Source: Chryseobacterium rhizosphaerae (GTDB lineage: Bacteria; Bacteroidota; Bacteroidia; Flavobacteriales; Weeksellaceae). Taken from it: 64,000 bases of DNA. This document shows positions 1-64,000 of this stretch, piece by piece; positions within the stretch are counted from its first letter, which is position 1, and each line of letters opens with the position of its first letter. The translations under genes were made by a program, and so were the position numbers. Where the stretch lies: assembly GCF_003385455.1 (NCBI RefSeq), contig NZ_QNUF01000002.1, forward strand, positions 124,001 to 188,000, read 5' to 3'. Under the pieces are notes generated by a model. The model was not told where the DNA came from. It ran no database searches and saw only the letters and a list, made by a program, of their open reading frames with translations.

Positions 1-117
1 AAACTTATAGTCGAGATCCGCATTTTTCAGCGAGTCCCCTAGCTTCTCCAGACTCTGTTTGTCCTCTTCTTCAGGCTGGTTGGTAAGTTTGCTTACAATT
101 CTCTTGAATAAATTCAA
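1..117 (-). CDS. LUD-domain protein, N-terminal fragment
   Basis: Only the first 39 codons lie in the window; the gene runs off the left edge. The reading frame starts at a TTG (115-117), with an in-frame TAG three codons upstream and no ATG available. The peptide begins MNLFKRIVSKL and continues with an acidic stretch. From gene order I assign it to the LUD (lactate utilisation, LutC-like) family, because flavobacterial genomes usually have such a gene directly downstream of ftsH. The fragment itself contains no diagnostic motif, so this is an inference from context. A strong terminator separates it from ftsH, so it probably has its own promoter. Confidence 0.55.
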   Translation of the reverse strand, partial: MNLFKRIVSKLTNQPEEEDKQSLEKLGDSLKNADLDYKF

Positions 118-199
118 CTTAATCTATTTTTAGTCAACTTTATACAAAAATAGAAAATTAATTACAATAGATTCCAAAATATCTCCTTAAATATGAAAA

Positions 200-227
200 A
201 ACCTGACAATTTTAAAATTGTCAGGTT
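200..227 (-). terminator. Rho-independent terminator after ftsH
   Basis: A perfect 28-base palindrome (two 14-base arms starting AACCTGAC) is followed on the - strand by a run of six T. It lies 25 bases past the ftsH stop codon and closes the rsfS-ftsH unit. Confidence 0.85.
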
Positions 228-251
228 GTATTTATCTTATTTTTAAGATTT

Positions 252-2273
252 TTAAAGTTGGGTTGGACTTTCAGGAGCCTGTATTTCGCTCTCTTCCTCC
301 TTCTCTTTTATTTGAGGGATATCCAATATTCCGGGCTGATCTTTTTCAGGAATGGTATTGGTCACAGGTTTCTCTGTCAATTCAGGATCCCATGCTCTTT
401 TTCCAAATATGTCTTCCAGATCTTCACGGAAAATAACTTCTTTTTCTAAAAGCTTATTGGCTAAAGCATCCAGCTTATCTTTATTTTCTGTAAGAATTCT
501 TACGGCTCTGTCATACTGATTTTCAATGATCATTTTAATCTCAGCATCAATTTTCGTAGCCGTATCTTCAGAATAAGGTTTTCCAAAAGAATATTCAGAC
601 TGGCCTGAGCTGTCATAGTAAGAAATATTACCAATATTCGGGCTTAATCCATAGACTGTAACCATAGCCTGAGCTCTTTTCGTCACGGTTTCCAAATCTG
701 AAAGTGCTCCGGTAGAAATATTGTTAAAGATTACCTGTTCTGCTGCTCTACCTCCCAATGTTGCACACATTTCATCCAGCATCTGCTCAGTAGTGGTAAG
801 CTGTCTTTCTTCCGGAAGATACCATGCCGCTCCTAAAGAACGTCCTCTTGGAACAATCGTCACTTTTAACAGTGGAGATGCATGTTCTACCAACCATGAG
901 ATGGTAGCATGACCCGCTTCGTGATAAGCCACTCTTTTCTTTTCAGAAGGCTTAATCGCCATATTTTTCTTTTCAAGACCTCCGATGATTCTGTCTACAG
1001 CATCAAGGAAATCCTGTTTGGTAACAGAGGTATGGTTGTATCTTGCTGCAATAAGTGCGGCTTCATTACAAACATTAGCAATATCTGCCCCGCTGAATCC
1101 AGGCGTTTGTTTGGCCAGGAAGTCTCTGTCTACATTGTCATCCAGCTTGATTTTTTTCAAATGAACGTCAAAGATATCTTTTCTTTCATGCAATTCAGGA
1201 AGGTCTACATAGATGGAACGGTCGAAACGTCCTGCTCTCATCAAAGCTTTATCAAGGATATCCGCTCTGTTGGTTGCTGCCATGACAATCACGTTCACAT
1301 CTGTTCCGAAACCATCCATTTCGGTAAGAAGCTGGTTCAGGGTATTTTCTCTTTCATCGTTACCTCCTGAGAAATTATTCTTTCCTCTGGCACGTCCGAT
1401 GGCATCAATCTCGTCAATAAAGATAATCGCCGGAGATTTTGCTTTTGCCTGAGCAAAAAGATCTCTTACTCTTGAAGCACCTACTCCTACAAACATTTCT
1501 ACGAAATCAGAACCTGAAAGTGAGAAGAACGGAACTTTAGCTTCACCGGCAACAGCTTTTGCCAATAATGTTTTACCGGTTCCCGGAGGGCCTACCAAAA
1601 GAACACCTTTAGGGATTTTACCTCCCAGCTTGGTATATTTTTCAGAGTTCTTCAAGAAGTCTACAACCTCCTGAACTTCTTCTTTAGCTCCTTCCAATCC
1701 TGCAACATCTTTAAATGTTACCTGAATTCTTTCTTTTTCATCAAACAGCTTAGCTTTAGACTTTCCAATCGAGAAAATTTGTCCTCCAGGGCCTCCGCCA
1801 CCCCCCATCTTTCTGAAAAGAAGGAAGTAGAATAATCCTAAGATTGCAATCCAGATCAATGCAGACAATAAGATGTCCATGAACGGGTTCTTACCTGCTC
1901 CGTAGTCTTTTGTAGTCTTAATAGCTGGATTTGTTGCCTTAACCTGGTCAAATTTCTGAAGAAAAAGCTGGAGATCTCCATATTTTACAGAAAAATCTGC
2001 TTTAGGAGCCATTTCCAACGCCGAAAGTGGATTACTTTCATTGGCAGATTTAGTTACCGTTGCTGCCTTTGCTGCTTTTGTAAGAAAAACGTCTGCTTTC
2101 TCTGTGTCTTTGTATATAATTACATTCTGGACTTTCCCCGCCTGCATTTCTCTAAAGAAACCATCTTCATCAATAGATTTTGCACTATCTCCTCCTAAAA
2201 AATTGGAGCCAAAAAATAGCAAAAGAGCTATGATTGCAATAGGAAAGAACCAGTTGAATCCTTTATTATTCAT
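252..2273 (-). CDS. ftsH: ATP-dependent zinc metalloprotease FtsH
   Basis: Membrane-anchored AAA+ protease that degrades misfolded membrane proteins and selected cytosolic proteins. The 673 residues show two transmembrane segments (about 9-26 and 133-153) flanking an extracytoplasmic domain, then a glycine-rich linker (156-164). The AAA module carries Walker A GPPGTGKT (228-235) and Walker B IIFIDEID (283-290). The peptidase has the zinc motif HEAGH (451-455) and a third metal ligand probably at Asp526 (in GALSDLE). The length is normal for the family. rsfS ends 17 bases upstream on the same strand, so the two are probably co-transcribed. The C-terminal tail is acidic and Pro-rich, as is common in these proteins. 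Confidence 0.98.
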
Positions 2274-2290
2274 TTATACTTTTTAAAATT

Positions 2291-2659
2291 TTAAAATTCA
2301 TTTTCTATTTTGGTAATGACTGCGTCACCCCAAAGTTCTTCTATATCATAGTACTCACGTACATCTTTTTGAAATATATGAACTACCACTGAAACATAAT
2401 CTACAAGTACCCACATTGCATTTTCCGTACCTTCTACGTGCCAAGGTCTGTCTTGAAGTTCGTTTCTTACTTTCTTCTCTACACTTCCTGCTAATGCAGA
2501 TACCTGTGTATTTGAGTTTCCACTACATATTACGAACGTCTCTGCTACGGAGTTTTCAATGTTTGAAAGATCGAAGATCATGATATCTTCTCCTTTTACA
2601 TCCTGGATAGCTTCAACGATTTTATCTAATAATGCTTGTTTTTCTGCTGTTTTATTCAT
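2291..2659 (-). CDS. rsfS: Ribosomal silencing factor RsfS
   Basis: RsfS (YbeB/Iojap family) binds ribosomal protein uL14 on the 50S subunit and blocks joining with 30S when nutrients are short. The 122-residue protein has the family features: DIMIFDLSN near residue 26, a central HVEG, and the DYVSVVVHIF strand near residue 90. It is the first gene of the rsfS-ftsH unit and is divergent from birA, with an 87 bp promoter region between them. Confidence 0.96.
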   Translation of the reverse strand: MNKTAEKQALLDKIVEAIQDVKGEDIMIFDLSNIENSVAETFVICSGNSNTQVSALAGSVEKKVRNELQDRPWHVEGTENAMWVLVDYVSVVVHIFQKDVREYYDIEELWGDAVITKIENEF

Positions 2660-2746
2660 TAAAAAAATACTATAATCTGCAAATTTATTGTTTTTTCTTT
2701 ACTTTAACCTTACTTTTACCCCTTTAATGTCTTAAAGTTTTCTTAA

Positions 2747-3460
2747 ATGAGCCAACTATTCTACCTGAAAGAATGTTCTTCTACTAATGACGAAATATCA
2801 AAGTTTTTACTTTACGAAAATTCAGATTTTATAGGACTTCATACTTTTAACCAGACGAAAGGCCGCGGTCAGTATGGAAATGTATGGACTCAAACTGCCG
2901 GAAAAAACCTGGCTTATACGCTGGCAGTGAAGTCTCAGAACATCTTGTGCTCTGACTTTATATTCAATTATTATACCGCAATTATTATCAGGAATTTCCT
3001 TGCCAAATTGGCTGATCATGACGTCAAAATAAAGTGGCCGAATGATATTATCCTTAAAGGTAAAAAAATCGTTGGAATTTTGATTGAAAAGAAAAAAATT
3101 AATCAAAATAATTATTTCATTATCGGAGCCGGAATTAATATCCTTCAGGAGAAATTTGATGAAATATCCAATGCAGGATCGCTTCTCACGCAAACAGGAC
3201 AGCTATTTGACCTTGAAGACGCGGCGGCAAACCTTCATGAATATGTATCTGAAAGACTGAAAAATATTCCTCCAGATCAGGAAATCCTGGATACATTCAA
3301 TAAACATCTGTTCCGGAAAGATGAGATCTCAGTTTTTGAAATTGAAAAAGAACGCCAAAATGGCATTATCAGGAATGCAGACGAAAAAGGTGAACTTTGG
3401 ATAGAACTGGAAAACGGCTTACGCTCTTTTTACCATAAAGAAGTAAAACTCCTTTACTGA
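2747..3460 (+). CDS. birA: Biotin--[acetyl-CoA-carboxylase] ligase
   Basis: Attaches biotin to the carrier domain of acetyl-CoA carboxylase by way of biotinyl-AMP. At 237 residues it is a group I enzyme: the catalytic domain only, without the N-terminal DNA-binding domain of E. coli BirA, so it should not act as a repressor. Visible motifs are the biotin/AMP loop GRGQYGNVW (about 40-48), KWPNDI (about 101-106) and GAGIN (about 127-131). The last seven bases overlap the end of the convergent permease gene, leaving no room for a separate terminator. Confidence 0.95.
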   Translation: MSQLFYLKECSSTNDEISKFLLYENSDFIGLHTFNQTKGRGQYGNVWTQTAGKNLAYTLAVKSQNILCSDFIFNYYTAIIIRNFLAKLADHDVKIKWPNDIILKGKKIVGILIEKKKINQNNYFIIGAGINILQEKFDEISNAGSLLTQTGQLFDLEDAAANLHEYVSERLKNIPPDQEILDTFNKHLFRKDEISVFEIEKERQNGIIRNADEKGELWIELENGLRSFYHKEVKLLY

Positions 3461-4566
3461 TTCGCTCTTTTGATATACAAATAAAGAGTAAGCGGAAGGA
3501 ATACCAGGTTCGGAAGCCACATCGCCAAGGCTGGCGGCAGACTTTTATTCTCCGAAACTACCTTTAAAGCTTCAAATGAAAATACAAAAAGGAATGCTAA
3601 TGAGATCCCTATTGCAAGGTTGACTCCAAGCCCTCCTCTTTTCTTTTGTGAGGATAACGAAAGGGCTAAAAAGGTCAGAATAATGATAGACACAGGCATA
3701 GAAGTCCTTTGATAAAGCTCATTCAGATAAGAGTTCAGGTTACTGTTTCCTCTTGCTTTTTCTCTATCAATGAATTTTAAAAGCTCTGGGGTCGTTTTAT
3801 TCTGTCCCAAAAGCTCATTAGGGAAAAGCTCTTCCGGGGAATGCCCATAGTTTTTCCTTAGCTCTACCCCATTACCCAGTTTTTCCGTATTATCTTTATT
3901 AATAGTCTTTTCAAGATAATTATTCAGAACAAACTGTTTCTTAGCAAGATCCCAATATACTTCACTGGCTTTCAGCTCATAAACCATTCTTCTGTTTTTG
4001 TCAAATTTCTGATATATAAAACTGGAACCTCTCTTTTCTCTTTTATTCCATGAAGCAACAAAAATATACTCAGTCTTACTGAGCTGTGAAGATGCCGGGG
4101 CTGTTCCTAAAATCTTTTCTTTATTGGCAGCATTGTAGGTATAAGCCTCCAATTCGTTTTTCTTGATATTAGCCCATGGAAGCACCAAATGGTTGACCAC
4201 AAGAGACATCAAAGCAATCAGAATTGAAGTATACAGGTAAGGTTTTGCAAAGCGGTGAAAACTGGCCCCACTGCTTATAATAGCCACAATCTCCGTATTA
4301 TTGGCCATCCTGGATGTGAAATAAATCACCGTAATAAATACCAGAATGGAGAGGAATGTCACCACAAGATTAATAATCCAGAAAGGATAAAAATGAATCA
4401 GGAAGTACACCAGATCCAGCTTAGCGTCAATAGCTTTTGCATTTTCTATCCTTGGAATCTTTTGCTGAACATCGATAACAAGTACTACTATAGACAGCAG
4501 TATCAGCATGAAACTAAAAGTTCCAAGATATTTTTTAATGATATATCTGTCTATTATTTTAAGCAT
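3454..4566 (-). CDS. LptF/LptG family permease
   Basis: Inner-membrane half of the lipopolysaccharide exporter: LptF and LptG pair with the ATPase LptB2 and pass LPS to the periplasmic bridge. The 370 residues show the family layout: an N-terminal membrane block (about 15-110 with three hydrophobic segments), a periplasmic beta domain (about 125-265), and a C-terminal membrane block (about 280-365). I cannot decide from sequence alone between LptF and LptG; flavobacterial genomes carry one of each at separate loci. It begins 6 bases after tgt, so the two are in one operon. The 3' end overlaps birA by 7 bases. Confidence 0.9.
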   Translation of the reverse strand: MLKIIDRYIIKKYLGTFSFMLILLSIVVLVIDVQQKIPRIENAKAIDAKLDLVYFLIHFYPFWIINLVVTFLSILVFITVIYFTSRMANNTEIVAIISSGASFHRFAKPYLYTSILIALMSLVVNHLVLPWANIKKNELEAYTYNAANKEKILGTAPASSQLSKTEYIFVASWNKREKRGSSFIYQKFDKNRRMVYELKASEVYWDLAKKQFVLNNYLEKTINKDNTEKLGNGVELRKNYGHSPEELFPNELLGQNKTTPELLKFIDREKARGNSNLNSYLNELYQRTSMPVSIIILTFLALSLSSQKKRGGLGVNLAIGISLAFLFVFSFEALKVVSENKSLPPALAMWLPNLVFLPLTLYLYIKRANQ

Positions 4567-4572
4567 AGTCTT

Positions 4573-5703
4573 CTACAGTCTTTGTCTGAGAACCGGAACT
4601 ACAGAGTTTTTCCATTCATAAAAATCTCCCGCAAGGATGTGCTCTCTTGCTACTTTAACCAAATCAAGATAAAATGCCAGGTTATGAATAGAAGCAATTT
4701 GTTTTGCTAAGTATTCTTTGGACACGAACAGGTGACGAAGGTATGCTTTTGAATACTCTCTGTCTACGAAACTTGTTCCAAACTCGTCTAAAGGAGAAAA
4801 GTCCTGTTTCCATTTTTCGTTTTTAAGGTTCATCACTCCCTGCCATGTGAAAAGCATCGCATTTCTCGCATTTCTTGTAGGCATTACACAATCCATCATA
4901 TCAATTCCTAATCCAATAGATTCCAGGATATTCCAGGGAGTACCTACTCCCATCAGGTATCTTGGTTTTTCTTTAGGAAGAATATCCGTAACTTCATCTG
5001 TAATTCTGTACATTTCCTCTTCGGGCTCTCCTACAGAAAGACCTCCGATAGCGTTACCTTCTGCTCCGGCTTCCGAAATAACTTCAGCTGAAATCTTTCT
5101 TAAATCCGAATAGGTAGATCCCTGCACAATAGGGAAAAGCCTTTGCTTGTGCCCGTATAATTCAGGGTTATCATTAGTCCATTCTATGCATCTTTTTAAC
5201 CAGCGATGGGTAAGCTCCATTGATGATTTGGCCTGATTATATTCACAAGGATAAGGAGTACATTCATCAAAAGCCATGAAAATATCCGCTCCGATCTGTC
5301 TTTGAATCTCCATTGATCTTTCCGGTGAGAACATATGATAACTTCCATCAATATGAGATTTAAATCTCGCTCCTTCTTCAGTCATTTTTCGGTTACTCGC
5401 CAGGGAAAACACCTGAAAACCTCCTGAATCTGTAAGGATAGGAAGATCCCAGTTCATGAATTTATGCAACCCTCCTGCAGCCTGCATCGTTTCCATTCCC
5501 GGACGAAGATACAGGTGGTAGGTATTTCCCAAAATAATCTGGGCCTTAATGTCTTCTTTTAATTCTCTCTGATGAACTGTCTTTACACTCGCTACTGTTC
5601 CCACAGGCATAAAAATGGGAGTCTGTATTTTCCCATGATCTGTGGTAATTTCTCCTGCTCTGGCTTTTCCTTCAGAGGTTTTTTCTATATTAAAAAATTT
5701 CAT
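4573..5703 (-). CDS. tgt: Queuine tRNA-ribosyltransferase, zinc site lost
   Basis: Exchanges guanine-34 of certain tRNAs for the queuosine precursor preQ1. The 376-residue protein keeps the active site: TDSGGFQ with the general acid/base Asp92, and GIDMMDCVMPTR with the nucleophile, Asp268. It keeps the final zinc ligand position, His340 in SIHN. The three cysteines that bind zinc in the E. coli and Zymomonas enzymes are absent: the corresponding stretch (about residues 303-316) reads SPLDEFGTSFVDRE. From memory this is typical of Bacteroidota Tgt and need not mean loss of activity. It is followed by the LptF/G-type gene after 6 bases. Confidence 0.96.
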   Translation of the reverse strand: MKFFNIEKTSEGKARAGEITTDHGKIQTPIFMPVGTVASVKTVHQRELKEDIKAQIILGNTYHLYLRPGMETMQAAGGLHKFMNWDLPILTDSGGFQVFSLASNRKMTEEGARFKSHIDGSYHMFSPERSMEIQRQIGADIFMAFDECTPYPCEYNQAKSSMELTHRWLKRCIEWTNDNPELYGHKQRLFPIVQGSTYSDLRKISAEVISEAGAEGNAIGGLSVGEPEEEMYRITDEVTDILPKEKPRYLMGVGTPWNILESIGLGIDMMDCVMPTRNARNAMLFTWQGVMNLKNEKWKQDFSPLDEFGTSFVDREYSKAYLRHLFVSKEYLAKQIASIHNLAFYLDLVKVAREHILAGDFYEWKNSVVPVLRQRL

Positions 5704-5770
5704 TAGTATACTTTTAACTGATCGATTCAGTAATTCATAATTTTATCAAGTGGGTATTCCTATACAATCA

Positions 5771-6136
5771 CTATTTCATGATGGGTGGAATTCCACTATT
5801 GTTCTGCTTATCTTTTATGTATTTATCGGCTTTCGGATCTTTTTTCAATAAAATCTCCTGGGCTTTATTGGCAATATCCTGCATTTCATCCTTGATCACA
5901 TAATATTTAAAACTTTCAACAAAATCATTGGGTTTCACCTTATGAGATTTAAGAATGAATCTTGTACCAGCTTCTAAATTACTGTCCTGATACATAAAAG
6001 TGGCCTGATCATTAATCGTAAGATCCGCCAAAACTTCAGCCATCAAGTCCTTATCGACCAGATTTTTAGGTTTATCGATATAATCGCTGCACGAAAACAT
6101 GCATAACAAAACGAAAATAAAGATCAGCTTTTTCAT
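5771..6136 (-). CDS. DUF4296 lipoprotein
   Basis: Small envelope protein of unknown function. I place the start at 6136 because the peptide then begins MKKLIFIFVLLCMFSCSDY, a clear lipoprotein signal with the acylated Cys at residue 16. Longer upstream starts would bury this signal and overlap the glycosyltransferase. The 121-residue mature region is predicted helical and matches what I know as DUF4296, a family confined to Bacteroidota. It follows the polyprenol-phosphate mannosyltransferase by about 86 bases, a conserved pairing in flavobacteria, which suggests a role in the envelope. Confidence 0.8.
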   Translation of the reverse strand: MKKLIFIFVLLCMFSCSDYIDKPKNLVDKDLMAEVLADLTINDQATFMYQDSNLEAGTRFILKSHKVKPNDFVESFKYYVIKDEMQDIANKAQEILLKKDPKADKYIKDKQNNSGIPPIMK

Positions 6137-6222
6137 CAGCTTATTTTTATAATTTTTAATGGTCTGATGGAACTTCGCATACAAATGTTCCTCTGGGTGA
6201 GAAAAATTGGTCATGCTCTGTT

Positions 6223-6939
6223 TCATAATCTGTTGATAATTGATTTCCACTTTAAATTTAAAACACCAAAAACAGCTTCATGAATGATACCGCCATTCAT
6301 TTTGCTCTCTCCTAAAATTCTATTGGTAAATATAATAGGAACTTCTACAATTTTAAAGCCTTTTTTATAAGCCCTGAATTTCATTTCTATCTGAAACCCA
6401 TATCCTTTCAGTTTCACATTCTCTAAACCTATCTCTTCCAGTACTTTTCGGGAAAAGCAAACGAAACCGGCTGTAGTATCATGAATTGAAAGTCCCAGGA
6501 TAAATCTCACATATTTCGAGGCAAAATAAGAAAGCAATACTCTCCCCATTGGCCAATTGACCACATTTACCCCTTTGGAATACCGGGATCCGATAGCCAT
6601 ATCTGCCTGAAGGCAGGCTTCATAAAGTTTAGGCAGGTCATTGGGATTGTGAGAAAAATCGGCATCCATTTCAAAAATGTAATCATATTTGTTTTCGATA
6701 GCCCATTTAAATCCATGGATATATGCCTTCCCCAAACCATCCTTTATATGCCTTACAGACAAATGCAAATGATGTGAGAATCTTTTCTGAAGCTCTTTTA
6801 CCACTTCAGCCGTACCATCCGGAGAAGAGTCATCCACCACTAAAACATGAAAGTCATCTTCCAATGCAAAAACCGCGGAAATAATATTTTCAATATTTTC
6901 CTTTTCGTTATAAGTGGGGATAATGACTAGTTTTTTCAT
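6223..6939 (-). CDS. Polyprenol monophosphomannose synthase
   Basis: GT2-family glycosyltransferase predicted to move mannose from GDP-mannose to a lipid phosphate carrier at the cytoplasmic face of the membrane. The start at 6939 gives MKKLVIIPTYNEKENI, the usual beginning of the family; the upstream alternative adds 15 residues with no equivalent. The protein has 238 residues. Motifs are PTYNE (8-12), the VVDDSSPDGT donor-binding stretch (about 35-44) and EMDADFSHNP (about 90-99). There are no membrane segments after the GT domain, as in bacterial Ppm1/DPM1-like enzymes. First gene of the DUF4296-tgt-LptF/G run. Confidence 0.9.
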   Translation of the reverse strand: MKKLVIIPTYNEKENIENIISAVFALEDDFHVLVVDDSSPDGTAEVVKELQKRFSHHLHLSVRHIKDGLGKAYIHGFKWAIENKYDYIFEMDADFSHNPNDLPKLYEACLQADMAIGSRYSKGVNVVNWPMGRVLLSYFASKYVRFILGLSIHDTTAGFVCFSRKVLEEIGLENVKLKGYGFQIEMKFRAYKKGFKIVEVPIIFTNRILGESKMNGGIIHEAVFGVLNLKWKSIINRL

Positions 6940-7164
6940 TTCAGTTTGCAAAGATAGTTTATTTAACCTTTTTATTTTATACAAAATAATCTATAATTTT
7001 GCAAAAAATACTTCCCACAGGTTTAACTGAATTTGACATTCACTAAATCTGCATGATATATAATACGATGGAGGGATTTATTTTAGCTGCAGATGATGCG
7101 ATAACGAAAATCTGTGCCAAATTGTGTTATTTAGGGTTACATAAAAATTAAAAAAAAATAAATT

Positions 7165-7833
7165 TTGCTATCATCACAAAACTTTATAAATCAAGTAAGG
7201 ATACCCGAGAATAATGATTGGGTAATTTTCATTCTTGTAGGTTGCATATTTTTATATGTATTCATGATGAACATCATAGAACGTGATGCAAGCCTTAAAG
7301 ATTTTCTGCTTCAAAAATATTTTGATGCAAGCAATAACCTGCCAAGCTGGATCATTACATCATGTGTAACAACCCTTACACTGTCCGTTTTGATTTCCCA
7401 GTACATTCCGGTTGTTCCTAAATATATTGCGGATTTACAGCTTTTAGGATATCAGCTCAATAAATTTGGATATACATTACTGGCCGTCTTATTTTTTTAT
7501 CTGATAAAATCAGCATTGGGCTTTTTATTTTATCAAAGTATAGGAGATGGAAAAAAATGGACAATTTTTTATTTCACCTCCACTAAATTTTATTTCATTC
7601 TGTCATTTTTATTAATAATTCTTTGTGTAACCCATTATTACTTCCCTATTGACAGAAATAAAATATTTCTTTACTATTTCTCATTCTTTTCTTTTGTGTT
7701 CATTTTCAAAGTCTTTTTCTATTTATTTCACAAGAACAAGATTCTTCCTGAGAAATGGTATTATAAATTTTTGTATATTTGCACCCTCCAAATCGCACCA
7801 TTATTACTGCTTTGGAAGTTGTTATTTTTTTAA
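7165..7833 (+). CDS. DUF4271 membrane protein
   Basis: Integral membrane protein of unknown function with about six hydrophobic segments across 222 residues. It belongs to what I recognise as DUF4271, which in flavobacteria lies immediately upstream of hemD, as here. No ATG precedes the conserved N-terminal region. The only usable start is TTG at 7165, because an in-frame TAA lies two codons upstream and the next Met, residue 34, would remove the first membrane segment. Its last codons overlap the promoter-like element ahead of hemD. Confidence 0.75.
   Translation: MLSSQNFINQVRIPENNDWVIFILVGCIFLYVFMMNIIERDASLKDFLLQKYFDASNNLPSWIITSCVTTLTLSVLISQYIPVVPKYIADLQLLGYQLNKFGYTLLAVLFFYLIKSALGFLFYQSIGDGKKWTIFYFTSTKFYFILSFLLIILCVTHYYFPIDRNKIFLYYFSFFSFVFIFKVFFYLFHKNKILPEKWYYKFLYICTLQIAPLLLLWKLLFF
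7774..7781 (+). promoter_or_regulatory. Candidate -7 box for hemD
   Basis: TATATTTG matches the Bacteroidota -7 consensus TAnnTTTG. It lies inside the end of the DUF4271 gene, about 65-70 bases ahead of hemD. No well-placed -33 element was found. Confidence 0.35.
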
Positions 7834-7845
7834 TAAATGTCAATG

Positions 7846-8586
7846 ATGAGAATAAAGTCTATATTGGTTTCTCAACCAGCGCCTAGTGAATCGTCTCCAT
7901 ATTTGGATATAGCGAAGAAGGAAAAAATAAAGATTGATTTCCGCCCTTTCATCCACGTCGAAGGAGTTGACAATAAAGAGCTCAGAACTCAGAAGATCGA
8001 TCTAACGCAATATACTGGGATTATTTTCACCAGTAAAAATGCAATTGATCATTACTTCAGACTTGCAGAGGATCTGCGCTTTGCTGTTCCGGATACGATG
8101 AGATACATCTGTCAGTCCGAAGCCATTGCCAACTATCTTCAAAAGCACATTGTGTATAGAAAGAGAAAAATCAGCTTTGGAGAGAAAAATTTCTCAGACC
8201 TACTTCCTCTTTTCAAAAAATTCCCTACTGAAAAGTATCTGCTACCATCTTCAGATGTTTTAAGTCCGGATATTGTAAAAACTCTAGATTCTTCTAATGT
8301 AGAATGGACAAGAGCTATCATGTACCGTACTGTATGCAGTGACCTGACAGATATCACCATTAAGGATTATGATATGCTGATCTTCTTCAGTCCACAAGGA
8401 ATTAAGTCTTTACAGCAAAATTTCCCTGATTTCAAACAAGAGGAAACAAAAATCGGTGTTTTTGGAAACACTACTTTGGCAGCAGCGGAAGAAGCTGGCT
8501 TAAAGGTAGATTTAATGGCACCTACAAAAGAAACCCCATCCATGACAATGGCTCTGGAAAAATATGTTAAGGCTCTGCATAAATAG
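7846..8586 (+). CDS. hemD: Uroporphyrinogen-III synthase
   Basis: Cyclises hydroxymethylbilane to uroporphyrinogen III in heme biosynthesis. The fold has two similar lobes and weak sequence conservation. Here TGIIFTSKNAIDHYF (about 64-78) and DMLIFFSPQGIKSL (about 176-189) are the paired HemD signatures. I favour the ATG at 7846, giving MRIKSILVSQPAP; an ATG three codons earlier (7837) cannot be excluded. At 246 residues the length is normal. It is closely preceded by the DUF4271 gene and followed by a terminator. Confidence 0.88.
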   Translation: MRIKSILVSQPAPSESSPYLDIAKKEKIKIDFRPFIHVEGVDNKELRTQKIDLTQYTGIIFTSKNAIDHYFRLAEDLRFAVPDTMRYICQSEAIANYLQKHIVYRKRKISFGEKNFSDLLPLFKKFPTEKYLLPSSDVLSPDIVKTLDSSNVEWTRAIMYRTVCSDLTDITIKDYDMLIFFSPQGIKSLQQNFPDFKQEETKIGVFGNTTLAAAEEAGLKVDLMAPTKETPSMTMALEKYVKALHK

Positions 8587-8605
8587 CCTTTAATAAAAAT
8601 TAAAA

Positions 8606-8639
8606 AAAACCATCTTTTCAGTGCTGAATAGATGGTTTT
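8606..8639 (+). terminator. Terminator after hemD
   Basis: A perfect 10 bp stem (AAAACCATCT and its complement) with a 14-base loop, ending in T residues, 20 bases past the hemD stop. Confidence 0.8.
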
Positions 8640-8951
8640 CTATTTTAAAAACATGCATATCAAGTGTAAATCAGGTAGATTGCAGATATTTCAGGAAAAT
8701 ACTTAACCATCTTCTTCAGTTTATTGACAAAGAAGTATATATTTAATCTTCCTAAATACAGGGGATAGGACTTCAAAAACCATAAAAAAATAATCACTTC
8801 AACGATATTAACGGTAAAGGCTATCAAAAATCTGATAGCCTTTCTTATATTTGAATAAAAATTAACATTGAATAAAATGTCCGTATAAAGCTCCTTTCAA
8901 AATGAAAGGGATCAGGGCATATTTTCTTCAGTAAAAAATCAAAATATTCGG
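8640..8951. other. Intergenic region with hairpins
   Basis: No convincing gene. It contains a perfect 11 bp inverted repeat at 8816-8826 and 8833-8843 (GGCTATCA core, 6-base loop), which could be a terminator on either strand, and a short CCTTTC/GAAAGG hairpin near 8893-8909, just ahead of the peptidase gene. The - strand has an open frame of about 70 codons but no ATG and no recognisable product. Confidence 0.5.
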
Positions 8952-10997
8952 ATGAAAGCTCCAAAAGCAAAAAAAATAGAAAAAATATTAGAAACTCACG
9001 GCGATAAAAGAACCGACAATTACTTTTGGCTCAATGAAAGGGAAAACCCTGAAGTGATCCAGTATATTGAAGAGGAAAATGCTTACGAAGAATTCATCAT
9101 GAAAGACACTGAAGAACTTCAGGAGGCGCTTTTTGAAGAAATGAAGGCCCGTTATAAAAAAGATGACGAGTCTCTTCCTTATTTCTTTAATGAATACTGG
9201 TATATTGTACGCTATGAAGAGGGTAAAGAATATCCTATTTTCTGCAGAAAACATAAGAGCCTGGACAATCAGGAAGAAATTGTACTGGACGTCAACACGC
9301 TAGCCGAAGGCCAAGACTTCTTTGAAGTGGGAAGTGTAGCGGTAAGCCCGGGCAATACGCTGGCTTCTTTTTCCGCGGATAATGTAGGGAGGAGAATTTA
9401 CACTCTGCAATTTAAAAACTTAGAAACCGGAGAAATACTTCCGGACAGTATTCCTAATACCACAGGAAAGGCTGTTTGGGCCAATGACAACAAGCATGTT
9501 TTTTATATCAGAAAAGATCAGAGTCTTCGTGCATTTCAGGTATACAGACATGAGCTGGGAACTGATTCATCGGAAGATATTTTAATTTTCCATGAAGAAG
9601 ATGACACTTTTGACGTCAATGTTTTCAAAACAAAATCATTACAGTATATTTTCATCGCAAGCTCAAGTACTATTTCTGATGAACACCGTTTCATTCCTTC
9701 TGATAATGTATTTGCAGAATGGACGATCATTCAGCCAAGAATAGATGATCTTGAATATTCTGTAGAACATTATGAAGATGAATTCTACATCATTACCAAT
9801 GCTGATGATGCCATCAATTTCAAAATTGTAAAAACAAAGATCAGCAAGTGTGGCATGGAAAACTGGACTGACGTGATTCCGCACCGCGCTGAAGTTTTAT
9901 TGGAAGGTTTCGAAATTTTTAAAGACTATCTGGTTCTTGAAGAGAGAGAAAGTGGATTGCTGCAAATCAAAATCATTGATGAAAAAACACAGGAATCATA
10001 TTATCTACCTTTCTCAGATCCTACTTATACTACCTATATTGGGGTAAATCTCGAATTTGACACAGAGATTTTGCGCTATGGCTACACTTCACTGACGCAG
10101 CCAAGTTCTACCTATGAATATAATATGAAAGAAAAAACAACCAAACTTCTTAAACAACAAGAGGTTCTGGGTGGAAATTTCTTTCCTGAAAATTATATTT
10201 CCGAAAGAATATGGGCTGATTCAAGGGATGGAGAAACAAAAATCCCAATTTCTTTGGTATACCATAAGGACACCAAAAAATCGGCAGACACTCCACTTCT
10301 TCTGTATGGATATGGAAGTTACGGACATACTGTAGATGCCAGCTTCTCCAATGTAAGATTGTCAATTCTGGATAGAGGATTTATTTATGCTATTGCCCAT
10401 ATCCGTGGTGGTGAATACCTGGGAAGAGAATGGTACGAAGACGGAAAAATGCTTTTTAAGAAAAATACATTTTTTGACTTTATTGATGCCGGAAAATATC
10501 TGATCAAAGAAAATTACACTTCATCCAGACATATGTACGCTATGGGTGGAAGTGCCGGAGGTCTTTTAGTGGGAGCTGTTGTTAATTACGAACCTCAGTT
10601 ATTCCATGGAATTGTAGCACAGGTTCCTTTTGTGGATGTAGTGACCACTATGCTTGATGATACGATTCCTTTAACAACCGGAGAGTATGACGAATGGGGT
10701 AATCCGAATGACAAAGAATACTATCATTATATGAAAGAATATTCTCCTTACGACAATGTGGAAGCAAAAGATTATCCGCACATGCTTATTACTACAGGAT
10801 TTCATGATTCACAGGTGCAGTATTGGGAGCCTGCAAAATGGACAGCAAAGCTGAGAGAATTAAAAACAGATGATAATATTTTAGTTTTCAAAACTGATAT
10901 GAGCTCAGGACATGGAGGAGCGAGTGGAAGATTTGAATCACTGAAGGAAGACGCATTGGAATATGCATTCCTTTTAAAAATCAATGATAATTTATAA
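8952..10997 (+). CDS. S9 peptidase, oligopeptidase B type
   Basis: Serine peptidase of the prolyl oligopeptidase family that cuts short peptides, probably after basic residues if it follows oligopeptidase B. The 681 residues have no signal peptide, so it is likely cytoplasmic. The N-terminal two thirds fit the seven-bladed propeller that excludes large substrates. The C-terminal alpha/beta-hydrolase domain has the nucleophile motif GGSAGG with Ser534, and Asp619 (in GFHDSQV) and His654 (in SGHGG) complete the triad. The stop codon is directly followed by the start of the next gene (TAAATG). Confidence 0.93.
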   Translation: MKAPKAKKIEKILETHGDKRTDNYFWLNERENPEVIQYIEEENAYEEFIMKDTEELQEALFEEMKARYKKDDESLPYFFNEYWYIVRYEEGKEYPIFCRKHKSLDNQEEIVLDVNTLAEGQDFFEVGSVAVSPGNTLASFSADNVGRRIYTLQFKNLETGEILPDSIPNTTGKAVWANDNKHVFYIRKDQSLRAFQVYRHELGTDSSEDILIFHEEDDTFDVNVFKTKSLQYIFIASSSTISDEHRFIPSDNVFAEWTIIQPRIDDLEYSVEHYEDEFYIITNADDAINFKIVKTKISKCGMENWTDVIPHRAEVLLEGFEIFKDYLVLEERESGLLQIKIIDEKTQESYYLPFSDPTYTTYIGVNLEFDTEILRYGYTSLTQPSSTYEYNMKEKTTKLLKQQEVLGGNFFPENYISERIWADSRDGETKIPISLVYHKDTKKSADTPLLLYGYGSYGHTVDASFSNVRLSILDRGFIYAIAHIRGGEYLGREWYEDGKMLFKKNTFFDFIDAGKYLIKENYTSSRHMYAMGGSAGGLLVGAVVNYEPQLFHGIVAQVPFVDVVTTMLDDTIPLTTGEYDEWGNPNDKEYYHYMKEYSPYDNVEAKDYPHMLITTGFHDSQVQYWEPAKWTAKLRELKTDDNILVFKTDMSSGHGGASGRFESLKEDALEYAFLLKINDNL

Positions 10998-11360
10998 ATG
11001 ATGGATAGTCTGGATTATAACAAAATTTTTGCCTTCAAAACAAAACAGTTAGCCATCACTATCATTAAGGAATTATCAAAACACCCTTATAACGAAGCTT
11101 TTGGAGTAATAAGAAAACAAATATTCCGATCCTCAACCTCTATGGCCACCAACTATCGGGCTATGTGCAGAGCAAGGTCAAAAGCAGAAAGATTTTCCAA
11201 GATATCTATTGTTATTGAAGAAACTGATGAAACATTGTTTTGGCTTGAGATGTTGGAAGAATTGGAATATGTTCAAAAAGAGCTATTAACAGATATAAAA
11301 AACAAAACTGAAGAAATACTAAAAGTGACTTCTTCATATAGAAAAATGCTAAAAAGTTAA
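10998..11360 (+). CDS. Four-helix bundle protein (S23 family)
   Basis: A 120-residue, highly helical protein of the family first noted as ORFs within 23S rRNA intervening sequences. Here it stands as an ordinary gene away from rRNA. Recognisable features are IFRSSTSMATNYRAM (about 43-57) and SIVIEETDETLFWLEML (about 69-85). The biochemical function is unknown, though structures of relatives form pentamers. It starts at the base after the peptidase stop, so it is probably translated from the same transcript. Confidence 0.85.
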   Translation: MMDSLDYNKIFAFKTKQLAITIIKELSKHPYNEAFGVIRKQIFRSSTSMATNYRAMCRARSKAERFSKISIVIEETDETLFWLEMLEELEYVQKELLTDIKNKTEEILKVTSSYRKMLKS

Positions 11361-11400
11361 CTTTATCATTTAACACTTATAATTTATTATTTATAAAATT

Positions 11401-11739
11401 ATGAACGAATCCGAATATTGGAAAAAAATAGAACAATTTTTTGAAGACAATTTCCAGACTGAAAAAAATCCGCCGATTGAAACGATATTGTTTTTGATAG
11501 GACTTCAGGAATTGGGAAGCGGTCAACAAAAATATACCAAAGACGATAAACTGAATATCCTTCATATTGCCGTATGCAGATTATTAGAACCTTTTGGTTA
11601 TTATAAATTTACGCATTATGAAGATGGATGGCCACATTTTGACAAAGTGGAAGGCCTGCCTGAATTAAGACCTAATGAGCAGTCTCTGCTTATGAAAAAA
11701 GCGATTATTCAGTATTTTCAGGATGAAGAATTGCTATAA
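11401..11739 (+). CDS. Conserved hypothetical protein, 112 aa
   Basis: A soluble, acidic small protein without signal peptide or membrane segment. I do not recognise a named domain. The pattern ILFLIGLQELGSGQ, followed by DKLNILHIAVCRLL and WPHFDKVEGLP, looks like a conserved single-domain protein rather than a chance ORF. It is preceded by an AT-rich 40-base gap and closed by a strong terminator, so it probably ends the peptidase transcript. Confidence 0.7.
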   Translation: MNESEYWKKIEQFFEDNFQTEKNPPIETILFLIGLQELGSGQQKYTKDDKLNILHIAVCRLLEPFGYYKFTHYEDGWPHFDKVEGLPELRPNEQSLLMKKAIIQYFQDEELL

Positions 11740-11743
11740 AAAT

Positions 11744-11770
11744 AAAAGCTTGGATATTTTCCAAGCTTTT
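11744..11770 (+). terminator. Terminator
   Basis: A perfect 10 bp stem AAAAGCTTGG with a 7-base AT loop and a trailing run of T, directly after the 112-residue gene. Confidence 0.85.
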
Positions 11771-11863
11771 ATTTTTTTTCAGATATTAGCCCAATCAACA
11801 AAAAACATTCTGATTTTTCGCTAGGTCTAAGTATATTCTTAACGGCTCAGCTAGTCTTACTAT

Positions 11864-12349
11864 TTATTTTAAAATCTCCTCAAGCTGACTAAGCCCCATT
11901 TTAAATCCTTCTTCAAAACCCATTTCCAATTGCTGCTCTAATGCTTCCGCTGACATAAAATGAATATTAACAGTCACTTTTGTCCCCTCTTCTACTCCCG
12001 TAAAACCAATAAGCCATTTTGACTGTCCAAAATTTTCATTAATCTTACCATTTTCATCACAGAATGCATCAACTCCGTCAAAACTTCTATGTTCCATAAT
12101 CTCCCCGTATTTTACCTGAGCATAATGCCTCTCCCCTTCAGGACCCACCATGGCATATAGCCAAATTCCATCTTCTTTAAAATCCTGCTTTTTCGTTTCA
12201 CATTTCCAGGGCTTGGGAGCCCACCACTGATCCAATAATTCGGATTGAGTAAAATAGTTCCATACCGTTGAAACATCTGCATTATAAATTTTCATTACAT
12301 ACACTGCATATGCATCAAAATCTTTGTTGAAAATGATATTAGATTCCAT
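11864..12349 (-). CDS. SRPBCC/AHSA1-like domain protein
   Basis: Single-domain protein of 161 residues with the START-like lipid-binding fold (AHSA1 type). Typical features are the DVSTVWNYFTQSELLDQWW start of the fold, PKPWKCET, and the C-terminal amphipathic helix ending in QLEEILK. The substrate is unknown. Such genes are often stress-related or sit next to ArsR regulators, but no regulator is present here. It is a stand-alone gene on the - strand. Confidence 0.85.
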   Translation of the reverse strand: MESNIIFNKDFDAYAVYVMKIYNADVSTVWNYFTQSELLDQWWAPKPWKCETKKQDFKEDGIWLYAMVGPEGERHYAQVKYGEIMEHRSFDGVDAFCDENGKINENFGQSKWLIGFTGVEEGTKVTVNIHFMSAEALEQQLEMGFEEGFKMGLSQLEEILK

Positions 12350-12549
12350 AAGTAATTATTTTTAATAAAGTTACTTCTTTATTTATTTACCGTACTTTTC
12401 ATATGACAAGGATTATATAATTCATAAATAATTGTTAAAAAACACCCTTTTAAGAAAAAAAATACAATTTTTTGGCTCGTTTTTTGTTTACCTTGTCTTA
12501 AAACAATTAATTTTAACATTCATTTTTCCAAAACATATAAAATAAAATA

Positions 12550-14085
12550 ATGAATAATAAATTCATCCCAATAATTTCGGTGTTTATGACGATCTCACTG
12601 ATTGTCTTCGTTACGCTCCAATTTTATTGGCTGAAACGTTATTACGGCACTCTTGAACAGGACTTTTCAAACAAAGTATATTCAGCTCTGGAAAACGTAT
12701 CCAAGAATATTGAAGAAATTGAAGCTGATAAATACCTGAATAAAGAAAACAGAAAAACAATTCTTGCCAATAGTAGCCAGCCTTCTTTAACAACTATTCA
12801 ACAGGTAGAGGATTCTGGTACTCAGAGACAGATCATCTACTCTAAAAATATTATTTCAAATACCCAGCTTCCGATTTCTAAAAAAGGAGACACTGTAAAA
12901 CTGACTACCTTATATACTGACGAAGCAGCCTATAAGATCAAAAGAGATACCACCAACCGGGAGCTCCTTACTGCTGATCTCAATACAGATATTGAAAATG
13001 GAGATTATGCCATTAAAGAGTTTGTAAAAGTATACGGAAGCAATTTACCGATCGCGAAGAGAGTGGATCCTGTCATTCTGGATTCCGTTATTTCAAAAGA
13101 ATTGAAAATAAGAGGTATTACGGCAAAATTTGGGTACGGAGTTATTGACAAAAACAATAAGCTCACCAGTATTGCCAATAAAACATATAAAGAGAAAAAA
13201 GACAGCAATACGTATAACTATCCACTTTTTACAGACAAAAAAAATACGTTATACAGCCTAGCCCTGGTTTTTCCTAAAAAAGAATATTCTCTGGCGATGA
13301 ACAACTGGCCTATGCTGCTGGGAACTTTTCTTTCGTTACTGACGATCCTTGGGATCTACATTATTTCCATCAACTATATGATGAGGCAGAAAAAGCTGGC
13401 TGAAGTAAAGACAGATTTCATCAATAATATGTCTCATGAGTTTAAAACACCTTTAGCAACAATTTCTGTAGCGACAGACTCTTTGGCCAATGATAAAATT
13501 GCCACGAATCCCGATAAGGTAAAATATTACTCAGAACTCATCAAACAGGAGAACCTGAGGATGAAAAAACAGGTAGAAAATGTCCTTAATATGTCTAAGC
13601 TTGAAAGAAATGAAGTAAAACTCTTCCTGAAGGAAACCAACGTAAGAGAACTCATCAAAAGGACTACAGAATCTTTCAATCTCATTGTAGGACAGAGAAA
13701 CGGATCGCTTACCCAGAAGTTTACGGCGACTCATTATACTTTTAAAATAGATGAATTCCACATCTCGAATATGCTGGTTAATCTATTAGACAATGCCAAC
13801 AAATACTCTCCTGAAGCTCCGGAAATTCATGTAGAAACGAAAAATGAAGGAAATTGGTATGTTATTGAAGTTTCAGATAAAGGAATGGGGATGGACACCC
13901 AAAACAAAACAAAAATTTTCGAAAAATTCTTTAGGGAAGAAACAGGAAATATACACAACGTAAAGGGACAGGGATTAGGTCTCTCGTATGTTAAGAAAAT
14001 TGTAGAGCTCCACAAAGGACAGGTGATTGTAGACTCCAATAAAGGAAACGGAAGCACATTCACCATAAAGCTGCCTATGAGCTAA
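12550..14085 (+). CDS. Sensor histidine kinase
   Basis: Membrane sensor kinase of 511 residues. A membrane segment near 8-27 and a second near 255-275 enclose a periplasmic sensing domain of about 225 residues with no recognised fold. Then follow HisKA with the phospho-acceptor His296 (in NNMSHEFKTPL) and a HATPase_c domain with LLDNANKYSPE, DKGMGMD and GQGLGLSYVKK boxes. The next gene, 89 bases downstream on the same strand, is its likely response regulator. The arrangement resembles the RprX/RprY-type systems of Bacteroidota. The signal cannot be inferred. Confidence 0.95.
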   Translation: MNNKFIPIISVFMTISLIVFVTLQFYWLKRYYGTLEQDFSNKVYSALENVSKNIEEIEADKYLNKENRKTILANSSQPSLTTIQQVEDSGTQRQIIYSKNIISNTQLPISKKGDTVKLTTLYTDEAAYKIKRDTTNRELLTADLNTDIENGDYAIKEFVKVYGSNLPIAKRVDPVILDSVISKELKIRGITAKFGYGVIDKNNKLTSIANKTYKEKKDSNTYNYPLFTDKKNTLYSLALVFPKKEYSLAMNNWPMLLGTFLSLLTILGIYIISINYMMRQKKLAEVKTDFINNMSHEFKTPLATISVATDSLANDKIATNPDKVKYYSELIKQENLRMKKQVENVLNMSKLERNEVKLFLKETNVRELIKRTTESFNLIVGQRNGSLTQKFTATHYTFKIDEFHISNMLVNLLDNANKYSPEAPEIHVETKNEGNWYVIEVSDKGMGMDTQNKTKIFEKFFREETGNIHNVKGQGLGLSYVKKIVELHKGQVIVDSNKGNGSTFTIKLPMS

Positions 14086-14174
14086 CATTAAATAAAGTAA
14101 AAAATCAAATAACAAAATATAGAAGATAGAGTGAGAAAGTTCATTCTTAGTATTAATTTTTAATTATTGAAATT

Positions 14175-14861
14175 ATGAGCAACAGAATATTATTAGTAGA
14201 GGACGATCAGAGTTTTGGAGCGGTGCTTAAAGATTATTTAACAATCAATAATTTTGAAGTTACTCTTGCCACTGACGGAGAGCAAGGACTTAAAGAGTTT
14301 ACAGAAAACGAATTCGACATCTGCATATTTGACGTAATGATGCCTAAAAAAGACGGGTTTTCATTAGCTGAAGATGTGAAAAAGATTGATAAAAACACTC
14401 CCATCATTTTCCTTACAGCAAGAAATATGAGAGAGGATATTTTGAAAGGATACCAATTAGGAGCTGATGATTATATCACCAAACCTTTTGATACTGAACT
14501 TCTTTTATACAAGATCAAAGCTATTCTTCAGAGAAGCTCTACTCTTGAAAATGAAGAACAGGAGCAGTTCAAAATCAGCAATATTTTCTTTGATTCTATG
14601 CTGAGACAGCTAAAAGTAGGTGATAAAGAATACAAGCTTTCTCCAAAAGAGAATGAGCTGTTAAAACTTCTTTGTATTCATAGAAATGATTTCATGCCAA
14701 GAGATCTTGCTTTAAGAAAAATCTGGAAGAAAGAAAATTACTTTACAGCTAGAAGTATGGACGTATATATTGCGAAACTTCGTAAGTTGTTAAAAGATGA
14801 TGAAGGATTGGAAATTATCAATGTTCACGGAGAAGGTTTTAGACTTTTAGTGAAAAATTAA
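14175..14861 (+). CDS. OmpR-family response regulator
   Basis: DNA-binding partner of the preceding kinase, 228 residues. The receiver domain has the acidic pocket EDD (9-11), phospho-acceptor Asp53 (in FDVMMP), Thr81 and Lys103 (in TKPF). The C-terminal winged helix (about 130-226) ends with the usual VYIAKLRKLL recognition region and GEGFRL wing. It is followed by a very strong terminator. The gene order kinase then regulator is the reverse of many systems but common in flavobacteria. Confidence 0.95.
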   Translation: MSNRILLVEDDQSFGAVLKDYLTINNFEVTLATDGEQGLKEFTENEFDICIFDVMMPKKDGFSLAEDVKKIDKNTPIIFLTARNMREDILKGYQLGADDYITKPFDTELLLYKIKAILQRSSTLENEEQEQFKISNIFFDSMLRQLKVGDKEYKLSPKENELLKLLCIHRNDFMPRDLALRKIWKKENYFTARSMDVYIAKLRKLLKDDEGLEIINVHGEGFRLLVKN

Positions 14862-14884
14862 TTCTAAAATCAAACTATAAATAT

Positions 14885-14922
14885 AAAATTAGCAAAACAA
14901 TTCAAAATGTTTTGCTAATTTT
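14885..14922 (+). terminator. Terminator after the two-component system
   Basis: A perfect 15 bp stem (arm AAAATTAGCAAAACA) with an 8-base loop, followed by GTTT. It closes the kinase/regulator operon. Confidence 0.9.
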
Positions 14923-14933
14923 GTTTCATACCC

Positions 14934-15563
14934 ATGGATATGAAGAATACATTTGTAGGTTTGATCGCCGTATCATTACTTATTGTTTCCTGTAAAAAGG
15001 ATGAAAGAGCAACGTATATAAAAGAAGCAGGTTCTCAGCCTGAAGTAGCATTGAATACCCCAAAAGCTTCCCTGATGAATCAGGCAGGCATTCAATCTAA
15101 CCCTACTCCTTCTCCTATTGCAGCAGCTCCGGGAATGAACCCATCACACGGGCAGCCGGGACACCGTTGCGATATTCCTGTGGGACAACCTTTAAACAGT
15201 AGCCCTACTCCGGTTTCTCAAAATATAACCGTCAACGGAAATAATGCCATTCAAATTGACCCTAATGCTGTTTCTCCGGGAAAAATTACTATTGATAATA
15301 ACGGCAAACAGGTAAAAACAGCTCCGGGAATGAATCCTCCTCATGGAGAACCGGGACACCGATGTGATATTCCTGTGGGACAGCCTTTAAACAGTAAGCC
15401 GGCACCTGCTCCTCAGCCAACGGCTAATGTACAGACTACTCCTACCCCCGCTCCAGCTCCTGCATCGCAGAACCTGGCTATGGGAGAAAAACCAAAAGCC
15501 AATCCTGCTCATGGTGAACCCTGGCATAACTGTGCTGTGAAAGTTGGTGATCCTTTGCCATAA
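14934..15563 (+). CDS. Lipoprotein with three His/Cys repeats
   Basis: A 209-residue protein with a lipoprotein signal (LLIVSC, acylated Cys20) and a low-complexity Pro/Ala/Asn-rich body. Three copies of a repeat stand out: residues about 65-89 and 130-154 share NPxHGxPGHRCDIPVGQPLN, and 188-209 has the diverged NPAHGEPWHNCAVKVGDPLP. Each unit keeps two His and one Cys, which suggests metal or heme binding; that is inference, and I do not recognise a characterised family. The start could also be the ATG two codons later. Neighbours downstream are a Cys/His-rich secreted protein and an HMA-bearing receptor, supporting a metal role. Confidence 0.8.
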   Translation: MDMKNTFVGLIAVSLLIVSCKKDERATYIKEAGSQPEVALNTPKASLMNQAGIQSNPTPSPIAAAPGMNPSHGQPGHRCDIPVGQPLNSSPTPVSQNITVNGNNAIQIDPNAVSPGKITIDNNGKQVKTAPGMNPPHGEPGHRCDIPVGQPLNSKPAPAPQPTANVQTTPTPAPAPASQNLAMGEKPKANPAHGEPWHNCAVKVGDPLP

Positions 15564-15569
15564 ATTTTG

Positions 15570-15577
15570 TATTTTTG
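15570..15577 (+). promoter_or_regulatory. Candidate -7 box, leaderless spacing
   Basis: TATTTTTG is an exact match to TAnnTTTG and ends 5 bases before the ATG at 15583. If used, transcription would begin at or next to the start codon. Confidence 0.45.
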
Positions 15578-15582
15578 CAGGA

Positions 15583-15939
15583 ATGAAGCTGCTTCACCTA
15601 TTTTTAATAGTATTTTGTTTAGGAATTTTTTTGGTTCCTAAAGACAGCTTCTATGCCCAATCTATGCAAGATACTTGCTGTAAGGCAGAATCTAAAAAGG
15701 ATTGCTGTAAACATCATTCTTCTAAAAAAGACAGCAAAGACGATACTACAAAATCTTGTAATGATGACTGTTGTTCATCATGTGTTGCCTGTTTTACTTT
15801 TATAGAAACTCCATTTTCAAAAAATTTACGTCTGGAACTGTCTTATTACAAATCGAATAAGAACCCTCAGTTTCAATACTCAGATCCTTATCTTTCAGAC
15901 CGTTTAAAAGAGATCTGGCAGCCGCCTAAAATAGGTTAA
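15583..15939 (+). CDS. Secreted Cys/His-rich small protein
   Basis: A 118-residue protein with a signal peptide (MKLLHLFLIVF to FYAQ, cleavage near residue 26). The following 45 residues are packed with potential metal ligands: DTCCK, DCCKHH and a CNDDCCSSCVACF cluster, separated by Lys/Ser/Asp. The C-terminal part is plain and ends with DRLKEIWQPPKIG. A function in binding or sensing copper, zinc or a similar metal is inferred from composition and from the adjacent HMA receptor. I start it at 15583; a longer frame from 15544 would overlap the previous gene and bury the signal peptide. Confidence 0.75.
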   Translation: MKLLHLFLIVFCLGIFLVPKDSFYAQSMQDTCCKAESKKDCCKHHSSKKDSKDDTTKSCNDDCCSSCVACFTFIETPFSKNLRLELSYYKSNKNPQFQYSDPYLSDRLKEIWQPPKIG

Positions 15940-15950
15940 TTAAACAGAGT

Positions 15951-15983
15951 CTGTTCATTACATGATGTAATGGACGGTTTTTT
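15951..15983 (+). terminator. Hairpin between Cys-rich gene and receptor
   Basis: CATTACAT and ATGTAATG pair around a single base, extended outward by GU-containing pairs, and are followed by a run of T. It is a likely terminator or attenuator 25 bases before the receptor gene. Confidence 0.65.
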
Positions 15984-16007
15984 AATTAATCTAAACTTTT
16001 AAATAAA

Positions 16008-18695
16008 ATGAAATTATATATTTCCAGGTTACTACTTGGTACCTTATTCCTGTTTACACAATTTATTGCTGCTCAGGGTCTTTCAAAAAATCAGTTCAAA
16101 GTAAAAGGGAACTGTGAAATGTGCAAAACCAGAATTGAAGGAGCTGCTAAAAAGGCAGGGGCAAAAACCGCAGTATACTCAATCGATCTGCAAACTTTAA
16201 CATTAGAAACAGAGCGTGTTTCCGCAGATGAAATTTTAAAGAAAGTGGCTGATGCAGGTCATGATAATGAAAAATACAAAGCTTCCAATGATACCTATGA
16301 AGGTCTTCCGGGATGCTGCCATTATGATAGAACCCTTCAGCCGGCTGCTACAGAATCTCAGGATCATCATGCCCATAAAAAAGAAAACGAGTTTTATGTA
16401 AAAGGAAACTGTGCCTCATGTAAAGCAAGAATTGAAAAAGCAGCTAAAGATGCGGGAGCCGGTTCGGCGGAATGGAATGCAGAAAAACAAACCGTAATCC
16501 TGGATTTCGATTCTTCAAAAACCTCATCAGATAAGATTTTAAAAGCAATTGCTGATGCAGGTCATGATAATGAAAAGTATAAAACCTCCGACGCCGTTTA
16601 TAAGAACCTTCCGGGATGTTGCCTGTATGACAGAGATATTCCGTTTGGAGAAGCCAATCCCAATGTTCATTATGAAGAAGGAACAAAGCATGAGGATCAC
16701 AAAGAGCATCAGCCGCAAGCCAATACCGAAGATCACAGCCAGCATGAAAAGAATATTGACGGTGTAGTGGTAACAGGGTATAAAGCGGCGACATCTTTAA
16801 GTAAAAAAGAAGCCGGACTTGTTTTTAATATTGATAAAAAAGAACTTTTAAAAGCTGCCTGCTGTAATCTGTCTGAAAGCTTTGAAACCAATGCTACAGT
16901 AGATGTATCTTTCAGTAATGCCGTTACAGGTACCAAGCAGTTAAAAATGTTGGGTCTGGACCAGAAATATACCAGCTTAACGAAAGAGCAGCTTCCTGAA
17001 ATCAGAGGATTAGCCTCAGCTTATGGGCTGAATTTTATTCCCGGAAGATGGATTGAAAGTATTCAGTTAACCAAGGGAGGAAGTACCGTAACTAACGGGT
17101 ACGAAAGTATTACCGGCCAGATCAATACTGAGCTTCTGAAAAATGCAAAAACATCCGAAACCTCTCTGAATCTTTTTTCTGACTTCAACGGCAGAGCTGA
17201 AGCCAATATTACAAGTGTTTCTCCCATTAATGAGAAATGGTCACAGACATTTTTACTTCATGGAAACGGAACCTTTGGAAATACGGATATGAATGGTGAC
17301 GGTTTCCTGGACAGGCCGAAAGGAACACAAATCAATGCAGCTTACCTTCTTAATTATAATGATCTGGAAAAATCCGGATTCGGATCTCACTTCGGAATCA
17401 ATTTCATCCGGGATGAGAGAACTGCCGGACAAGTAGATTTTGATAAAAAACTGGCTCAGGATAAACAGTATGCTTATGGAGTAGGTATTGATATTTCAAG
17501 GTTTCAGGTTTGGAACAAAACAGGATATGTTTTTAAAGGAAAACCTTACCAGAGTATCGGATGGATGAATCAGTATGTGTATCACCAACAGGATAGCTTT
17601 TTCGGGCTGAGAAATTATAACGGGCAACAGCACACTTATTATTCCAACTTAATTTTTGAAAGCATTATTGGAAATACCAACCACAAGTATAAAGCCGGAG
17701 CAAGCTTTTTATATGATGGCTATGAAGAAAATTACCTGACAGACAACCTTAAGAGAAACGAAATTGTTCCGGGAATTTTTGCAGAATATACTTTAACAGG
17801 TTTAAAATATACTTTAGTAGCAGGAGCAAGAGCAGATTTTCACAACTTAGCAGGAACTCAGTTTACCCCCCGACTTAATTTTAAATATGATTTCACTCCC
17901 CAGACGATCTTAAGACTTTCTGCAGGAAGAGGATTCAGAACGGCTAATGTTTTTGCGGAAAACCAACAGTATTTTGCGTCCAACAGAGCAATTAATATTC
18001 TGTCAAACGGTGGGAACATCTATGGTTTAAAGCCTGAAATAGCATGGAATTATGGAGTAAGCCTGCAACAGGAATTTAAAATTTTCGGAAGAAAATCAAC
18101 TATTATTGCAGATTTCTTCAGAACGGATTTCCAGGACCAGGTGTTGGTAGATTTGGATAAATCACCTCAGCAGCTTACATTCTATAACCTTGAGGGCAAG
18201 TCTTTTGCCAACTCTTTTCAAACGCAGTGGGATTTTACTCCTTTCAAAAACTTTGATGTAAGATTAGCATACAAGTATTATGATGTACAGGCAGATTATA
18301 TCGGTGGAAGAAGAGAAATTCCTTTTATGGCCAAGCACAGAGGATTTGTGAATTTAGCCTATGCCACCAATAAAAATGATAAAGGCGGATTCTGGAGCTT
18401 TGATACTACTTTAAACTGGGTAGGAAAACAAAGACTTCCGGATACATCAAGCAACCCTGCAGAATTTCAGTTACCGGTGTATTCAGAATCGTATGCCATA
18501 CTTAATGCGCAGATCTCAAGAAATTTCAATAAAAAGATCAGAGCTTATGTAGGGGGAGAGAACCTTACCTCATACTATCAGAAAAATGCAATTGTTGATT
18601 TTAAAAATCCTTTTGGAAGTTATTTTGATGGCGGAATGGTATACGCTCCTATTATGAAAGCTAATTTCTATGTTGGACTTGATGTCACTTTCTAG
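16008..18695 (+). CDS. TonB-dependent receptor with two HMA domains
   Basis: Outer-membrane receptor of 895 residues. After a signal peptide (about 1-22) come two heavy-metal-associated domains, with GNCEMC (Cys36, Cys39) and GNCASC (Cys135, Cys138). Each is followed by a conserved LPGCC-x-YDR tail (Cys103/104, Cys203/204). A His-rich linker (about 216-247) leads to a TonB-box-like DGVVVTG (251-257), a plug domain with ACCNLSESFETN near 284-295, and a 22-strand-type barrel ending in Phe. The HMA pair replaces the CarboxypepD_reg domain often found at this place. The two HMA units share an exact 26-base DNA repeat (16248-16273 and 16551-16576), indicating recent duplication. Copper or a similar soft metal is the likely ligand; transport direction and substrate are inferred. 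Confidence 0.9.
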   Translation: MKLYISRLLLGTLFLFTQFIAAQGLSKNQFKVKGNCEMCKTRIEGAAKKAGAKTAVYSIDLQTLTLETERVSADEILKKVADAGHDNEKYKASNDTYEGLPGCCHYDRTLQPAATESQDHHAHKKENEFYVKGNCASCKARIEKAAKDAGAGSAEWNAEKQTVILDFDSSKTSSDKILKAIADAGHDNEKYKTSDAVYKNLPGCCLYDRDIPFGEANPNVHYEEGTKHEDHKEHQPQANTEDHSQHEKNIDGVVVTGYKAATSLSKKEAGLVFNIDKKELLKAACCNLSESFETNATVDVSFSNAVTGTKQLKMLGLDQKYTSLTKEQLPEIRGLASAYGLNFIPGRWIESIQLTKGGSTVTNGYESITGQINTELLKNAKTSETSLNLFSDFNGRAEANITSVSPINEKWSQTFLLHGNGTFGNTDMNGDGFLDRPKGTQINAAYLLNYNDLEKSGFGSHFGINFIRDERTAGQVDFDKKLAQDKQYAYGVGIDISRFQVWNKTGYVFKGKPYQSIGWMNQYVYHQQDSFFGLRNYNGQQHTYYSNLIFESIIGNTNHKYKAGASFLYDGYEENYLTDNLKRNEIVPGIFAEYTLTGLKYTLVAGARADFHNLAGTQFTPRLNFKYDFTPQTILRLSAGRGFRTANVFAENQQYFASNRAINILSNGGNIYGLKPEIAWNYGVSLQQEFKIFGRKSTIIADFFRTDFQDQVLVDLDKSPQQLTFYNLEGKSFANSFQTQWDFTPFKNFDVRLAYKYYDVQADYIGGRREIPFMAKHRGFVNLAYATNKNDKGGFWSFDTTLNWVGKQRLPDTSSNPAEFQLPVYSESYAILNAQISRNFNKKIRAYVGGENLTSYYQKNAIVDFKNPFGSYFDGGMVYAPIMKANFYVGLDVTF

Positions 18696-18737
18696 TCATT
18701 GATACGGGTTGAAAAAACCTTTCAACACTAAAACATT

Positions 18738-18796
18738 TCCACAGATTTCTCAGATCACACAGGCTTATGCGCTGTGAAATTCGTGAGATCTGTGGA
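18738..18796 (+). terminator. Terminator-like inverted repeat after the receptor
   Basis: Arms TCCACAGAT and ATCTGTGGA (9 bp) continue inward as CTCA/TGAG after a two-base bulge and are followed by nine T. A terminator is likely. The sequence also resembles intergenic repeats common in this genus, which I cannot test here. Confidence 0.7.
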
Positions 18797-18924
18797 TTTT
18801 TTTTTCGTATGGTCCATAATACCAGGATATTTATTGTTATTTCTTCACTTCAAGGATCTATGATCAACAGATTTAATAAAAAAATGATCTTGAAATCAAA
18901 AAATTATTATATTTACACTTTATT

Positions 18925-18940
18925 ATATGTATGAACATAC
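18925..18940 (+). promoter_or_regulatory. Candidate GntR operator 1 (start codon)
   Basis: ATATGTATGAACATAC carries the inverted repeat ATGT-N4-ACAT and also GTATG-AA-CATAC, and overlaps the start codon of the GntR gene. A matching site precedes the GH38 gene. Position and symmetry suggest autoregulation. Confidence 0.5.
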
Positions 18941-19692
18941 CTGCTAAAGATTTTACGATTGATCACAACAGCAAACTCCCACTCCATGTACAGGTAGAGG
19001 AACTTTTTCGTAAACTTATTAAAATGGAAGAGTATAAAAAAGGAGCTCTATTACCTAAAGAAGTTGACCTGGCTAACCTTTGGGGTGTTTCCCGAAATAC
19101 CATTCGTCAGGCTACGAACAAACTGGAGCATGAAGGACTGATCATCCGTAAAAAAGGCATTGGAACCCGTGTTGCCGAAAAGAAGAGTCTTGTCACCGGA
19201 TTGGATCACTGGTACAGCTTTACCAGAGAAATGCAGGAAAAAGGAATTCTTGTAGTCAATCAATCCTTAAAGACGGGTGCAGAACAGCCTACTGAAGAAA
19301 TCTGCAATTTTTTTAACTGTCCTTCGGATAAAAAAATATTTAAACTTTCTAAATTAAAGGGTGAAAATTCAGGAGATCCGATTGTTTATTTTGAGAGCTA
19401 TTTTCATCCAAGAATCGGTGTTGATAAAAATGATGATTTCAACATTCCCTTATATGGGATGCTACAGGAAAAATATGGGGTAACAGTACACCGTTCCCGG
19501 GAAAATATCAGTGCCTGCCAGGCAGGGAGTGTCATAGGAAAGAAGTTAAAAGTATCAGCCAGTTTTCCGGTGCTGAAGCGCGAGCGTTTTGTCTATGATA
19601 TCAACGGAAAACCCGTAGAATACAATGTCGGTTATTACCGTTCGGATAAGTTCATCTATACCATAGATATTAACAAGTCTCCGGATAATTGA
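18931..19692 (+). CDS. GntR-family regulator (HutC type)
   Basis: Transcription factor of 253 residues. The N-terminal winged helix (about 12-80) includes LANLWGVSRNTIRQATNKLE, the recognition helix, and the GIGTRVAEK wing. The C-terminal UTRA domain (about 90-245) binds a small ligand, in this setting probably a sugar phosphate such as mannose-6-phosphate or a hexosamine phosphate. It stands just upstream of the GH38-ROK-isomerase-transporter operon on the same strand, which it most likely represses. The start codon lies within a candidate operator, so translation and repression may be directly coupled. Confidence 0.92.
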   Translation: MNIPAKDFTIDHNSKLPLHVQVEELFRKLIKMEEYKKGALLPKEVDLANLWGVSRNTIRQATNKLEHEGLIIRKKGIGTRVAEKKSLVTGLDHWYSFTREMQEKGILVVNQSLKTGAEQPTEEICNFFNCPSDKKIFKLSKLKGENSGDPIVYFESYFHPRIGVDKNDDFNIPLYGMLQEKYGVTVHRSRENISACQAGSVIGKKLKVSASFPVLKRERFVYDINGKPVEYNVGYYRSDKFIYTIDINKSPDN

Positions 19693-19712
19693 TCGTGTTT
19701 TTTTATCGTCTA

Positions 19713-19728
19713 ATATGTTCAAACATTC
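19713..19728 (+). promoter_or_regulatory. Candidate GntR operator 2
   Basis: ATATGTTCAAACATTC repeats the ATGT-N4-ACAT pattern of the site at the GntR start, 20 bases ahead of the GH38 start codon. A further ACAT half-site follows at 19731. Confidence 0.5.
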
Positions 19729-19747
19729 TAACATATAATTATTAAAA

Positions 19748-22700
19748 ATGAAGCCCATGTATAACAAGTATTTTATTTTGCTGATCTCCTTTTTGATGAC
19801 AGGCAATGGTATCTATGCTCAGAAGAATGTTCCTTATTTTGGGAATATACAGGCAACCAACGGATATTCCCGTGAAATAAGTGGTGAGAATATCGACTAT
19901 TTCTCGGCTTTTCCGGATCATGCTACCCGTGCTTTACTTACACGTACCACAGATGGAGCTAAGACCATCGAATGGGAAACAGCTCCTGTACCACAAAAAA
20001 ATACCGGCTCATATGTATATTTTAACTGGTTGGTTTCCCATTCGTCCGGAACCAGTGGAGGACCCCGTAATTTTGATTTATACATCAATGATCAAAAAGC
20101 ACTAACCCTTACGACCTATCCCGCCAATCAGCGTCCGGACTGGATTGCTAAAGCGGCAGACAGTACAGCCTTTGTATTTCATCAAACCAAAATGGACGGA
20201 CTGAAAGATTCCTATGGTATCGCTTATCTGCGGGTTCCTGTGAGTAAGGTTACCCCAGGAAAACCTCTCCGTTTAAAAATAGTGGGACAAGCACAGAATA
20301 GCCGGGATTGGCTGATGACTTATAAATTTACATTTCAGGAAAAAATAGATGCCCAGTCTACCCCATTTCTTTTAAAAGACGGCAAACGTCTTCTCACCCT
20401 TACGACCCTTCACTTTGGTCCGGAACAAAAAATAACCGCTAAAATAGATAACAAAGACACTTTCTCTTTTACGATGCCGGATGGTATTAAAACCTTTGAC
20501 ATTCCTGTTTCTCTTTCCTCAAAAGGAGGTAATATAGAACTGGTGGTTACCTCAGGAAAAAAAGAGCTTCTCCGTAAAACCATTCAGGCAGGAGCTGTAG
20601 TTCCCCGTACCTTATACTTCGTTCATCATTCTCATACCGATGTCGGATATTCACATCTCCAGGCAGAAGTAGAAAAGATTCATACCCAGAATATCTATGA
20701 TGCGCTCAAAATGATTGAGGAAACCAAAAATCTACCTGAGGAAGCCCGTTTTAAATGGAATGTAGAAGCCCTTTGGGATGTGGAAAACTTTATGCGAAAA
20801 GCAACTCCCGAAGATAAAAAGGCTTTTGCAAAAGCCGTCAAAGAGGGAGGCATTGGTCTTTCTGCCATGTATGGTAATATTCTGACAGGACTTAGCCAGC
20901 CGGAGGAATTATTTCATTACACTGAATACGCGCAGAAACTGGAAAAGGAATTTGGCTTTACGATCAACAGTGCCATGATGTCTGATGTTCCCGGATTTGC
21001 ATGGTCTTTAGTTCCAGCCCTGGCTTCATCCGGTGTAAAATATTTCTCAAGTGGGCCTAATTATCTGGGAAAAACAAATCCTTATCTTGGAGACCGTGTA
21101 GGAAACTTTGTCAAAAAATGGGGTGATCAACCTGTATGGTGGCAATCTCCATCCGGAAAACAAAAAATATTATTCTGGACCGCAGGAAGAGGATATTCTT
21201 CGTGGCATGGAGTTCATCCCGGAGCTGTATTTGAAAATGGTCAGAAAAAAATTGCAGAATATCTGGAAGATCTTACCCATGCCAATTATCCTTATGAAAT
21301 GGTACAATGGCGATATAATATTGTTGCTGATAATGGACCTATAGATCCTTCTATCTCAAAATTTGTGGACGAATGGAATAAAAAATATGAATCTCCAAAA
21401 ATAGTACTCAGCACCAATGAAAAAATGTTTGAAATTTTTGAGAAAAAATACGGAGACCAGATTCCTGTAATAAAAGGAGATATCAGCCCTCATTGGGAGG
21501 ACGGAGCAATGTCTACCGCCAAAGAAGAAGGGATTAACAGAAACAGCAGCTTAAGGCTGCAACAGCTCACCACCCTCTACGCTATGCTGAATCCTCGCCA
21601 ATATAATGGTCAGCATTTTTATGAGGCATGGAGAAATGTTATTTTGTTTCATGAACACACCTGGGGAGCATTCAACAGTATTACCGCACCGGATCTTCCT
21701 TTTGTAAAAGACCAATGGCAGGTAAAGAAACAATTCTCCCTTGATGGAAGTTCTCTTGCAGACAAGCTGGAAAAGGAGCTGCTACAACCCATTACTGATC
21801 CGGCTTCTAAGACGATTGTTGTTTTTAATACCTCTTCGTGGGTACGTAGTGGCACAGTCTCCGTTCCGGAAGCCAACCTTGGAAATGCCGTTCAGGATGC
21901 TTCCGGGAATAAGACCCCTTTACAAAAGCTGCAGGATGGAACTATGGCATTTATCGCGAAAAATATTCCACCACTTGGTTCTGCAGTCTATACCATTATT
22001 AAAACTAAAGTCCCTGCTGCTGACCCTTTCACTATAACCACTAACAGTATATCGAATGGAAAGGTTACCGTAACATGGGATTCTAAAACGGGAAGTATCA
22101 CCCATTTTACAGATAACAGTACAACTAATTATGCAGGGAGTTTTAACAATCAAGGGTTGAACAGCTACTGGTATGTTCCGGGATCCGATCCGAAAGAAGC
22201 TGTATCCAATTCTGACATACAGGTAAAAGTATTGGAAAAGGGACCGGCAATGGCTAGAGTTTCATTGGTATCAGAAGCTCCGGGAGCAAAAAAGCTGGAA
22301 AGAATAATCACTCTATGGGCAGACAGTGATGAAATTTCCCTGGAAAACATTCTCGATAAAAAGTCTGTCCGTTCAAAAGAGTCTGTACATTTTGGATTCC
22401 CTTTCAATACTGATTTTAAAAACATTACTGTAGATGCAGGATACGGTACCATGAAATATCTTACGGACCAGCTTCCGGGATCCAATATGGATTACTGGTA
22501 CAGCCGACGTTGGGTTGATGCTTCTTTCGGACAAAAGGGTATGCAGTGGATGATGCTGGAAACGCCATTGATTGAAGCGGCAGAAATGATTGACGAAAGA
22601 ATGGTTATTGACAACAGCCACAAAAAATGGAAGGATCAGGGAACTCCTTATACAACCAACTGGTTCAGCTACGCCATGAATAACTACTGGCACACCAATT

Positions 22701-23086
22701 ATAAGGCAGATCAGGAAGGTCCGGTACATTACCGCTATGCTCTCCGTCCGCATTCTGCTTTTAATGCTGTAGAAAATGAAAAATACGCAGCTGCTTTTAC
22801 TCAACCTCTCATCGCTATTCCCATGAAAGAAAAATCATCCCTTACAGGAAGCCTTTTTCTTATGAATAATGATAAAGTGGTAGTAACAAGCATTACTCCA
22901 CAGGAAGATCAGAGTTTCGTGATCAGGCTGTATAATCCTGATGAGAAGGAGCAGACCACTGCATTTTTATGGAAACAACTTCAGCCATCGAAACTTATTG
23001 ACCTTACAACAGGCAAAACAATATCTCCAAACGAAAAACTTAGTTTATCAGGTATGGACGTAGTAGAAATAAAGGTAATACCTTAA
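19748..23086 (+). CDS. GH38 alpha-mannosidase, secreted
   Basis: Retaining, zinc-dependent alpha-mannosidase of 1112 residues with a signal peptide (to about residue 25, ending IYAQ), so periplasmic or surface-located. An N-terminal beta region (about 30-280) precedes the catalytic barrel. HHSHTDVGY (293-301) supplies zinc ligands His296 and Asp298, and Asp413 in MSDVPGFAW is the probable nucleophile. The middle three-helix and C-terminal beta domains follow (about 560-1110). First gene after the GntR regulator. The next gene starts 63 bases later, so it heads a mannoside-degrading operon. Confidence 0.92.
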   Translation: MKPMYNKYFILLISFLMTGNGIYAQKNVPYFGNIQATNGYSREISGENIDYFSAFPDHATRALLTRTTDGAKTIEWETAPVPQKNTGSYVYFNWLVSHSSGTSGGPRNFDLYINDQKALTLTTYPANQRPDWIAKAADSTAFVFHQTKMDGLKDSYGIAYLRVPVSKVTPGKPLRLKIVGQAQNSRDWLMTYKFTFQEKIDAQSTPFLLKDGKRLLTLTTLHFGPEQKITAKIDNKDTFSFTMPDGIKTFDIPVSLSSKGGNIELVVTSGKKELLRKTIQAGAVVPRTLYFVHHSHTDVGYSHLQAEVEKIHTQNIYDALKMIEETKNLPEEARFKWNVEALWDVENFMRKATPEDKKAFAKAVKEGGIGLSAMYGNILTGLSQPEELFHYTEYAQKLEKEFGFTINSAMMSDVPGFAWSLVPALASSGVKYFSSGPNYLGKTNPYLGDRVGNFVKKWGDQPVWWQSPSGKQKILFWTAGRGYSSWHGVHPGAVFENGQKKIAEYLEDLTHANYPYEMVQWRYNIVADNGPIDPSISKFVDEWNKKYESPKIVLSTNEKMFEIFEKKYGDQIPVIKGDISPHWEDGAMSTAKEEGINRNSSLRLQQLTTLYAMLNPRQYNGQHFYEAWRNVILFHEHTWGAFNSITAPDLPFVKDQWQVKKQFSLDGSSLADKLEKELLQPITDPASKTIVVFNTSSWVRSGTVSVPEANLGNAVQDASGNKTPLQKLQDGTMAFIAKNIPPLGSAVYTIIKTKVPAADPFTITTNSISNGKVTVTWDSKTGSITHFTDNSTTNYAGSFNNQGLNSYWYVPGSDPKEAVSNSDIQVKVLEKGPAMARVSLVSEAPGAKKLERIITLWADSDEISLENILDKKSVRSKESVHFGFPFNTDFKNITVDAGYGTMKYLTDQLPGSNMDYWYSRRWVDASFGQKGMQWMMLETPLIEAAEMIDERMVIDNSHKKWKDQGTPYTTNWFSYAMNNYWHTNYKADQEGPVHYRYALRPHSAFNAVENEKYAAAFTQPLIAIPMKEKSSLTGSLFLMNNDKVVVTSITPQEDQSFVIRLYNPDEKEQTTAFLWKQLQPSKLIDLTTGKTISPNEKLSLSGMDVVEIKVIP

Positions 23087-23149
23087 AACTAACCCTTATA
23101 GGTTTGAATATGATCTTTATACCCATTTAATAATACTAAAAGTAAAACA

Positions 23150-24088
23150 ATGTCAAAGCCAGTAATTGCCATCGATATGGGAGGCACAAAGATTAAAATA
23201 GGTATTGTACAGGGTAATACTGTTCTTTCCTCTGATTCTATTGATGCTGATTCCGGTAGCGGGCTCAGAAAGAGACTCCCATTTATCCAAAAAGCTGTAG
23301 AAGATTTGCTTGACCGGGAAGGAATTTCCCTAGCAGAGATTACAGGACTTGGGATGGCTTCTCCCGGTATTATAGACAGTATTCAGAAAAAGATTCTTTC
23401 AATTGATAAGAAATTTGGAGATGCTCCCGGTATTCATTTAGAAGAATGGTGTTTACAGACTTTCAACCTACCCTTTAGCATAGAAAATGACGCCCGTTCT
23501 GCTCTATGGGGAGAATGGAAATATGGAAAGGCAAAAAATTTTGACAGTGCTGTCATCATGACTTTGGGAACGGGAATAGGAAGTGCAGCTATCATGGACA
23601 GGCAGTTATTGAGAGGCAAGCATTTTACGGCAGGAATACTGGGTGGACATTCTGTGATCAATTACAAAGGAATCCATTGCAACTGCGGTAATAAAGGTTG
23701 TGTAGAAACCGAAGCTTCAACCTGGAATCTTACCAGTATAGCCCGTTCAGATAAAAATTTTGCAGAAAGTCCCCTAGCCCATGCCCCTGCCATCGATTAT
23801 GAATTAATTTTCAACCTGGCACAGGAAGGCGATGCAGCGGCGTTACATATTCGTGAACAAAGTGTACAGGTATGGTCGGCATGTGCCATTAATCTCATTC
23901 ATGCTTATGACCCGGAAATTTTAGTTCTTACCGGAGGAATTATGGCCAGTAGTTCTCAGATTGTTCCTTACATCAGAAAACATATAGAAACTCATGCCTG
24001 GACACCCTGGGGGAAAATAAGCATTGAGGAAGGTGAATTTCCTGATACAGCCGCTCTATTGGGAATAGCACATCTTGTAGGTAATTAA
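23150..24088 (+). CDS. ROK-family sugar kinase with zinc motif
   Basis: Phosphorylates a hexose at C6. The 312 residues have the phosphate-binding DMGGTKIKIG near the N-terminus, the catalytic Asp in IENDA (Asp114), the GTGIGSA loop, and the ROK zinc site His167 plus CNCGNKGC (Cys177, Cys179, Cys184). Its location between a GH38 mannosidase and a mannose-6-phosphate isomerase makes mannose the most likely substrate, though ROK kinases also use glucose, fructose or N-acetylmannosamine. The isomerase follows after 13 bases. Confidence 0.9.
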   Translation: MSKPVIAIDMGGTKIKIGIVQGNTVLSSDSIDADSGSGLRKRLPFIQKAVEDLLDREGISLAEITGLGMASPGIIDSIQKKILSIDKKFGDAPGIHLEEWCLQTFNLPFSIENDARSALWGEWKYGKAKNFDSAVIMTLGTGIGSAAIMDRQLLRGKHFTAGILGGHSVINYKGIHCNCGNKGCVETEASTWNLTSIARSDKNFAESPLAHAPAIDYELIFNLAQEGDAAALHIREQSVQVWSACAINLIHAYDPEILVLTGGIMASSSQIVPYIRKHIETHAWTPWGKISIEEGEFPDTAALLGIAHLVGN

Positions 24089-24101
24089 TAAAAATATAAG
24101 A

Positions 24102-25856
24102 ATGAAATCAAATTTTAATAAATATCCTATCATTGAAATACAGGGGCACACCTGTACAACCGGCTGGGAAAATATTGCGAAAGCACTTCAAAAAGGTACT
24201 TCAAAAATAATAGCTATTGAATGTTATCCGGGAGTATTGCTGGAAGAAATCATCACTTCAGTACAGGAATGGTTAAGCCCTGAACGTATCTTCAATACCA
24301 CAGAGGCCATGAAATCTGAGGATGAAATTACCGAAATGGTGGAAAAGTACGTGACAGATGATCCTGTATTTGGGTATATAACGCCCCTGGAACTGGAGGA
24401 TTATTTTGATCCGTCAAAAGTGGCTGTACTTCAGAAAAGTATAGATCATAGTAATGGCTGTACAGTCATTATAGGACCGGGAGCTAGTTTAATCTACTCT
24501 AAGTCTGATCTTTCCGTTTATGCAGATATGCCCCGATGGGAAATACAGATGCGCTACCGCAGCAATACAGCCTGTAATCTGGGCAGAACCAATTATACTG
24601 ATTCTGTTTCCTATCAATACAAGCATGCTTATTTTGTAGATTGGCGTGTGTGCGACCGCTATAAAAAACGCATCCTGAAGTCCTGTCAGTTTGTGCTTGA
24701 TACCACTTTACCTCATCATCCCAAAATGATCGGGGTACAAGCTTTATTGGAAGCGCTGCAGAAAACCGTAAAACGTCCCTTTAGAGTCGTTCCTTTTTTT
24801 GATCCGGGACCATGGGGAGGCCAATGGTTAAAAGAGGTGTGTGATTTAGACAGAAGCCGTCCCAACTATGCCTGGGGTTTCGACTGTGTTCCAGAAGAAA
24901 ACAGTTTATTATTAGGCTTTGGAGATCAGGTCGTAGAAATACCTGCCATTAACCTGGTATTTTTTCAGCCGGAAGCCTTATTGGGAAAACAGGTATATGA
25001 AGGATTTGGAGATGAATTTCCTATCCGTTTTGATTTTCTGGACACCATGGAAGGAGGGAATCTGAGCTTACAGGTACATCCACTGAAAGAATATATCAAA
25101 GAAAAATTCGGGATGTCTTATACTCAGGATGAAAGTTATTATATGCTGGATGCCAAAGATGATGCTTTTGTCTATCTTGGCCTCAAAGAAAATATAAATC
25201 CGGAAAGGATGATGGAAGATTTAACAGCGGCACAGCATGACAACATCCCTTTTGATACCGAAGAATATGTACAAAAATGGCCGGTCCGCAAACATGATCA
25301 TGTGTCAATCCCGGCAGGCACCGTACATTGTTCAGGAGCAGATTCTGTAGTACTGGAGATTAGTGCTACTCCCTATATTTTTACCTTCAAGCTGTGGGAT
25401 TGGGGAAGAATGGGACTGGATGGAAAACCCAGGCCTATATCTCTGAAACACGGTAACAATGTAATCCAATGGGATCGTACGACTTCATGGGTCAAAGAAA
25501 ACATTCTTAATCTTACCGAGTCCGTGGCTGAAGGAGATGGATGGAGAGAAGAACGCACCGGACTAGATGCCTTGTCGTTTATAGAAACCCGAAGACATTG
25601 GTTTACAAAAAAAGTGATTCATCATACGGAAGGTGTAGTGAATGTACTGAATCTGGTAGAAGGCCATGAAGTTATTGTAGAGAGTCCGGATCACCGTTTT
25701 GAGCCTTATGTCATTCATTATGCCGAAACCTTTATTGTACCGGCTGATATAGGAGCTTATACCATTATGCCTTATGGTGAAAGTGCAGGTAAAGAATGTG
25801 TGACTATAAAGGCAAGTATCCGAAGGGATATGATTGCAGAAAAAGTTTTAAACTAA
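24102..25856 (+). CDS. Two-part class I mannose-6-phosphate isomerase
   Basis: Interconverts mannose-6-phosphate and fructose-6-phosphate. At 584 residues it is nearly twice the size of a bacterial class I enzyme. The C-terminal half (about 265-584) is the isomerase: zinc ligands are apparent as Gln324 and His326 in LQVHP, Glu344 in ESYYMLD and His409 in GTVHCSG. The N-terminal half (about 1-260) has alpha/beta character with VLLEEI and TVIIGPGASL stretches, perhaps a degenerate P-loop kinase-like domain, but no intact Walker A. Its job is unknown. The gene is between the ROK kinase and the sugar porter in one operon. Confidence 0.85.
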   Translation: MKSNFNKYPIIEIQGHTCTTGWENIAKALQKGTSKIIAIECYPGVLLEEIITSVQEWLSPERIFNTTEAMKSEDEITEMVEKYVTDDPVFGYITPLELEDYFDPSKVAVLQKSIDHSNGCTVIIGPGASLIYSKSDLSVYADMPRWEIQMRYRSNTACNLGRTNYTDSVSYQYKHAYFVDWRVCDRYKKRILKSCQFVLDTTLPHHPKMIGVQALLEALQKTVKRPFRVVPFFDPGPWGGQWLKEVCDLDRSRPNYAWGFDCVPEENSLLLGFGDQVVEIPAINLVFFQPEALLGKQVYEGFGDEFPIRFDFLDTMEGGNLSLQVHPLKEYIKEKFGMSYTQDESYYMLDAKDDAFVYLGLKENINPERMMEDLTAAQHDNIPFDTEEYVQKWPVRKHDHVSIPAGTVHCSGADSVVLEISATPYIFTFKLWDWGRMGLDGKPRPISLKHGNNVIQWDRTTSWVKENILNLTESVAEGDGWREERTGLDALSFIETRRHWFTKKVIHHTEGVVNVLNLVEGHEVIVESPDHRFEPYVIHYAETFIVPADIGAYTIMPYGESAGKECVTIKASIRRDMIAEKVLN

Positions 25857-25861
25857 ACGAT

Positions 25862-27223
25862 ATGCCACCAACTTCAAATTCAAATATTATTTATAAAGCT
25901 ACCCTGGTAGCCTCCGTGGGCGGTTTATTATTCGGGTATGATACGGCGGTGATTTCCGGAGCTATCGGATTTATGAAGATCTATTACCAGCTTTCTGATG
26001 TGATGACCGGCTGGGTGGCTTCCTGTGCTTTGCTTGGCTGTATTGTCGGAGCAATGTATTCCGGGAAGCTTAGTGATTATGTTGGGCGTAAGAAAGTCCT
26101 GATGCTTTCCGGTTTCTTGTTTACCATTTCTTCAGTAGGTACAGCTATAGCTCCCAATCTTTGGATCTTTGTATTATTCCGGATTATTGGTGGTATGGGA
26201 ATAGGCATTGCCTCTATGCTCTCTCCGATGTATATTTCAGAAATGGCGCCTGCTGGTATCCGGGGACGTCTGATCTCTATTTTCCAATTGGGAATTGTCT
26301 CCGGAATTCTCATCATCTATTTTGTGAATGCCTATATTGCAGGGATACATAATGAAAGCTGGAATATTTCTACCGGCTGGCGCTGGATGTTTGGCTCAGG
26401 AATTATCCCATCAGTAACTTTTGTATTGCTATTGCTCACTGTACCGGAAAGTCCGCGTTGGCTGGCCGGACAGAGACGAAATACAGAAGCTTTGGAAATC
26501 CTTAGTCAGATCAATGGAAAAGCTATTGCTCGGCAGGAGCTTGAATCTATTAACGAATCACTCAAAGACGAAACCCCTTTTTCCTTTTCCGACGTCAGAG
26601 AGCCAAAGGTAAAACGGGCGTTGGGAATTGGTATTCTGCTCGCTGTATTTTCACAGATAACGGGGATCAATGCGATTATGTATTATGCTCCGGAAATCTT
26701 TAAAGCAACGGGCGTAGGATCTGATTCTGCCTTTATACAGACCATTTTGGTGGGTATTATTAATGTCATTTTCACTTTCGTGGCCATAAGATATGTAGAC
26801 CAATGGGGGCGGAAAAAATTATTACTGCTCGGCATCAGTGGTATGAGTATCTGTCTGTTTATCGTAGGTCTGGCATTTTACTCACAGCAGCAGGGTTATC
26901 TTGTTCTCATTGCCATATTGGGGTATATTGCCTCTTTTGCCATGTCCCTGGGGCCTCTTACATTTGTTGTGATTGCTGAAATTTTCCCTACCAAGGCCCG
27001 GGCTACAGCGATGTCTGTTGCTACTTTCTTTCTGTGGGCAGCTGTATTTTTGGTCTCTCAGACTTTTCCTGTACTGATAGGAAGTATAGGAAATGCATAT
27101 ACCTTCTGGCTTTATATGCTCGTTGCGGTCATTGCTTTTCTTTTTATCTGGAAAAGGATTCCGGAGACCAAAGGAAAGACACTGGAAGAAATAGAAAATA
27201 CCTGGCAGGAAAATAAGAATTGA
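25862..27223 (+). CDS. MFS sugar porter
   Basis: Twelve-helix proton-coupled sugar importer of 453 residues. Sugar-porter signatures are GGLLFGYDTAVISG in helix 1, SDYVGRKKVL between helices 2 and 3, VPESPRWL after helix 6, and PETKGKTLEEIE at the C-terminus. The start at 25862 (MPPTSNSN) lies 5 bases past the isomerase stop; the longer frame from 25796 would overlap that gene with hydrophilic residues. By context it imports mannose released by the GH38 enzyme. It is followed by a bidirectional terminator. Confidence 0.93.
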   Translation: MPPTSNSNIIYKATLVASVGGLLFGYDTAVISGAIGFMKIYYQLSDVMTGWVASCALLGCIVGAMYSGKLSDYVGRKKVLMLSGFLFTISSVGTAIAPNLWIFVLFRIIGGMGIGIASMLSPMYISEMAPAGIRGRLISIFQLGIVSGILIIYFVNAYIAGIHNESWNISTGWRWMFGSGIIPSVTFVLLLLTVPESPRWLAGQRRNTEALEILSQINGKAIARQELESINESLKDETPFSFSDVREPKVKRALGIGILLAVFSQITGINAIMYYAPEIFKATGVGSDSAFIQTILVGIINVIFTFVAIRYVDQWGRKKLLLLGISGMSICLFIVGLAFYSQQQGYLVLIAILGYIASFAMSLGPLTFVVIAEIFPTKARATAMSVATFFLWAAVFLVSQTFPVLIGSIGNAYTFWLYMLVAVIAFLFIWKRIPETKGKTLEEIENTWQENKN

Positions 27224-27256
27224 ATGTCTAGCATTTCCTGCGGAATGAAATAACAA

Positions 27257-27295
27257 ATCCCATTTTAGTCATCAAATGATCAACTAAAATGGGAT
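27257..27295. terminator. Bidirectional terminator between convergent operons
   Basis: A perfect 13 bp stem (arm ATCCCATTTTAGT) with a 13-base loop, between the sugar porter (+) and the cupin isomerase (-). It serves the ends of both the GntR operon and the long - strand gene train. Confidence 0.85.
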
Positions 27296-27317
27296 ATTTA
27301 TTTGTACTTATCCTGAA

Positions 27318-27815
27318 CTATCTTCCGAAGTCATCCTGTACTCTTACAATATCATCTTCATCAGAAGGATGAGAGGCATCGGTGTGCTGCCAGATTTCAG
27401 CAACAACTCCCCAGCCGTCTAAACCGATCAAACGGTGTCTCTCTCCCTGCTGAAGTTTTACCTGATCTGCCGGATGGTAGGTTTTCAATTCTCCTTCTTC
27501 ATCGGTATTGCTTCTCTTAATACCCACGGTTCCTTCTACTACCTGCCAGATCTCAGCTCTTCTGTGGTGATACTGCCAGCTTAGTCTTGCTTCAGGAGCT
27601 ACTATAAGAATTTTAGGACTCAATTTCCCTCCTATTCTTAAACTGTCTACATCAATTCCATCAAAATATTGGTTGGCAAAATCCTGTGCCTGAGTTTCAT
27701 CAATCACAAAAAAACCACCCCATGGTCTTGTATCATCTTTTGCAGCAAGATTAAATCCTTGCGTTGCCAGCATTTTTTCTACTCTAGCGAATATTTCTTT
27801 CTTTTCTGTACTCAT
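27318..27815 (-). CDS. Cupin sugar-phosphate isomerase-like protein
   Basis: A 165-residue single-cupin protein resembling the isomerase half of type II mannose-6-phosphate isomerases. Possible metal ligands are in YHHRRAEIWQVVEG (about 82-95) and in QGERHRLIG (about 122-130). It probably isomerises mannose-6-phosphate released from N-glycan mannose, making it a second such enzyme near the class I enzyme on the other strand. It follows a GH92 gene by 23 bases and is the last gene of the SusCD-led train. Confidence 0.8.
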   Translation of the reverse strand: MSTEKKEIFARVEKMLATQGFNLAAKDDTRPWGGFFVIDETQAQDFANQYFDGIDVDSLRIGGKLSPKILIVAPEARLSWQYHHRRAEIWQVVEGTVGIKRSNTDEEGELKTYHPADQVKLQQGERHRLIGLDGWGVVAEIWQHTDASHPSDEDDIVRVQDDFGR

Positions 27816-27838
27816 ACAGTTGTATTTGTAGTTTAAAA

Positions 27839-30121
27839 TTATTTAGTTGATTCTTCTTTTGACATTGAATATGGAAAATCTTTTTCCTGTGAACCTCTTT
27901 CTTTATTAGGTCGGCTATCCATTTTAAAATCCAGAACAGCACCTTTCATCAGTTCTTTATGACTTAGCCAGTTTTTGGAATAAGGCTGCTGGTTTACATT
28001 CAATGATTTTACATATAGGTTTTCGGAATTATTTTCCGGAGCTTTTATTTCAATTTTCTTGCCATTTTCAAGATGAACAGTAGCTTCTTTGAACAATGGA
28101 GTTCCTAAAACATACTGGTCTGTTGCCGGTGTTACCGGATAAAATCCTAATGCTGAGAAAATATACCACGCAGAAGTCTGCCCATTATCTTCGTCACCAC
28201 AATACCCGTCGGGTGTTGCCATATATAGTTTATTCATGACCTGTCTTACCCAATATTGTGTTTTATAGGGAGAGCCAGCATAATTGTATAAATAAATCAT
28301 ATGCTGAATAGGCTGGTTTCCATGAGCATACTGCCCCATATTCATGATCTGCATTTCTCTGATTTCGTGGATCACGCTTCCATAATAACTGTCATCAAAA
28401 ACCGGTGGCAGAGAGAAAACCTCATCCAGCTTGGCTTCAAATTTCTTTTTGCCTCCCATCAATGTAGCAAGGCCATCAATATCCTGAAAAACAGACCAGG
28501 TATAATGCCAGCTGTTTCCTTCTGTAAAAGCATCACCCCATTTGAAGGGATTGAACGGTTTCTGGAAGTTACCATCCTTATTTTTACCCCGCATCAAACC
28601 TGTTTCCTGATCGAATACATTTTTATAATTGTAGGCCCGTTTTTTATAGATATCAATTTCCGAAGCCGGTTTTCCTAATGCTTTACCCAATTGGTAGATA
28701 GAAAAATCATCATATGCATATTCCAGGGTTCTGGCTGCATTTTCGTTAATCTTTACATCATAAGGAACATAGCCCAGTTTATTGTAATACTCCACACCTG
28801 CACGGCCTACGGCTTCTATAGGACCTTCATTATTTGCGCCGTGTTTTACAGCCTGCCAAAGGGTTTCTGCATCATAACCACGAAGTCCTTTTATATAAGC
28901 ATCTGCTACTACAGATGCAGAATTGTTTCCAATCATAATATCTGAATATCCCGGACTGCTCCATTCTGGTAAGAAGCCTCCCTCTTTGTAGGCATTGGCC
29001 AATCCTTCCTGCATTTCAACATTGATCCCCGGATATACCAGGTTCAGGAAAGGATACAAAGCACGGAACGTATCCCAGAAACCGGTTCCCGCAAACATTC
29101 TCCCATCCAGCACTTTACCATTGTAAGGACTCCAGTGCCTTATTTTATTCTGGGCATCAATTTCATATAATTTTTGTGGAAAAAACAATGTCCTGTATAA
29201 AGAAGAATAAAAGGTTCTCATCTGTTGATCTGTTCCTCCTTTCACCTCTATTTTCCCTAATGTTTTGTTCCAGATATTTTTAGCCTCGGTTTTTACCTGC
29301 TCAAAATTTTTGTTGCCAATTTCTCTTTTCAGATTCAGTTCAGCCTGTTCAAAGCTTATGAATGAAGAGGCTACTTTTGCATAAACCGCTTCCTTGTTTT
29401 TGAGTTTAAATCCAACAACTGCGCCGGCATGATCGCTGGTAATTTCTAGCTGATCATTAACCAGTTTATCATTCTTCCATGCTTTTGTCAGCTCGAAATC
29501 TTTATCAAACTGAATCACAAAATAGTTTTTAAAATTCTCATATTTTCCTGTTGAATATCTGGTCGTATACCCCAGGATTTTTCTTTCTTTAGGAAGAATT
29601 TTAATGTAAGAGCCTTTATTCAAAGCATCAATTACTACGTAAGCACTGTCTGTTTTAGGAAAATCAAACTTAAAGAAAGAAGCTCTTTCTGTAGGTGTAA
29701 ATTCAGTTGTTACATTAATATCAGCTAAGTATACACTATAAAAATAAGGGGTTGAAACCTCAGCTTTATGACTGAACCAGCTTGCCCTGTCATCTTCTTT
29801 AAATTTTAGCTGACCAACACCCGGCATGATGGAAAAAGCGCCATAATCATTCATCCATGGAGAAGGCTGATGGGTTTGTTTAAATCCTTTTATTTTATCG
29901 GCATCATAAGTGTATGCCCATCCGTCACCCATTTTACCTGTCTGAGGAGTCCAGATATTCATTCCCCAGGGAAGTCCGACTGCCGGATAGGTATTTCCAT
30001 TGGATAAAGAAGGCTTAGACTGAGTTCCCATTAACGGATTCACATAATCTACAAGAGATCCGTTCTGCCCGAATGCACAGACCTGCAATAAAAGAAAAAA
30101 AGTAGAAAATAAAGACTTCAT
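27839..30121 (-). CDS. GH92 enzyme with Gln at the acid position
   Basis: Calcium-dependent exo-alpha-mannosidase family, 760 residues, signal peptide ending about residue 18 (CAFGQ). The N-terminal beta domain begins DYVNPLMGT, and the (alpha/alpha)6 domain has FAGTGFWDTFRALYP (343-357) and GDEDNGQTSAWYIFSALGF (642-660). The motif that usually reads GNEP, with the catalytic acid Glu (Glu533 in BT3990), reads GNQPIQH here with Gln603. From memory, the same change is described in a Cellulosimicrobium GH92 that cleaves mannose-1-phosphate-6-mannose, where the leaving group needs no protonation. This enzyme may therefore act on phosphomannosyl groups. It follows ROK kinase 2 after 16 bases. Confidence 0.92.
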   Translation of the reverse strand: MKSLFSTFFLLLQVCAFGQNGSLVDYVNPLMGTQSKPSLSNGNTYPAVGLPWGMNIWTPQTGKMGDGWAYTYDADKIKGFKQTHQPSPWMNDYGAFSIMPGVGQLKFKEDDRASWFSHKAEVSTPYFYSVYLADINVTTEFTPTERASFFKFDFPKTDSAYVVIDALNKGSYIKILPKERKILGYTTRYSTGKYENFKNYFVIQFDKDFELTKAWKNDKLVNDQLEITSDHAGAVVGFKLKNKEAVYAKVASSFISFEQAELNLKREIGNKNFEQVKTEAKNIWNKTLGKIEVKGGTDQQMRTFYSSLYRTLFFPQKLYEIDAQNKIRHWSPYNGKVLDGRMFAGTGFWDTFRALYPFLNLVYPGINVEMQEGLANAYKEGGFLPEWSSPGYSDIMIGNNSASVVADAYIKGLRGYDAETLWQAVKHGANNEGPIEAVGRAGVEYYNKLGYVPYDVKINENAARTLEYAYDDFSIYQLGKALGKPASEIDIYKKRAYNYKNVFDQETGLMRGKNKDGNFQKPFNPFKWGDAFTEGNSWHYTWSVFQDIDGLATLMGGKKKFEAKLDEVFSLPPVFDDSYYGSVIHEIREMQIMNMGQYAHGNQPIQHMIYLYNYAGSPYKTQYWVRQVMNKLYMATPDGYCGDEDNGQTSAWYIFSALGFYPVTPATDQYVLGTPLFKEATVHLENGKKIEIKAPENNSENLYVKSLNVNQQPYSKNWLSHKELMKGAVLDFKMDSRPNKERGSQEKDFPYSMSKEESTK

Positions 30122-30137
30122 TGTATCGTTTTATTAT

Positions 30138-30998
30138 TTATTTAAGCATTTTCAAAGCATAACTGGCCGCACCTAAGATGGCTGCATCTTCAAAAATAGC
30201 AGAAATTCTAACGGGCAAGTTAATATTATTCTTTATTAAATTCTGAATAAACCGCTTCTCAAAGTAAGGATATGCTTTAGCAATATTCCCTCCAATTACC
30301 AAAACTTCAGGTTCATAATGGCTCACGTATTGTACTACAAATTCGGAAAAAGAATCTGCATATTCATCAAATATTTTGGTTTGTATTTCAAGGGGTTTAT
30401 CCAGCAGCTCTTTGGTTCCTGAAATCTGTTCCCCTGTTAATTCAGTATAATAATTAACAAACCAGCGTGTTGCCAGATAGTCTTCACAAATAGAGTTTTT
30501 AAAAGGTGAATCCCAAAGATCTTCGTCAGTGGCAAATTCCCCATTATAAAAAGTAGTTCCCAATCCTGTTCCCAGCGTTACTCCAAAAACCTTGTTGAAA
30601 CCCTGCACACAACCTCCAAAAACCTCACCTTCCATAAAGGCGGCCGCATCATTCACAAAATATATCTGATCCTGAGAAATCGACATTCTTTTAGCCAGCT
30701 CTTCTTTGATATTAACCTGATAGATGTCTATAAATTTTCCTTGCTGCATCAGAGATATTCCATTTTCATAATCGAAAGGCCCCGGCATTGCAATTCCCAA
30801 TAAAAGATCCTCTTTATCCAAATCATGGGCTGCCTTATCGATCGCTGAAACCCATGCAGAAAAAATAATTTCTTTAGATTCAAAAGAGTCTACATGTTCC
30901 CGTACATATGTTGAAGAAATGATCTCACGTTTTTCAGGATTCACCTGAGCCAGTGTAATATGGGATCCTCCAATATCTATTCCTAGTATATTTTGCAT
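30138..30998 (-). CDS. ROK-family kinase without zinc motif
   Basis: Sugar kinase-type protein of 286 residues. It has GIDIGGSHITLAQ at the N-terminus, the catalytic Asp in FVNDAAAF (about 114-121) and GTGLGTTF. Unlike the ROK enzyme of the GntR operon, it lacks the CxCGxxGC zinc cluster, and the region reads DSPFKNSICEDYL. It may phosphorylate mannose, GlcNAc or another sugar freed from N-glycans; the substrate cannot be read from the sequence. It lies 12 bases after GH29 and 16 before GH92, in the - strand train. Confidence 0.82.
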   Translation of the reverse strand: MQNILGIDIGGSHITLAQVNPEKREIISSTYVREHVDSFESKEIIFSAWVSAIDKAAHDLDKEDLLLGIAMPGPFDYENGISLMQQGKFIDIYQVNIKEELAKRMSISQDQIYFVNDAAAFMEGEVFGGCVQGFNKVFGVTLGTGLGTTFYNGEFATDEDLWDSPFKNSICEDYLATRWFVNYYTELTGEQISGTKELLDKPLEIQTKIFDEYADSFSEFVVQYVSHYEPEVLVIGGNIAKAYPYFEKRFIQNLIKNNINLPVRISAIFEDAAILGAASYALKMLK

Positions 30999-31010
30999 TA
31001 TTTTTCCAAT

Positions 31011-32345
31011 TTATTTTCCTTCAAAAGCTATAACAACATTTGGGTTTTGACTATTTACAGTATAGCTATCAAATGTTAAGGTGTTATTTTTTAAATTATA
31101 TTTTATAGGTTTTCTATCTTTTAACAAATAGGCAGAGCTAATCTTTTTAAATGGAAAATTTTCCAAAGTAATTGTTTTTTCTTCCTTATTATTAAGGATA
31201 TGAACATAGATTTTACCTGCCTTCTGAGTGATAGCTCCCCATTTTTGAGGTGGAAGATACCCTCCTCTTGTTCCATAAATACTTTCACCATACACTTTCA
31301 TCCAATTTCCCATTTCTGTAAAGGAATGAATAAAAGGTTCCGGAATTTTACCATTAGGCATAGGTCCTACGTTTAGCAACAAATTGGCGTTACTTCCTGC
31401 TGCATTGACCAACAAATCTAAAAGTTCCTTAGATGTTTTATTCTTGTTGTCTTTTAAATTGAACCCCCAGGAGCCATTTATTGTTTCACAGGTTTCTAAA
31501 GGCAGTTGAGATGTTTTTTGAAAACTCAATCCACTTTTATTCTGCCCCGGAATATCTCTTTCAAACATCTGGAAATCTTCCCCTTTTAATGGAGTGATAT
31601 GATGATTATTCCCAACAAGACATTGAGGCTGAAGTGTATGGATAAGCTGATATATTTCCTCCATTCTCCAATCTACATATGTTTGTTCCTTTCTGTTTTC
31701 TTTTTCCTCTTCCATCTGATCCCAATACCCATCAAACCAGATGCCTGAAACTTCACCATACTGGGTTAATAGTTCTGTCAATTGATTTTTCATAAACTGG
31801 ATATAGTCATTCCAGTTTCCTTTCTCAGTACGTCTGGTTTCCTTCCCTGTACGGCCTGTCCAGTAAGAATAATCAGTTCTTCTCCAGTCCAACAGTGAAT
31901 AATAAAATGCTATTTTGATCCCCTGCTGATGACACTCCTGAGCCAGCTCTTTCACAAGATCCCTTTTAAAGGGGGTATTCATGATCGTAAAATCCGAATA
32001 TTTGGTATCCCACATACTAAAACCATCGTGATGTCTTGTCACTAATGTAATATATTTTATTCCGGCATTTTTAGCCATTGTAACATATTCTTTAGCATTA
32101 AACTCTGTGGGGTTAAAGAAATCTTTCAGCTTAGTGTAATCATTCACTGGAATTTTATCATCGTTCATCACCCATTCTCCCCTGCCCAATTCACTATATA
32201 ATCCAAAATGGATAAACATACCGAATTTTTCATTCTGAAATTCTGTTCTTGCTTTAAGATTAGCGGCTACCGGTTCATAGTTTTGCTGAGAGAATCCCAT
32301 ACAAAAGCTCACCACCAATATCATTAATAATATTTTTTTTACCAT
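31011..32345 (-). CDS. GH29 alpha-L-fucosidase
   Basis: Retaining exo-fucosidase, 444 residues, signal peptide to about residue 19 (CMGFSQ). The catalytic barrel shows FGMFIHFGLYS (41-51), HHDGFSMWD (105-113) and the nucleophile Asp205 in GIWFDGYWD. Within this locus it would remove core or antennary fucose from N-glycans. A terminator-like hairpin upstream (32375-32408) suggests it may head a sub-operon of GH29-ROK-GH92-cupin, or that read-through is partial. Confidence 0.92.
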   Translation of the reverse strand: MVKKILLMILVVSFCMGFSQQNYEPVAANLKARTEFQNEKFGMFIHFGLYSELGRGEWVMNDDKIPVNDYTKLKDFFNPTEFNAKEYVTMAKNAGIKYITLVTRHHDGFSMWDTKYSDFTIMNTPFKRDLVKELAQECHQQGIKIAFYYSLLDWRRTDYSYWTGRTGKETRRTEKGNWNDYIQFMKNQLTELLTQYGEVSGIWFDGYWDQMEEEKENRKEQTYVDWRMEEIYQLIHTLQPQCLVGNNHHITPLKGEDFQMFERDIPGQNKSGLSFQKTSQLPLETCETINGSWGFNLKDNKNKTSKELLDLLVNAAGSNANLLLNVGPMPNGKIPEPFIHSFTEMGNWMKVYGESIYGTRGGYLPPQKWGAITQKAGKIYVHILNNKEEKTITLENFPFKKISSAYLLKDRKPIKYNLKNNTLTFDSYTVNSQNPNVVIAFEGK

Positions 32346-32374
32346 CAGTTACTTCCTAAATTTTAACAGATAAA

Positions 32375-32408
32375 ACCTGCCTTATGCTATTAAAAACATA
32401 ACGCAGGT
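32375..32408 (-). terminator. Terminator after the Endo H/F1-type GH18
   Basis: Arms ACCTGCCTTATG and CATAACGCAGGT pair with one mismatch. On the - strand the stem is followed by TTTTATCTG. It would attenuate transcription between the endoglycosidase and the GH29 gene. Confidence 0.65.
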
Positions 32409-32426
32409 CTTGATTAGATCTTATAT

Positions 32427-34841
32427 TTATTTTACAATTATTTTACCGGACGACACTACCTTATTATCAGCTGATGTAATTTTGTAAAGATAAGTACCAG
32501 CGGGTAAATCCTGTGTATTAACTACATTATTATTTGGATTAATATTCTGTTTTTTAGACAATGTTCCTGAAGCTCCATACAAAGATATTTCGCTTGCAGA
32601 TCTGTCATCAATTCTAAACTTAATATCCTCTCCTCTTTTAACAGGATTCGGATACGCTGTATTTTCCTGTTTATTTTCAATTCCTTTTGCCGTTTTTACA
32701 GATAAAGAAGAAGGACAAGGGACTTCTGTTTTCCAGTTGGCATCCGACATACTGATTAAAGTAGCAGAATGACCGTTTGGAGTAGCATCTACTGCTCCGC
32801 TTCCACTTCCGTCATCCATTTTCCAATTGGCCTCCAGGCTCGTTGAGCTGGCCGCAATATTACATTTGTTATCCAGGATTTCCTGAGCCGTCAGAGCTTT
32901 CTTCCATACTCTGAATTCATCCAGCGATCCATTAAGTGCACGGGAGTTATCATAATTTCTACCCATATAAAGAATACCATTTGCTGTAAAATTACCGGTA
33001 GCCGCAGTACTTGCATCAAGATTACCATTGACGTAGAGTTTCATCGTTGCACCATCATAAGTTGCTGCCACATGATACCATGTATTGGCATTAAGAGCTG
33101 TATTTCCGTTCAATTTTATCTGAGATGAACCAAAACTTAAGGTAAACTGCAGTTTATTATTGGCAAGAGTAGCATCTCCCAATCTTAGTATGGCTGAATT
33201 ATTATCTCCCACTTCAATTCCGATTACTGACGAAATATAAGGGAAAGCAGTTTTGAATGCATTTACTTTTACCCAGCCTTCAAAAGTGACAGCATTTCCA
33301 TTGAGGTTAAATTGTCCGGCATTAAGATATTGACTGCTTCCGTTAAAAGAAAGAGATCTTGGGCCAGGGCTGGTAACAGGAACAAGTCCACTATTGAATG
33401 GAGTATCTGCTGAATAAGTACTGGTAGTTGTTCCTCCGCATACAGACTGTATTTTCCATACATAGTTGGTATTGGCAGTCAGGTTCTGAAGGGTATAGGT
33501 ATTGGTGGTAATATTAGGAACTGTAGTCCACGTTGAGGCTGCTGTAGTTTTATATTGTAAAGTATAGGAAGCAGCTGTTCCTACAGTATCCCAGGATAAT
33601 TTGGTAGTTGTTCCAAGGGCATTGGACGCTATTAAATTTGATGGAGTGGCACATCCGTTTCCTGAGTTAAATCTTGGGGCAAAAATGTAGGTACTTTTTG
33701 ACGTTGAAGAACAGTTAGACTGTATTCTCCAGTCATATTCTGTATTGGATGTTAAATTATTTACGACAATATTGCTTCCTGTATAATTACTTGTTACATT
33801 CGTCCAGGTTGTTGAACTGGCAGGCTTATAATCTATATTGTAAGTTTGGGAGCCGCTGGAGGTCCAGTTTAATTTTGCAGAAGTTCCTGTAAGAGTGTTT
33901 GCTTCTAATCCTAACGGCGGATCACACGCTGCCCCCTGAGTCCAAGAATAAAGCTGGCCTGACAATACTGTATTTTGGCTATAGAGTATATTGGATCCTG
34001 TACTTAAATAGCTGGCCATGTTCGTACCTGGCAGGTCATACCACATAAATACACCATAGCCGTCATTTTTTGAATTGGTAGCCAAAGTGGAAAGTGTAGA
34101 AGTAGAGGTGTTATTGATCCATGTTGCAGCAGCAGAAAGCTTAGCTTTGGTAAGAGGAGGCACACTCGGAGCGCTGTATGTCCCGTAGTAGGCATTCCAG
34201 CTGTAGTCAATATAATTTCCGGCCTGATCTCCATTATAGCTCTGCCTTGAAGTTGCAGGGCCCAGATAATAGAAGGTAATCAGTTTATCAGGCATTGCTG
34301 CTTTAAGTTCCTGAAGAAGCATTACAAAAGAGCTGCTATTTGGCTGTCCGGTTCCGTTATTTCCGTAATCAGCATATTCATCATCCAGGTCTACCCCATC
34401 CAGCCCATAAGTATAAACAGTATTTGCGATCTGCAGGGCAAAATCTTTCGCAGCTTCCCTATTCGGAAAGTTGGAGATCCCAGCTCCCTGATGATTTCCC
34501 AGAATATCAAGTAAAACCTTAATTCCTTTTTGCTGTAAAGGTTTCACATATGTATCGACATCATTCAATACTTTGGTAACATTATTATTGTTTGAAATGT
34601 ACGCTCTGCTTTTGGACACATCATAATTAATGTTGGCCGCAAAAATAATAGCGACGTCAAAAAGCTGTTTTCCACTGTTCTGCAGGGTATAGGATCCTGC
34701 ATTCAGCATATTGTTGTTATTCACTTCCACATAGCATATCCCAACAGGATTATTAAGCTGTTGTGCATCGACAAGAGAGCCTGAATGAAGCATCATTGCC
34801 ATCAGGCCCATAAAAAAGGATTTTTTTTTCATTGTATACAT
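32427..34841 (-). CDS. GH18 endo-N-acetylglucosaminidase, T9SS-secreted
   Basis: Secreted multi-domain enzyme of 804 residues that should cut between the two core GlcNAc residues of N-glycans. A signal peptide (to about 26) is followed by a GH18 barrel (about 30-300) with DGVDLDDEYADYG (148-160); the DxxDxDxE pattern is met by Asp148, Asp151, Asp153 and catalytic Glu155. DDEYADYG is close to Endo H and Endo F1, which prefer high-mannose chains. Two fibronectin III-like domains (about 305-395 and 400-480), a LamG-like domain (about 495-690) and a type A T9SS sorting domain (about 725-804, from AYPNPV to GKIIVK) follow. An alternative start lies three codons in. Confidence 0.92.
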   Translation of the reverse strand: MYTMKKKSFFMGLMAMMLHSGSLVDAQQLNNPVGICYVEVNNNNMLNAGSYTLQNSGKQLFDVAIIFAANINYDVSKSRAYISNNNNVTKVLNDVDTYVKPLQQKGIKVLLDILGNHQGAGISNFPNREAAKDFALQIANTVYTYGLDGVDLDDEYADYGNNGTGQPNSSSFVMLLQELKAAMPDKLITFYYLGPATSRQSYNGDQAGNYIDYSWNAYYGTYSAPSVPPLTKAKLSAAATWINNTSTSTLSTLATNSKNDGYGVFMWYDLPGTNMASYLSTGSNILYSQNTVLSGQLYSWTQGAACDPPLGLEANTLTGTSAKLNWTSSGSQTYNIDYKPASSTTWTNVTSNYTGSNIVVNNLTSNTEYDWRIQSNCSSTSKSTYIFAPRFNSGNGCATPSNLIASNALGTTTKLSWDTVGTAASYTLQYKTTAASTWTTVPNITTNTYTLQNLTANTNYVWKIQSVCGGTTTSTYSADTPFNSGLVPVTSPGPRSLSFNGSSQYLNAGQFNLNGNAVTFEGWVKVNAFKTAFPYISSVIGIEVGDNNSAILRLGDATLANNKLQFTLSFGSSQIKLNGNTALNANTWYHVAATYDGATMKLYVNGNLDASTAATGNFTANGILYMGRNYDNSRALNGSLDEFRVWKKALTAQEILDNKCNIAASSTSLEANWKMDDGSGSGAVDATPNGHSATLISMSDANWKTEVPCPSSLSVKTAKGIENKQENTAYPNPVKRGEDIKFRIDDRSASEISLYGASGTLSKKQNINPNNNVVNTQDLPAGTYLYKITSADNKVVSSGKIIVK

Positions 34842-34941
34842 TATTTTGATGTTTTTGGTGTCGGGATTCTATATACCACTCCCCGGGTATGTTTTTTAAA
34901 GAAACATACCTAAGAAAAAAGGGGCATATAAAATAAGAGGG
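34842..34941 (-). repeat. Spacer with inverted repeat
   Basis: GGTATGTTT (34886-34894) and AAACATACC (34902-34910) form a 9 bp stem between the GH125 and GH18 genes. No T run follows on the - strand, so an RNA processing or stability element is more likely than a terminator. Confidence 0.4.
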
Positions 34942-36369
34942 CTATGTCAGCAGCTCCGGGTTTTCGTTAAAGGTTTTCCATAATAATTCTCCAAATAAAG
35001 TATTCGACCATGCGAACCATTCTCTGGTGAATTTTTTGTCGTTGTCTTTATGGAAGGACTCATGCATAAAGCCTGTCCCACCGTGCGTTTTCTGTAAGGT
35101 GTCTATGCACCATTTAATCTCACCTGTATCTTTAGTGGTGAGTGCTTTCATAATGATACTCATCGGCCAGATCATATCAAGCCCAATGTGTGGCCCTCCA
35201 ATTCCTTCCGCCAGTTTACCTTTGAAAAAGAATGGGTTATTTTCTGACCAAACAAATTTCCTTGTGTTCACATACACAGGATCATCTGCTTTTACGGCAT
35301 CTAAATAAGGCAGACCCAATAAGCTCGGACAATTGGCATCATCCATCAGGTTATAGCTTCCAAAGCCATTAACTTCAAAAGCATATATTTTTCCATATTC
35401 CGGATGATTGTAAATTCCGTACTTTTTAATGGCGGCATCCACCTCATCAGCAAGGCTGGTAAGTTGCTGAGCCAGACCTTTTTCATTTTTGATCTGAGAA
35501 ACCATTTCTGCTGCCTGACGTAGGCTTACCACAGCAAATAAATTAGAAGGAATTAAAAATCCATAAATCGTAGCATCATCACTTGGGCGGAACATGGAAC
35601 TGATCAGTCCAACCGGTTTTGTAGGATACCCATATCCTCCCATTGGAACACCATCTGTAGCCCAAGCCGTTGTACGCTCAAACTTGTAAGGTCCCAGGTC
35701 TTTTTTTCTCTGCTGCTCAGTAAATGTCTGTAGGGTAAGCTTAATGCCCTGTAGCCAATTAGCATCAAAAGGTTTGGTATCTCCTGTTGTTTTCCAAAAA
35801 TGATAAGCCAAACGAATAGGATAACACAAAGAATCTATTTCCCACTTTCTTTCATGGGTACCAGGTTTCATATCTGTATGATCGTATTCTTTCCATTTAC
35901 TTATTTTTTTGTCATCATTATAAAATGCATTGGCATAAGGATCTTTCAGAATGAATTTCGTCTGTTTATAAATAACCCCTGAAATAAGCTTGTGAAGTTT
36001 TTCATCTTTTTTTGAAAACTGTAAATAAGGAAAAACCTGCGCAGAGCTGTCACGAAGCCACATCGCATCAATATCACCCGTAATTACATAAGTATCAGGA
36101 GTTCCATTATTTTCACTGTAAAAAACAGTAGTATCTAATGTATTCGGAAAACAGTTTTCAAAAAGCCAGCTTAATTCTTTATTTTTTACTTTCTTTTTAA
36201 AAGCCGCAATAGCACTTTCTACGGATTCACTGGTAAAATGTCTTTTATCTTTGGGAACACGAACAACAGGAAAATCGTCCATCACCAGATTCTTTGCAAA
36301 AACATTCTGTGTAAACAGCAATCCGGCTCCTGCCAGTGCACTTGTTTTAATAAAATTTCTCCTTTCCAT
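34942..36369 (-). CDS. GH125 exo-alpha-1,6-mannosidase
   Basis: Metal-independent inverting alpha-mannosidase, 475 residues. The N-terminus MERRNFIKTSALAGAGLL has a twin-arginine pattern (RRNFIK), so the enzyme may be exported folded to the periplasm. Family features are ITGDIDAMWLRDSSAQVFPY (about 96-115), an ERTTAWATDGVPMGGYGYPT region and the C-terminal HESFHKDNDKKFTREWFAW. It removes the alpha-1,6-linked mannose from trimmed N-glycan cores, after GH92 has acted on alpha-1,2 and alpha-1,3 bonds. It follows a GH92 gene by 32 bases. Confidence 0.92.
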   Translation of the reverse strand: MERRNFIKTSALAGAGLLFTQNVFAKNLVMDDFPVVRVPKDKRHFTSESVESAIAAFKKKVKNKELSWLFENCFPNTLDTTVFYSENNGTPDTYVITGDIDAMWLRDSSAQVFPYLQFSKKDEKLHKLISGVIYKQTKFILKDPYANAFYNDDKKISKWKEYDHTDMKPGTHERKWEIDSLCYPIRLAYHFWKTTGDTKPFDANWLQGIKLTLQTFTEQQRKKDLGPYKFERTTAWATDGVPMGGYGYPTKPVGLISSMFRPSDDATIYGFLIPSNLFAVVSLRQAAEMVSQIKNEKGLAQQLTSLADEVDAAIKKYGIYNHPEYGKIYAFEVNGFGSYNLMDDANCPSLLGLPYLDAVKADDPVYVNTRKFVWSENNPFFFKGKLAEGIGGPHIGLDMIWPMSIIMKALTTKDTGEIKWCIDTLQKTHGGTGFMHESFHKDNDKKFTREWFAWSNTLFGELLWKTFNENPELLT

Positions 36370-36401
36370 TGATACTTTTATTTCGTTTATTTTTATTAGT
36401 C

Positions 36402-38633
36402 TTATTTTACAGGCTTACTTCCCATTACAAATCTCAGCTCTCCACCATTCATAATATCACTGTGGTTCAATTCCCAGCTCTTGTACTCTTTCCCGTTCAG
36501 GAACATTTTCTGAACGTAAATGTTTTTATCGGATATCTTGTCTGCTACTACGGTAAATGTTTTTCCATTTTCCAACAGCAATGAAGCTTTAGGAAACTGA
36601 GGTGCACCAATTGCATAGACAGGTTTCCCTGGTGTCACCGGATAAAATCCTAATGAAGAGAAAATATACCATGCCGACATCTGTCCGCAGTCTTCATTAT
36701 TCACAATTCCATCAGGTTTAGCCGCATACATATTATCACGGATATATTTGATCATTTTCTGAGTCTTATAAGGACTTCCTGCATAATTATACAGGTATGG
36801 AACATGATGCCCCGGTTCATCTCCAAACCCCAAAGAGCCGATGAATCCTGAAATATCAACATGCTGTTCTCCCTGCATATTAAGAGCTTCTGTAAATGTT
36901 TTATCCAGTTTTTCTTCAAACCCTTTTTTCCCTCCGTACAGGTTCATCATTTCATCAATCTGGTGAGGAGCAAAAAAATCATATGCCCAGATGTTCCCGG
37001 AAACCCAGTGTGGCTGAAGCTTTTTCCAATCGTTCAGTGCAAAATCTGCTAAAAATTTTCCGTCTTTCTGTCTTGGCCAGAAGTGACTATTTTCTTTATT
37101 GAAAGTATTCAGGAAGTTCATAGAACGCTTCTTATAGACTTCTGCATCTTCTTTTTTACCCAGTTTTTCTGCAAGCTGCTGGATACACCAGTCATCATAA
37201 GCATATTCAAGGGTGGCAGAAACAGAAGCTCCGTTTTCCGAAGGAGAATACCCCAGTTTAATATAATCGTTTAGGCCTCCTCCTCCATCACTGCTGCTCA
37301 TTTTATCTGTTAAAGAAGCATCTTTCATTGCAGCAAAGGCTTTTTCAGCATCAATACCCGGTACACCTTTTGAAATAGCATCCCAAATGACCGATACACT
37401 GTGATAACCCAACATACAGAAATTATCGTATCCACATAATTCCCAGATAGGCATATGGTCTTTACGGTCGGTATACCTGCTGATCAGGGAGTTGGCAAAT
37501 TCTTTGGTATGTTTCTGATCCATAATGGTCAGCAGAGGATGGGTTGCTCTGAAGCCATCCCAATAAGAATAGGTACTGTAGTTGGTAAACCATTTGGTAT
37601 TCATATTTTCCTGAGCAGCCACATAGTCTCCATTGGCATCCATATAAAGGTTAGGAGCTATAAATGTATGATAAACCCCTGTATAGAAAATCTTTCTCTG
37701 ACTGTCTGTACCTCCTGTCACCTGAAATCTTCCGATAAGATCTCTCCATGTCTTTTGTGCCGTTTCTTTAGCTTTTGCAAAATCCACATTCGTAGCCTCA
37801 GCATCAAAATTCTCCTGTGCATTTTCTGTACTTACCGGAGATAAAGAGACTTTCACTTCGATACTTTCCTTATCTTCTGTAGAGAATCTTACAAAAGCTT
37901 TCGCATCCTTAGCAAGGGCAATCTTTTCGTTGTTTTTGATTTTTCCTTCGGCATACACTCCGTAAGATTTGAAAGGTTTTGAAAACTCCATCACGAAATA
38001 AGCAAATCGCTTACCTCCCCAACCATTGCTGTAGCAGTATCCTTTTATTTTGTTATTACCCTCTACACTTACCAGAGTATGGTAAATATTTCCAAAAATT
38101 TTATTGGTTGGATCAATAATGATATTGGATTCATCACTCTTGGGGAATGTATACTTATGAAATCCCACTCTTGGAGAAGCCGTAAGTTCGGCTTTGATTC
38201 CATAGCTGTCGAGCATTACTGAATAATATCCCGGGGCCGCCGTTTCTTTTTCATGACTGAATTTTGAACGATAGCCTGTCTCGGGCTTATCTTCTGATCC
38301 CGGAACCATTTTTACCTGACCTACGGTAGGCATAACCAGAATATCTCCAAGATCTGCCCATCCTGTTCCACTAAGGTGATTGTGGCTGAATCCCATGATC
38401 GTCTTACTGCTGTAATGATACCCGGAACACCAGTCCCAGTCTCCACTTTTAGTATTCTGATCCGGACTTAGCTGAATCATCCCAAACGGTGTGGTAGCTC
38501 CCGGAAACGTATGGCCGTGGCCTCCTGTCCCAATAAAAGGATCTACCCAGGATAAGACATCCCCCTTTTGTTGTTGGGCATTCACCGTAGAAACCAGGAG
38601 TGTAAAAAAACAGATAAGCAATTCTTTTTTCAT
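36402..38633 (-). CDS. GH92 alpha-mannosidase
   Basis: Calcium-dependent inverting exo-alpha-mannosidase, 743 residues, with a signal peptide ending NAQ at residue 20. It starts with WVDPFIGTGGHGHTFPGA (29-46), has SYWDGFRATHPL (356-367), the acid motif GDEPGHH with Glu606, and NNEDCGQMSAWYIFSSLGF (645-663) for base and calcium binding. Unlike the other GH92 in this window it keeps the acid Glu, so ordinary hydrolysis of alpha-mannosides (1,2 or 1,3) is expected. It lies 22 bases after a 30-residue membrane ORF and 32 before GH125. Confidence 0.93.
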   Translation of the reverse strand: MKKELLICFFTLLVSTVNAQQQKGDVLSWVDPFIGTGGHGHTFPGATTPFGMIQLSPDQNTKSGDWDWCSGYHYSSKTIMGFSHNHLSGTGWADLGDILVMPTVGQVKMVPGSEDKPETGYRSKFSHEKETAAPGYYSVMLDSYGIKAELTASPRVGFHKYTFPKSDESNIIIDPTNKIFGNIYHTLVSVEGNNKIKGYCYSNGWGGKRFAYFVMEFSKPFKSYGVYAEGKIKNNEKIALAKDAKAFVRFSTEDKESIEVKVSLSPVSTENAQENFDAEATNVDFAKAKETAQKTWRDLIGRFQVTGGTDSQRKIFYTGVYHTFIAPNLYMDANGDYVAAQENMNTKWFTNYSTYSYWDGFRATHPLLTIMDQKHTKEFANSLISRYTDRKDHMPIWELCGYDNFCMLGYHSVSVIWDAISKGVPGIDAEKAFAAMKDASLTDKMSSSDGGGGLNDYIKLGYSPSENGASVSATLEYAYDDWCIQQLAEKLGKKEDAEVYKKRSMNFLNTFNKENSHFWPRQKDGKFLADFALNDWKKLQPHWVSGNIWAYDFFAPHQIDEMMNLYGGKKGFEEKLDKTFTEALNMQGEQHVDISGFIGSLGFGDEPGHHVPYLYNYAGSPYKTQKMIKYIRDNMYAAKPDGIVNNEDCGQMSAWYIFSSLGFYPVTPGKPVYAIGAPQFPKASLLLENGKTFTVVADKISDKNIYVQKMFLNGKEYKSWELNHSDIMNGGELRFVMGSKPVK

Positions 38634-38655
38634 GATAAGAGGTATCAGTAATTTT

Positions 38656-38748
38656 TTATTTTAAAAGTTGGTTTAAAAATATGAAAACCATTACAAATAT
38701 CCCAATAATAAAGGGAATTAAGCCGATCAACATATTAAAAAACCTCAT
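38656..38748 (-). CDS. Candidate 30-residue membrane protein
   Basis: A short ORF that starts at the base after the GH130 stop codon (TAAATG) and ends 22 bases before the GH92 start. The product begins MRFFNMLIGLIPF, has an uninterrupted hydrophobic core of about 20 residues (about 6-25) and ends NQLLK. This is the composition of a single-pass small membrane protein. The stop-start junction fits translational coupling. No homolog is known to me. It could regulate or attach to the adjacent MFS importer. It fills nearly the whole gap between two catabolic genes, which argues for it being real. Confidence 0.5.
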   Translation of the reverse strand: MRFFNMLIGLIPFIIGIFVMVFIFLNQLLK

Positions 38749-39720
38749 TTAGATTGAATTTTTTTTCATAAAATCAATAATTTCAGAAATATATCCAAAC
38801 GCGATAGCTACCACTGTGTCGGCAGCACCATAATATACGGTTACTTTATCTCCTTCAGTCAATGCAGCACATGGGAAAACCACATTCGGCACATCTCCTG
38901 TCAGTTCATACACTTCTGCCGGAGCCAGCAGATAAGGTTTTGTTCTGTACAATACTTTTGTAGGATCTTCAAGGTCAAGCAATGCTGCTCCCATTGAATA
39001 TCTGAATCCTCTGCAGGTATTGATTACCCCATGATAGAAAAGTAACCATCCTTCCTCTGTTTTTATAGGAACCGGACCTCCCCCGATTTTTGTACACTGC
39101 CAGGCACTGTCTTCAAAAGGAGTTACTTTCATTACACAACGGTGCTCTCCCCAGTATTTCATATCAGGACTGTAGCTGATATAAATATCACCAAAAGGCG
39201 TATGTCCGTTATCACTTGGACGGCTCAGCATCGCATATTTTCCATTGATCTTTTCAGGGAAAAGCACTCCATTTCTATTGAATGGCAGAAAAGCATTTTC
39301 ACACTGGAAAAATTCCTTAAAATCAAAAGTATATCCAATTCCAATGGTAGGTCCATTATATCCGTTACACCATGTAATCCAGTAACGATCTTCAATAAAA
39401 GTAACGCGGGGATCATATTTGTAATCAGATTCAATCATTTCTGTGTTTCCTGCCTTCATTTCAATAGGGTCATGATTGATTTCCCAATTGATTCCATCTT
39501 TACTGAAACCTGCAAAAATATTCATCTGCACCGCTTTGTTGTCACAGCGGAATACCCCTGCAAATCCATCCTCAAAAGGAATCACAGCACTGTTGAATAT
39601 ACTGTTTGACGTTGGTATTGCATATCTGTTAATGATCGGGTTTTCGGAAAACCTCCACATGATATCATTGCTACCTTCCGGGCGATCCTGCCATGGGATC
39701 ATTACTGATTGAGCTGTCAT
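38749..39720 (-). CDS. GH130 beta-mannosyl phosphorylase
   Basis: Cytoplasmic phosphorylase, 323 residues, no signal peptide. By similarity to the Bacteroides N-glycan enzyme (BT1033 type), it should split Man-beta-1,4-GlcNAc with phosphate into mannose-1-phosphate and GlcNAc. Family traits are the five-bladed propeller with [20 protein letters not shown] (about 27-46), YKDPRV-like [15 protein letters not shown] and [21 protein letters not shown]. It sits next to an MFS transporter as in Bacteroides N-glycan loci, so the disaccharide is probably imported and then phosphorolysed. Start at MTAQSV. Confidence 0.9.
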
Positions 39721-39763
39721 AAAGTATTTTTTACTTTTTATTTAAATTTGTTTAATAATTGAT

Positions 39764-41056
39764 TTATTGTTCTTTTTGATTTTCCGAATATGGAAACGGA
39801 ACCCATAGGGTTACAAGAAATGCCGGAATAGTAGCGATCAGTACCCAGATAAAAAATATTTTATATCCTACCCAGTCGCTGATCATTCCACTGAACATTC
39901 CCGGAATCATCACTCCGAGATTCATAATACCTGTTGCAAATGCATAATGGGCTGTTTTATGTTTTCCCGGGGCAATCTGCTGCATCATGTATAGCATAAG
40001 TCCGACAAACCCAAAACCATAACCAAAATACTCCACCACTACTGCAATTCCTACCGGCAAGAGATCAGCAGGCTGGTAGTACGCTAATAAAGCATAGACT
40101 ACAAATGGAATATTGAATGCAGAGCATAACCATATCAATGATCTCTTCAATCCGCGGGCTGAAATAAAATAACCGGCCAGTACAGATCCTAAAATAAATG
40201 CTGCAGAACCATACGTTCCATAAATAAGTCCAATATCTGATGTTGAAAGTCCTAATCCTCCTGAGGACCTTGGCGCTTTAAAAAATAACGGTGCAATTTT
40301 TATAGCAAACCCTTCAGCAAAACGATACAAAATAATGAACAGTACAGACCATAAGATGTTCTTCTTTGTAAAAAATGAGGTAATGACTTCCAGCAATTCC
40401 TGACGGACATTTCCTGCTGTTTTTTTATCTTTCTCTGATACTTCTTTGTTTTCTTTTGGCAGAATCAGGTAGTGGTATATAGCTAATACAAAAAACAATA
40501 GAGCATAAATCACCATAATGATCATCCATGCACGGGTTACCCCTTTTGTTTTTTCTAAAACCCCGGCAAAATAAACTAATGCCCCACTACTGATAATTTT
40601 GGCCAGATTATAAAAAGCTCCCTGCCAGCCTATATATTTTGCCTGCTCTTTATTGGTAAGGAAACTGATATAGGTTCCATCTGCCACCACATCATGAGTC
40701 GCTCCACAAAAGGCAATAACCGCAAAAAGAGCAATACTGTATTTGAAAAAATCCTGCAAAGGAAGACTTAATGCCACCAAAGCAAACAAAATTCCTATCG
40801 CAAACTGGGTAACAACAACAAAGAATTTTTTGGTTTTATAGATCTCCAGAAAAGGACTCCAAAGAGGCTTTAACGTCCAGGAGAACATAACCAGAGCTGT
40901 CCAAAATGTAATTTGGGCATCTGAAACTCCCATATCTTTATACATAATCCCGGAAACTGCATTAATGGTTACAAAGGGCACTCCCATTGCAAAATATAAT
41001 GTAGATATCCAAAGGATGGGTTGTATTGAACGGGTTTCAGAGTTGTTTTTTCCCAT
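39764..41056 (-). CDS. MFS transporter, putative Man-GlcNAc importer
   Basis: Twelve-helix MFS protein of 430 residues. I start it at 41056 (MGKNNSETRSIQPILW); the longer frame to 41179 would translate an inverted-repeat element. It resembles AmpG-like carriers rather than sugar porters. Gene order with GH130 (43 bases downstream) matches Bacteroides N-glycan loci, where such a carrier is proposed to bring Man-beta-1,4-GlcNAc into the cytoplasm. The substrate is therefore inferred. It lies between SusD and GH130. Confidence 0.85.
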   Translation of the reverse strand: MGKNNSETRSIQPILWISTLYFAMGVPFVTINAVSGIMYKDMGVSDAQITFWTALVMFSWTLKPLWSPFLEIYKTKKFFVVVTQFAIGILFALVALSLPLQDFFKYSIALFAVIAFCGATHDVVADGTYISFLTNKEQAKYIGWQGAFYNLAKIISSGALVYFAGVLEKTKGVTRAWMIIMVIYALLFFVLAIYHYLILPKENKEVSEKDKKTAGNVRQELLEVITSFFTKKNILWSVLFIILYRFAEGFAIKIAPLFFKAPRSSGGLGLSTSDIGLIYGTYGSAAFILGSVLAGYFISARGLKRSLIWLCSAFNIPFVVYALLAYYQPADLLPVGIAVVVEYFGYGFGFVGLMLYMMQQIAPGKHKTAHYAFATGIMNLGVMIPGMFSGMISDWVGYKIFFIWVLIATIPAFLVTLWVPFPYSENQKEQ

Positions 41057-41078
41057 ATTAAAATAAGGTTCTAAAAAA

Positions 41079-41200
41079 AGAGGGCATCTCAAAATTTCAT
41101 TCCGACTTAAAACGAAACTATAGAAGAATAAATTATCGGAGATTCTCCTCTCCTTACGAAATGAACACTCAGGGTACAACCTGATTTTTGAGATGCCTCT
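41079..41200. repeat. MITE-like inverted repeat element
   Basis: A 122 bp segment bounded by near-perfect terminal inverted repeats: AGAGGGCATCTCAAAA on the left and AGAGGCATCTCAAAA (complement) on the right, of which 12 bases pair perfectly. The ends resemble those of Bacteroidota IS elements. It contains no coding capacity and separates the SusCD pair from the transporter in an otherwise tight operon. Confidence 0.55.
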
Positions 41201-41222
41201 GTATATAAATGATTCTGATTAA

Positions 41223-42872
41223 TTATAATTTTTTATCCCACCATAATTTTGTACTTCCGATATCAGGACCACCCAGCGTACTCGCAGCTTTTTGATATCC
41301 AACCGGATTATTATTACGGTATTTTGTTGCAATTGGTATTCTTCTGACCATTTTATCTGTATCAATATTTCCCTGACTGGAATTCAATACGTTTTTAAAC
41401 AAAATAGGATATCCAGTTCTTCTTTGTTCAGCCCAGGCTTCAGAACCGTCAGGATACAAAGCAAGCCACTTTTGAGTCATCAATCTTTCCAATTTTCTTT
41501 CTGGATTATCCGCCTCATTCCATTTGATGGTAACAGTACTTAACATTGAATTTCCTGCAGGAATATTATTGACCGCATTTTTGGGATCAGTATAGGCTTG
41601 CTCCACAGAAGTGGCATCATTGATATAGGCATTGTAATCAGCACTTTTCCCCCATTCATCCATAGACGTTCTTACCCCCATTTCATAATTACTTTTGGCA
41701 TCACCGGCTCCTGTATATCCAAATAAAGCTGCTTCAGCTTTTAAAAACCAGGTTTCTGCAGCCGTAAATATCTTCCCTTTTCCGTTTTGATTTCCCGGTG
41801 CAAAATAAGCACCTCCCGCCGCATCAGCTAAGGGAACTGAATAATTTACATAGAACGTTTTATCTCCTTTCAGATCAATACCCTGACGAATCCCTATATA
41901 TTGTCCTGCCGCCGCCGGATCGGTTGCTTTAAAGGCATATGCACTGATTCTCGGATCTTTAAATCCATTTAAGTAAGCTAAAAGCGGAGCCCCTGATCGG
42001 CAATCTCCCCAGTCATAGATCACTCCTCCTATTGGAGAAGGCGTTCCGTAATTAATGAGCGCATTGTCTGTATTATTTTCAATAAGACCTACCGGAGATG
42101 CAAGCGCCTCTTCTGCAAACTTTTTAGAATCTACCGGTGCCGCATATCGCATTCTCATGGCAATTCTGAATTTAAGAGAGTTCGCAAATTTCATCCATTT
42201 TACTGTATCACCTCCAAAAAATACATCAGCCGATTTAATTACCGATTTATCTTCAACAGCTATATTGGCGTTTTGGAGAACTGTAATGGCATTCGTTAAA
42301 TCCGCAATAAAAAAATGATAAGCATCGGCCTGAGAATCAAAATCAGTAGATCCATCACTATTCGGTTTATTGAATTTACTATAGATCACAGGTCCATGGG
42401 CATCAGAAACTTTAAGACTGGAAACCACCTTAATAATATCCATGATCGCCAATGATTTATCAAAGTTATATCCCGGATAGGTTTTCTCCATAACAGCCTT
42501 AAAAATATCTTTCTTGTTAAGAATATCTTCAAGCTGGGTAATCATTATCCTTTCATTCCAGTTATCCATCATAAAATATGTTGAATTGAAATTATTTCCA
42601 TTGAAAGGATTAGAGGTACTGAAATACCCACTAAACATATCGGCATTCAGGTTTTGTTGCAACTGATATACTCCAAGATTATAATGTACCAAACCTCTTT
42701 GCATAAGTTTCATTGAAGATACCAATTGTCCAAAATCAGCATTCAGTTGCTCATCTCCTAAACCTGGAGTATACTCACTGTTAATTTTATCAAAATCACT
42801 TGTACAGCTTACAGTAAACAGGCCTGTAGCCATTAACAAATAAAACGCTTTATATTTAAAATATTTTTTCAT
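41223..42872 (-). CDS. SusD/RagB-like glycan-binding lipoprotein
   Basis: Surface lipoprotein of 549 residues that caps the SusC channel and binds glycan. The signal ends LFTVSC with acylated Cys23. The sequence belongs to the SusD-like type 2 group (RagB/SusD nutrient uptake), with WNERIM near residue 105, FGGDTVKWMKFANSLKFRIA (about 218-237) and the C-terminal RIPIATKYRNNNP. TPR-like helices are expected in the first half. It starts 9 bases after the SusC stop, so the pair is co-translated. The ligand is most likely an N-glycan. Confidence 0.92.
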   Translation of the reverse strand: MKKYFKYKAFYLLMATGLFTVSCTSDFDKINSEYTPGLGDEQLNADFGQLVSSMKLMQRGLVHYNLGVYQLQQNLNADMFSGYFSTSNPFNGNNFNSTYFMMDNWNERIMITQLEDILNKKDIFKAVMEKTYPGYNFDKSLAIMDIIKVVSSLKVSDAHGPVIYSKFNKPNSDGSTDFDSQADAYHFFIADLTNAITVLQNANIAVEDKSVIKSADVFFGGDTVKWMKFANSLKFRIAMRMRYAAPVDSKKFAEEALASPVGLIENNTDNALINYGTPSPIGGVIYDWGDCRSGAPLLAYLNGFKDPRISAYAFKATDPAAAGQYIGIRQGIDLKGDKTFYVNYSVPLADAAGGAYFAPGNQNGKGKIFTAAETWFLKAEAALFGYTGAGDAKSNYEMGVRTSMDEWGKSADYNAYINDATSVEQAYTDPKNAVNNIPAGNSMLSTVTIKWNEADNPERKLERLMTQKWLALYPDGSEAWAEQRRTGYPILFKNVLNSSQGNIDTDKMVRRIPIATKYRNNNPVGYQKAASTLGGPDIGSTKLWWDKKL

Positions 42873-42881
42873 ACTACAGAA

Positions 42882-45803
42882 TTAAAAATTTAATTTCACT
42901 GAGAATCCTACTGATCGTGTTATTGGAATTCCAAATATATCTACCCCAACACCTCCGGGATTAACCCCTGAAACTTGTTCAGGATCAAACGGAGCTTTCT
43001 TATAAAGGAAGAAAAGATTGGTCCCAATCACACTTAGTGTTGCATCCGAAAGGTATTTTGAATTCACTTTAAAAGTATAGGAAACAGAAGCCTGTCTTAA
43101 TCGTATGGCAGTAGCTTTATACATATAGGCCTCTGTTAGAGGATCTCTACCTCCTATACTTGAATAGTAAGCCTGAGCATCTGTTTTGTCAGTGTAAGGT
43201 GTTCCGTCCTCTTTCACTGCATTTTCTATAACAACTCCACCGGCATCACGGGCATCTGCAGATGTTTTACTTACTCCTAGCTGATCATTCATTGCCTGGG
43301 TAATACTTAGAACTTTACCTCCAAACTTCCCATCTATCAGGAAGCTTACATTTAAGTTACCAATATTAAAGGAGTTATTGAGGCCAAGCATAAATTTAGG
43401 GTTTGGATTCCCTAAATAATTATCTTTATTTTCTGTTCTTCTGGGAACTCCGTTCTTATCTACAATAATACGTCCCTGATCATCTCTTAAAAAAGCAAAC
43501 CCATAGATATCTCCGAAAGAGCCTCCTACTTTAAGTCTGTTATAACCACTTCCTATTAATTCAAGACTGATATTGGAATCCTGGAAATACTTTACAGGTA
43601 ATAACTCTATTATCTTGTTTTTATTGGAAGAAGCATTGAATGTTGCTGTCCATCCAAATTTCTGTCCTTTGAAAATATCATAAGAAATAGCAGATTCAAA
43701 ACCTGTATTCTGAATGTTTCCGGCATTTATCGTTACTTTACCATTATTGTATGGATCACCAAAACCTATTGCACTTACATCTTTCAACATTTGATTGGTT
43801 GTATTTGATTTGTAATATGTGAAATCAAAGGTCAATCTATTATTCAAAAATCTCAATTCAGTTCCCGCTTCAAAAGTTTTATTTAATTCAGGTTTCAGCC
43901 AAAGATCTTTAAATTCTTCACCGGTAATAGGTGAACCACTGAAACCAATAGGGGTTCCTGCATCAAAACCACTGATGTGATTGATCAAAATGGGATCCAA
44001 TGCATTACCCACTCTTGCATAGGAAGTTCTCACTTTCCAGAAATTAATCGCCTTAGGCAGCGTAAAAATATCTGAAAGAATAGCATTTGCCCCTACAGAC
44101 TGATAATCAAAAGAAGTATTGGTTTTTCCATAAAGATCAGCTAATGTTGAAGACCAGTCATTTCTATATGTTAAATCCAGATAAACCAATTTTTTATATC
44201 CTATTGTAGTACTGGCAAATACAGACTGATCCTGTCGGTTTCCATTATATATGGTGTATGAAGCTACACTTTCATCCCGTTCTTTTGGCCAGTATAGATT
44301 ATTAGCTGTAAACAGATTGGGTAGCTTTAACAAGCTATTATCTATTTTGGATGTTAAAGATCTTAAATCCGAGATACTTGCTCCTACGGTAAAGTCTAAG
44401 CTGATATCATCTGTGATATGTGGAGATCCCAGCAATAGTACATCTCCATATTTGGTGGTACGCTCTATTGAATTTTTAATAAGTCTTCCGTTTTTTCGTC
44501 CCTCATAGGTTCCCGGCAAAACAGTTGAAAGAGAATAGGCTGAAATCTGTCTTTCAGTATCTGAGAAATAATAACTGTAATTTCCACGGGCCTGAATATT
44601 TAACCAACTGTTAATGGCATAATTCAAGGATGCTGATCCGTAGAAGTTTTTGTTCGTTGTAGTTACAGGGTTTCTGTTCAGCACCCACATTGGATTTTGG
44701 TCTTCTGTAGAAAAAACACCATTAGAATCTATATTCCACCAGTTCTGGGCAGGCAGGTTTCTTGATTTATCCAGGTATGAATAATTATTGGCATAATAAT
44801 CAAAATCTACTCCTCGTGGCAACCAATAAATACTGGTTAAAGGAGAAAACCATCTTCCCGGGGACGCCCTGTTTTTAGAATCCTGTAGAGAAGCCATAAC
44901 ATTGGCTTCTAAAGTCAGTTTATCATCTAAAAACTTACTGGAGTTCCTGAAATTGACATTATACTGCTTAAAATTAGAAGTTGGAATAATCCCATCGTTC
45001 GTTGTATTTCCTATAGAGAAAAAGTTTTGAGACTTTTCATTACCGGCACTGAAAGTAAGGCTATTTGTCAATGTTGTTCCTGTGTTCAGAAAATCCTTCA
45101 GATAGTCTTTTGAAGCACCTTTTTCTCCCCAGCTTCCCTCAGAGCCCGGTGTATGGGTTGTGGGATTATGTGGGGTGGTCTGAAGATAGCTGTATTGAAG
45201 CTTCGGCAGATCATACGCTTTATCAAAAGTAAGACTTGACGAAAAAGACAGTTTACTTCTTCCTTTTGAGCCTTTTTTTGTCGTAATCAATACGACACCG
45301 TTACTTCCTTGTGACCCATATAATGCTGAAGCAGACGCTCCTTTCAGGAAGTTGATACTTTGAATATCTTCAGGATTAATCATACTGAAAATATCTCCTG
45401 TATCCGGCATTTGTGAGAATACCATGGCATCCGGCCCTCCGGTATTATTGATAATCGGAATACCATCTATTACAAAAAGAGGCTGGCTGTTTCTTGTAGA
45501 TTTATCCCCACGCATTACTATTCTTACAGAACCTCCTACACCACCATTCGTTTTGTTGATTTGCACGTTGGAAACTTTTCCATTGATAGAATTTAAAAGA
45601 TTGGGAGTTTTTACTTCCGTAAGCTCATCGCCACCAATCTGCTGGCTGGAGTAAGTCAGAGACCTGGCCTGTCTTTTTATCCCCAAAGAAGTGACAACAA
45701 CCTCCTGAATATCGGTTGCCTTAGTGGTGTCGGCTGTTTTTTTCTCTTGTGCATTTGCCAAAAAGGAAAAAACGAATAGAACCGGTATAACTGCTTTTCT
45801 CAT
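42882..45803 (-). CDS. SusC/RagA TonB-linked outer-membrane transporter
   Basis: TonB-dependent oligosaccharide importer of 973 residues. After the signal peptide (about 1-18) the TonB box region DIQEVVVTSLG (31-41) comes immediately, with no CarboxypepD_reg-like domain in front, so it is a short-form SusC. The plug domain covers about 45-175 with PLFVIDGIPI and LKGASASALYGSQGSNGVVL; the barrel follows and ends RSVGFSVKLNF. It is first in a train of N-glycan genes running down to 27.3 kb. Expression is probably activator-dependent through the 35-base box at 45982-46016. Confidence 0.94.
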   Translation of the reverse strand: MRKAVIPVLFVFSFLANAQEKKTADTTKATDIQEVVVTSLGIKRQARSLTYSSQQIGGDELTEVKTPNLLNSINGKVSNVQINKTNGGVGGSVRIVMRGDKSTRNSQPLFVIDGIPIINNTGGPDAMVFSQMPDTGDIFSMINPEDIQSINFLKGASASALYGSQGSNGVVLITTKKGSKGRSKLSFSSSLTFDKAYDLPKLQYSYLQTTPHNPTTHTPGSEGSWGEKGASKDYLKDFLNTGTTLTNSLTFSAGNEKSQNFFSIGNTTNDGIIPTSNFKQYNVNFRNSSKFLDDKLTLEANVMASLQDSKNRASPGRWFSPLTSIYWLPRGVDFDYYANNYSYLDKSRNLPAQNWWNIDSNGVFSTEDQNPMWVLNRNPVTTTNKNFYGSASLNYAINSWLNIQARGNYSYYFSDTERQISAYSLSTVLPGTYEGRKNGRLIKNSIERTTKYGDVLLLGSPHITDDISLDFTVGASISDLRSLTSKIDNSLLKLPNLFTANNLYWPKERDESVASYTIYNGNRQDQSVFASTTIGYKKLVYLDLTYRNDWSSTLADLYGKTNTSFDYQSVGANAILSDIFTLPKAINFWKVRTSYARVGNALDPILINHISGFDAGTPIGFSGSPITGEEFKDLWLKPELNKTFEAGTELRFLNNRLTFDFTYYKSNTTNQMLKDVSAIGFGDPYNNGKVTINAGNIQNTGFESAISYDIFKGQKFGWTATFNASSNKNKIIELLPVKYFQDSNISLELIGSGYNRLKVGGSFGDIYGFAFLRDDQGRIIVDKNGVPRRTENKDNYLGNPNPKFMLGLNNSFNIGNLNVSFLIDGKFGGKVLSITQAMNDQLGVSKTSADARDAGGVVIENAVKEDGTPYTDKTDAQAYYSSIGGRDPLTEAYMYKATAIRLRQASVSYTFKVNSKYLSDATLSVIGTNLFFLYKKAPFDPEQVSGVNPGGVGVDIFGIPITRSVGFSVKLNF

Positions 45804-46176
45804 AAGGTTTAGATTAGTTAGATTTATTTGAAAATCAATTACATCACTTTAAATAGTTCCTTAGTGTTTAATACAAATTCTTTTATTTTTTAAACAATAA
45901 TATGCTCTTTATGTATTAAATAATTTAAAGTTTTGTTAAGATTTAATTCATATTAGCAAATCTAAATTTTGTTAGCAGTCCGATATAATACTATTTTGTC
46001 ATAAAACGATATTATTCTTTCATACACTTTCAAAAAAAGAACACAATAGGCTATTTTACAGCAATATACATACGTTTACATTCTGCTAATTAAAGTAGCT
46101 TTATTTCACTTTTTAACAAAAAAAATCCAGATATTAAATCCAGATTCTCAGGCTAAAATGCTAGTAACCTACCTTA
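45804..46176 (-). other. Long upstream region of susC
   Basis: No gene. It holds the susC promoter/operator (45941-46018) and a putative untranslated leader of about 145 bases between the -7 box and the start codon. Near 46124-46146 a short repeat of ATCCAG may be the terminator of the AraC gene, but the stem has two mismatches. Confidence 0.5.
45941..46018 (-). promoter_or_regulatory. susC promoter/operator, copy A of shared element
   Basis: On the - strand the -7 box is TAGATTTG (45957-45964). Seventeen bases upstream of it is a 35-base box (45982-46016) with GATAT/ATATC ends and an ACGATATTATT tail. The same arrangement with 34 of 35 box bases identical precedes the GH18 lipoprotein gene. 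No -33 motif is visible, as expected for an activator-dependent promoter. The adjacent AraC proteins are the candidate activators. Confidence 0.7.
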
Positions 46177-47055
46177 TTATTCAATTTTTTTCACTCCTTT
46201 AAACTGCTCACGGAATTCTGTGGGAGTTGTTTTTTTTATGGATTTAAAGACTTTATTAAAGTTGGCAATATTATTAAACCCCGCTTCAAAAGCAATTTCA
46301 AAAACCGTCAGATTTTTTTCCATCAACCAGCGGGCAGCATAGCTGATTCTTATTTCATTAAGGTAATTAACAAAAGTTTTCCCTATTCTCTTTTTAATAA
46401 ATCTGTTAAAAGTAACATTACTCATATTGATAAGCGAAGCGACATCATCCAGTGTTATTTTATTTTCAAAATTCTTATGAACGAAATCATGAACGATTTT
46501 CATTTTATCATTATCTGCAAAACTTTCAAGCTCTATACTATAAGACGACAAAAACGTTTTATCTTGTGCAATAGCCAGTTCATTAAGAATCTTCATCATC
46601 TCTATAAAAGATTCGAAACTGTTCATTTTTGAGAGGTTAAGAAACGAATCTTTTAGTTTTTCTGCCGTTTCTGTAGAAAACAGTATTCCTCGTATTGAAT
46701 CCTTTACCAGATTATTGATGGGTTTCAGAATATTTTTCTGCATCAATGACTGGCTAAAAAAATCCTGATTGAACTGGATGGTAATCTCATGTGTTTTTCT
46801 GTTTTTACATTTGTGATTAGCCCAACAATGTGGAAGGTTTGGCCCTACCAGCACCAATTCTATATTACCGATTTCTCCTGTATGATCGCCTACCATTCTG
46901 CGGTACCCTTTCCCTTTATAAATAAAATTGATTTCAATTTCCGGATGGTAATGGTATGGAAAATCAAAAGAGGCTTTGATCCTGTCAAATACAAGAAAAC
47001 TGTCTTCAGGAGATAGTGGAGTTATTTCTCTTAAAATATTTTCTAATTCACTCAT
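46177..47055 (-). CDS. AraC-family regulator 1
   Basis: Transcription factor of 292 residues with an N-terminal cupin-like sensing domain (FPYHYHPEIEINFIYKGKG, about 32-50) and a C-terminal pair of helix-turn-helix motifs (about 190-285). These include ITLDDVASLINMSNVTFNRF and VFEIAFEAGFNNIANFNKVF. The cupin layout resembles sugar-responsive AraC proteins. It sits between susC and the endoglycosidase gene, both of which carry the same upstream box, and is the best candidate to bind it. All three genes are on the same strand but appear separately transcribed. Confidence 0.92.
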   Translation of the reverse strand: MSELENILREITPLSPEDSFLVFDRIKASFDFPYHYHPEIEINFIYKGKGYRRMVGDHTGEIGNIELVLVGPNLPHCWANHKCKNRKTHEITIQFNQDFFSQSLMQKNILKPINNLVKDSIRGILFSTETAEKLKDSFLNLSKMNSFESFIEMMKILNELAIAQDKTFLSSYSIELESFADNDKMKIVHDFVHKNFENKITLDDVASLINMSNVTFNRFIKKRIGKTFVNYLNEIRISYAARWLMEKNLTVFEIAFEAGFNNIANFNKVFKSIKKTTPTEFREQFKGVKKIE

Positions 47056-47196
47056 GCAGCAGTTTTGAAAAATTAAAAGCTAGTAATTTATGGTATTCAA
47101 ATACATAATTATCACTCATAATTTGAATGACTAAATTACGGTTATTTTTATAATGGAAATCATTACACTTGTATGCTAACCCTTATTTATAGAAAT

Positions 47197-47229
47197 AAAG
47201 CCGTTTCACAAATTTGTAGAAACGGCTTT
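47197..47229 (-). terminator. Terminator after the GH18 lipoprotein
   Basis: A perfect 11 bp stem AAAGCCGTTTC, whose loop ACAAATTTGTA is itself self-complementary. It separates the endoglycosidase from the AraC gene downstream. Confidence 0.8.
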
Positions 47230-47306
47230 CATACTTAGTTTCTTTATTCTCTTGAATATCTTTCAGTCAAAGGTTAAGACATTGACCACAGGAGAATTTA
47301 TTTCCA

Positions 47307-48299
47307 TTAATAGGTTTTAAGTTTTACTATCATTTCCTGATAATATTTATAATCTAATTTCTTGTCAAAATTAAATCCATACGCTCCGTAACCTCCTACT
47401 TTGGACTGATATTTCGGGGAAGTATAATATTGTTTCAGACGCAATGGTCCCTGGCTGCTATCCGTAGAAGAATATGCCGCCTCAAAATCTGCTGAGATTA
47501 GCATGATCCGTTCCTTTGGAAAACCAGCCTGTACATAACCATCAATTTTACCGTCGGTATAAGCCTCACTGCCCCAATAATCCTGTATATATATGGAGCT
47601 GATTTTCGTAAGTGTTTCTTGTGACAGCTTTAATTCTGACAACCCAACATTTGTATCAATGATTAACAATTTGCCGGATTTGGATTTAGGACCAAAGTAT
47701 TTGGCAAACGCCTGTACATAAAGATCCCAATCATTGCTATCGATTCCGGTCGTAGAATATCCAGGTTCTAAGTCCAGATCTATTCCGTCAAATCCCCACT
47801 TGTTCAAAGAATCCGACACCTTTTTAGCATATGCATCATAATCTTCCGGGGTGTTTTGAAATTTTATTGTTTTCCTTTCATCTTTATAGTTTTCAAAAAT
47901 CTCATTTAAAAACTGGGTTTGGACTACTATTGTCCCTTTAGACTTCAGATATTGGATGTCATTAACAATTTCAGTCAGTGTTTTAGCATCTTCACCGGTT
48001 GCGCCCGGAGTTCTATCTCCTCTCTTTAAATTACAAAGTCCTGAAAAGCGATGAAATAAATTGACGATATCCACACCTTCAGGAATATCCCTTAGATTAT
48101 AATAATCAGGAGTTACTCCTCCTCTTGTTAACCCGTTGAAGTATCCAACTACTTTAAATTTTTTATGACTTATGGCTTCAAGTGGATCCGGATGTTGTGG
48201 ATCAACTGTACCTTCATCTCCTGTACAAGAAATACAGTTCAAAGACAATAAAATTAAGATCAATAACTTTAAAAAAGAATTTTTAGTTTTGTTTTTCAT
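47307..48299 (-). CDS. GH18 endoglycosidase lipoprotein
   Basis: A 330-residue lipoprotein endo-beta-N-acetylglucosaminidase. I start it at 48299 (MKNKTKNSFLK), giving a signal ending NCISC with acylated Cys25; the upstream frame would add 23 residues with no function. The catalytic motif DGIDLDLE (171-178) fits DxxDxDxE with Glu178 as acid, closer to the Endo F2/F3 and Endo S branch than to Endo H/F1. It may therefore take complex or core-fucosylated chains. It lies upstream of AraC 1 and shares its promoter with susC, so it probably acts as the surface enzyme of the same locus. Confidence 0.88.
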   Translation of the reverse strand: MKNKTKNSFLKLLILILLSLNCISCTGDEGTVDPQHPDPLEAISHKKFKVVGYFNGLTRGGVTPDYYNLRDIPEGVDIVNLFHRFSGLCNLKRGDRTPGATGEDAKTLTEIVNDIQYLKSKGTIVVQTQFLNEIFENYKDERKTIKFQNTPEDYDAYAKKVSDSLNKWGFDGIDLDLEPGYSTTGIDSNDWDLYVQAFAKYFGPKSKSGKLLIIDTNVGLSELKLSQETLTKISSIYIQDYWGSEAYTDGKIDGYVQAGFPKERIMLISADFEAAYSSTDSSQGPLRLKQYYTSPKYQSKVGGYGAYGFNFDKKLDYKYYQEMIVKLKTY

Positions 48300-48609
48300 A
48301 TCTTCTGTTTTTGCACGATTATCAATACATGAAATAAATATTAACCACTTTATCAATTTTACACTCAATTATCATCAAACAATTTAATTTTCATTAATAT
48401 TTAATTCATATTTACAAATCTAAATTTTGTGCCTTGACAGATATAATACTATTTTATCATAAAACGATATTATTTTTCACATCTTCATACCATTCCATCA
48501 GATAACTGATTGACAGTATCAAAAGAAACCTCATTATATATTCCTTGTTTTGATAATTTAATGTAGATGAAATCATGCTTTTTTGTATCTTTAAAATTAA
48601 AGTTAAAGT
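48300..48609. other. Divergent promoter region, GH18 lipoprotein and AraC 2
   Basis: No gene. The left half holds the - strand promoter/operator copy B. The right half is AT-rich and should hold the + strand promoter of the AraC 2 gene, though no clear TAnnTTTG box is seen there. Confidence 0.5.
48399..48476 (-). promoter_or_regulatory. GH18 promoter/operator, copy B of shared element
   Basis: The same layout as upstream of susC: -7 box TAGATTTG on the - strand (48415-48422), a 17-base gap, then the 35-base box (48440-48474) differing from the susC copy at one base. The gap differs in most positions, so the conserved parts are under selection rather than merely recent copies. Confidence 0.7.
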
Positions 48610-49476
48610 ATGTCTCAACAGCTTATTTTTGAAGATCATTATAAAAGACTCGGACTGGAAATATTCTCAGAAGAGAATCTGAAAAAGGTAAACGGGAATC
48701 AGTTCAGATCAGATATTAAAGTCTTTTTTATTCCTGCTGGTTATGAGCTTACCATAGATTTCAATCATTACAGAACACAGAAACCGGCTTTATTTTTTCT
48801 TACCAATCAGCACCTGGTTATAGAAAAAGGAAAAGAAGAATCCGTCTTGCTTTATTATAACCGCGATTTTTACTGTATCCAGATTCATGATAAAGAAGTA
48901 GCGTGCGACGGTCTTCTTTTTCATAATGTCTTTGAAATACCTTTCGTAGAACTTGACCACGAAGAAACTGTGATCATTAAAAACCTGTTTCAAAATATCA
49001 GGAACGAACTTGAATGGAAAGACTCTTCGGCCGAAGAAATGATCAGAACCTATGTAAAACAGATTATTATCCGGGCTACCAGAAAGTGGAAAAAGCAGAA
49101 TCTGGATAATGACATTATAAAGATTCCGGGCAGTGAACTTGACATTTTCAGGGACTTCAGCAGGCACCTGGAAATTCACTTCAGAGAAAAGCATCATGTA
49201 GCAGACTATGCCGAACTCTTACATGTGGCACCCAAAACACTTAGCCATAAGTTTAAAAACCTCAATTTGGATTCTCCCAACCAGTTTATTATCAACAGGA
49301 TTTTATTAGAGGCAAAAAGACTCCTTTTCTATACAGATAAACCCGTTAAAGAAATTGCCTATGACCTGGGCTATGAAGATCCGGCCTATTTCAACAGACT
49401 TTTTACCCATAAAACAGGAAGCACACCCACTAATTTCAAGAAAAATTACAGCTCGGGAAAAAAGTACAATATTTAA
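48610..49476 (+). CDS. AraC-family regulator 2
   Basis: Transcription factor of 288 residues. The N-terminal 150 residues form a probable cupin-type ligand domain. The C-terminal HTH pair is clear: HHVADYAELLHVAPKTLSHK (about 196-215) and KEIAYDLGYEDPAYFNRLF (about 248-266). It is divergent from the GH18 lipoprotein and next to OsmC. It may act on the glycan locus or on its own downstream genes; the sequence does not decide. Confidence 0.9.
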   Translation: MSQQLIFEDHYKRLGLEIFSEENLKKVNGNQFRSDIKVFFIPAGYELTIDFNHYRTQKPALFFLTNQHLVIEKGKEESVLLYYNRDFYCIQIHDKEVACDGLLFHNVFEIPFVELDHEETVIIKNLFQNIRNELEWKDSSAEEMIRTYVKQIIIRATRKWKKQNLDNDIIKIPGSELDIFRDFSRHLEIHFREKHHVADYAELLHVAPKTLSHKFKNLNLDSPNQFIINRILLEAKRLLFYTDKPVKEIAYDLGYEDPAYFNRLFTHKTGSTPTNFKKNYSSGKKYNI

Positions 49477-49564
49477 GTCTTTTTATCTATTGAATACGGC
49501 AACCCATCGACATATCTTTGTAACATCAAAATCAATCAATATTAAAAAATAAAAATCAAACATT

Positions 49565-49984
49565 ATGAGACGTAACGCAACTGCCGTTTGGAACGGTACT
49601 ATCAAAGAAGGTAAAGGTCACTTAACAACTCAAAGTACCACTTTAAACCAGACTCAATATTCTTTTAACAGCCGTTTTGCCGATGGTGTAGGAACCAACC
49701 CTGAAGAATTGCTGGCAGCAGCACATGCCGGATGCTTCACTATGAAATTGGATGCAGAACTTTCTCAGGCAGGCTTTACTCCTGAAGAGCTTAAAACAAC
49801 TTCTGTGATCACCCTTGACCCTAATATCGGAAAGATTACAAAATCTGAGTTGACGTTAACAGCTAAAGTTCCGGAAATTTCAGAAGAAGAATTCCAGAAA
49901 TACGCCAAGATTGCTGAGGAAGGATGCCCTGTAAGTGCAGCTTTTAATTTTGAGATTACTCTAAGTGCTACTTTAGAGCAGTAA
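49565..49984 (+). CDS. OsmC family peroxidase
   Basis: Thiol peroxidase that reduces organic hydroperoxides, 139 residues. The two reactive cysteines are present: Cys57 in [10 protein letters not shown] and Cys121 in [22 protein letters not shown] is the usual lead-in. The overall sequence is closer to OsmC than to Ohr. It precedes a TetR gene but is separated from it by a strong terminator, so it is probably a single-gene unit. Confidence 0.94.
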
Positions 49985-50003
49985 AATCTCACTTTATAAT
50001 ATC

Positions 50004-50035
50004 TTAAATCTGAGTATATCACTACTCAGATTTAA
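50004..50035 (+). terminator. Terminator after OsmC
   Basis: A perfect 13 bp stem (arm TTAAATCTGAGTA) with a 6-base loop, followed by TTTTC, ahead of the TetR operator. Confidence 0.85.
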
Positions 50036-50044
50036 TTTTCAAAC

Positions 50045-50068
50045 AAAATATACCGAATGGTATATTTT
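50045..50068 (+). promoter_or_regulatory. TetR operator palindrome
   Basis: Two perfect 10-base arms (AAAATATACC and its complement) around a GAAT spacer, centred 45 bases before the TetR start codon and directly upstream of its -7 box. This is the geometry of a TetR-family autoregulatory operator. Confidence 0.75.
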
Positions 50069-50071
50069 TTG

Positions 50072-50079
50072 TATATTTG
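50072..50079 (+). promoter_or_regulatory. -7 box of the TetR/thiolase operon
   Basis: TATATTTG matches TAnnTTTG, 19 bases before the TetR ATG. The operator palindrome lies 3 bases upstream, so bound repressor would block polymerase. Confidence 0.6.
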
Positions 50080-50098
50080 TATTCAGAATTGTACCCAT

Positions 50099-50704
50099 AT
50101 GTCGAAGGCAGAAAAAACGAAACAGCATATCATCGAGAAAACAGCTACTTTATTTAATACAAAGGGCTATACTTCTACGTCGTTATCAGACATTACAGAA
50201 GCCACAGGCCTTACCAAAGGCAGTATTTATGGAAATTTTGAAAATAAAGATGAAGTGGCTATTGAAGTTTATAAATACAATGCCGGGCTATTAAGTAGAA
50301 CAATCCAGCATTCTTTTGGGGATGAATATCCTACATCAGCTGAAAAACTTCATGCTTTTGTCGCTTTTTACAGAAAAAACTGGCCGGTGGTCTTTTCCAA
50401 TGGAGGTTGTCCTCTGATGAATGCAGCCACAGAAGCAGATGACTCTTTTCCGGCTCTTAAGCCCCATGTCAGAAGTTCTTTTGAAATATGGATGACAAAA
50501 ATATCAACAGTCATTATACAAGGCCAAAAAAACGGAGAAATTAATGAAAAGGTAGATGCTGAGAAATATGCCTCTCTATTTATTATGCTTATTGAAGGTG
50601 GAATTCTGCTTTCAAAAACCATGGGTGCCCAAAGCTTTCTGAACAATGCTTTGGATACAATTACCCACATGATTGATCATGAACTAATTATTCTTCCATC
50701 ATAA
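50099..50704 (+). CDS. TetR-family regulator
   Basis: Repressor of 201 residues. The N-terminal DNA-binding helices include SLSDITEATGLTKGSIYGNF (about 30-49). The C-terminal ligand domain has GGCPLMNAATEADD near 103-116, typical of the group that responds to small electrophiles or acyl compounds. I start it at 50099 (MSKAEKTKQ); the longer frame from 50057 would begin inside the operator. The thiolase gene begins 10 bases later and is probably co-regulated. Confidence 0.92.
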   Translation: MSKAEKTKQHIIEKTATLFNTKGYTSTSLSDITEATGLTKGSIYGNFENKDEVAIEVYKYNAGLLSRTIQHSFGDEYPTSAEKLHAFVAFYRKNWPVVFSNGGCPLMNAATEADDSFPALKPHVRSSFEIWMTKISTVIIQGQKNGEINEKVDAEKYASLFIMLIEGGILLSKTMGAQSFLNNALDTITHMIDHELIILPS

Positions 50705-50714
50705 ATTTCACAAT

Positions 50715-51983
50715 ATGGAAACAAAAAGAGTGGCTATTGTAGGATACAACAGAATCCCATTTGCCAGAATGAACACCGCTTATACAGACCAGGGAAATCA
50801 GGATCTTTTACTTGTTGCCCTTAACGGCCTCATAGACCGGTACCATTTGAAGGATAAACTTCTTGGAGAAGTTGCAGGTGGTGCCGTGATCAAGCATATC
50901 TCAGAGAGCAACCTCATCCGAGAAACCGTAATGAATACGTCTCTTGATCCCGCCACTCCCGCCTGTGATCTTCAGCAGGCTTGTGATACCGGTATTGAAG
51001 CGGCAATTTATATAGGAAATAAAATTGCTTTGGGGCAGATAGAAAGCGGCATTGCCTGCGGTGTAGAAGCCATGAGCAATATTCCTTTTGAATCTGCACC
51101 CAGATTAAGAAAAGCCCTTCTTAAAGCCAATAAAGAAAAAACAGCATTCGGAAAACTGAAACAGCTACTAAGCCCAAAACTGAAAGACTGGATGCCTGTT
51201 CCCTACAAAGGACAGGAACCTAAAACAGGACTTGTTATGGGGGAACATACAGAAATTACTGCAAAATATTATCATATTTCAAGAGAAGAACAGGATCAGT
51301 TAGCTTTAAAAAGTCACCTGAATATGGCAAAGGCCTATGATGAAGGTTTTTTTGATGATATGATCACGCCTGCTTTCGGATTGGATAAGGACAATAATAT
51401 GCGTCGTGATACCAGCTTAGAAAAATTATCACAGCTGAAACCAGCTTTTGACAGGCAAAATGGTACCTTGACCGCCGGAAACTCCACTCCTTTTACGGAT
51501 GGGGCCTCAGCAATATTGCTAGCCAGTGAAGAATGGGCAAAAGCCAATAACCTTCCTGTCTTAGCCTATATTACTTTTTCAGAGTTGGTAGGGATAGAAT
51601 ATGTTGAAAACAAACAGAATCTGCTTTTAGCCCCTGTTTTTGCAGCAGAAAGAATGTTAAAAAAAGCAGGACTGCATTTTGAGGATTTTGATTATTATGA
51701 GATTCATGAAGCTTTTGCAGCCCAGGTATTAGCCACTATAAAAATTTGGGAAGACGATGACCTGGCAAAAAAATTTGGGTTAGAAAAATCTTTGGGAAAA
51801 ATTGACCGAAGTAAACTGAATGTTAAAGGAGGAAGCCTTGCAGCTGCGCATCCGTTTGCAGCAACCGGCGGAAGAATTATTGCCACATTAGCTAAACTGC
51901 TTAATGAAAAAGGCAGCGGAAAAGGGTTTATTTCTATCTGCGCTGCCCGTGGACAGGGTATCACCATGATCTTAGAAAAATAA
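50715..51983 (+). CDS. Acetyl-CoA C-acyltransferase (thiolase)
   Basis: Degradative-type thiolase, 422 residues, forming or cleaving 3-ketoacyl-CoA. The nucleophilic cysteine is Cys90 in QQACDTGIEA, the catalytic His is in EIHEAFAAQ, and the second cysteine is Cys409 in CAARGQG, where most thiolases have CxGGG. The length and HEAF position suggest the FadI or trifunctional type. It is directly downstream of the TetR gene, which likely senses an acyl-CoA or fatty acid. No partner hydratase/dehydrogenase is adjacent. Confidence 0.9.
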   Translation: METKRVAIVGYNRIPFARMNTAYTDQGNQDLLLVALNGLIDRYHLKDKLLGEVAGGAVIKHISESNLIRETVMNTSLDPATPACDLQQACDTGIEAAIYIGNKIALGQIESGIACGVEAMSNIPFESAPRLRKALLKANKEKTAFGKLKQLLSPKLKDWMPVPYKGQEPKTGLVMGEHTEITAKYYHISREEQDQLALKSHLNMAKAYDEGFFDDMITPAFGLDKDNNMRRDTSLEKLSQLKPAFDRQNGTLTAGNSTPFTDGASAILLASEEWAKANNLPVLAYITFSELVGIEYVENKQNLLLAPVFAAERMLKKAGLHFEDFDYYEIHEAFAAQVLATIKIWEDDDLAKKFGLEKSLGKIDRSKLNVKGGSLAAAHPFAATGGRIIATLAKLLNEKGSGKGFISICAARGQGITMILEK

Positions 51984-52113
51984 ATTATAACGATAAAAGA
52001 GTTTTCTACAGGTAAAATTACTTGCTATGCCATAAATAATATATCTAAATATTCGTGTATAGCGAAAGAAAATTGATAATATTGCAGGTTAAAACAAAAT
52101 TGATACAATAAAA

Positions 52114-52164
52114 AGGCAAAACAGACTGTCGGTAAATCGGTTTTACTATATGGAAATTTTGCCT
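52114..52164 (+). promoter_or_regulatory. Long-range hairpin ahead of FabF gene
   Basis: AGGCAAAA (52114-52121) and TTTTGCCT (52157-52164) can pair around 35 bases, with weaker pairing outside, ending 21 bases before the FabF start. It could be the terminator of the thiolase unit or a structured leader. Confidence 0.35.
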
Positions 52165-52185
52165 ATTTAAAATTAGTAACTAGAT

Positions 52186-53427
52186 ATGAAAAGAGTTGTC
52201 ATTACAGGATTAGGCGCCGTGACGCCTTTAGGAAATAATGTCGAAGAATTTTGGCAAAACAGTATTAATGGGGTTAGCGGAGCTGGATTAATCACTCATT
52301 TCGATACCGAAAAGTTTAAGGTACATTTTGCCTGTGAGGTAAAGAATTTTGATCCGAAAGTGTACCTGACCCATAATGAAATAAAAAGAAGCGACCTTTT
52401 TACGCAATATGCCATGTATGCCTCCTCAGAGGCCATTCAGGATTCCGGTTTGGAATTTGAAAAAATGGATCCTTTTGATACCGGAGTAATCTGGGGTACT
52501 GGACAAGGCGGAATGTGGACTTTTGAAAAAGAGGTGATGGATTTTGCACAAGGTGATGGTACACCGCGTTTCAATCCTTTTTTCGTCCCTAAATTCATTG
52601 CCAATATGGCATCAGGAATGATTTCCATGAAATATGGACTTCAGGGGATTAATTACACTACTATTTCTGCTTGTGCTACAGGAAATACGGCATTAATGGA
52701 TGCATTTAACTATATCCGTCTCGGAAAAGCAAAAGTGATCATCAGTGGAGGTTCTGAAGCAGCTATTTCCCCTGCTTCTATTGGCGGATTCTCTACTATG
52801 AAAGCGATGTCTACCAGAAATGACGACTTTGCCACAGCTAGCCGCCCCTATGATGCGGAAAGAGATGGTTTTGTAATGGGTGAAGGTGCAGGAGCATTGG
52901 TGCTTGAGGAATATGAGCATGCAAAAGCCAGAGGAGCCAAAATCTATGCAGAGCTGGCAGGTGCCGCGATGACGGCGGATGCTTATCATATGACAGCCCC
53001 TCATCCTGAAGGAGCCGGAGCGATTAAAGCAATGCAACTGGCCGTAAAAGAAGCCGGTGTCAATATGGAAGACATCAACTATATCAATCCACACGCTACG
53101 TCCACTCCATTAGGAGATTTAATTGAATTGAAAGCAATCAATAACGCCTTTAAAGGAAGTAAAAACCTTGATATCAGTGCTACCAAATCAATGACCGGGC
53201 ATTTGCTGGGAGCTGCGGGAGCTGTTGAAGCGATCCTTTCCATTAAGGCGATTCAAAACAGCATTATCCCTCCAACCATCAACCTTCATGGTATTGATGA
53301 AAACATTCCTAGGGATATCAATATTGTTTTTGGAGAAGCAAAAGAAAAAGAAATCAACTTTGCGCTAAGTAATGCCTTCGGATTTGGAGGTCATAATGCC
53401 ACTGTTGTATTTAAGAAATTCAGCTAA
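52186..53427 (+). CDS. 3-oxoacyl-ACP synthase II (FabF type)
   Basis: Condensing enzyme of fatty acid synthesis that extends acyl-ACP with malonyl-ACP, 413 residues. The catalytic triad is complete: Cys163 in SACATGN, His303 in NPHATSTP and His339 in KSMTGHLLGAAG, with Lys334. It stands alone rather than next to acpP, where flavobacteria normally keep the housekeeping fabF, so it may be a second copy with a special role. A terminator follows. Confidence 0.93.
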   Translation: MKRVVITGLGAVTPLGNNVEEFWQNSINGVSGAGLITHFDTEKFKVHFACEVKNFDPKVYLTHNEIKRSDLFTQYAMYASSEAIQDSGLEFEKMDPFDTGVIWGTGQGGMWTFEKEVMDFAQGDGTPRFNPFFVPKFIANMASGMISMKYGLQGINYTTISACATGNTALMDAFNYIRLGKAKVIISGGSEAAISPASIGGFSTMKAMSTRNDDFATASRPYDAERDGFVMGEGAGALVLEEYEHAKARGAKIYAELAGAAMTADAYHMTAPHPEGAGAIKAMQLAVKEAGVNMEDINYINPHATSTPLGDLIELKAINNAFKGSKNLDISATKSMTGHLLGAAGAVEAILSIKAIQNSIIPPTINLHGIDENIPRDINIVFGEAKEKEINFALSNAFGFGGHNATVVFKKFS

Positions 53428-53449
53428 TTTTCAGCTTGAAATAATTTTT

Positions 53450-53480
53450 AATCCCTGCATATCATTATCATGCAGGGATT
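53450..53480 (+). terminator. Terminator after FabF gene
   Basis: A perfect 11 bp stem AATCCCTGCAT with a 9-base loop, then TTTTCTATTTTG. It may also serve the convergent cupin-like gene. Confidence 0.85.
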
Positions 53481-53527
53481 TTCTATTTTGTTCCCGTTGA
53501 TTGGGTAGATTACTACATAAGAGATCA

Positions 53528-53959
53528 TTACTTTGGATCCGGAATAAAAAAATCTTCAGTATTTTCTGTCATTGGAATATAGAGCCTTTCCCATTCTTTA
53601 CTCTCTACCATCTCCCAACTATGTCCTTCACCCATAACATCTTCTGCTAAAAGAACAATCCCTGGTTCAATTATAAATGTTGAACCATCACTTACTTTAA
53701 ATTTTATATTTCCTTTGATTGTAATGACATACTGTCTTCGGGGTGCAACATGTGCATTTTTCTCCCATTCTTCAGTTTTGGTACTGAACCAAAATCCTGT
53801 AGTGGGTATATGTTTCAGACTAGGTATTTTTCCTTTTTCGAATGTACATGTGGTATCTGAGTTATTCAAAAGCCTTACAGCCGGAATAAATTCTGTGAAA
53901 ATTTCCGAAGCCGGGTTTATATCGAGGTTGTTTTCATGCTCTGCATTCATATTAGTCAA
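53528..53959 (-). CDS. Cupin-like protein of unknown function
   Basis: A 143-residue cytoplasmic protein. The stretch RQYVITIKGNIKFKVSDG followed by FIIEPGIVLLAEDVMGEGHSW has the spacing of a small beta-barrel cupin, with His in GEGHSW as a possible metal ligand. No enzyme family is recognised. A second Met at residue 4 could also be the start. It is a stand-alone gene on the - strand. Confidence 0.7.
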   Translation of the reverse strand: MTNMNAEHENNLDINPASEIFTEFIPAVRLLNNSDTTCTFEKGKIPSLKHIPTTGFWFSTKTEEWEKNAHVAPRRQYVITIKGNIKFKVSDGSTFIIEPGIVLLAEDVMGEGHSWEMVESKEWERLYIPMTENTEDFFIPDPK

Positions 53960-54069
53960 TACTTAAATAGTTGGCTTTGATAAATTTAATTATTTAAAAA
54001 TAAAAACAACCATTTTTTACTATAAAAACAGGAAGCTTCATATCCGGAAGATTTCAAGGACTATATAAA

Positions 54070-54095
54070 AAAAGCAGCCAAAATTGACTGCTTTT
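54070..54095 (-). terminator. Terminator after the L,D-transpeptidase gene
   Basis: An 8 bp stem AAAAGCAG with a 10-base loop. On the - strand it is followed by seven T, 4 bases past the transpeptidase stop. Confidence 0.8.
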
Positions 54096-54098
54096 CTC

Positions 54099-54854
54099 TT
54101 ATGCTTTTAACCATTCTGAGGAGGAAAGGTAATTCTGATCAGGATAGTAGATGAACAGAAGGTTTCTTCCTTTGATACTGTTGATGATAGGCTGTGTAAG
54201 TTCTTTAGGAACGGCAGGGCATCCCCAGCTTCTTCCAATTCTTTTATGCATTGCAGCAAAGTCATCACTTACATAATTGGCTCCATGCAGTACAATTGCT
54301 CTTCTGTACGCTGCATCATTAAAGCCTTTATCCATTCCTAACAATTTCAGAGAGTATCCGTTGTCCCCTTGATAGGTGGCATCCGTGATATAAAATCCCA
54401 GGCTGCTCTGCAACGAACTTTCCCTGTTAGAAAAATTCGTCGCAAATTCTTCACCTGTATTTTTTCCATGGGCAACCAGTGAGTTGAACAGAACTTTCTT
54501 GTCATTTAGATCAATTACCCAAAGTCTTTTCATATTGGAAGACATAGAAAAATCGCAAATCGTTAATAAATGTGATTCTTCGGTAAGTAATCCTGCTTTT
54601 TTTAAATTTTCAAATCCCGTCAATGCTTTTGAGAACACTTCATAGTTTAATTCATGTTCCGGGTCAAATGCAATTGATTTGTATAATACTTCTGATGAAG
54701 ATGCCGTTTCAGCATTCTTTACAGATTTCGTTTCCGCTACTTTTTCAGTTTTTGCTGTATTAATCTTTTCATTCTTTATCGCCACTCTTGGAGAAAGATA
54801 GAATGAAGTCGTCACCATGTACACAAGGCCTATTACGCTATAAAATCCTTTCAT
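54099..54854 (-). CDS. Murein L,D-transpeptidase catalytic-domain protein
   Basis: A 251-residue exported protein of the YkuD-like transpeptidase group that acts on peptidoglycan stem peptides. The N-terminus is a hydrophobic segment (about 5-22) that is a signal peptide or anchor. A Lys/Glu/Ala-rich linker follows (about 27-55). The active-site block has IVLHGANYVS (about 191-200) and SWGCPAVPKE (about 213-222), with the Cys in WGC as the nucleophile. It is a single gene with its own terminator. Confidence 0.88.
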   Translation of the reverse strand: MKGFYSVIGLVYMVTTSFYLSPRVAIKNEKINTAKTEKVAETKSVKNAETASSSEVLYKSIAFDPEHELNYEVFSKALTGFENLKKAGLLTEESHLLTICDFSMSSNMKRLWVIDLNDKKVLFNSLVAHGKNTGEEFATNFSNRESSLQSSLGFYITDATYQGDNGYSLKLLGMDKGFNDAAYRRAIVLHGANYVSDDFAAMHKRIGRSWGCPAVPKELTQPIINSIKGRNLLFIYYPDQNYLSSSEWLKA

Positions 54855-54951
54855 TCAATAATTATTAATTCCAAATTAGTGGGGCAAAATTATAAAAACA
54901 TAGCTGTCAGACACTTATATGTCTAAAAAGTTTAACGCAATTTAAGAAACT

Positions 54952-55338
54952 TTAACGGAGGCTTCCTCCATCTGCCTGATTATAAATCTCTTCGATTCTT
55001 TTCCAATAACTCCTATTTATCTTATCATAGAAAAGGTAAATGCATTTGACAGCGAAAATATCCAGCTTACTTCTTGTTTCAATCCATTTCATAATATTTT
55101 TAACCAATAGCAATTCATTAAATCCTGCCCATTCTCCTGCCGGACTTAGCAGATTTGAAAAGAGGACCGGAAAAACTTCAAATTGGTCAATTCTTTTTAC
55201 TTCCTCAAAAGTAAAAGGGCTTTCAAGGAGAGTTTTTGCTATATATATGAAATCAGATTCCTGAAGCTCAGTATCAAGATATAGCTCCGACAGAGCGATC
55301 CAAACTTGTTTTCTGTTTTCCAGACTCTCTTCTCCCAT
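54952..55338 (-). CDS. DUF7079 family protein
   Basis: A 128-residue soluble protein. VWIALSELYLDTELQESDF near the start and NLLSPAGEWAGFNE in the middle are the conserved parts of a small helical family I know as DUF7079, which has no assigned function. Relatives are scattered over many bacterial phyla. It follows the MsrB gene with 21 bases between, on the same strand, so they may be one transcript. Confidence 0.75.
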   Translation of the reverse strand: MGEESLENRKQVWIALSELYLDTELQESDFIYIAKTLLESPFTFEEVKRIDQFEVFPVLFSNLLSPAGEWAGFNELLLVKNIMKWIETRSKLDIFAVKCIYLFYDKINRSYWKRIEEIYNQADGGSLR

Positions 55339-55359
55339 AGCAAGTGGATAAAAATACTT

Positions 55360-55887
55360 TTATGGTTGTGAATCCGAAACGAATTCCAGACTGATAGAAT
55401 TCATGCAATATCTCAGTCCTGTAGGTTTTGGGCCGTCATCAAAAACATGTCCCAGGTGGGAGTCACAGCGTTTGCAAAGCACTTCTACCCTTTCCATTCC
55501 ATAGGTCTGATCTCTTTTGTAGTATACCCCTTCTTTATCTGCTTCAAAAAAACTTGGCCATCCGCAGCTGCTTGCAAATTTTGATGTAGAACGAAACAAG
55601 TGGTTTCCACAGACAGCGCAATAATAATCTCCGGTTTCATCAAATTCATTATATTTTCCGGTAAAAGCCCTTTCTGTTGCCGCTTCTCTGGATATTGCGT
55701 ACAGATCCGGAGCCAGAATTTTTTGCCATTCCTCATTGGAAATGTTCAGCTTGGCGGTATCAGTTCTTGAATAATATGGATTGTTTTTTGCTTCTTTATT
55801 TTCCATAGAAGTAATTTTAATAGGTTGATGTTTCTGCTTACATCCCAGCAGAAAAATTAATATGATGATTGAAACTAAAAATTTCAT
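55360..55887 (-). CDS. msrB: Peptide-methionine (R)-S-oxide reductase, lipoprotein
   Basis: Repairs methionine-R-sulfoxide in envelope proteins. The 175-residue protein starts at 55887 (MKFLVSIII) with a lipoprotein signal ending LLGC (Cys16), so it sits on the periplasmic or outer membrane rather than in the cytoplasm. Zinc-binding pairs are Cys90/Cys93 (CAVC) and Cys138/Cys141 (CKRC). The catalytic cysteine is Cys161 in RYCMNS, and Cys108 in SSCGWPSF is the likely resolving residue. DUF7079 follows. Confidence 0.93.
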   Translation of the reverse strand: MKFLVSIIILIFLLGCKQKHQPIKITSMENKEAKNNPYYSRTDTAKLNISNEEWQKILAPDLYAISREAATERAFTGKYNEFDETGDYYCAVCGNHLFRSTSKFASSCGWPSFFEADKEGVYYKRDQTYGMERVEVLCKRCDSHLGHVFDDGPKPTGLRYCMNSISLEFVSDSQP

Positions 55888-56044
55888 CACAAATTTTAAT
55901 TTCTTATATCTTAACCACAAAAATGATGAGGAATGTAAAACACTTCAGTCAGTAGGAACTTACTCAAGTCTTCCAAAGTCTTTACAATAAAAATTTTATG
56001 CCTTTTGTGGTTTAAATAGTAAATGGTTTAACACCCAAATTTAG

Positions 56045-56052
56045 TAAATTTG
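56045..56052 (+). promoter_or_regulatory. Candidate -7 box, leaderless spacing
   Basis: TAAATTTG matches TAnnTTTG and ends 5 bases before the DUF445 start codon, the same spacing as the box at 15570. Confidence 0.45.
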
Positions 56053-56057
56053 AGAAT

Positions 56058-57302
56058 ATGAATGACGAAGCAAAAAGAAAACAGCTAAGAAAATACAAGG
56101 CATTTGCCACGGGATTATTTGTTCTGATGGCCGTTATTTTCATTATCACCACCATTTTACAGAAATCTAATCATTCTCATTGGATTGGCTATGTCCGTGC
56201 TTTTTCTGAAGCGGCAATGGTGGGAGCATTGGCAGATTGGTTTGCTGTAACCGCTTTATTTCGCCATCCACTCGGGTTACCGATTCCCCATACCAATCTG
56301 ATCGAAAACAGTAAACAGAGGCTCGGTGATAATCTGGGAAGTTTTGTGGTCAGTAATTTTCTTTCACCTCAGAATATACGTCCTTATATTCAAAAAATTA
56401 AGGTTTCAAACTTTGTGGGTGAATGGCTGGGTAAAGAAAAAAACCAGAATATCCTGATCAGAAATATTTCAGATATTGTACTGGATATTCTTAATAAGCT
56501 TGATGATTCTACGGTAAGTCAATTCATCAGCAAGAAGGTATCCGACATGACTGATGATATCAAGCTGAATAAAGTCGTAGGAAACGGAATTCATTATATT
56601 CTGGAAAAGAATGACCATCAGAGAATCATTACCAATCTTTCTAAACAGATCAAAGACTACATTATCGAAAATGATGAAATGATCAAAGAGCGGGTAAAGC
56701 AGGGAAGCTATTCGTTTGTTCCTTCTTTTGTGGATAATAAGATTGCAGACAAGATTGCAGACGGGCTTTCCGATTTTTTCAGAGAAATTGAAGAAAACCC
56801 CCAACATGAAGTCAGGGCATTAATCACACAAAAAATCTATGAATTTTCGGTTGATCTTAAAGAAGACCCGAAATGGGAAGATGAGTTTAAAACGATCAAA
56901 AACGGACTTCTGAAAAATGATAAACTGGATGAGTATTCTAATGACATCTGGGTTTCTATCAAGAAAACACTCATGAAAGAGCTTCAGGAAGAGCAGTCTG
57001 CACTGAAAAATTATCTGTATAAAAACCTGGATGAATTTTCACAAAATCTAAAGACTGATGAAAACCTTCAGAATAAAATCGATCATTGGGTCCGTGTAAC
57101 CGCCTATAAATATATTCTTAAAAACACACACCAGTTCGGAAACCTCATCAGTACAACCGTAGGAAACTGGCAGGGAAAAGAGCTGAGTGAAAAAATGGAA
57201 CTTGAAGTTGGAAAAGATCTGCAGTTTATCAGGGTAAACGGAACTTTAGTGGGCGGCCTGGTAGGGTTGATTATCTATACCGTAGCCAACTTTTTTATTT
57301 AA
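56058..57302 (+). CDS. DUF445 membrane protein
   Basis: A 414-residue protein of the DUF445 family (YjiN-like), function unknown. It has a membrane segment near 16-32, the signature ALADWFAVTALFRHPLGLPIPHTN (the family's conserved core, about 54-77), a long helical middle part (about 90-370) and a closing hydrophobic segment (about 395-413). Similar proteins are found across bacteria and are anchored in the inner membrane. It is followed after 28 bases by a secreted protein. Confidence 0.9.
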   Translation: MNDEAKRKQLRKYKAFATGLFVLMAVIFIITTILQKSNHSHWIGYVRAFSEAAMVGALADWFAVTALFRHPLGLPIPHTNLIENSKQRLGDNLGSFVVSNFLSPQNIRPYIQKIKVSNFVGEWLGKEKNQNILIRNISDIVLDILNKLDDSTVSQFISKKVSDMTDDIKLNKVVGNGIHYILEKNDHQRIITNLSKQIKDYIIENDEMIKERVKQGSYSFVPSFVDNKIADKIADGLSDFFREIEENPQHEVRALITQKIYEFSVDLKEDPKWEDEFKTIKNGLLKNDKLDEYSNDIWVSIKKTLMKELQEEQSALKNYLYKNLDEFSQNLKTDENLQNKIDHWVRVTAYKYILKNTHQFGNLISTTVGNWQGKELSEKMELEVGKDLQFIRVNGTLVGGLVGLIIYTVANFFI

Positions 57303-57330
57303 AAAAAAATTAAAACACCATCTTCCAGCC

Positions 57331-58215
57331 ATGAAAAAAATAGGCCTAGCAGTACTCCTACCCCTTTTTATCTTTTGTATGAGTCAAAAAGTGGAATTAA
57401 AAGCTGTAACAGACTCTTCCCAGGTTTTTAAAGGAGCAATTTCGGGAGTTCCTGTTACGATGCAGCTTAATTATACTGGGGTTGTGGACTGTCATCAGTA
57501 TCAGCATTTTGTAGAAGGATGGTACTATTACGATAAATATCAAAAGAAAATTCCACTCACAGGAATTTATGATCTGGGAGTTCTTTATCTCTATAATTTT
57601 GGAAATAAACATAAACTGTATGCGAAGGAGCTAAGGAAAGTGATCACTTCTCCGCGTAAAGTAGAAAAAACAGACAGTATTGCCCGTACTTTAAAACCCA
57701 AAGAAGCATTAGTCTTTGAAAGAAACAATACGAAACAGGAGGTATTCGGAACGTTCTATATGGGAAAGCAATCCCAACCCGCTATATTATACACCAGCAA
57801 TCCAACGATCTACCGGTATAATAATTATTTGCTTCTTCCTGATAATAAGAAACTCAATACTTTTGATTTTATGAACCGGCTGGGGGGAAATACACTGGTA
57901 TCAACATCCGCTTACAGTACGGGAAACAGGGTACTGCTTTATTTTGAAAACCTGTCCAATTTTAATTTTTGCGGAATGTGCGGAGCCAGTGATGGCGAAA
58001 AAGGATACCGGGTTTTGTATTTTACCAAGAACTGGAATTATAAAAACTATGAAGAATTCCTTACTGAAAGTTGCCTGGAAGGAATATCTGAAACCCAAAA
58101 GATAAAGACCAAAGATCCCAATATACTCCAGTATAATGTGAAAAAATCATATGCTTCTGCTCCTTATATTCTGACCGTGGATGTAAAAAATGCTTCGGTT
58201 TCCAAATCAAAGTAA
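57331..58215 (+). CDS. Secreted hypothetical protein, 294 aa
   Basis: It has a signal peptide (MKKIGLAVLLPLFIFCMSQ, cleavage near 19) and a mature part without a recognised domain. The region FNFCGMCGASDGEKGYRVLYF (about 210-230) contains a CxxC pair, and a third Cys lies near 250. The composition is that of an envelope or exported protein. It follows DUF445 closely and may share its transcript. It ends in a terminator facing pyrD. Confidence 0.7.
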   Translation: MKKIGLAVLLPLFIFCMSQKVELKAVTDSSQVFKGAISGVPVTMQLNYTGVVDCHQYQHFVEGWYYYDKYQKKIPLTGIYDLGVLYLYNFGNKHKLYAKELRKVITSPRKVEKTDSIARTLKPKEALVFERNNTKQEVFGTFYMGKQSQPAILYTSNPTIYRYNNYLLLPDNKKLNTFDFMNRLGGNTLVSTSAYSTGNRVLLYFENLSNFNFCGMCGASDGEKGYRVLYFTKNWNYKNYEEFLTESCLEGISETQKIKTKDPNILQYNVKKSYASAPYILTVDVKNASVSKSK

Positions 58216-58232
58216 TGGAAATATAAAACAAA

Positions 58233-58259
58233 AAAAGAGAGCTTTTCAAGCTCTCTTTT
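58233..58259. terminator. Bidirectional terminator before pyrD
   Basis: A perfect 12 bp stem AAAAGAGAGCTT with a 3-base loop, between convergent genes; T runs on both strands. Confidence 0.9.
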
Positions 58260-58263
58260 GTAT

Positions 58264-59301
58264 TTATCTTGGCAATCGGCTTGCTCTTTTCAGCAGTTCC
58301 TGATTGATATCATTGATCAGTTGTGGACCTTCATAGATAAATCCGGTATATAGCTGTATCAAGCTCGCTCCGGCATCCAGCTTTTCGATGGCATCTTTTG
58401 CAGAATGTATACCTCCTACTCCAATGATCGGGAAAGACCTGTTGCTTTTTTCTGAGAGGTATCTGATCATTTTTGTACTTCTCTCACGAATTGGTTTTCC
58501 GCTTAAACCACCATTTCCTATTTGTTCCAAAACTTCAGGAGAGGTTTTAAGACCTTCTCTGTTGACAGAGGTATTGGAAACGATTACTCCATCTATTTTT
58601 GTTTCTGCAATCAGCTCAACAATTTCATCCAGCTGAGTATTATTAAGATCCGGAGCAATTTTCAGTAATATAGGTTTTTGTACAGATTTTGACTGATTGA
58701 TTTTCTTTACTTCTGTAATCAGCTCACGAAGGTATTCTACATCTTCAAGTTTAGCATGACTTCCCACATTCGGGCAGCTTACATTCAGTACAAAATAATC
58801 CACATGAGGATGAAGACCTTCAAAACAATCCAGATAATCCTGTGTATAGTTCTCAGCTTTTGTATCGGTATTTTTTCCGATGTTTCCTCCGATGATTATT
58901 TTTCCTTTGTTGGATTTTAATTTTTCGATTGCTGCCTCAAGCCCATCATTGTTGAAGCCCATTCTGTTGATGATTCCGCCATCTTCAATAAGACGGAATA
59001 ATCTTTTCTTAGGATTTCCTGCCTGAGCTCTTGGTGTCACGGTTCCTATTTCTACAAACCCGAAACCTAAGTCTCCCAATTCATTGAATAAAACAGCATT
59101 TTTATCAAAACCGGCAGCCAGTCCTACAGGATTTTTAAATTTTAATCCGAAAACTTCTCTTTCCAGACGTTTGTCTTCGATAGGTTTTGGGAGAAATAAT
59201 TTGGTGAGAAATCCAAAATTCTTGAGCATTGAAAAAGTAAAGTGATGTACTTCTTCAGGATCAAATTTGAAAAGAATCGGACGAATGAGCGATTTGTACA
59301 T
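58264..59301 (-). CDS. pyrD: Dihydroorotate dehydrogenase, class 2-like
   Basis: Oxidises dihydroorotate to orotate in pyrimidine synthesis, with FMN and a quinone acceptor. The 345-residue length and N-terminal helical extension (about 1-38) are class 2 traits and place it on the inner membrane. FMN-binding parts include [12 protein letters not shown] (58-69) and EIGTVTPR. The catalytic loop reads NVSCPN (173-178), with Cys176 where the E. coli class 2 enzyme has Ser175; a cysteine there is typical of class 1. From memory this occurs in other Bacteroidota. Confidence 0.93.
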
Positions 59302-59639
59302 TGAAAAAAAGTTTTACAAAATTACTCATTTTAAAATTAATCGTGGATTAACCTATGACCTTTTATCAAAATGTCTGATAAACAGGATCTATAAAGCAGG
59401 ACCATCTGCAAGATATAATGGTATAAAAATTTTTTAGTGGAAGCTATTTCCCGCTTTTCATTGCAATCTTTTTTGCTAAAAAAGGATTTTCATTACAATC
59501 GGGGCTAAGATTGCAGTCTTTTATTCAATAGATTAAACTTTGTGGTGATGTGGTAGCGGAGCCTTGCCAAGGTTTTAAACCTTGGCAAGGCTCTATCTTG
59601 GAGATTTCTTTATAAAATGTTTAAAACATTTGGTTTACA
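59302..59639. other. Intergenic region with two inverted repeats
   Basis: No gene. It holds TGCAATCTT (59462-59470) facing AAGATTGCA (59507-59515), and the perfect 35-base palindrome described separately. Confidence 0.5.
59559..59593. repeat. 35-base near-perfect palindrome (REP-like)
   Basis: Two 17-base arms (GAGCCTTGCCAAGGTTT and its complement) around a single T. It is far stronger than a normal terminator and has no T run. Similar CCTTGCCAAGG elements are, as far as I recall, dispersed in Bacteroidota genomes. Confidence 0.75.
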
Positions 59640-60335
59640 TTAAGAATATGCACTCAAATCAAAGTTCAGAATCTTCCCTACTCTTCCAAATTCATCATCT
59701 ATAGTAGCATTTACTGTAATCCTTTCATTAGAAGTAGGATGATTAAAAATCAATTGATGGGCATGAAGCGTCATTTTGCTGATCTCAAATGTTTGAAGCC
59801 ACAACTTATTTTGTTTATTGCAGCCATGTTTACGGCAGCCTAAAATAGGATGCAGAATATGCTTAAAATGTTTTCTTAACTGGTGAAATCTTCCCGTTTC
59901 AGGAATGGCTTCTACCAAAGAATATCTCGAAGTCTGATGTTTTAAAAAGGGTAAATCTATTTCCGAAGTCTGCAAACGACGGTAATAGGTCACTGCATTT
60001 TGCTTGACTTCATTTTCATTAATTAAATCATAATCAATGGTTTCTTCTTCTTTTGTCCAGCCACGAAGAATTGCCAGGTATTTCTTCTCCACTTCGCGTG
60101 AGGCAAACTGCTCGCTCATGATTCTAAGGGTATCTTTATCTAAAGTAAACAGCAGAACACCCGAAGTTTTTCGGTCTAACCGATGTACAGGAAACACTTT
60201 TTGTCCAATCTGTTTCTTCAACTCCTGAATAGCGTAAGTATCAGCTTCTCCTGCATAGAAGGATTTATGAACCAGCAATCCGCTGGGTTTGTTGATGGCA
60301 ATAATATGTTCGTCGCGATAAAGAATTTCTAACAT
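59640..60335 (-). CDS. RluA-family pseudouridine synthase
   Basis: Isomerises uridine to pseudouridine in RNA. The protein of 231 residues starts at 60335 (MLEILYRDEHIIAINKPSG); the longer frame upstream adds 20 residues of no known fold. The catalytic Asp is in HRLDRKTSGV (about 51-60), and ETGRFHQLRKHFKHILHPILG is the conserved closing region. The short size without S4 domain and the HRKHF spacing suggest the TruC subgroup (tRNA U65), though an rRNA target is possible. Confidence 0.88.
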   Translation of the reverse strand: MLEILYRDEHIIAINKPSGLLVHKSFYAGEADTYAIQELKKQIGQKVFPVHRLDRKTSGVLLFTLDKDTLRIMSEQFASREVEKKYLAILRGWTKEEETIDYDLINENEVKQNAVTYYRRLQTSEIDLPFLKHQTSRYSLVEAIPETGRFHQLRKHFKHILHPILGCRKHGCNKQNKLWLQTFEISKMTLHAHQLIFNHPTSNERITVNATIDDEFGRVGKILNFDLSAYS

Positions 60336-60510
60336 GGGGCAAAAATAGAAATTTTCAACCGATCTAGCCCTGATTGAAGCGGCATCCTTTTGCAAAGCAA
60401 AAGATATAGTGGAAAGCAGGTTCCCGGCTCCTGGAAATTAAAATGTAAATTTTTGAACTTTTATTTACCGCTTTTTTTGTTGAATTTCATGGAATTGGAA
60501 TTCAAATTCA

Positions 60511-60518
60511 TATTTTTG
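60511..60518 (+). promoter_or_regulatory. -7 box of the glycyl-tRNA synthetase gene
   Basis: TATTTTTG matches TAnnTTTG, 22 bases before the ATG. Confidence 0.5.
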
Positions 60519-60540
60519 CACATCAGACGTTAAAAAAATT

Positions 60541-62082
60541 ATGGCAAAGCAAGAAGATGTTTTCAAGAAAGTGATTTCTCACGCTAAAGAATATGGTTTT
60601 ATTTTCCCATCGAGTGAGATCTATGATGGTTTATCCGCTGTTTATGATTATGGACAGAACGGGGCTGAACTTAAAAATAATATCAAACAGTATTGGTGGA
60701 AAGCTATGGTACAGCTTAACGAAAATATTGTGGGTATTGATTCGGCAATCCTTATGCACCCTACTACATGGAAGGCATCGGGCCACGTAGACGCTTTCAA
60801 TGATCCATTGATTGATAATAAAGATTCTAAGAAGCGTTTCAGAGCAGATGTTTTGGTAGAAGATTACTGCGCTAAAATTGAAGATAAAGAAAATAAAGAG
60901 ATCGAAAAGGCAGCGAAAAGATTCGGTGATTCTTTCGATAAGGCTCAGTTTGAAGCGACCAATCCAAAAATCCTGGAATACAGAGCAAAAAGAGAGGCTA
61001 TTCTTTCAAGGCTGGCAAAATCTTTGGAAAACGAAGACCTTGCTGATGTAAAATCTTTGATTGAAGAGCTTGAAATTGCTGATCCGGATACGGGTTCTAA
61101 AAACTGGACGGAAGTAAGACAGTTCAACTTAATGTTTGGAACTAAGCTAGGTGCTTCCGCAGACAGCGCTATGGATCTTTATCTGAGACCGGAAACGGCT
61201 CAGGGTATTTTTGTGAACTTCCTGAATGTTCAGAAAACTTCACGTCATAAACTTCCTTTCGGTATTGCACAGATTGGTAAAGCTTTCAGAAATGAGATTG
61301 TTGCAAGACAGTTTATCTTCAGAATGCGTGAGTTTGAACAGATGGAGATGCAGTTCTTCGTTGCTCCCGGAACTGAATTAGATTTCTACGAACAATGGAA
61401 ACAAAAACGTCTGAACTGGCACTTAGCGTTAGGATTAGGGAATGACAATTACAGATTCCATGACCATGAAAAACTGGCTCACTATGCCAATGCTGCCGCT
61501 GACATTGAGTTCAACTTCCCATTTGGATTTAAAGAATTAGAGGGTATTCACTCAAGAACGGATTTCGATTTAAAAGCTCATGAGAAACATTCAGGTAGAA
61601 AGCTTCAGTTCTTCGATCCTGAAAGAAATGAAAACTATGTTCCTTATGTAGTAGAAACTTCGGTAGGTTTAGACAGATTATTCCTTTCTATTTTCTCACA
61701 TTGCCTTAAGGATGAAGTATTGGAAGATGGCTCTGAAAGAACGGTTTTATCTCTTCCACCCGCTTTAGCTCCTGTAAAAGCAGCTATTCTTCCATTGATG
61801 AAGAAAGATGGTTTAGCAGAGTATGCAGAAAATATCTTCAACGACCTGAAATATGATTTCAACTTATTCTACGAAGAGAAAGATGCAATCGGAAAACGAT
61901 ACAGAAGACAGGATGCCATTGGTACGCCTTACTGTATCACCATTGATCATGACTCTCTAACGGATCACACCGTAACAATAAGAGACAGAGACACGATGAA
62001 GCAGGAAAGAGTTCCTGTTTCTGAACTGAGAAGGATCATTGATGAAAAGACCAACTTCAGAAATTTACTTTCTAAAATATAA
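60541..62082 (+). CDS. glyS: Glycine--tRNA ligase (alpha2 type)
   Basis: Class II synthetase that charges tRNA-Gly, 513 residues in one chain, as in Bacteroidota, instead of the alpha2beta2 form of E. coli. Motif 2-like FRNEI (about 250-254) and RMREFEQMEMQFF follow DLYLRPETAQGIFVNF (about 217-232). Motif 3 is ETSVGLDRLFLS (about 370-381). The C-terminal anticodon-binding domain (about 405-510) contains RYRRQDAIGTPYCITID. A terminator follows. Confidence 0.97.
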   Translation: MAKQEDVFKKVISHAKEYGFIFPSSEIYDGLSAVYDYGQNGAELKNNIKQYWWKAMVQLNENIVGIDSAILMHPTTWKASGHVDAFNDPLIDNKDSKKRFRADVLVEDYCAKIEDKENKEIEKAAKRFGDSFDKAQFEATNPKILEYRAKREAILSRLAKSLENEDLADVKSLIEELEIADPDTGSKNWTEVRQFNLMFGTKLGASADSAMDLYLRPETAQGIFVNFLNVQKTSRHKLPFGIAQIGKAFRNEIVARQFIFRMREFEQMEMQFFVAPGTELDFYEQWKQKRLNWHLALGLGNDNYRFHDHEKLAHYANAAADIEFNFPFGFKELEGIHSRTDFDLKAHEKHSGRKLQFFDPERNENYVPYVVETSVGLDRLFLSIFSHCLKDEVLEDGSERTVLSLPPALAPVKAAILPLMKKDGLAEYAENIFNDLKYDFNLFYEEKDAIGKRYRRQDAIGTPYCITIDHDSLTDHTVTIRDRDTMKQERVPVSELRRIIDEKTNFRNLLSKI

Positions 62083-62088
62083 TTTAAG

Positions 62089-62108
62089 AGCCCTGATTTT
62101 TCAGGGCT
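62089..62108 (+). terminator. Terminator after the glycyl-tRNA synthetase gene
   Basis: An 8 bp stem AGCCCTGA with a TTTT loop and trailing T run. Confidence 0.9.
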
Positions 62109-62152
62109 TTTTATTTTTGTAGACAATAGATGAATATATTACGGAATATTAT

Positions 62153-62160
62153 TATTTTTG
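62153..62160 (+). promoter_or_regulatory. Candidate -7 box for the lipoprotein gene
   Basis: TATTTTTG matches TAnnTTTG, 31 bases before the ATG. Confidence 0.4.
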
Positions 62161-62191
62161 ACGGACTTTAAAAACTAAAAAAATAATAACT

Positions 62192-63016
62192 ATGAAGAAA
62201 TTAATTATTTCATCACTGGCTATGGCAGTGATCGTAAGCTGTAGCTCATCCAACGATAATCCGGAAGACAATAATAATGGCAGCAATAATAACACCCCTT
62301 ATCTTTTAAAAAAATTTACCGAAGTTACTCCAGATGGACAATCTTATGTTGTAGAATATAAGTACGATGGAAACAAAATAACTGAGTCTTTTGACGTTAC
62401 AGACAACGAAAAGGAAATATACACTTATGACGGGGACAATATCATAAAAACAGAATTGTTCAGGAATGGAGTCATGAAATACATGAGAGAATTTACCTAT
62501 TCTAACGGAAGGCTCGCTTCTGAAAAAGTAACTAATAAAGAACAGGCCGGAACTTTGGTATACACCGAAAACTACCAGTACCTGAGTGATAACCATGTGA
62601 GGTATAATGATTATAGCTCTGCTACATATAACCCATCAACAGGAACTTATTCCAATATACAATACGTTCAAAAAGATGTTTATCTTAATTCTAACGGGAA
62701 TATAGCTTCTTCCAGCTATACGAACAATGGAACGACATATAATACTACCTTCCTTTATGACTCCAATAATCATCCTATGAAAAATGTAAAAGGTTTTGTA
62801 AAAATGGAGATGTTTTCGCTTGATGATGGTGAAATGGCTTACAATAACCTGTTAAACTCGAACGGAAGTTATTCCGGGACCGTGAGCGGAACACGCAGCT
62901 CCAGCGGGGTTCATACTCTTAATAGTTCCGATTATCCTACTAAATCGGTCATGACCTATAACAGCTCTTTTTTGGGAACCAATAAGCATACTTACCTTTA
63001 TGAGTATAACAAGTAA
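62192..63016 (+). CDS. Surface lipoprotein with YD-like motifs
   Basis: A 274-residue lipoprotein (signal ending VIVSC, Cys17) followed by a Ser/Asn/Asp-rich flexible stretch (about 18-36). The rest is made of short beta repeats such as VEYKYDGNKI, EIYTYDGDNI, REFTYSNGRL and FLYDSNNHP, resembling the beta-hairpins of RHS/YD-repeat proteins but without the full RHS core. It is likely exposed at the cell surface; the role is unknown. It is followed by a terminator and another envelope gene. Confidence 0.8.
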   Translation: MKKLIISSLAMAVIVSCSSSNDNPEDNNNGSNNNTPYLLKKFTEVTPDGQSYVVEYKYDGNKITESFDVTDNEKEIYTYDGDNIIKTELFRNGVMKYMREFTYSNGRLASEKVTNKEQAGTLVYTENYQYLSDNHVRYNDYSSATYNPSTGTYSNIQYVQKDVYLNSNGNIASSSYTNNGTTYNTTFLYDSNNHPMKNVKGFVKMEMFSLDDGEMAYNNLLNSNGSYSGTVSGTRSSSGVHTLNSSDYPTKSVMTYNSSFLGTNKHTYLYEYNK

Positions 63017-63040
63017 TTATTTACTTTATTAACATACATA

Positions 63041-63060
63041 GCCTTGAATAACTTCAAGGC
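63041..63060 (+). terminator. Terminator after the YD-like lipoprotein
   Basis: An 8 bp stem GCCTTGAA with a TAAC loop and seven T. Confidence 0.9.
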
Positions 63061-63118
63061 TTTTTTATTTTCAACCTTATCTCTTAATTTATTATTTTAG
63101 ATTTCAAAAAATTCAAAT

Positions 63119-64000
63119 ATGAAAAAAATAACGTTCTTAATGTTTGGGCTGATCCAAACATTAGTATTTTCCCAAACTCAGGATTTGACGGCATTGGCCA
63201 CAGGAGACCATGTAGGGATGAACGCCTTATTCGATAATAAAGACAATCTTTATGGTTACATTTCTTTATATTCTTACGGAAAATCCGGAGAAAAGACTAA
63301 AAAGTTTGAATATGTTATCCTAGACAAAAACCTCAACCCCGTTGCCAATAAGGAATTCGAAGGAGATATTACAGCGGCTTCCTACAAAGGGTATGTGGAC
63401 TTCAAAGGACAAATCATTCTAAAACCTTCTATGATTGATTATTCTTTGATAAAAAGTAAAGAACTATTCACTCCCATTTCTATGATTATCGATCCAAAAA
63501 CCAATACGATTAAAAGAAAGATATATTATGACTACCAAGAAGATGGGACTTTCAAAGAAATCAATGAACCTCAAAGCTGGGAAACTCAACGTAAAGAAAC
63601 TCGTGATGAGAAAAAAGAGAAGGGATACAATTATATTTCCGCAGTAGGCGAATTGAAAGAAGGAGGATACTTTGCCCACGAATACAAGCTCTATAATAAA
63701 TATGTAAACGGTAACAGTCTTATCAGGTTTGATGAGAATAAAAAGGAAATATGGAGATACAAATACAATAGTGATGGGAATAAAAAAGTGTATACAACTC
63801 TAGCTATACTGGAAAGTGATGAAAACTATATATATTCTATCATGAAAAAAGTGGATAATGGGCAAAATGTATTCAGCCTTCTAGTTATTGATATGAAAAC
63901 CGGAAAAGAATCATCAAACAAACCTATTGAAGGCATCTTAACGGATAATACCCTTGATAATATCGAGTCTTACCGATCAGGATACAGGAAACTTACTAAT
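63119..64000 (+). CDS. Secreted protein, 5' part only
   Basis: An open frame that runs from ATG 63119 to the right edge, 294 codons without a stop. The N-terminus MKKITFLMFGLIQTLVFSQ is a signal peptide. The remainder alternates short beta-strand-like stretches such as NLYGYISLYSYGKSG, EYVILDKNLNP and TLAILESDENYIYSIMKK, as in a beta-propeller or similar surface protein. No family is assigned. It is on the + strand after the YD-like lipoprotein and is independent of it because of the terminator. Confidence 0.75.
   Translation, partial: MKKITFLMFGLIQTLVFSQTQDLTALATGDHVGMNALFDNKDNLYGYISLYSYGKSGEKTKKFEYVILDKNLNPVANKEFEGDITAASYKGYVDFKGQIILKPSMIDYSLIKSKELFTPISMIIDPKTNTIKRKIYYDYQEDGTFKEINEPQSWETQRKETRDEKKEKGYNYISAVGELKEGGYFAHEYKLYNKYVNGNSLIRFDENKKEIWRYKYNSDGNKKVYTTLAILESDENYIYSIMKKVDNGQNVFSLLVIDMKTGKESSNKPIEGILTDNTLDNIESYRSGYRKLTN

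Follow-up and report, generated by a model that had tools for sequence, protein, structure and literature searches.

The window analysed here, a stretch of 64,000 nucleotides from Chryseobacterium rhizosphaerae, carries two similar blocks of DNA, one before a susC gene and the other before a gene for a GH18 endoglycosidase, both oriented along the minus strand. What these blocks are, which protein acts on them and to which signal that protein responds are the questions raised by this locus (Table 1).

Two copies of one block in a predicted N-glycan locus

Comparison of the blocks bore out the two matching 78-base segments of the preliminary description: positions 45941-46018 and 48399-48476 are identical at 67 of 78 bases, versus 42 of 78 for the next best 78-base match within the window. 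A repeat finder returned 45925-46019 and 48383-48477 (95 nt, 79/95, 83%). As had been described, each block holds a 35-base box, differing between the copies at a single position, and a -7 box (TAGATTTG, minus strand) 17 bases away. The gap between them had been said to diverge. This holds for the 9 bases adjoining the 35-base box, of which 2 match, but not for the 8 bases adjoining the -7 box (AATTTTGT on the plus strand), which are the same in both copies.

When the whole genome was scanned with the pattern of operator plus -7 box, two perfect sites were found, which are the two blocks, and no other site was perfect; the next three have 3 mismatches each (a control pattern gave two matches). 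Without the requirement for a -7 box, the genome gave one extra match (2 mismatches), at which no -7 box is present. No larger regulon was found in the genome by the scans with and without the -7 box, and the small regulon proposed earlier for a duplicated promoter/operator stands, with two targets at the sole perfect sites. Five matches away from the locus were fetched. Those of G134, G128, G119 and G000:C6 lack a -7 box at the corresponding place; the fifth, in G090, is accompanied by one and precedes a mannan-type SusCD pair. Judged by sequence, susC and the GH18 gene share one copied, putatively AraC-type, promoter/operator.

Table 1. Predicted genes and control elements of the locus, in positions of the window
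Feature	Position	Strand	Basis and remarks
SusC-like TonB-dependent transporter, first gene of the operon, first target	42882..45803	-	Pfam
SusD-like lipoprotein	41223..42872	-	Pfam
MFS sugar transporter	39764..41179	-	Pfam; listed start TTG, true start probably further in
GH130, beta-mannoside phosphorylase by family	38749..39720	-	Pfam; nearest solved relative UHGB_MP (4udg)
GH92 alpha-mannosidase	36402..38633	-	Pfam
GH125 alpha-mannosidase	34942..36369	-	Pfam
AraC1, AraC-type HTH, cupin-like N-terminus (sub-threshold)	46177..47055	-	Pfam, co-occurrence, trees
GH18 endoglycosidase, EndoS-type TIM barrel, DGIDLDLE motif, second target	47307..48299	-	Pfam
AraC2, neighbour outside the system by co-occurrence	48610..49476	+	Co-occurrence
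Operator 1 (susC), proximal half-site GACAAAATAGTATTA	45986..46000	-	Pattern scan
Operator 1, distal half-site AGAATAATA	46010..46018	-	21 bp from proximal half-site
-7 box TAGATTTG of the susC promoter	45957..45964	-	21 nt after proximal half-site
Conserved stretch directly downstream of the susC -7 box, probable transcript start	45919..45956	-	Alignment
Operator 2 (GH18), proximal half-site GATAAAATAGTATTA	48444..48458	-	Pattern scan
Operator 2, distal half-site AAAATAATA	48468..48476	-	Pattern scan
-7 box TAGATTTG of the GH18 promoter	48415..48422	-	Pattern scan

The operon runs along the minus strand in the order susC-susD-MFS-GH130-GH92-GH125. Upstream of susC follow AraC1, GH18 and then AraC2 on the plus strand. 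The GH130 protein matches UHGB_MP with E 1.8e-149, and the GH18 protein is a lipoprotein by inspection of its N-terminus. The gene set for N-glycan utilization is complete at the locus (GH92, GH125, GH130, SusCD, MFS and GH18), and the earlier assignment of the regulon to N-glycans agrees with this gene content of the operon. In AraC1, the Pfam families HTH_18 and HTH_AraC scored above and Cupin_2 and AraC_binding below their cut-offs, and Pfam gave neither a sensor kinase nor a receiver domain.

In each block, a half-site GAYAAAATARYATTA stands exactly 21 nt before TAGATTTG, and a second half-site in direct repeat lies 21 bp further up, which in most relatives reads AAAATARTA. The proximal half-site has GAYAAAATARYATTA without mismatch in all 22 compared sites, each of which was picked as the best match to GAYAAAATARYATTA in its stretch. 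Self-correlation of the profile, computed on sites that are related to each other, was highest among 16 spacings for the direct repeat at 21 bp (r=0.72), while the inverted-repeat correlation was 0.23 at 21 and reached its maximum of 0.51 at 19. TAGATTTG fits TAnnTTTG, which PMC9723704 gives as the -7 box of flavobacterial sigma-A promoters. Reading of the sequence against the -33 consensus revealed no evident -33 element. A promoter scan of the E. coli type did no better than shuffles, with 15 promoters found versus 15.6 expected. Stable hairpins lie after GH18 (z -5.3) and AraC1 (z -4.3), although a simple terminator scan did not list them; these hairpins suggest that each target probably begins its own transcript.

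The operator had not been recognised from any described system. This is correct for its sequence, for which we found no description, but not for its architecture, which matches the published direct repeat with a -7 box. A literature search, from which subscription papers mostly fall out, gave no publication naming the operator by title or opening. The predicted AraC operator and its regulator are well supported; the architecture is a known one, but the sequence and the regulon are without a description that we could find.

Conservation of the susC copy and rarity of the GH18 copy

Searched with the 95-base query, 79 of the 148 genus genomes gave strong matches (E <1e-15). At E 0.01 the number rose to 111 of 148, with short and weak matches beyond the 79. 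The loci fetched were 78 besides the window's own, together with two that have a diverged AraC1. The order operon, block, AraC1 is found in 79 of 79 loci. Between susC and AraC1, the mean pairwise identity of these loci is 0.97 and 0.94 for the half-sites, 0.99 for the linker and 1.00 for the -7 box, and 0.84 for the 21-nt spacer and 0.52 upstream of the half-sites. In the 78 loci L021-L098, of which three have two sites and two have a one-mismatch site, every one of the 79 perfect sites is followed by TAGATTTG at exactly 21 nt. With up to one mismatch allowed, 98 of 99 sites in 100 loci have TAnnTTTG at 21 nt.

Just 3' of the susC -7 box, identity over 38 nt is 0.91, versus 0.68 in the rest of the leader (79 loci). 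The conservation of this stretch exceeds what the -7 box explains, and the GH18 copy retains part of it.

Variation in the SusC/SusD pair was also observed. SusC forms 11 types and SusD 9 types (85% and 80% clusters) in L021-L098 and the window, with pairwise minima of 0.58 and 0.49. The enzymes and the MFS transporter on one flank and AraC1 on the other show identities of at least 0.81. Proteins with internal stops or below 90% coverage were left out of these alignments, which retained 75-78 of 79 rows. It seems that SusC and SusD are swapped together as a cassette, and the window's own type (41223-45803) is common only to G042 among the compared loci.

Of the two copies, that at susC is widespread (79 loci) and that at the endoglycosidase gene is a rare accessory. 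The GH18 gene is present in 3 of 148 genus genomes (the window's own, G112 and G138), and also in G175, among 20 further loci of which 7 are from the genus. A scan of named genomes gave close loci in Chryseobacterium paridis and Chryseobacterium sp. LAM-KRS1, and a distant match in Cetobacterium. The window's nearest relative, G185 (AraC1 98%), has no GH18 gene. In G052 (L082:14130-14700), a second block stands before a remnant whose 19 residues match the end of GH18 (79% identity), the remainder being gone. This remnant is a deletion scar of GH18, which means that the GH18 module was lost at least once; elsewhere the module may have been gained by transfer.

It is worth considering whether the similarity of the two blocks reflects a recent segmental copy that has no regulatory role at GH18. 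The module is rare and perhaps young in some lineages, and box 2 of the window resembles box 1 of the genus type, being nearest to box 1 of G112 and G175 (0.88). Box 2 copies of different lineages are 0.71-0.87 identical over 78 nt, and box 2 may have arisen once or by repeated copying. In G112, G138 and G175, on the other hand, the second copy, at 0.77-0.79 identity to its own box 1, has kept the pattern, the spacing and the -7 box; the susC copy is in addition conserved across 79 loci. We consider an inert copy very unlikely, and regard the second block as a probable promoter of GH18.

The probable regulator and its operator beyond the genus

The preliminary description had named the AraC gene between the two targets as the likely activator, and possibly the second AraC gene as well. 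AraC1 is present at 70% identity or more in 81 of 148 genus genomes, and all 81 have the site (up to 2 mismatches) next to AraC1. This co-occurrence supports the first of the two proposals. AraC2 is present at 70% identity in 109 of 148; it is missing in 19 of the 81 genomes having AraC1 and the operator, and it occurs in 47 genomes without AraC1, so that the second proposal was not upheld. In favour of a rival reading, in which AraC2 would act at the block alone or together with AraC1, one could point to the position of AraC2, a gene divergent from GH18 whose start lies some 130 bp from box 2, and to the 42-55% identical AraC2 relatives that several of the 19 genomes carry elsewhere (e.g. G107 and G007). 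The DNA-binding domains of AraC1 and AraC2, however, are 25% identical, and the GFNNIANFN segment of HTH2, identical in 12 aligned AraC1 proteins from operator-bearing loci, differs in AraC2. Together with the failing co-occurrence, these facts make a role of AraC2 at the block highly improbable. AraC1 is very probably the activator of both promoters.

In G090, the site is present and AraC1 was not found; the contig breaks off shortly upstream of this site, and the assembly may simply lack AraC1. At this end of contig 22 (L165), the operator has 1 mismatch, TAGATTTG stands at 21 nt and a mannan-type SusCD pair lies downstream. AraC1 is broken by stops or fragmented in G038, G063 and G119, where the block and the operon persist.

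In the family, AraC1 was found at E 1e-60 or better in 111 of 320 genomes, 13 of them from other genera, and all 13 were fetched. Two (G315 and G225) have the N-glycan operon and the block. Seven of the 13, and the genus genomes G078 and G135, have a different SusC, with the block beside AraC1. Each of these nine mannan-type loci encodes a GH26 relative, adjacent to AraC1 or close by, together with SusCD and MFS; six have GH130 in the stretch as well, and some have GH5 and GH27. The Pfam matches of selected proteins from L100, L136, L137 and L141 agree with this mannan-type content. In the mannan-type loci the proximal half-site also faces the divergent operon. The distal half-sites are weak on this divergent side, and the dimer model therefore leans on the susC-side sites. 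The divergent operon begins with a gene whose product, about 430-440 aa long, has no Pfam match (L100:13805-15121, L136:15002-16312 and L137:2558-3847); a relative of it adjoins AraC1 in L206. The site was not found in the remaining four of the 13 (G198-G201), in which AraC1 is 41-42% identical and, of the operon, MFS and GH130 alone are present.

Across the order, AraC1 was found in 57 of 395 genomes, 30 of them outside the window's family. Twenty of these 30 were fetched, and they were not used for deriving the pattern. Fifteen of the 20 carry, no more than 300 bp from AraC1, a half-site (up to 2 mismatches) that has TAnnTTTG at exactly 21 nt, and 8 of them carry one on both sides of AraC1; L199, L201, L202, L205 and L206 have no such site in this range. 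In the loci without the site (these five of 20, and four of 13 in the family), AraC1 is 36-53% identical. Among 59 half-site matches, 24 have a -7 box at 21 nt (13 without mismatch) and none at 17-20 or 22-25 nt, and controls with the half-site or the -7 box read backwards gave 0. GH26 and mannan-type GH130 relatives are nearby in 14 of the 20 loci. L203 and L204 have the site beside AraC1 (50% identical) and also encode SusCD and GH3, the latter as judged by Pfam on L203 only; neither GH26 nor GH130 was found within their fetched stretches. These two loci perhaps represent a third substrate under the same circuit.

The earlier term N-glycan regulon is thus appropriate for the operon of the window, but too narrow for the regulator/operator pair, which is also found in beta-mannan loci elsewhere. 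That the box is instead a dyad operator (ATAATA-TTTTAT-G-ATAAAA-TATTAT) of another dimeric regulator, as the 31-bp dyad of the genus sequence (12 of 15 pairs, counted by eye) might suggest, is hardly credible and was rejected, since the TTTTAT arm does not persist outside the genus while the direct repeat is kept there.

The proposed circuit, its history and known systems

We propose, with high confidence, that both blocks are activator-dependent sigma-A promoters with an AraC1 operator, that they probably respond to a beta-1,4-mannosyl signal and that GH18 is co-controlled. What was observed are the sites with their spacing, the conservation of these sites alongside AraC1 and the order of the genes; binding, activation, inducer, cell location and the substrates of the enzymes are inferred. 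A pair of AraC1 subunits would occupy the half-sites AAAATARTA and GAYAAAATARYATTA, which form a direct repeat at 21 bp. The proximal half-site, ending 21 nt before TAGATTTG, would occupy the usual -33 position, and RNA polymerase would be held there by AraC1. This position of the operator and the lack of an evident -33 box suggest an activator and not a repressor. Since AraC1 has no kinase or receiver match and a weak cupin-like N-terminus, it should sense a cytoplasmic sugar. The signal would be a beta-1,4-mannosyl disaccharide, here Man-beta-1,4-GlcNAc, which SusCD and the MFS carrier would import and the GH130 phosphorylase would cleave. The second promoter copy would place under the same control the GH18 endoglycosidase, presumed to free N-glycans from glycoproteins.

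The history of the circuit was considered on the basis of two midpoint-rooted AraC1 trees, made from 31 of 98 rows and from 43 chosen rows. AraC1 of the N-glycan type forms one clade (support 100/99) nested among the mannan types; in the 43-row tree, the long branches L206 and L143 meet, and their joint place is unsure. This nesting suggests, as the simplest reading, that the regulator and the operator were kept while the enzymes were exchanged. An AraC control site of an ordinary type, which serves plant-mannan genes in related bacteria, has apparently been re-used here for glycoprotein-derived sugars. The GH130 mannoside phosphorylase is the chemical feature shared by most loci, which points to a beta-1,4-mannosyl disaccharide as the inducer. 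The GH3 loci L203 and L204, having neither GH26 nor GH130, indicate that a beta-mannoside need not be the signal of every member. A broader hypothesis, to which we give an even chance, is that one AraC regulator and its operator were kept across at least two families through a shared, sensed beta-1,4-mannosyl disaccharide, while the enzymes were exchanged from those for beta-mannan (GH26/GH5/GH27/GH130) to those for N-glycans (GH92/GH125/GH130/GH18), and that a later promoter duplication added the endoglycosidase in a few species.

For a widespread Chryseobacterium locus, the analysis names a regulator together with its operator sequence and likely inducer, and the operator pattern is searchable, which allows further targets to be found. 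The results suggest that control circuits of Bacteroidota can outlast the enzymes that they control. Operators may therefore help to predict which loci answer to one small sugar.

The Bacteroides pathway for N-glycans consists of GH130, an MFS carrier, alpha-mannosidases, SusCD and GH18, and its Man-beta-1,4-GlcNAc phosphorylase is reportedly the subject of Nihira 2013, a paper cited in PMC9522356. The locus of the window shares all of these components, as judged here from the genes alone, and differs from that pathway in gene order and regulator. Compared with the flavobacterial sigma-A promoters of PMC9723704, both promoters fit in the -7 box and differ in having no evident -33 element.

The mannan-type loci can be likened by gene content to the beta-mannan PUL of Muricauda sp. 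MAR_2010_75, for which PMC9860051 lists GH26, GH130, a symporter, SusCD and an expressed AraC-type regulator, FG28_RS02325. That PUL additionally has a hybrid two-component regulator, and the word "promoter" does not occur in the text of that paper. The hybrid two-component systems of Bacteroides, according to PMC3878776, control SusCD through AraC-type direct-repeat motifs averaging 21 bp. AraC1 differs from them in having no histidine kinase or receiver match in Pfam, and the likeness concerns the layout of the motif: the 21 bp direct repeat, the AraC-type DNA-binding domain and the association with SusCD loci are common to both.
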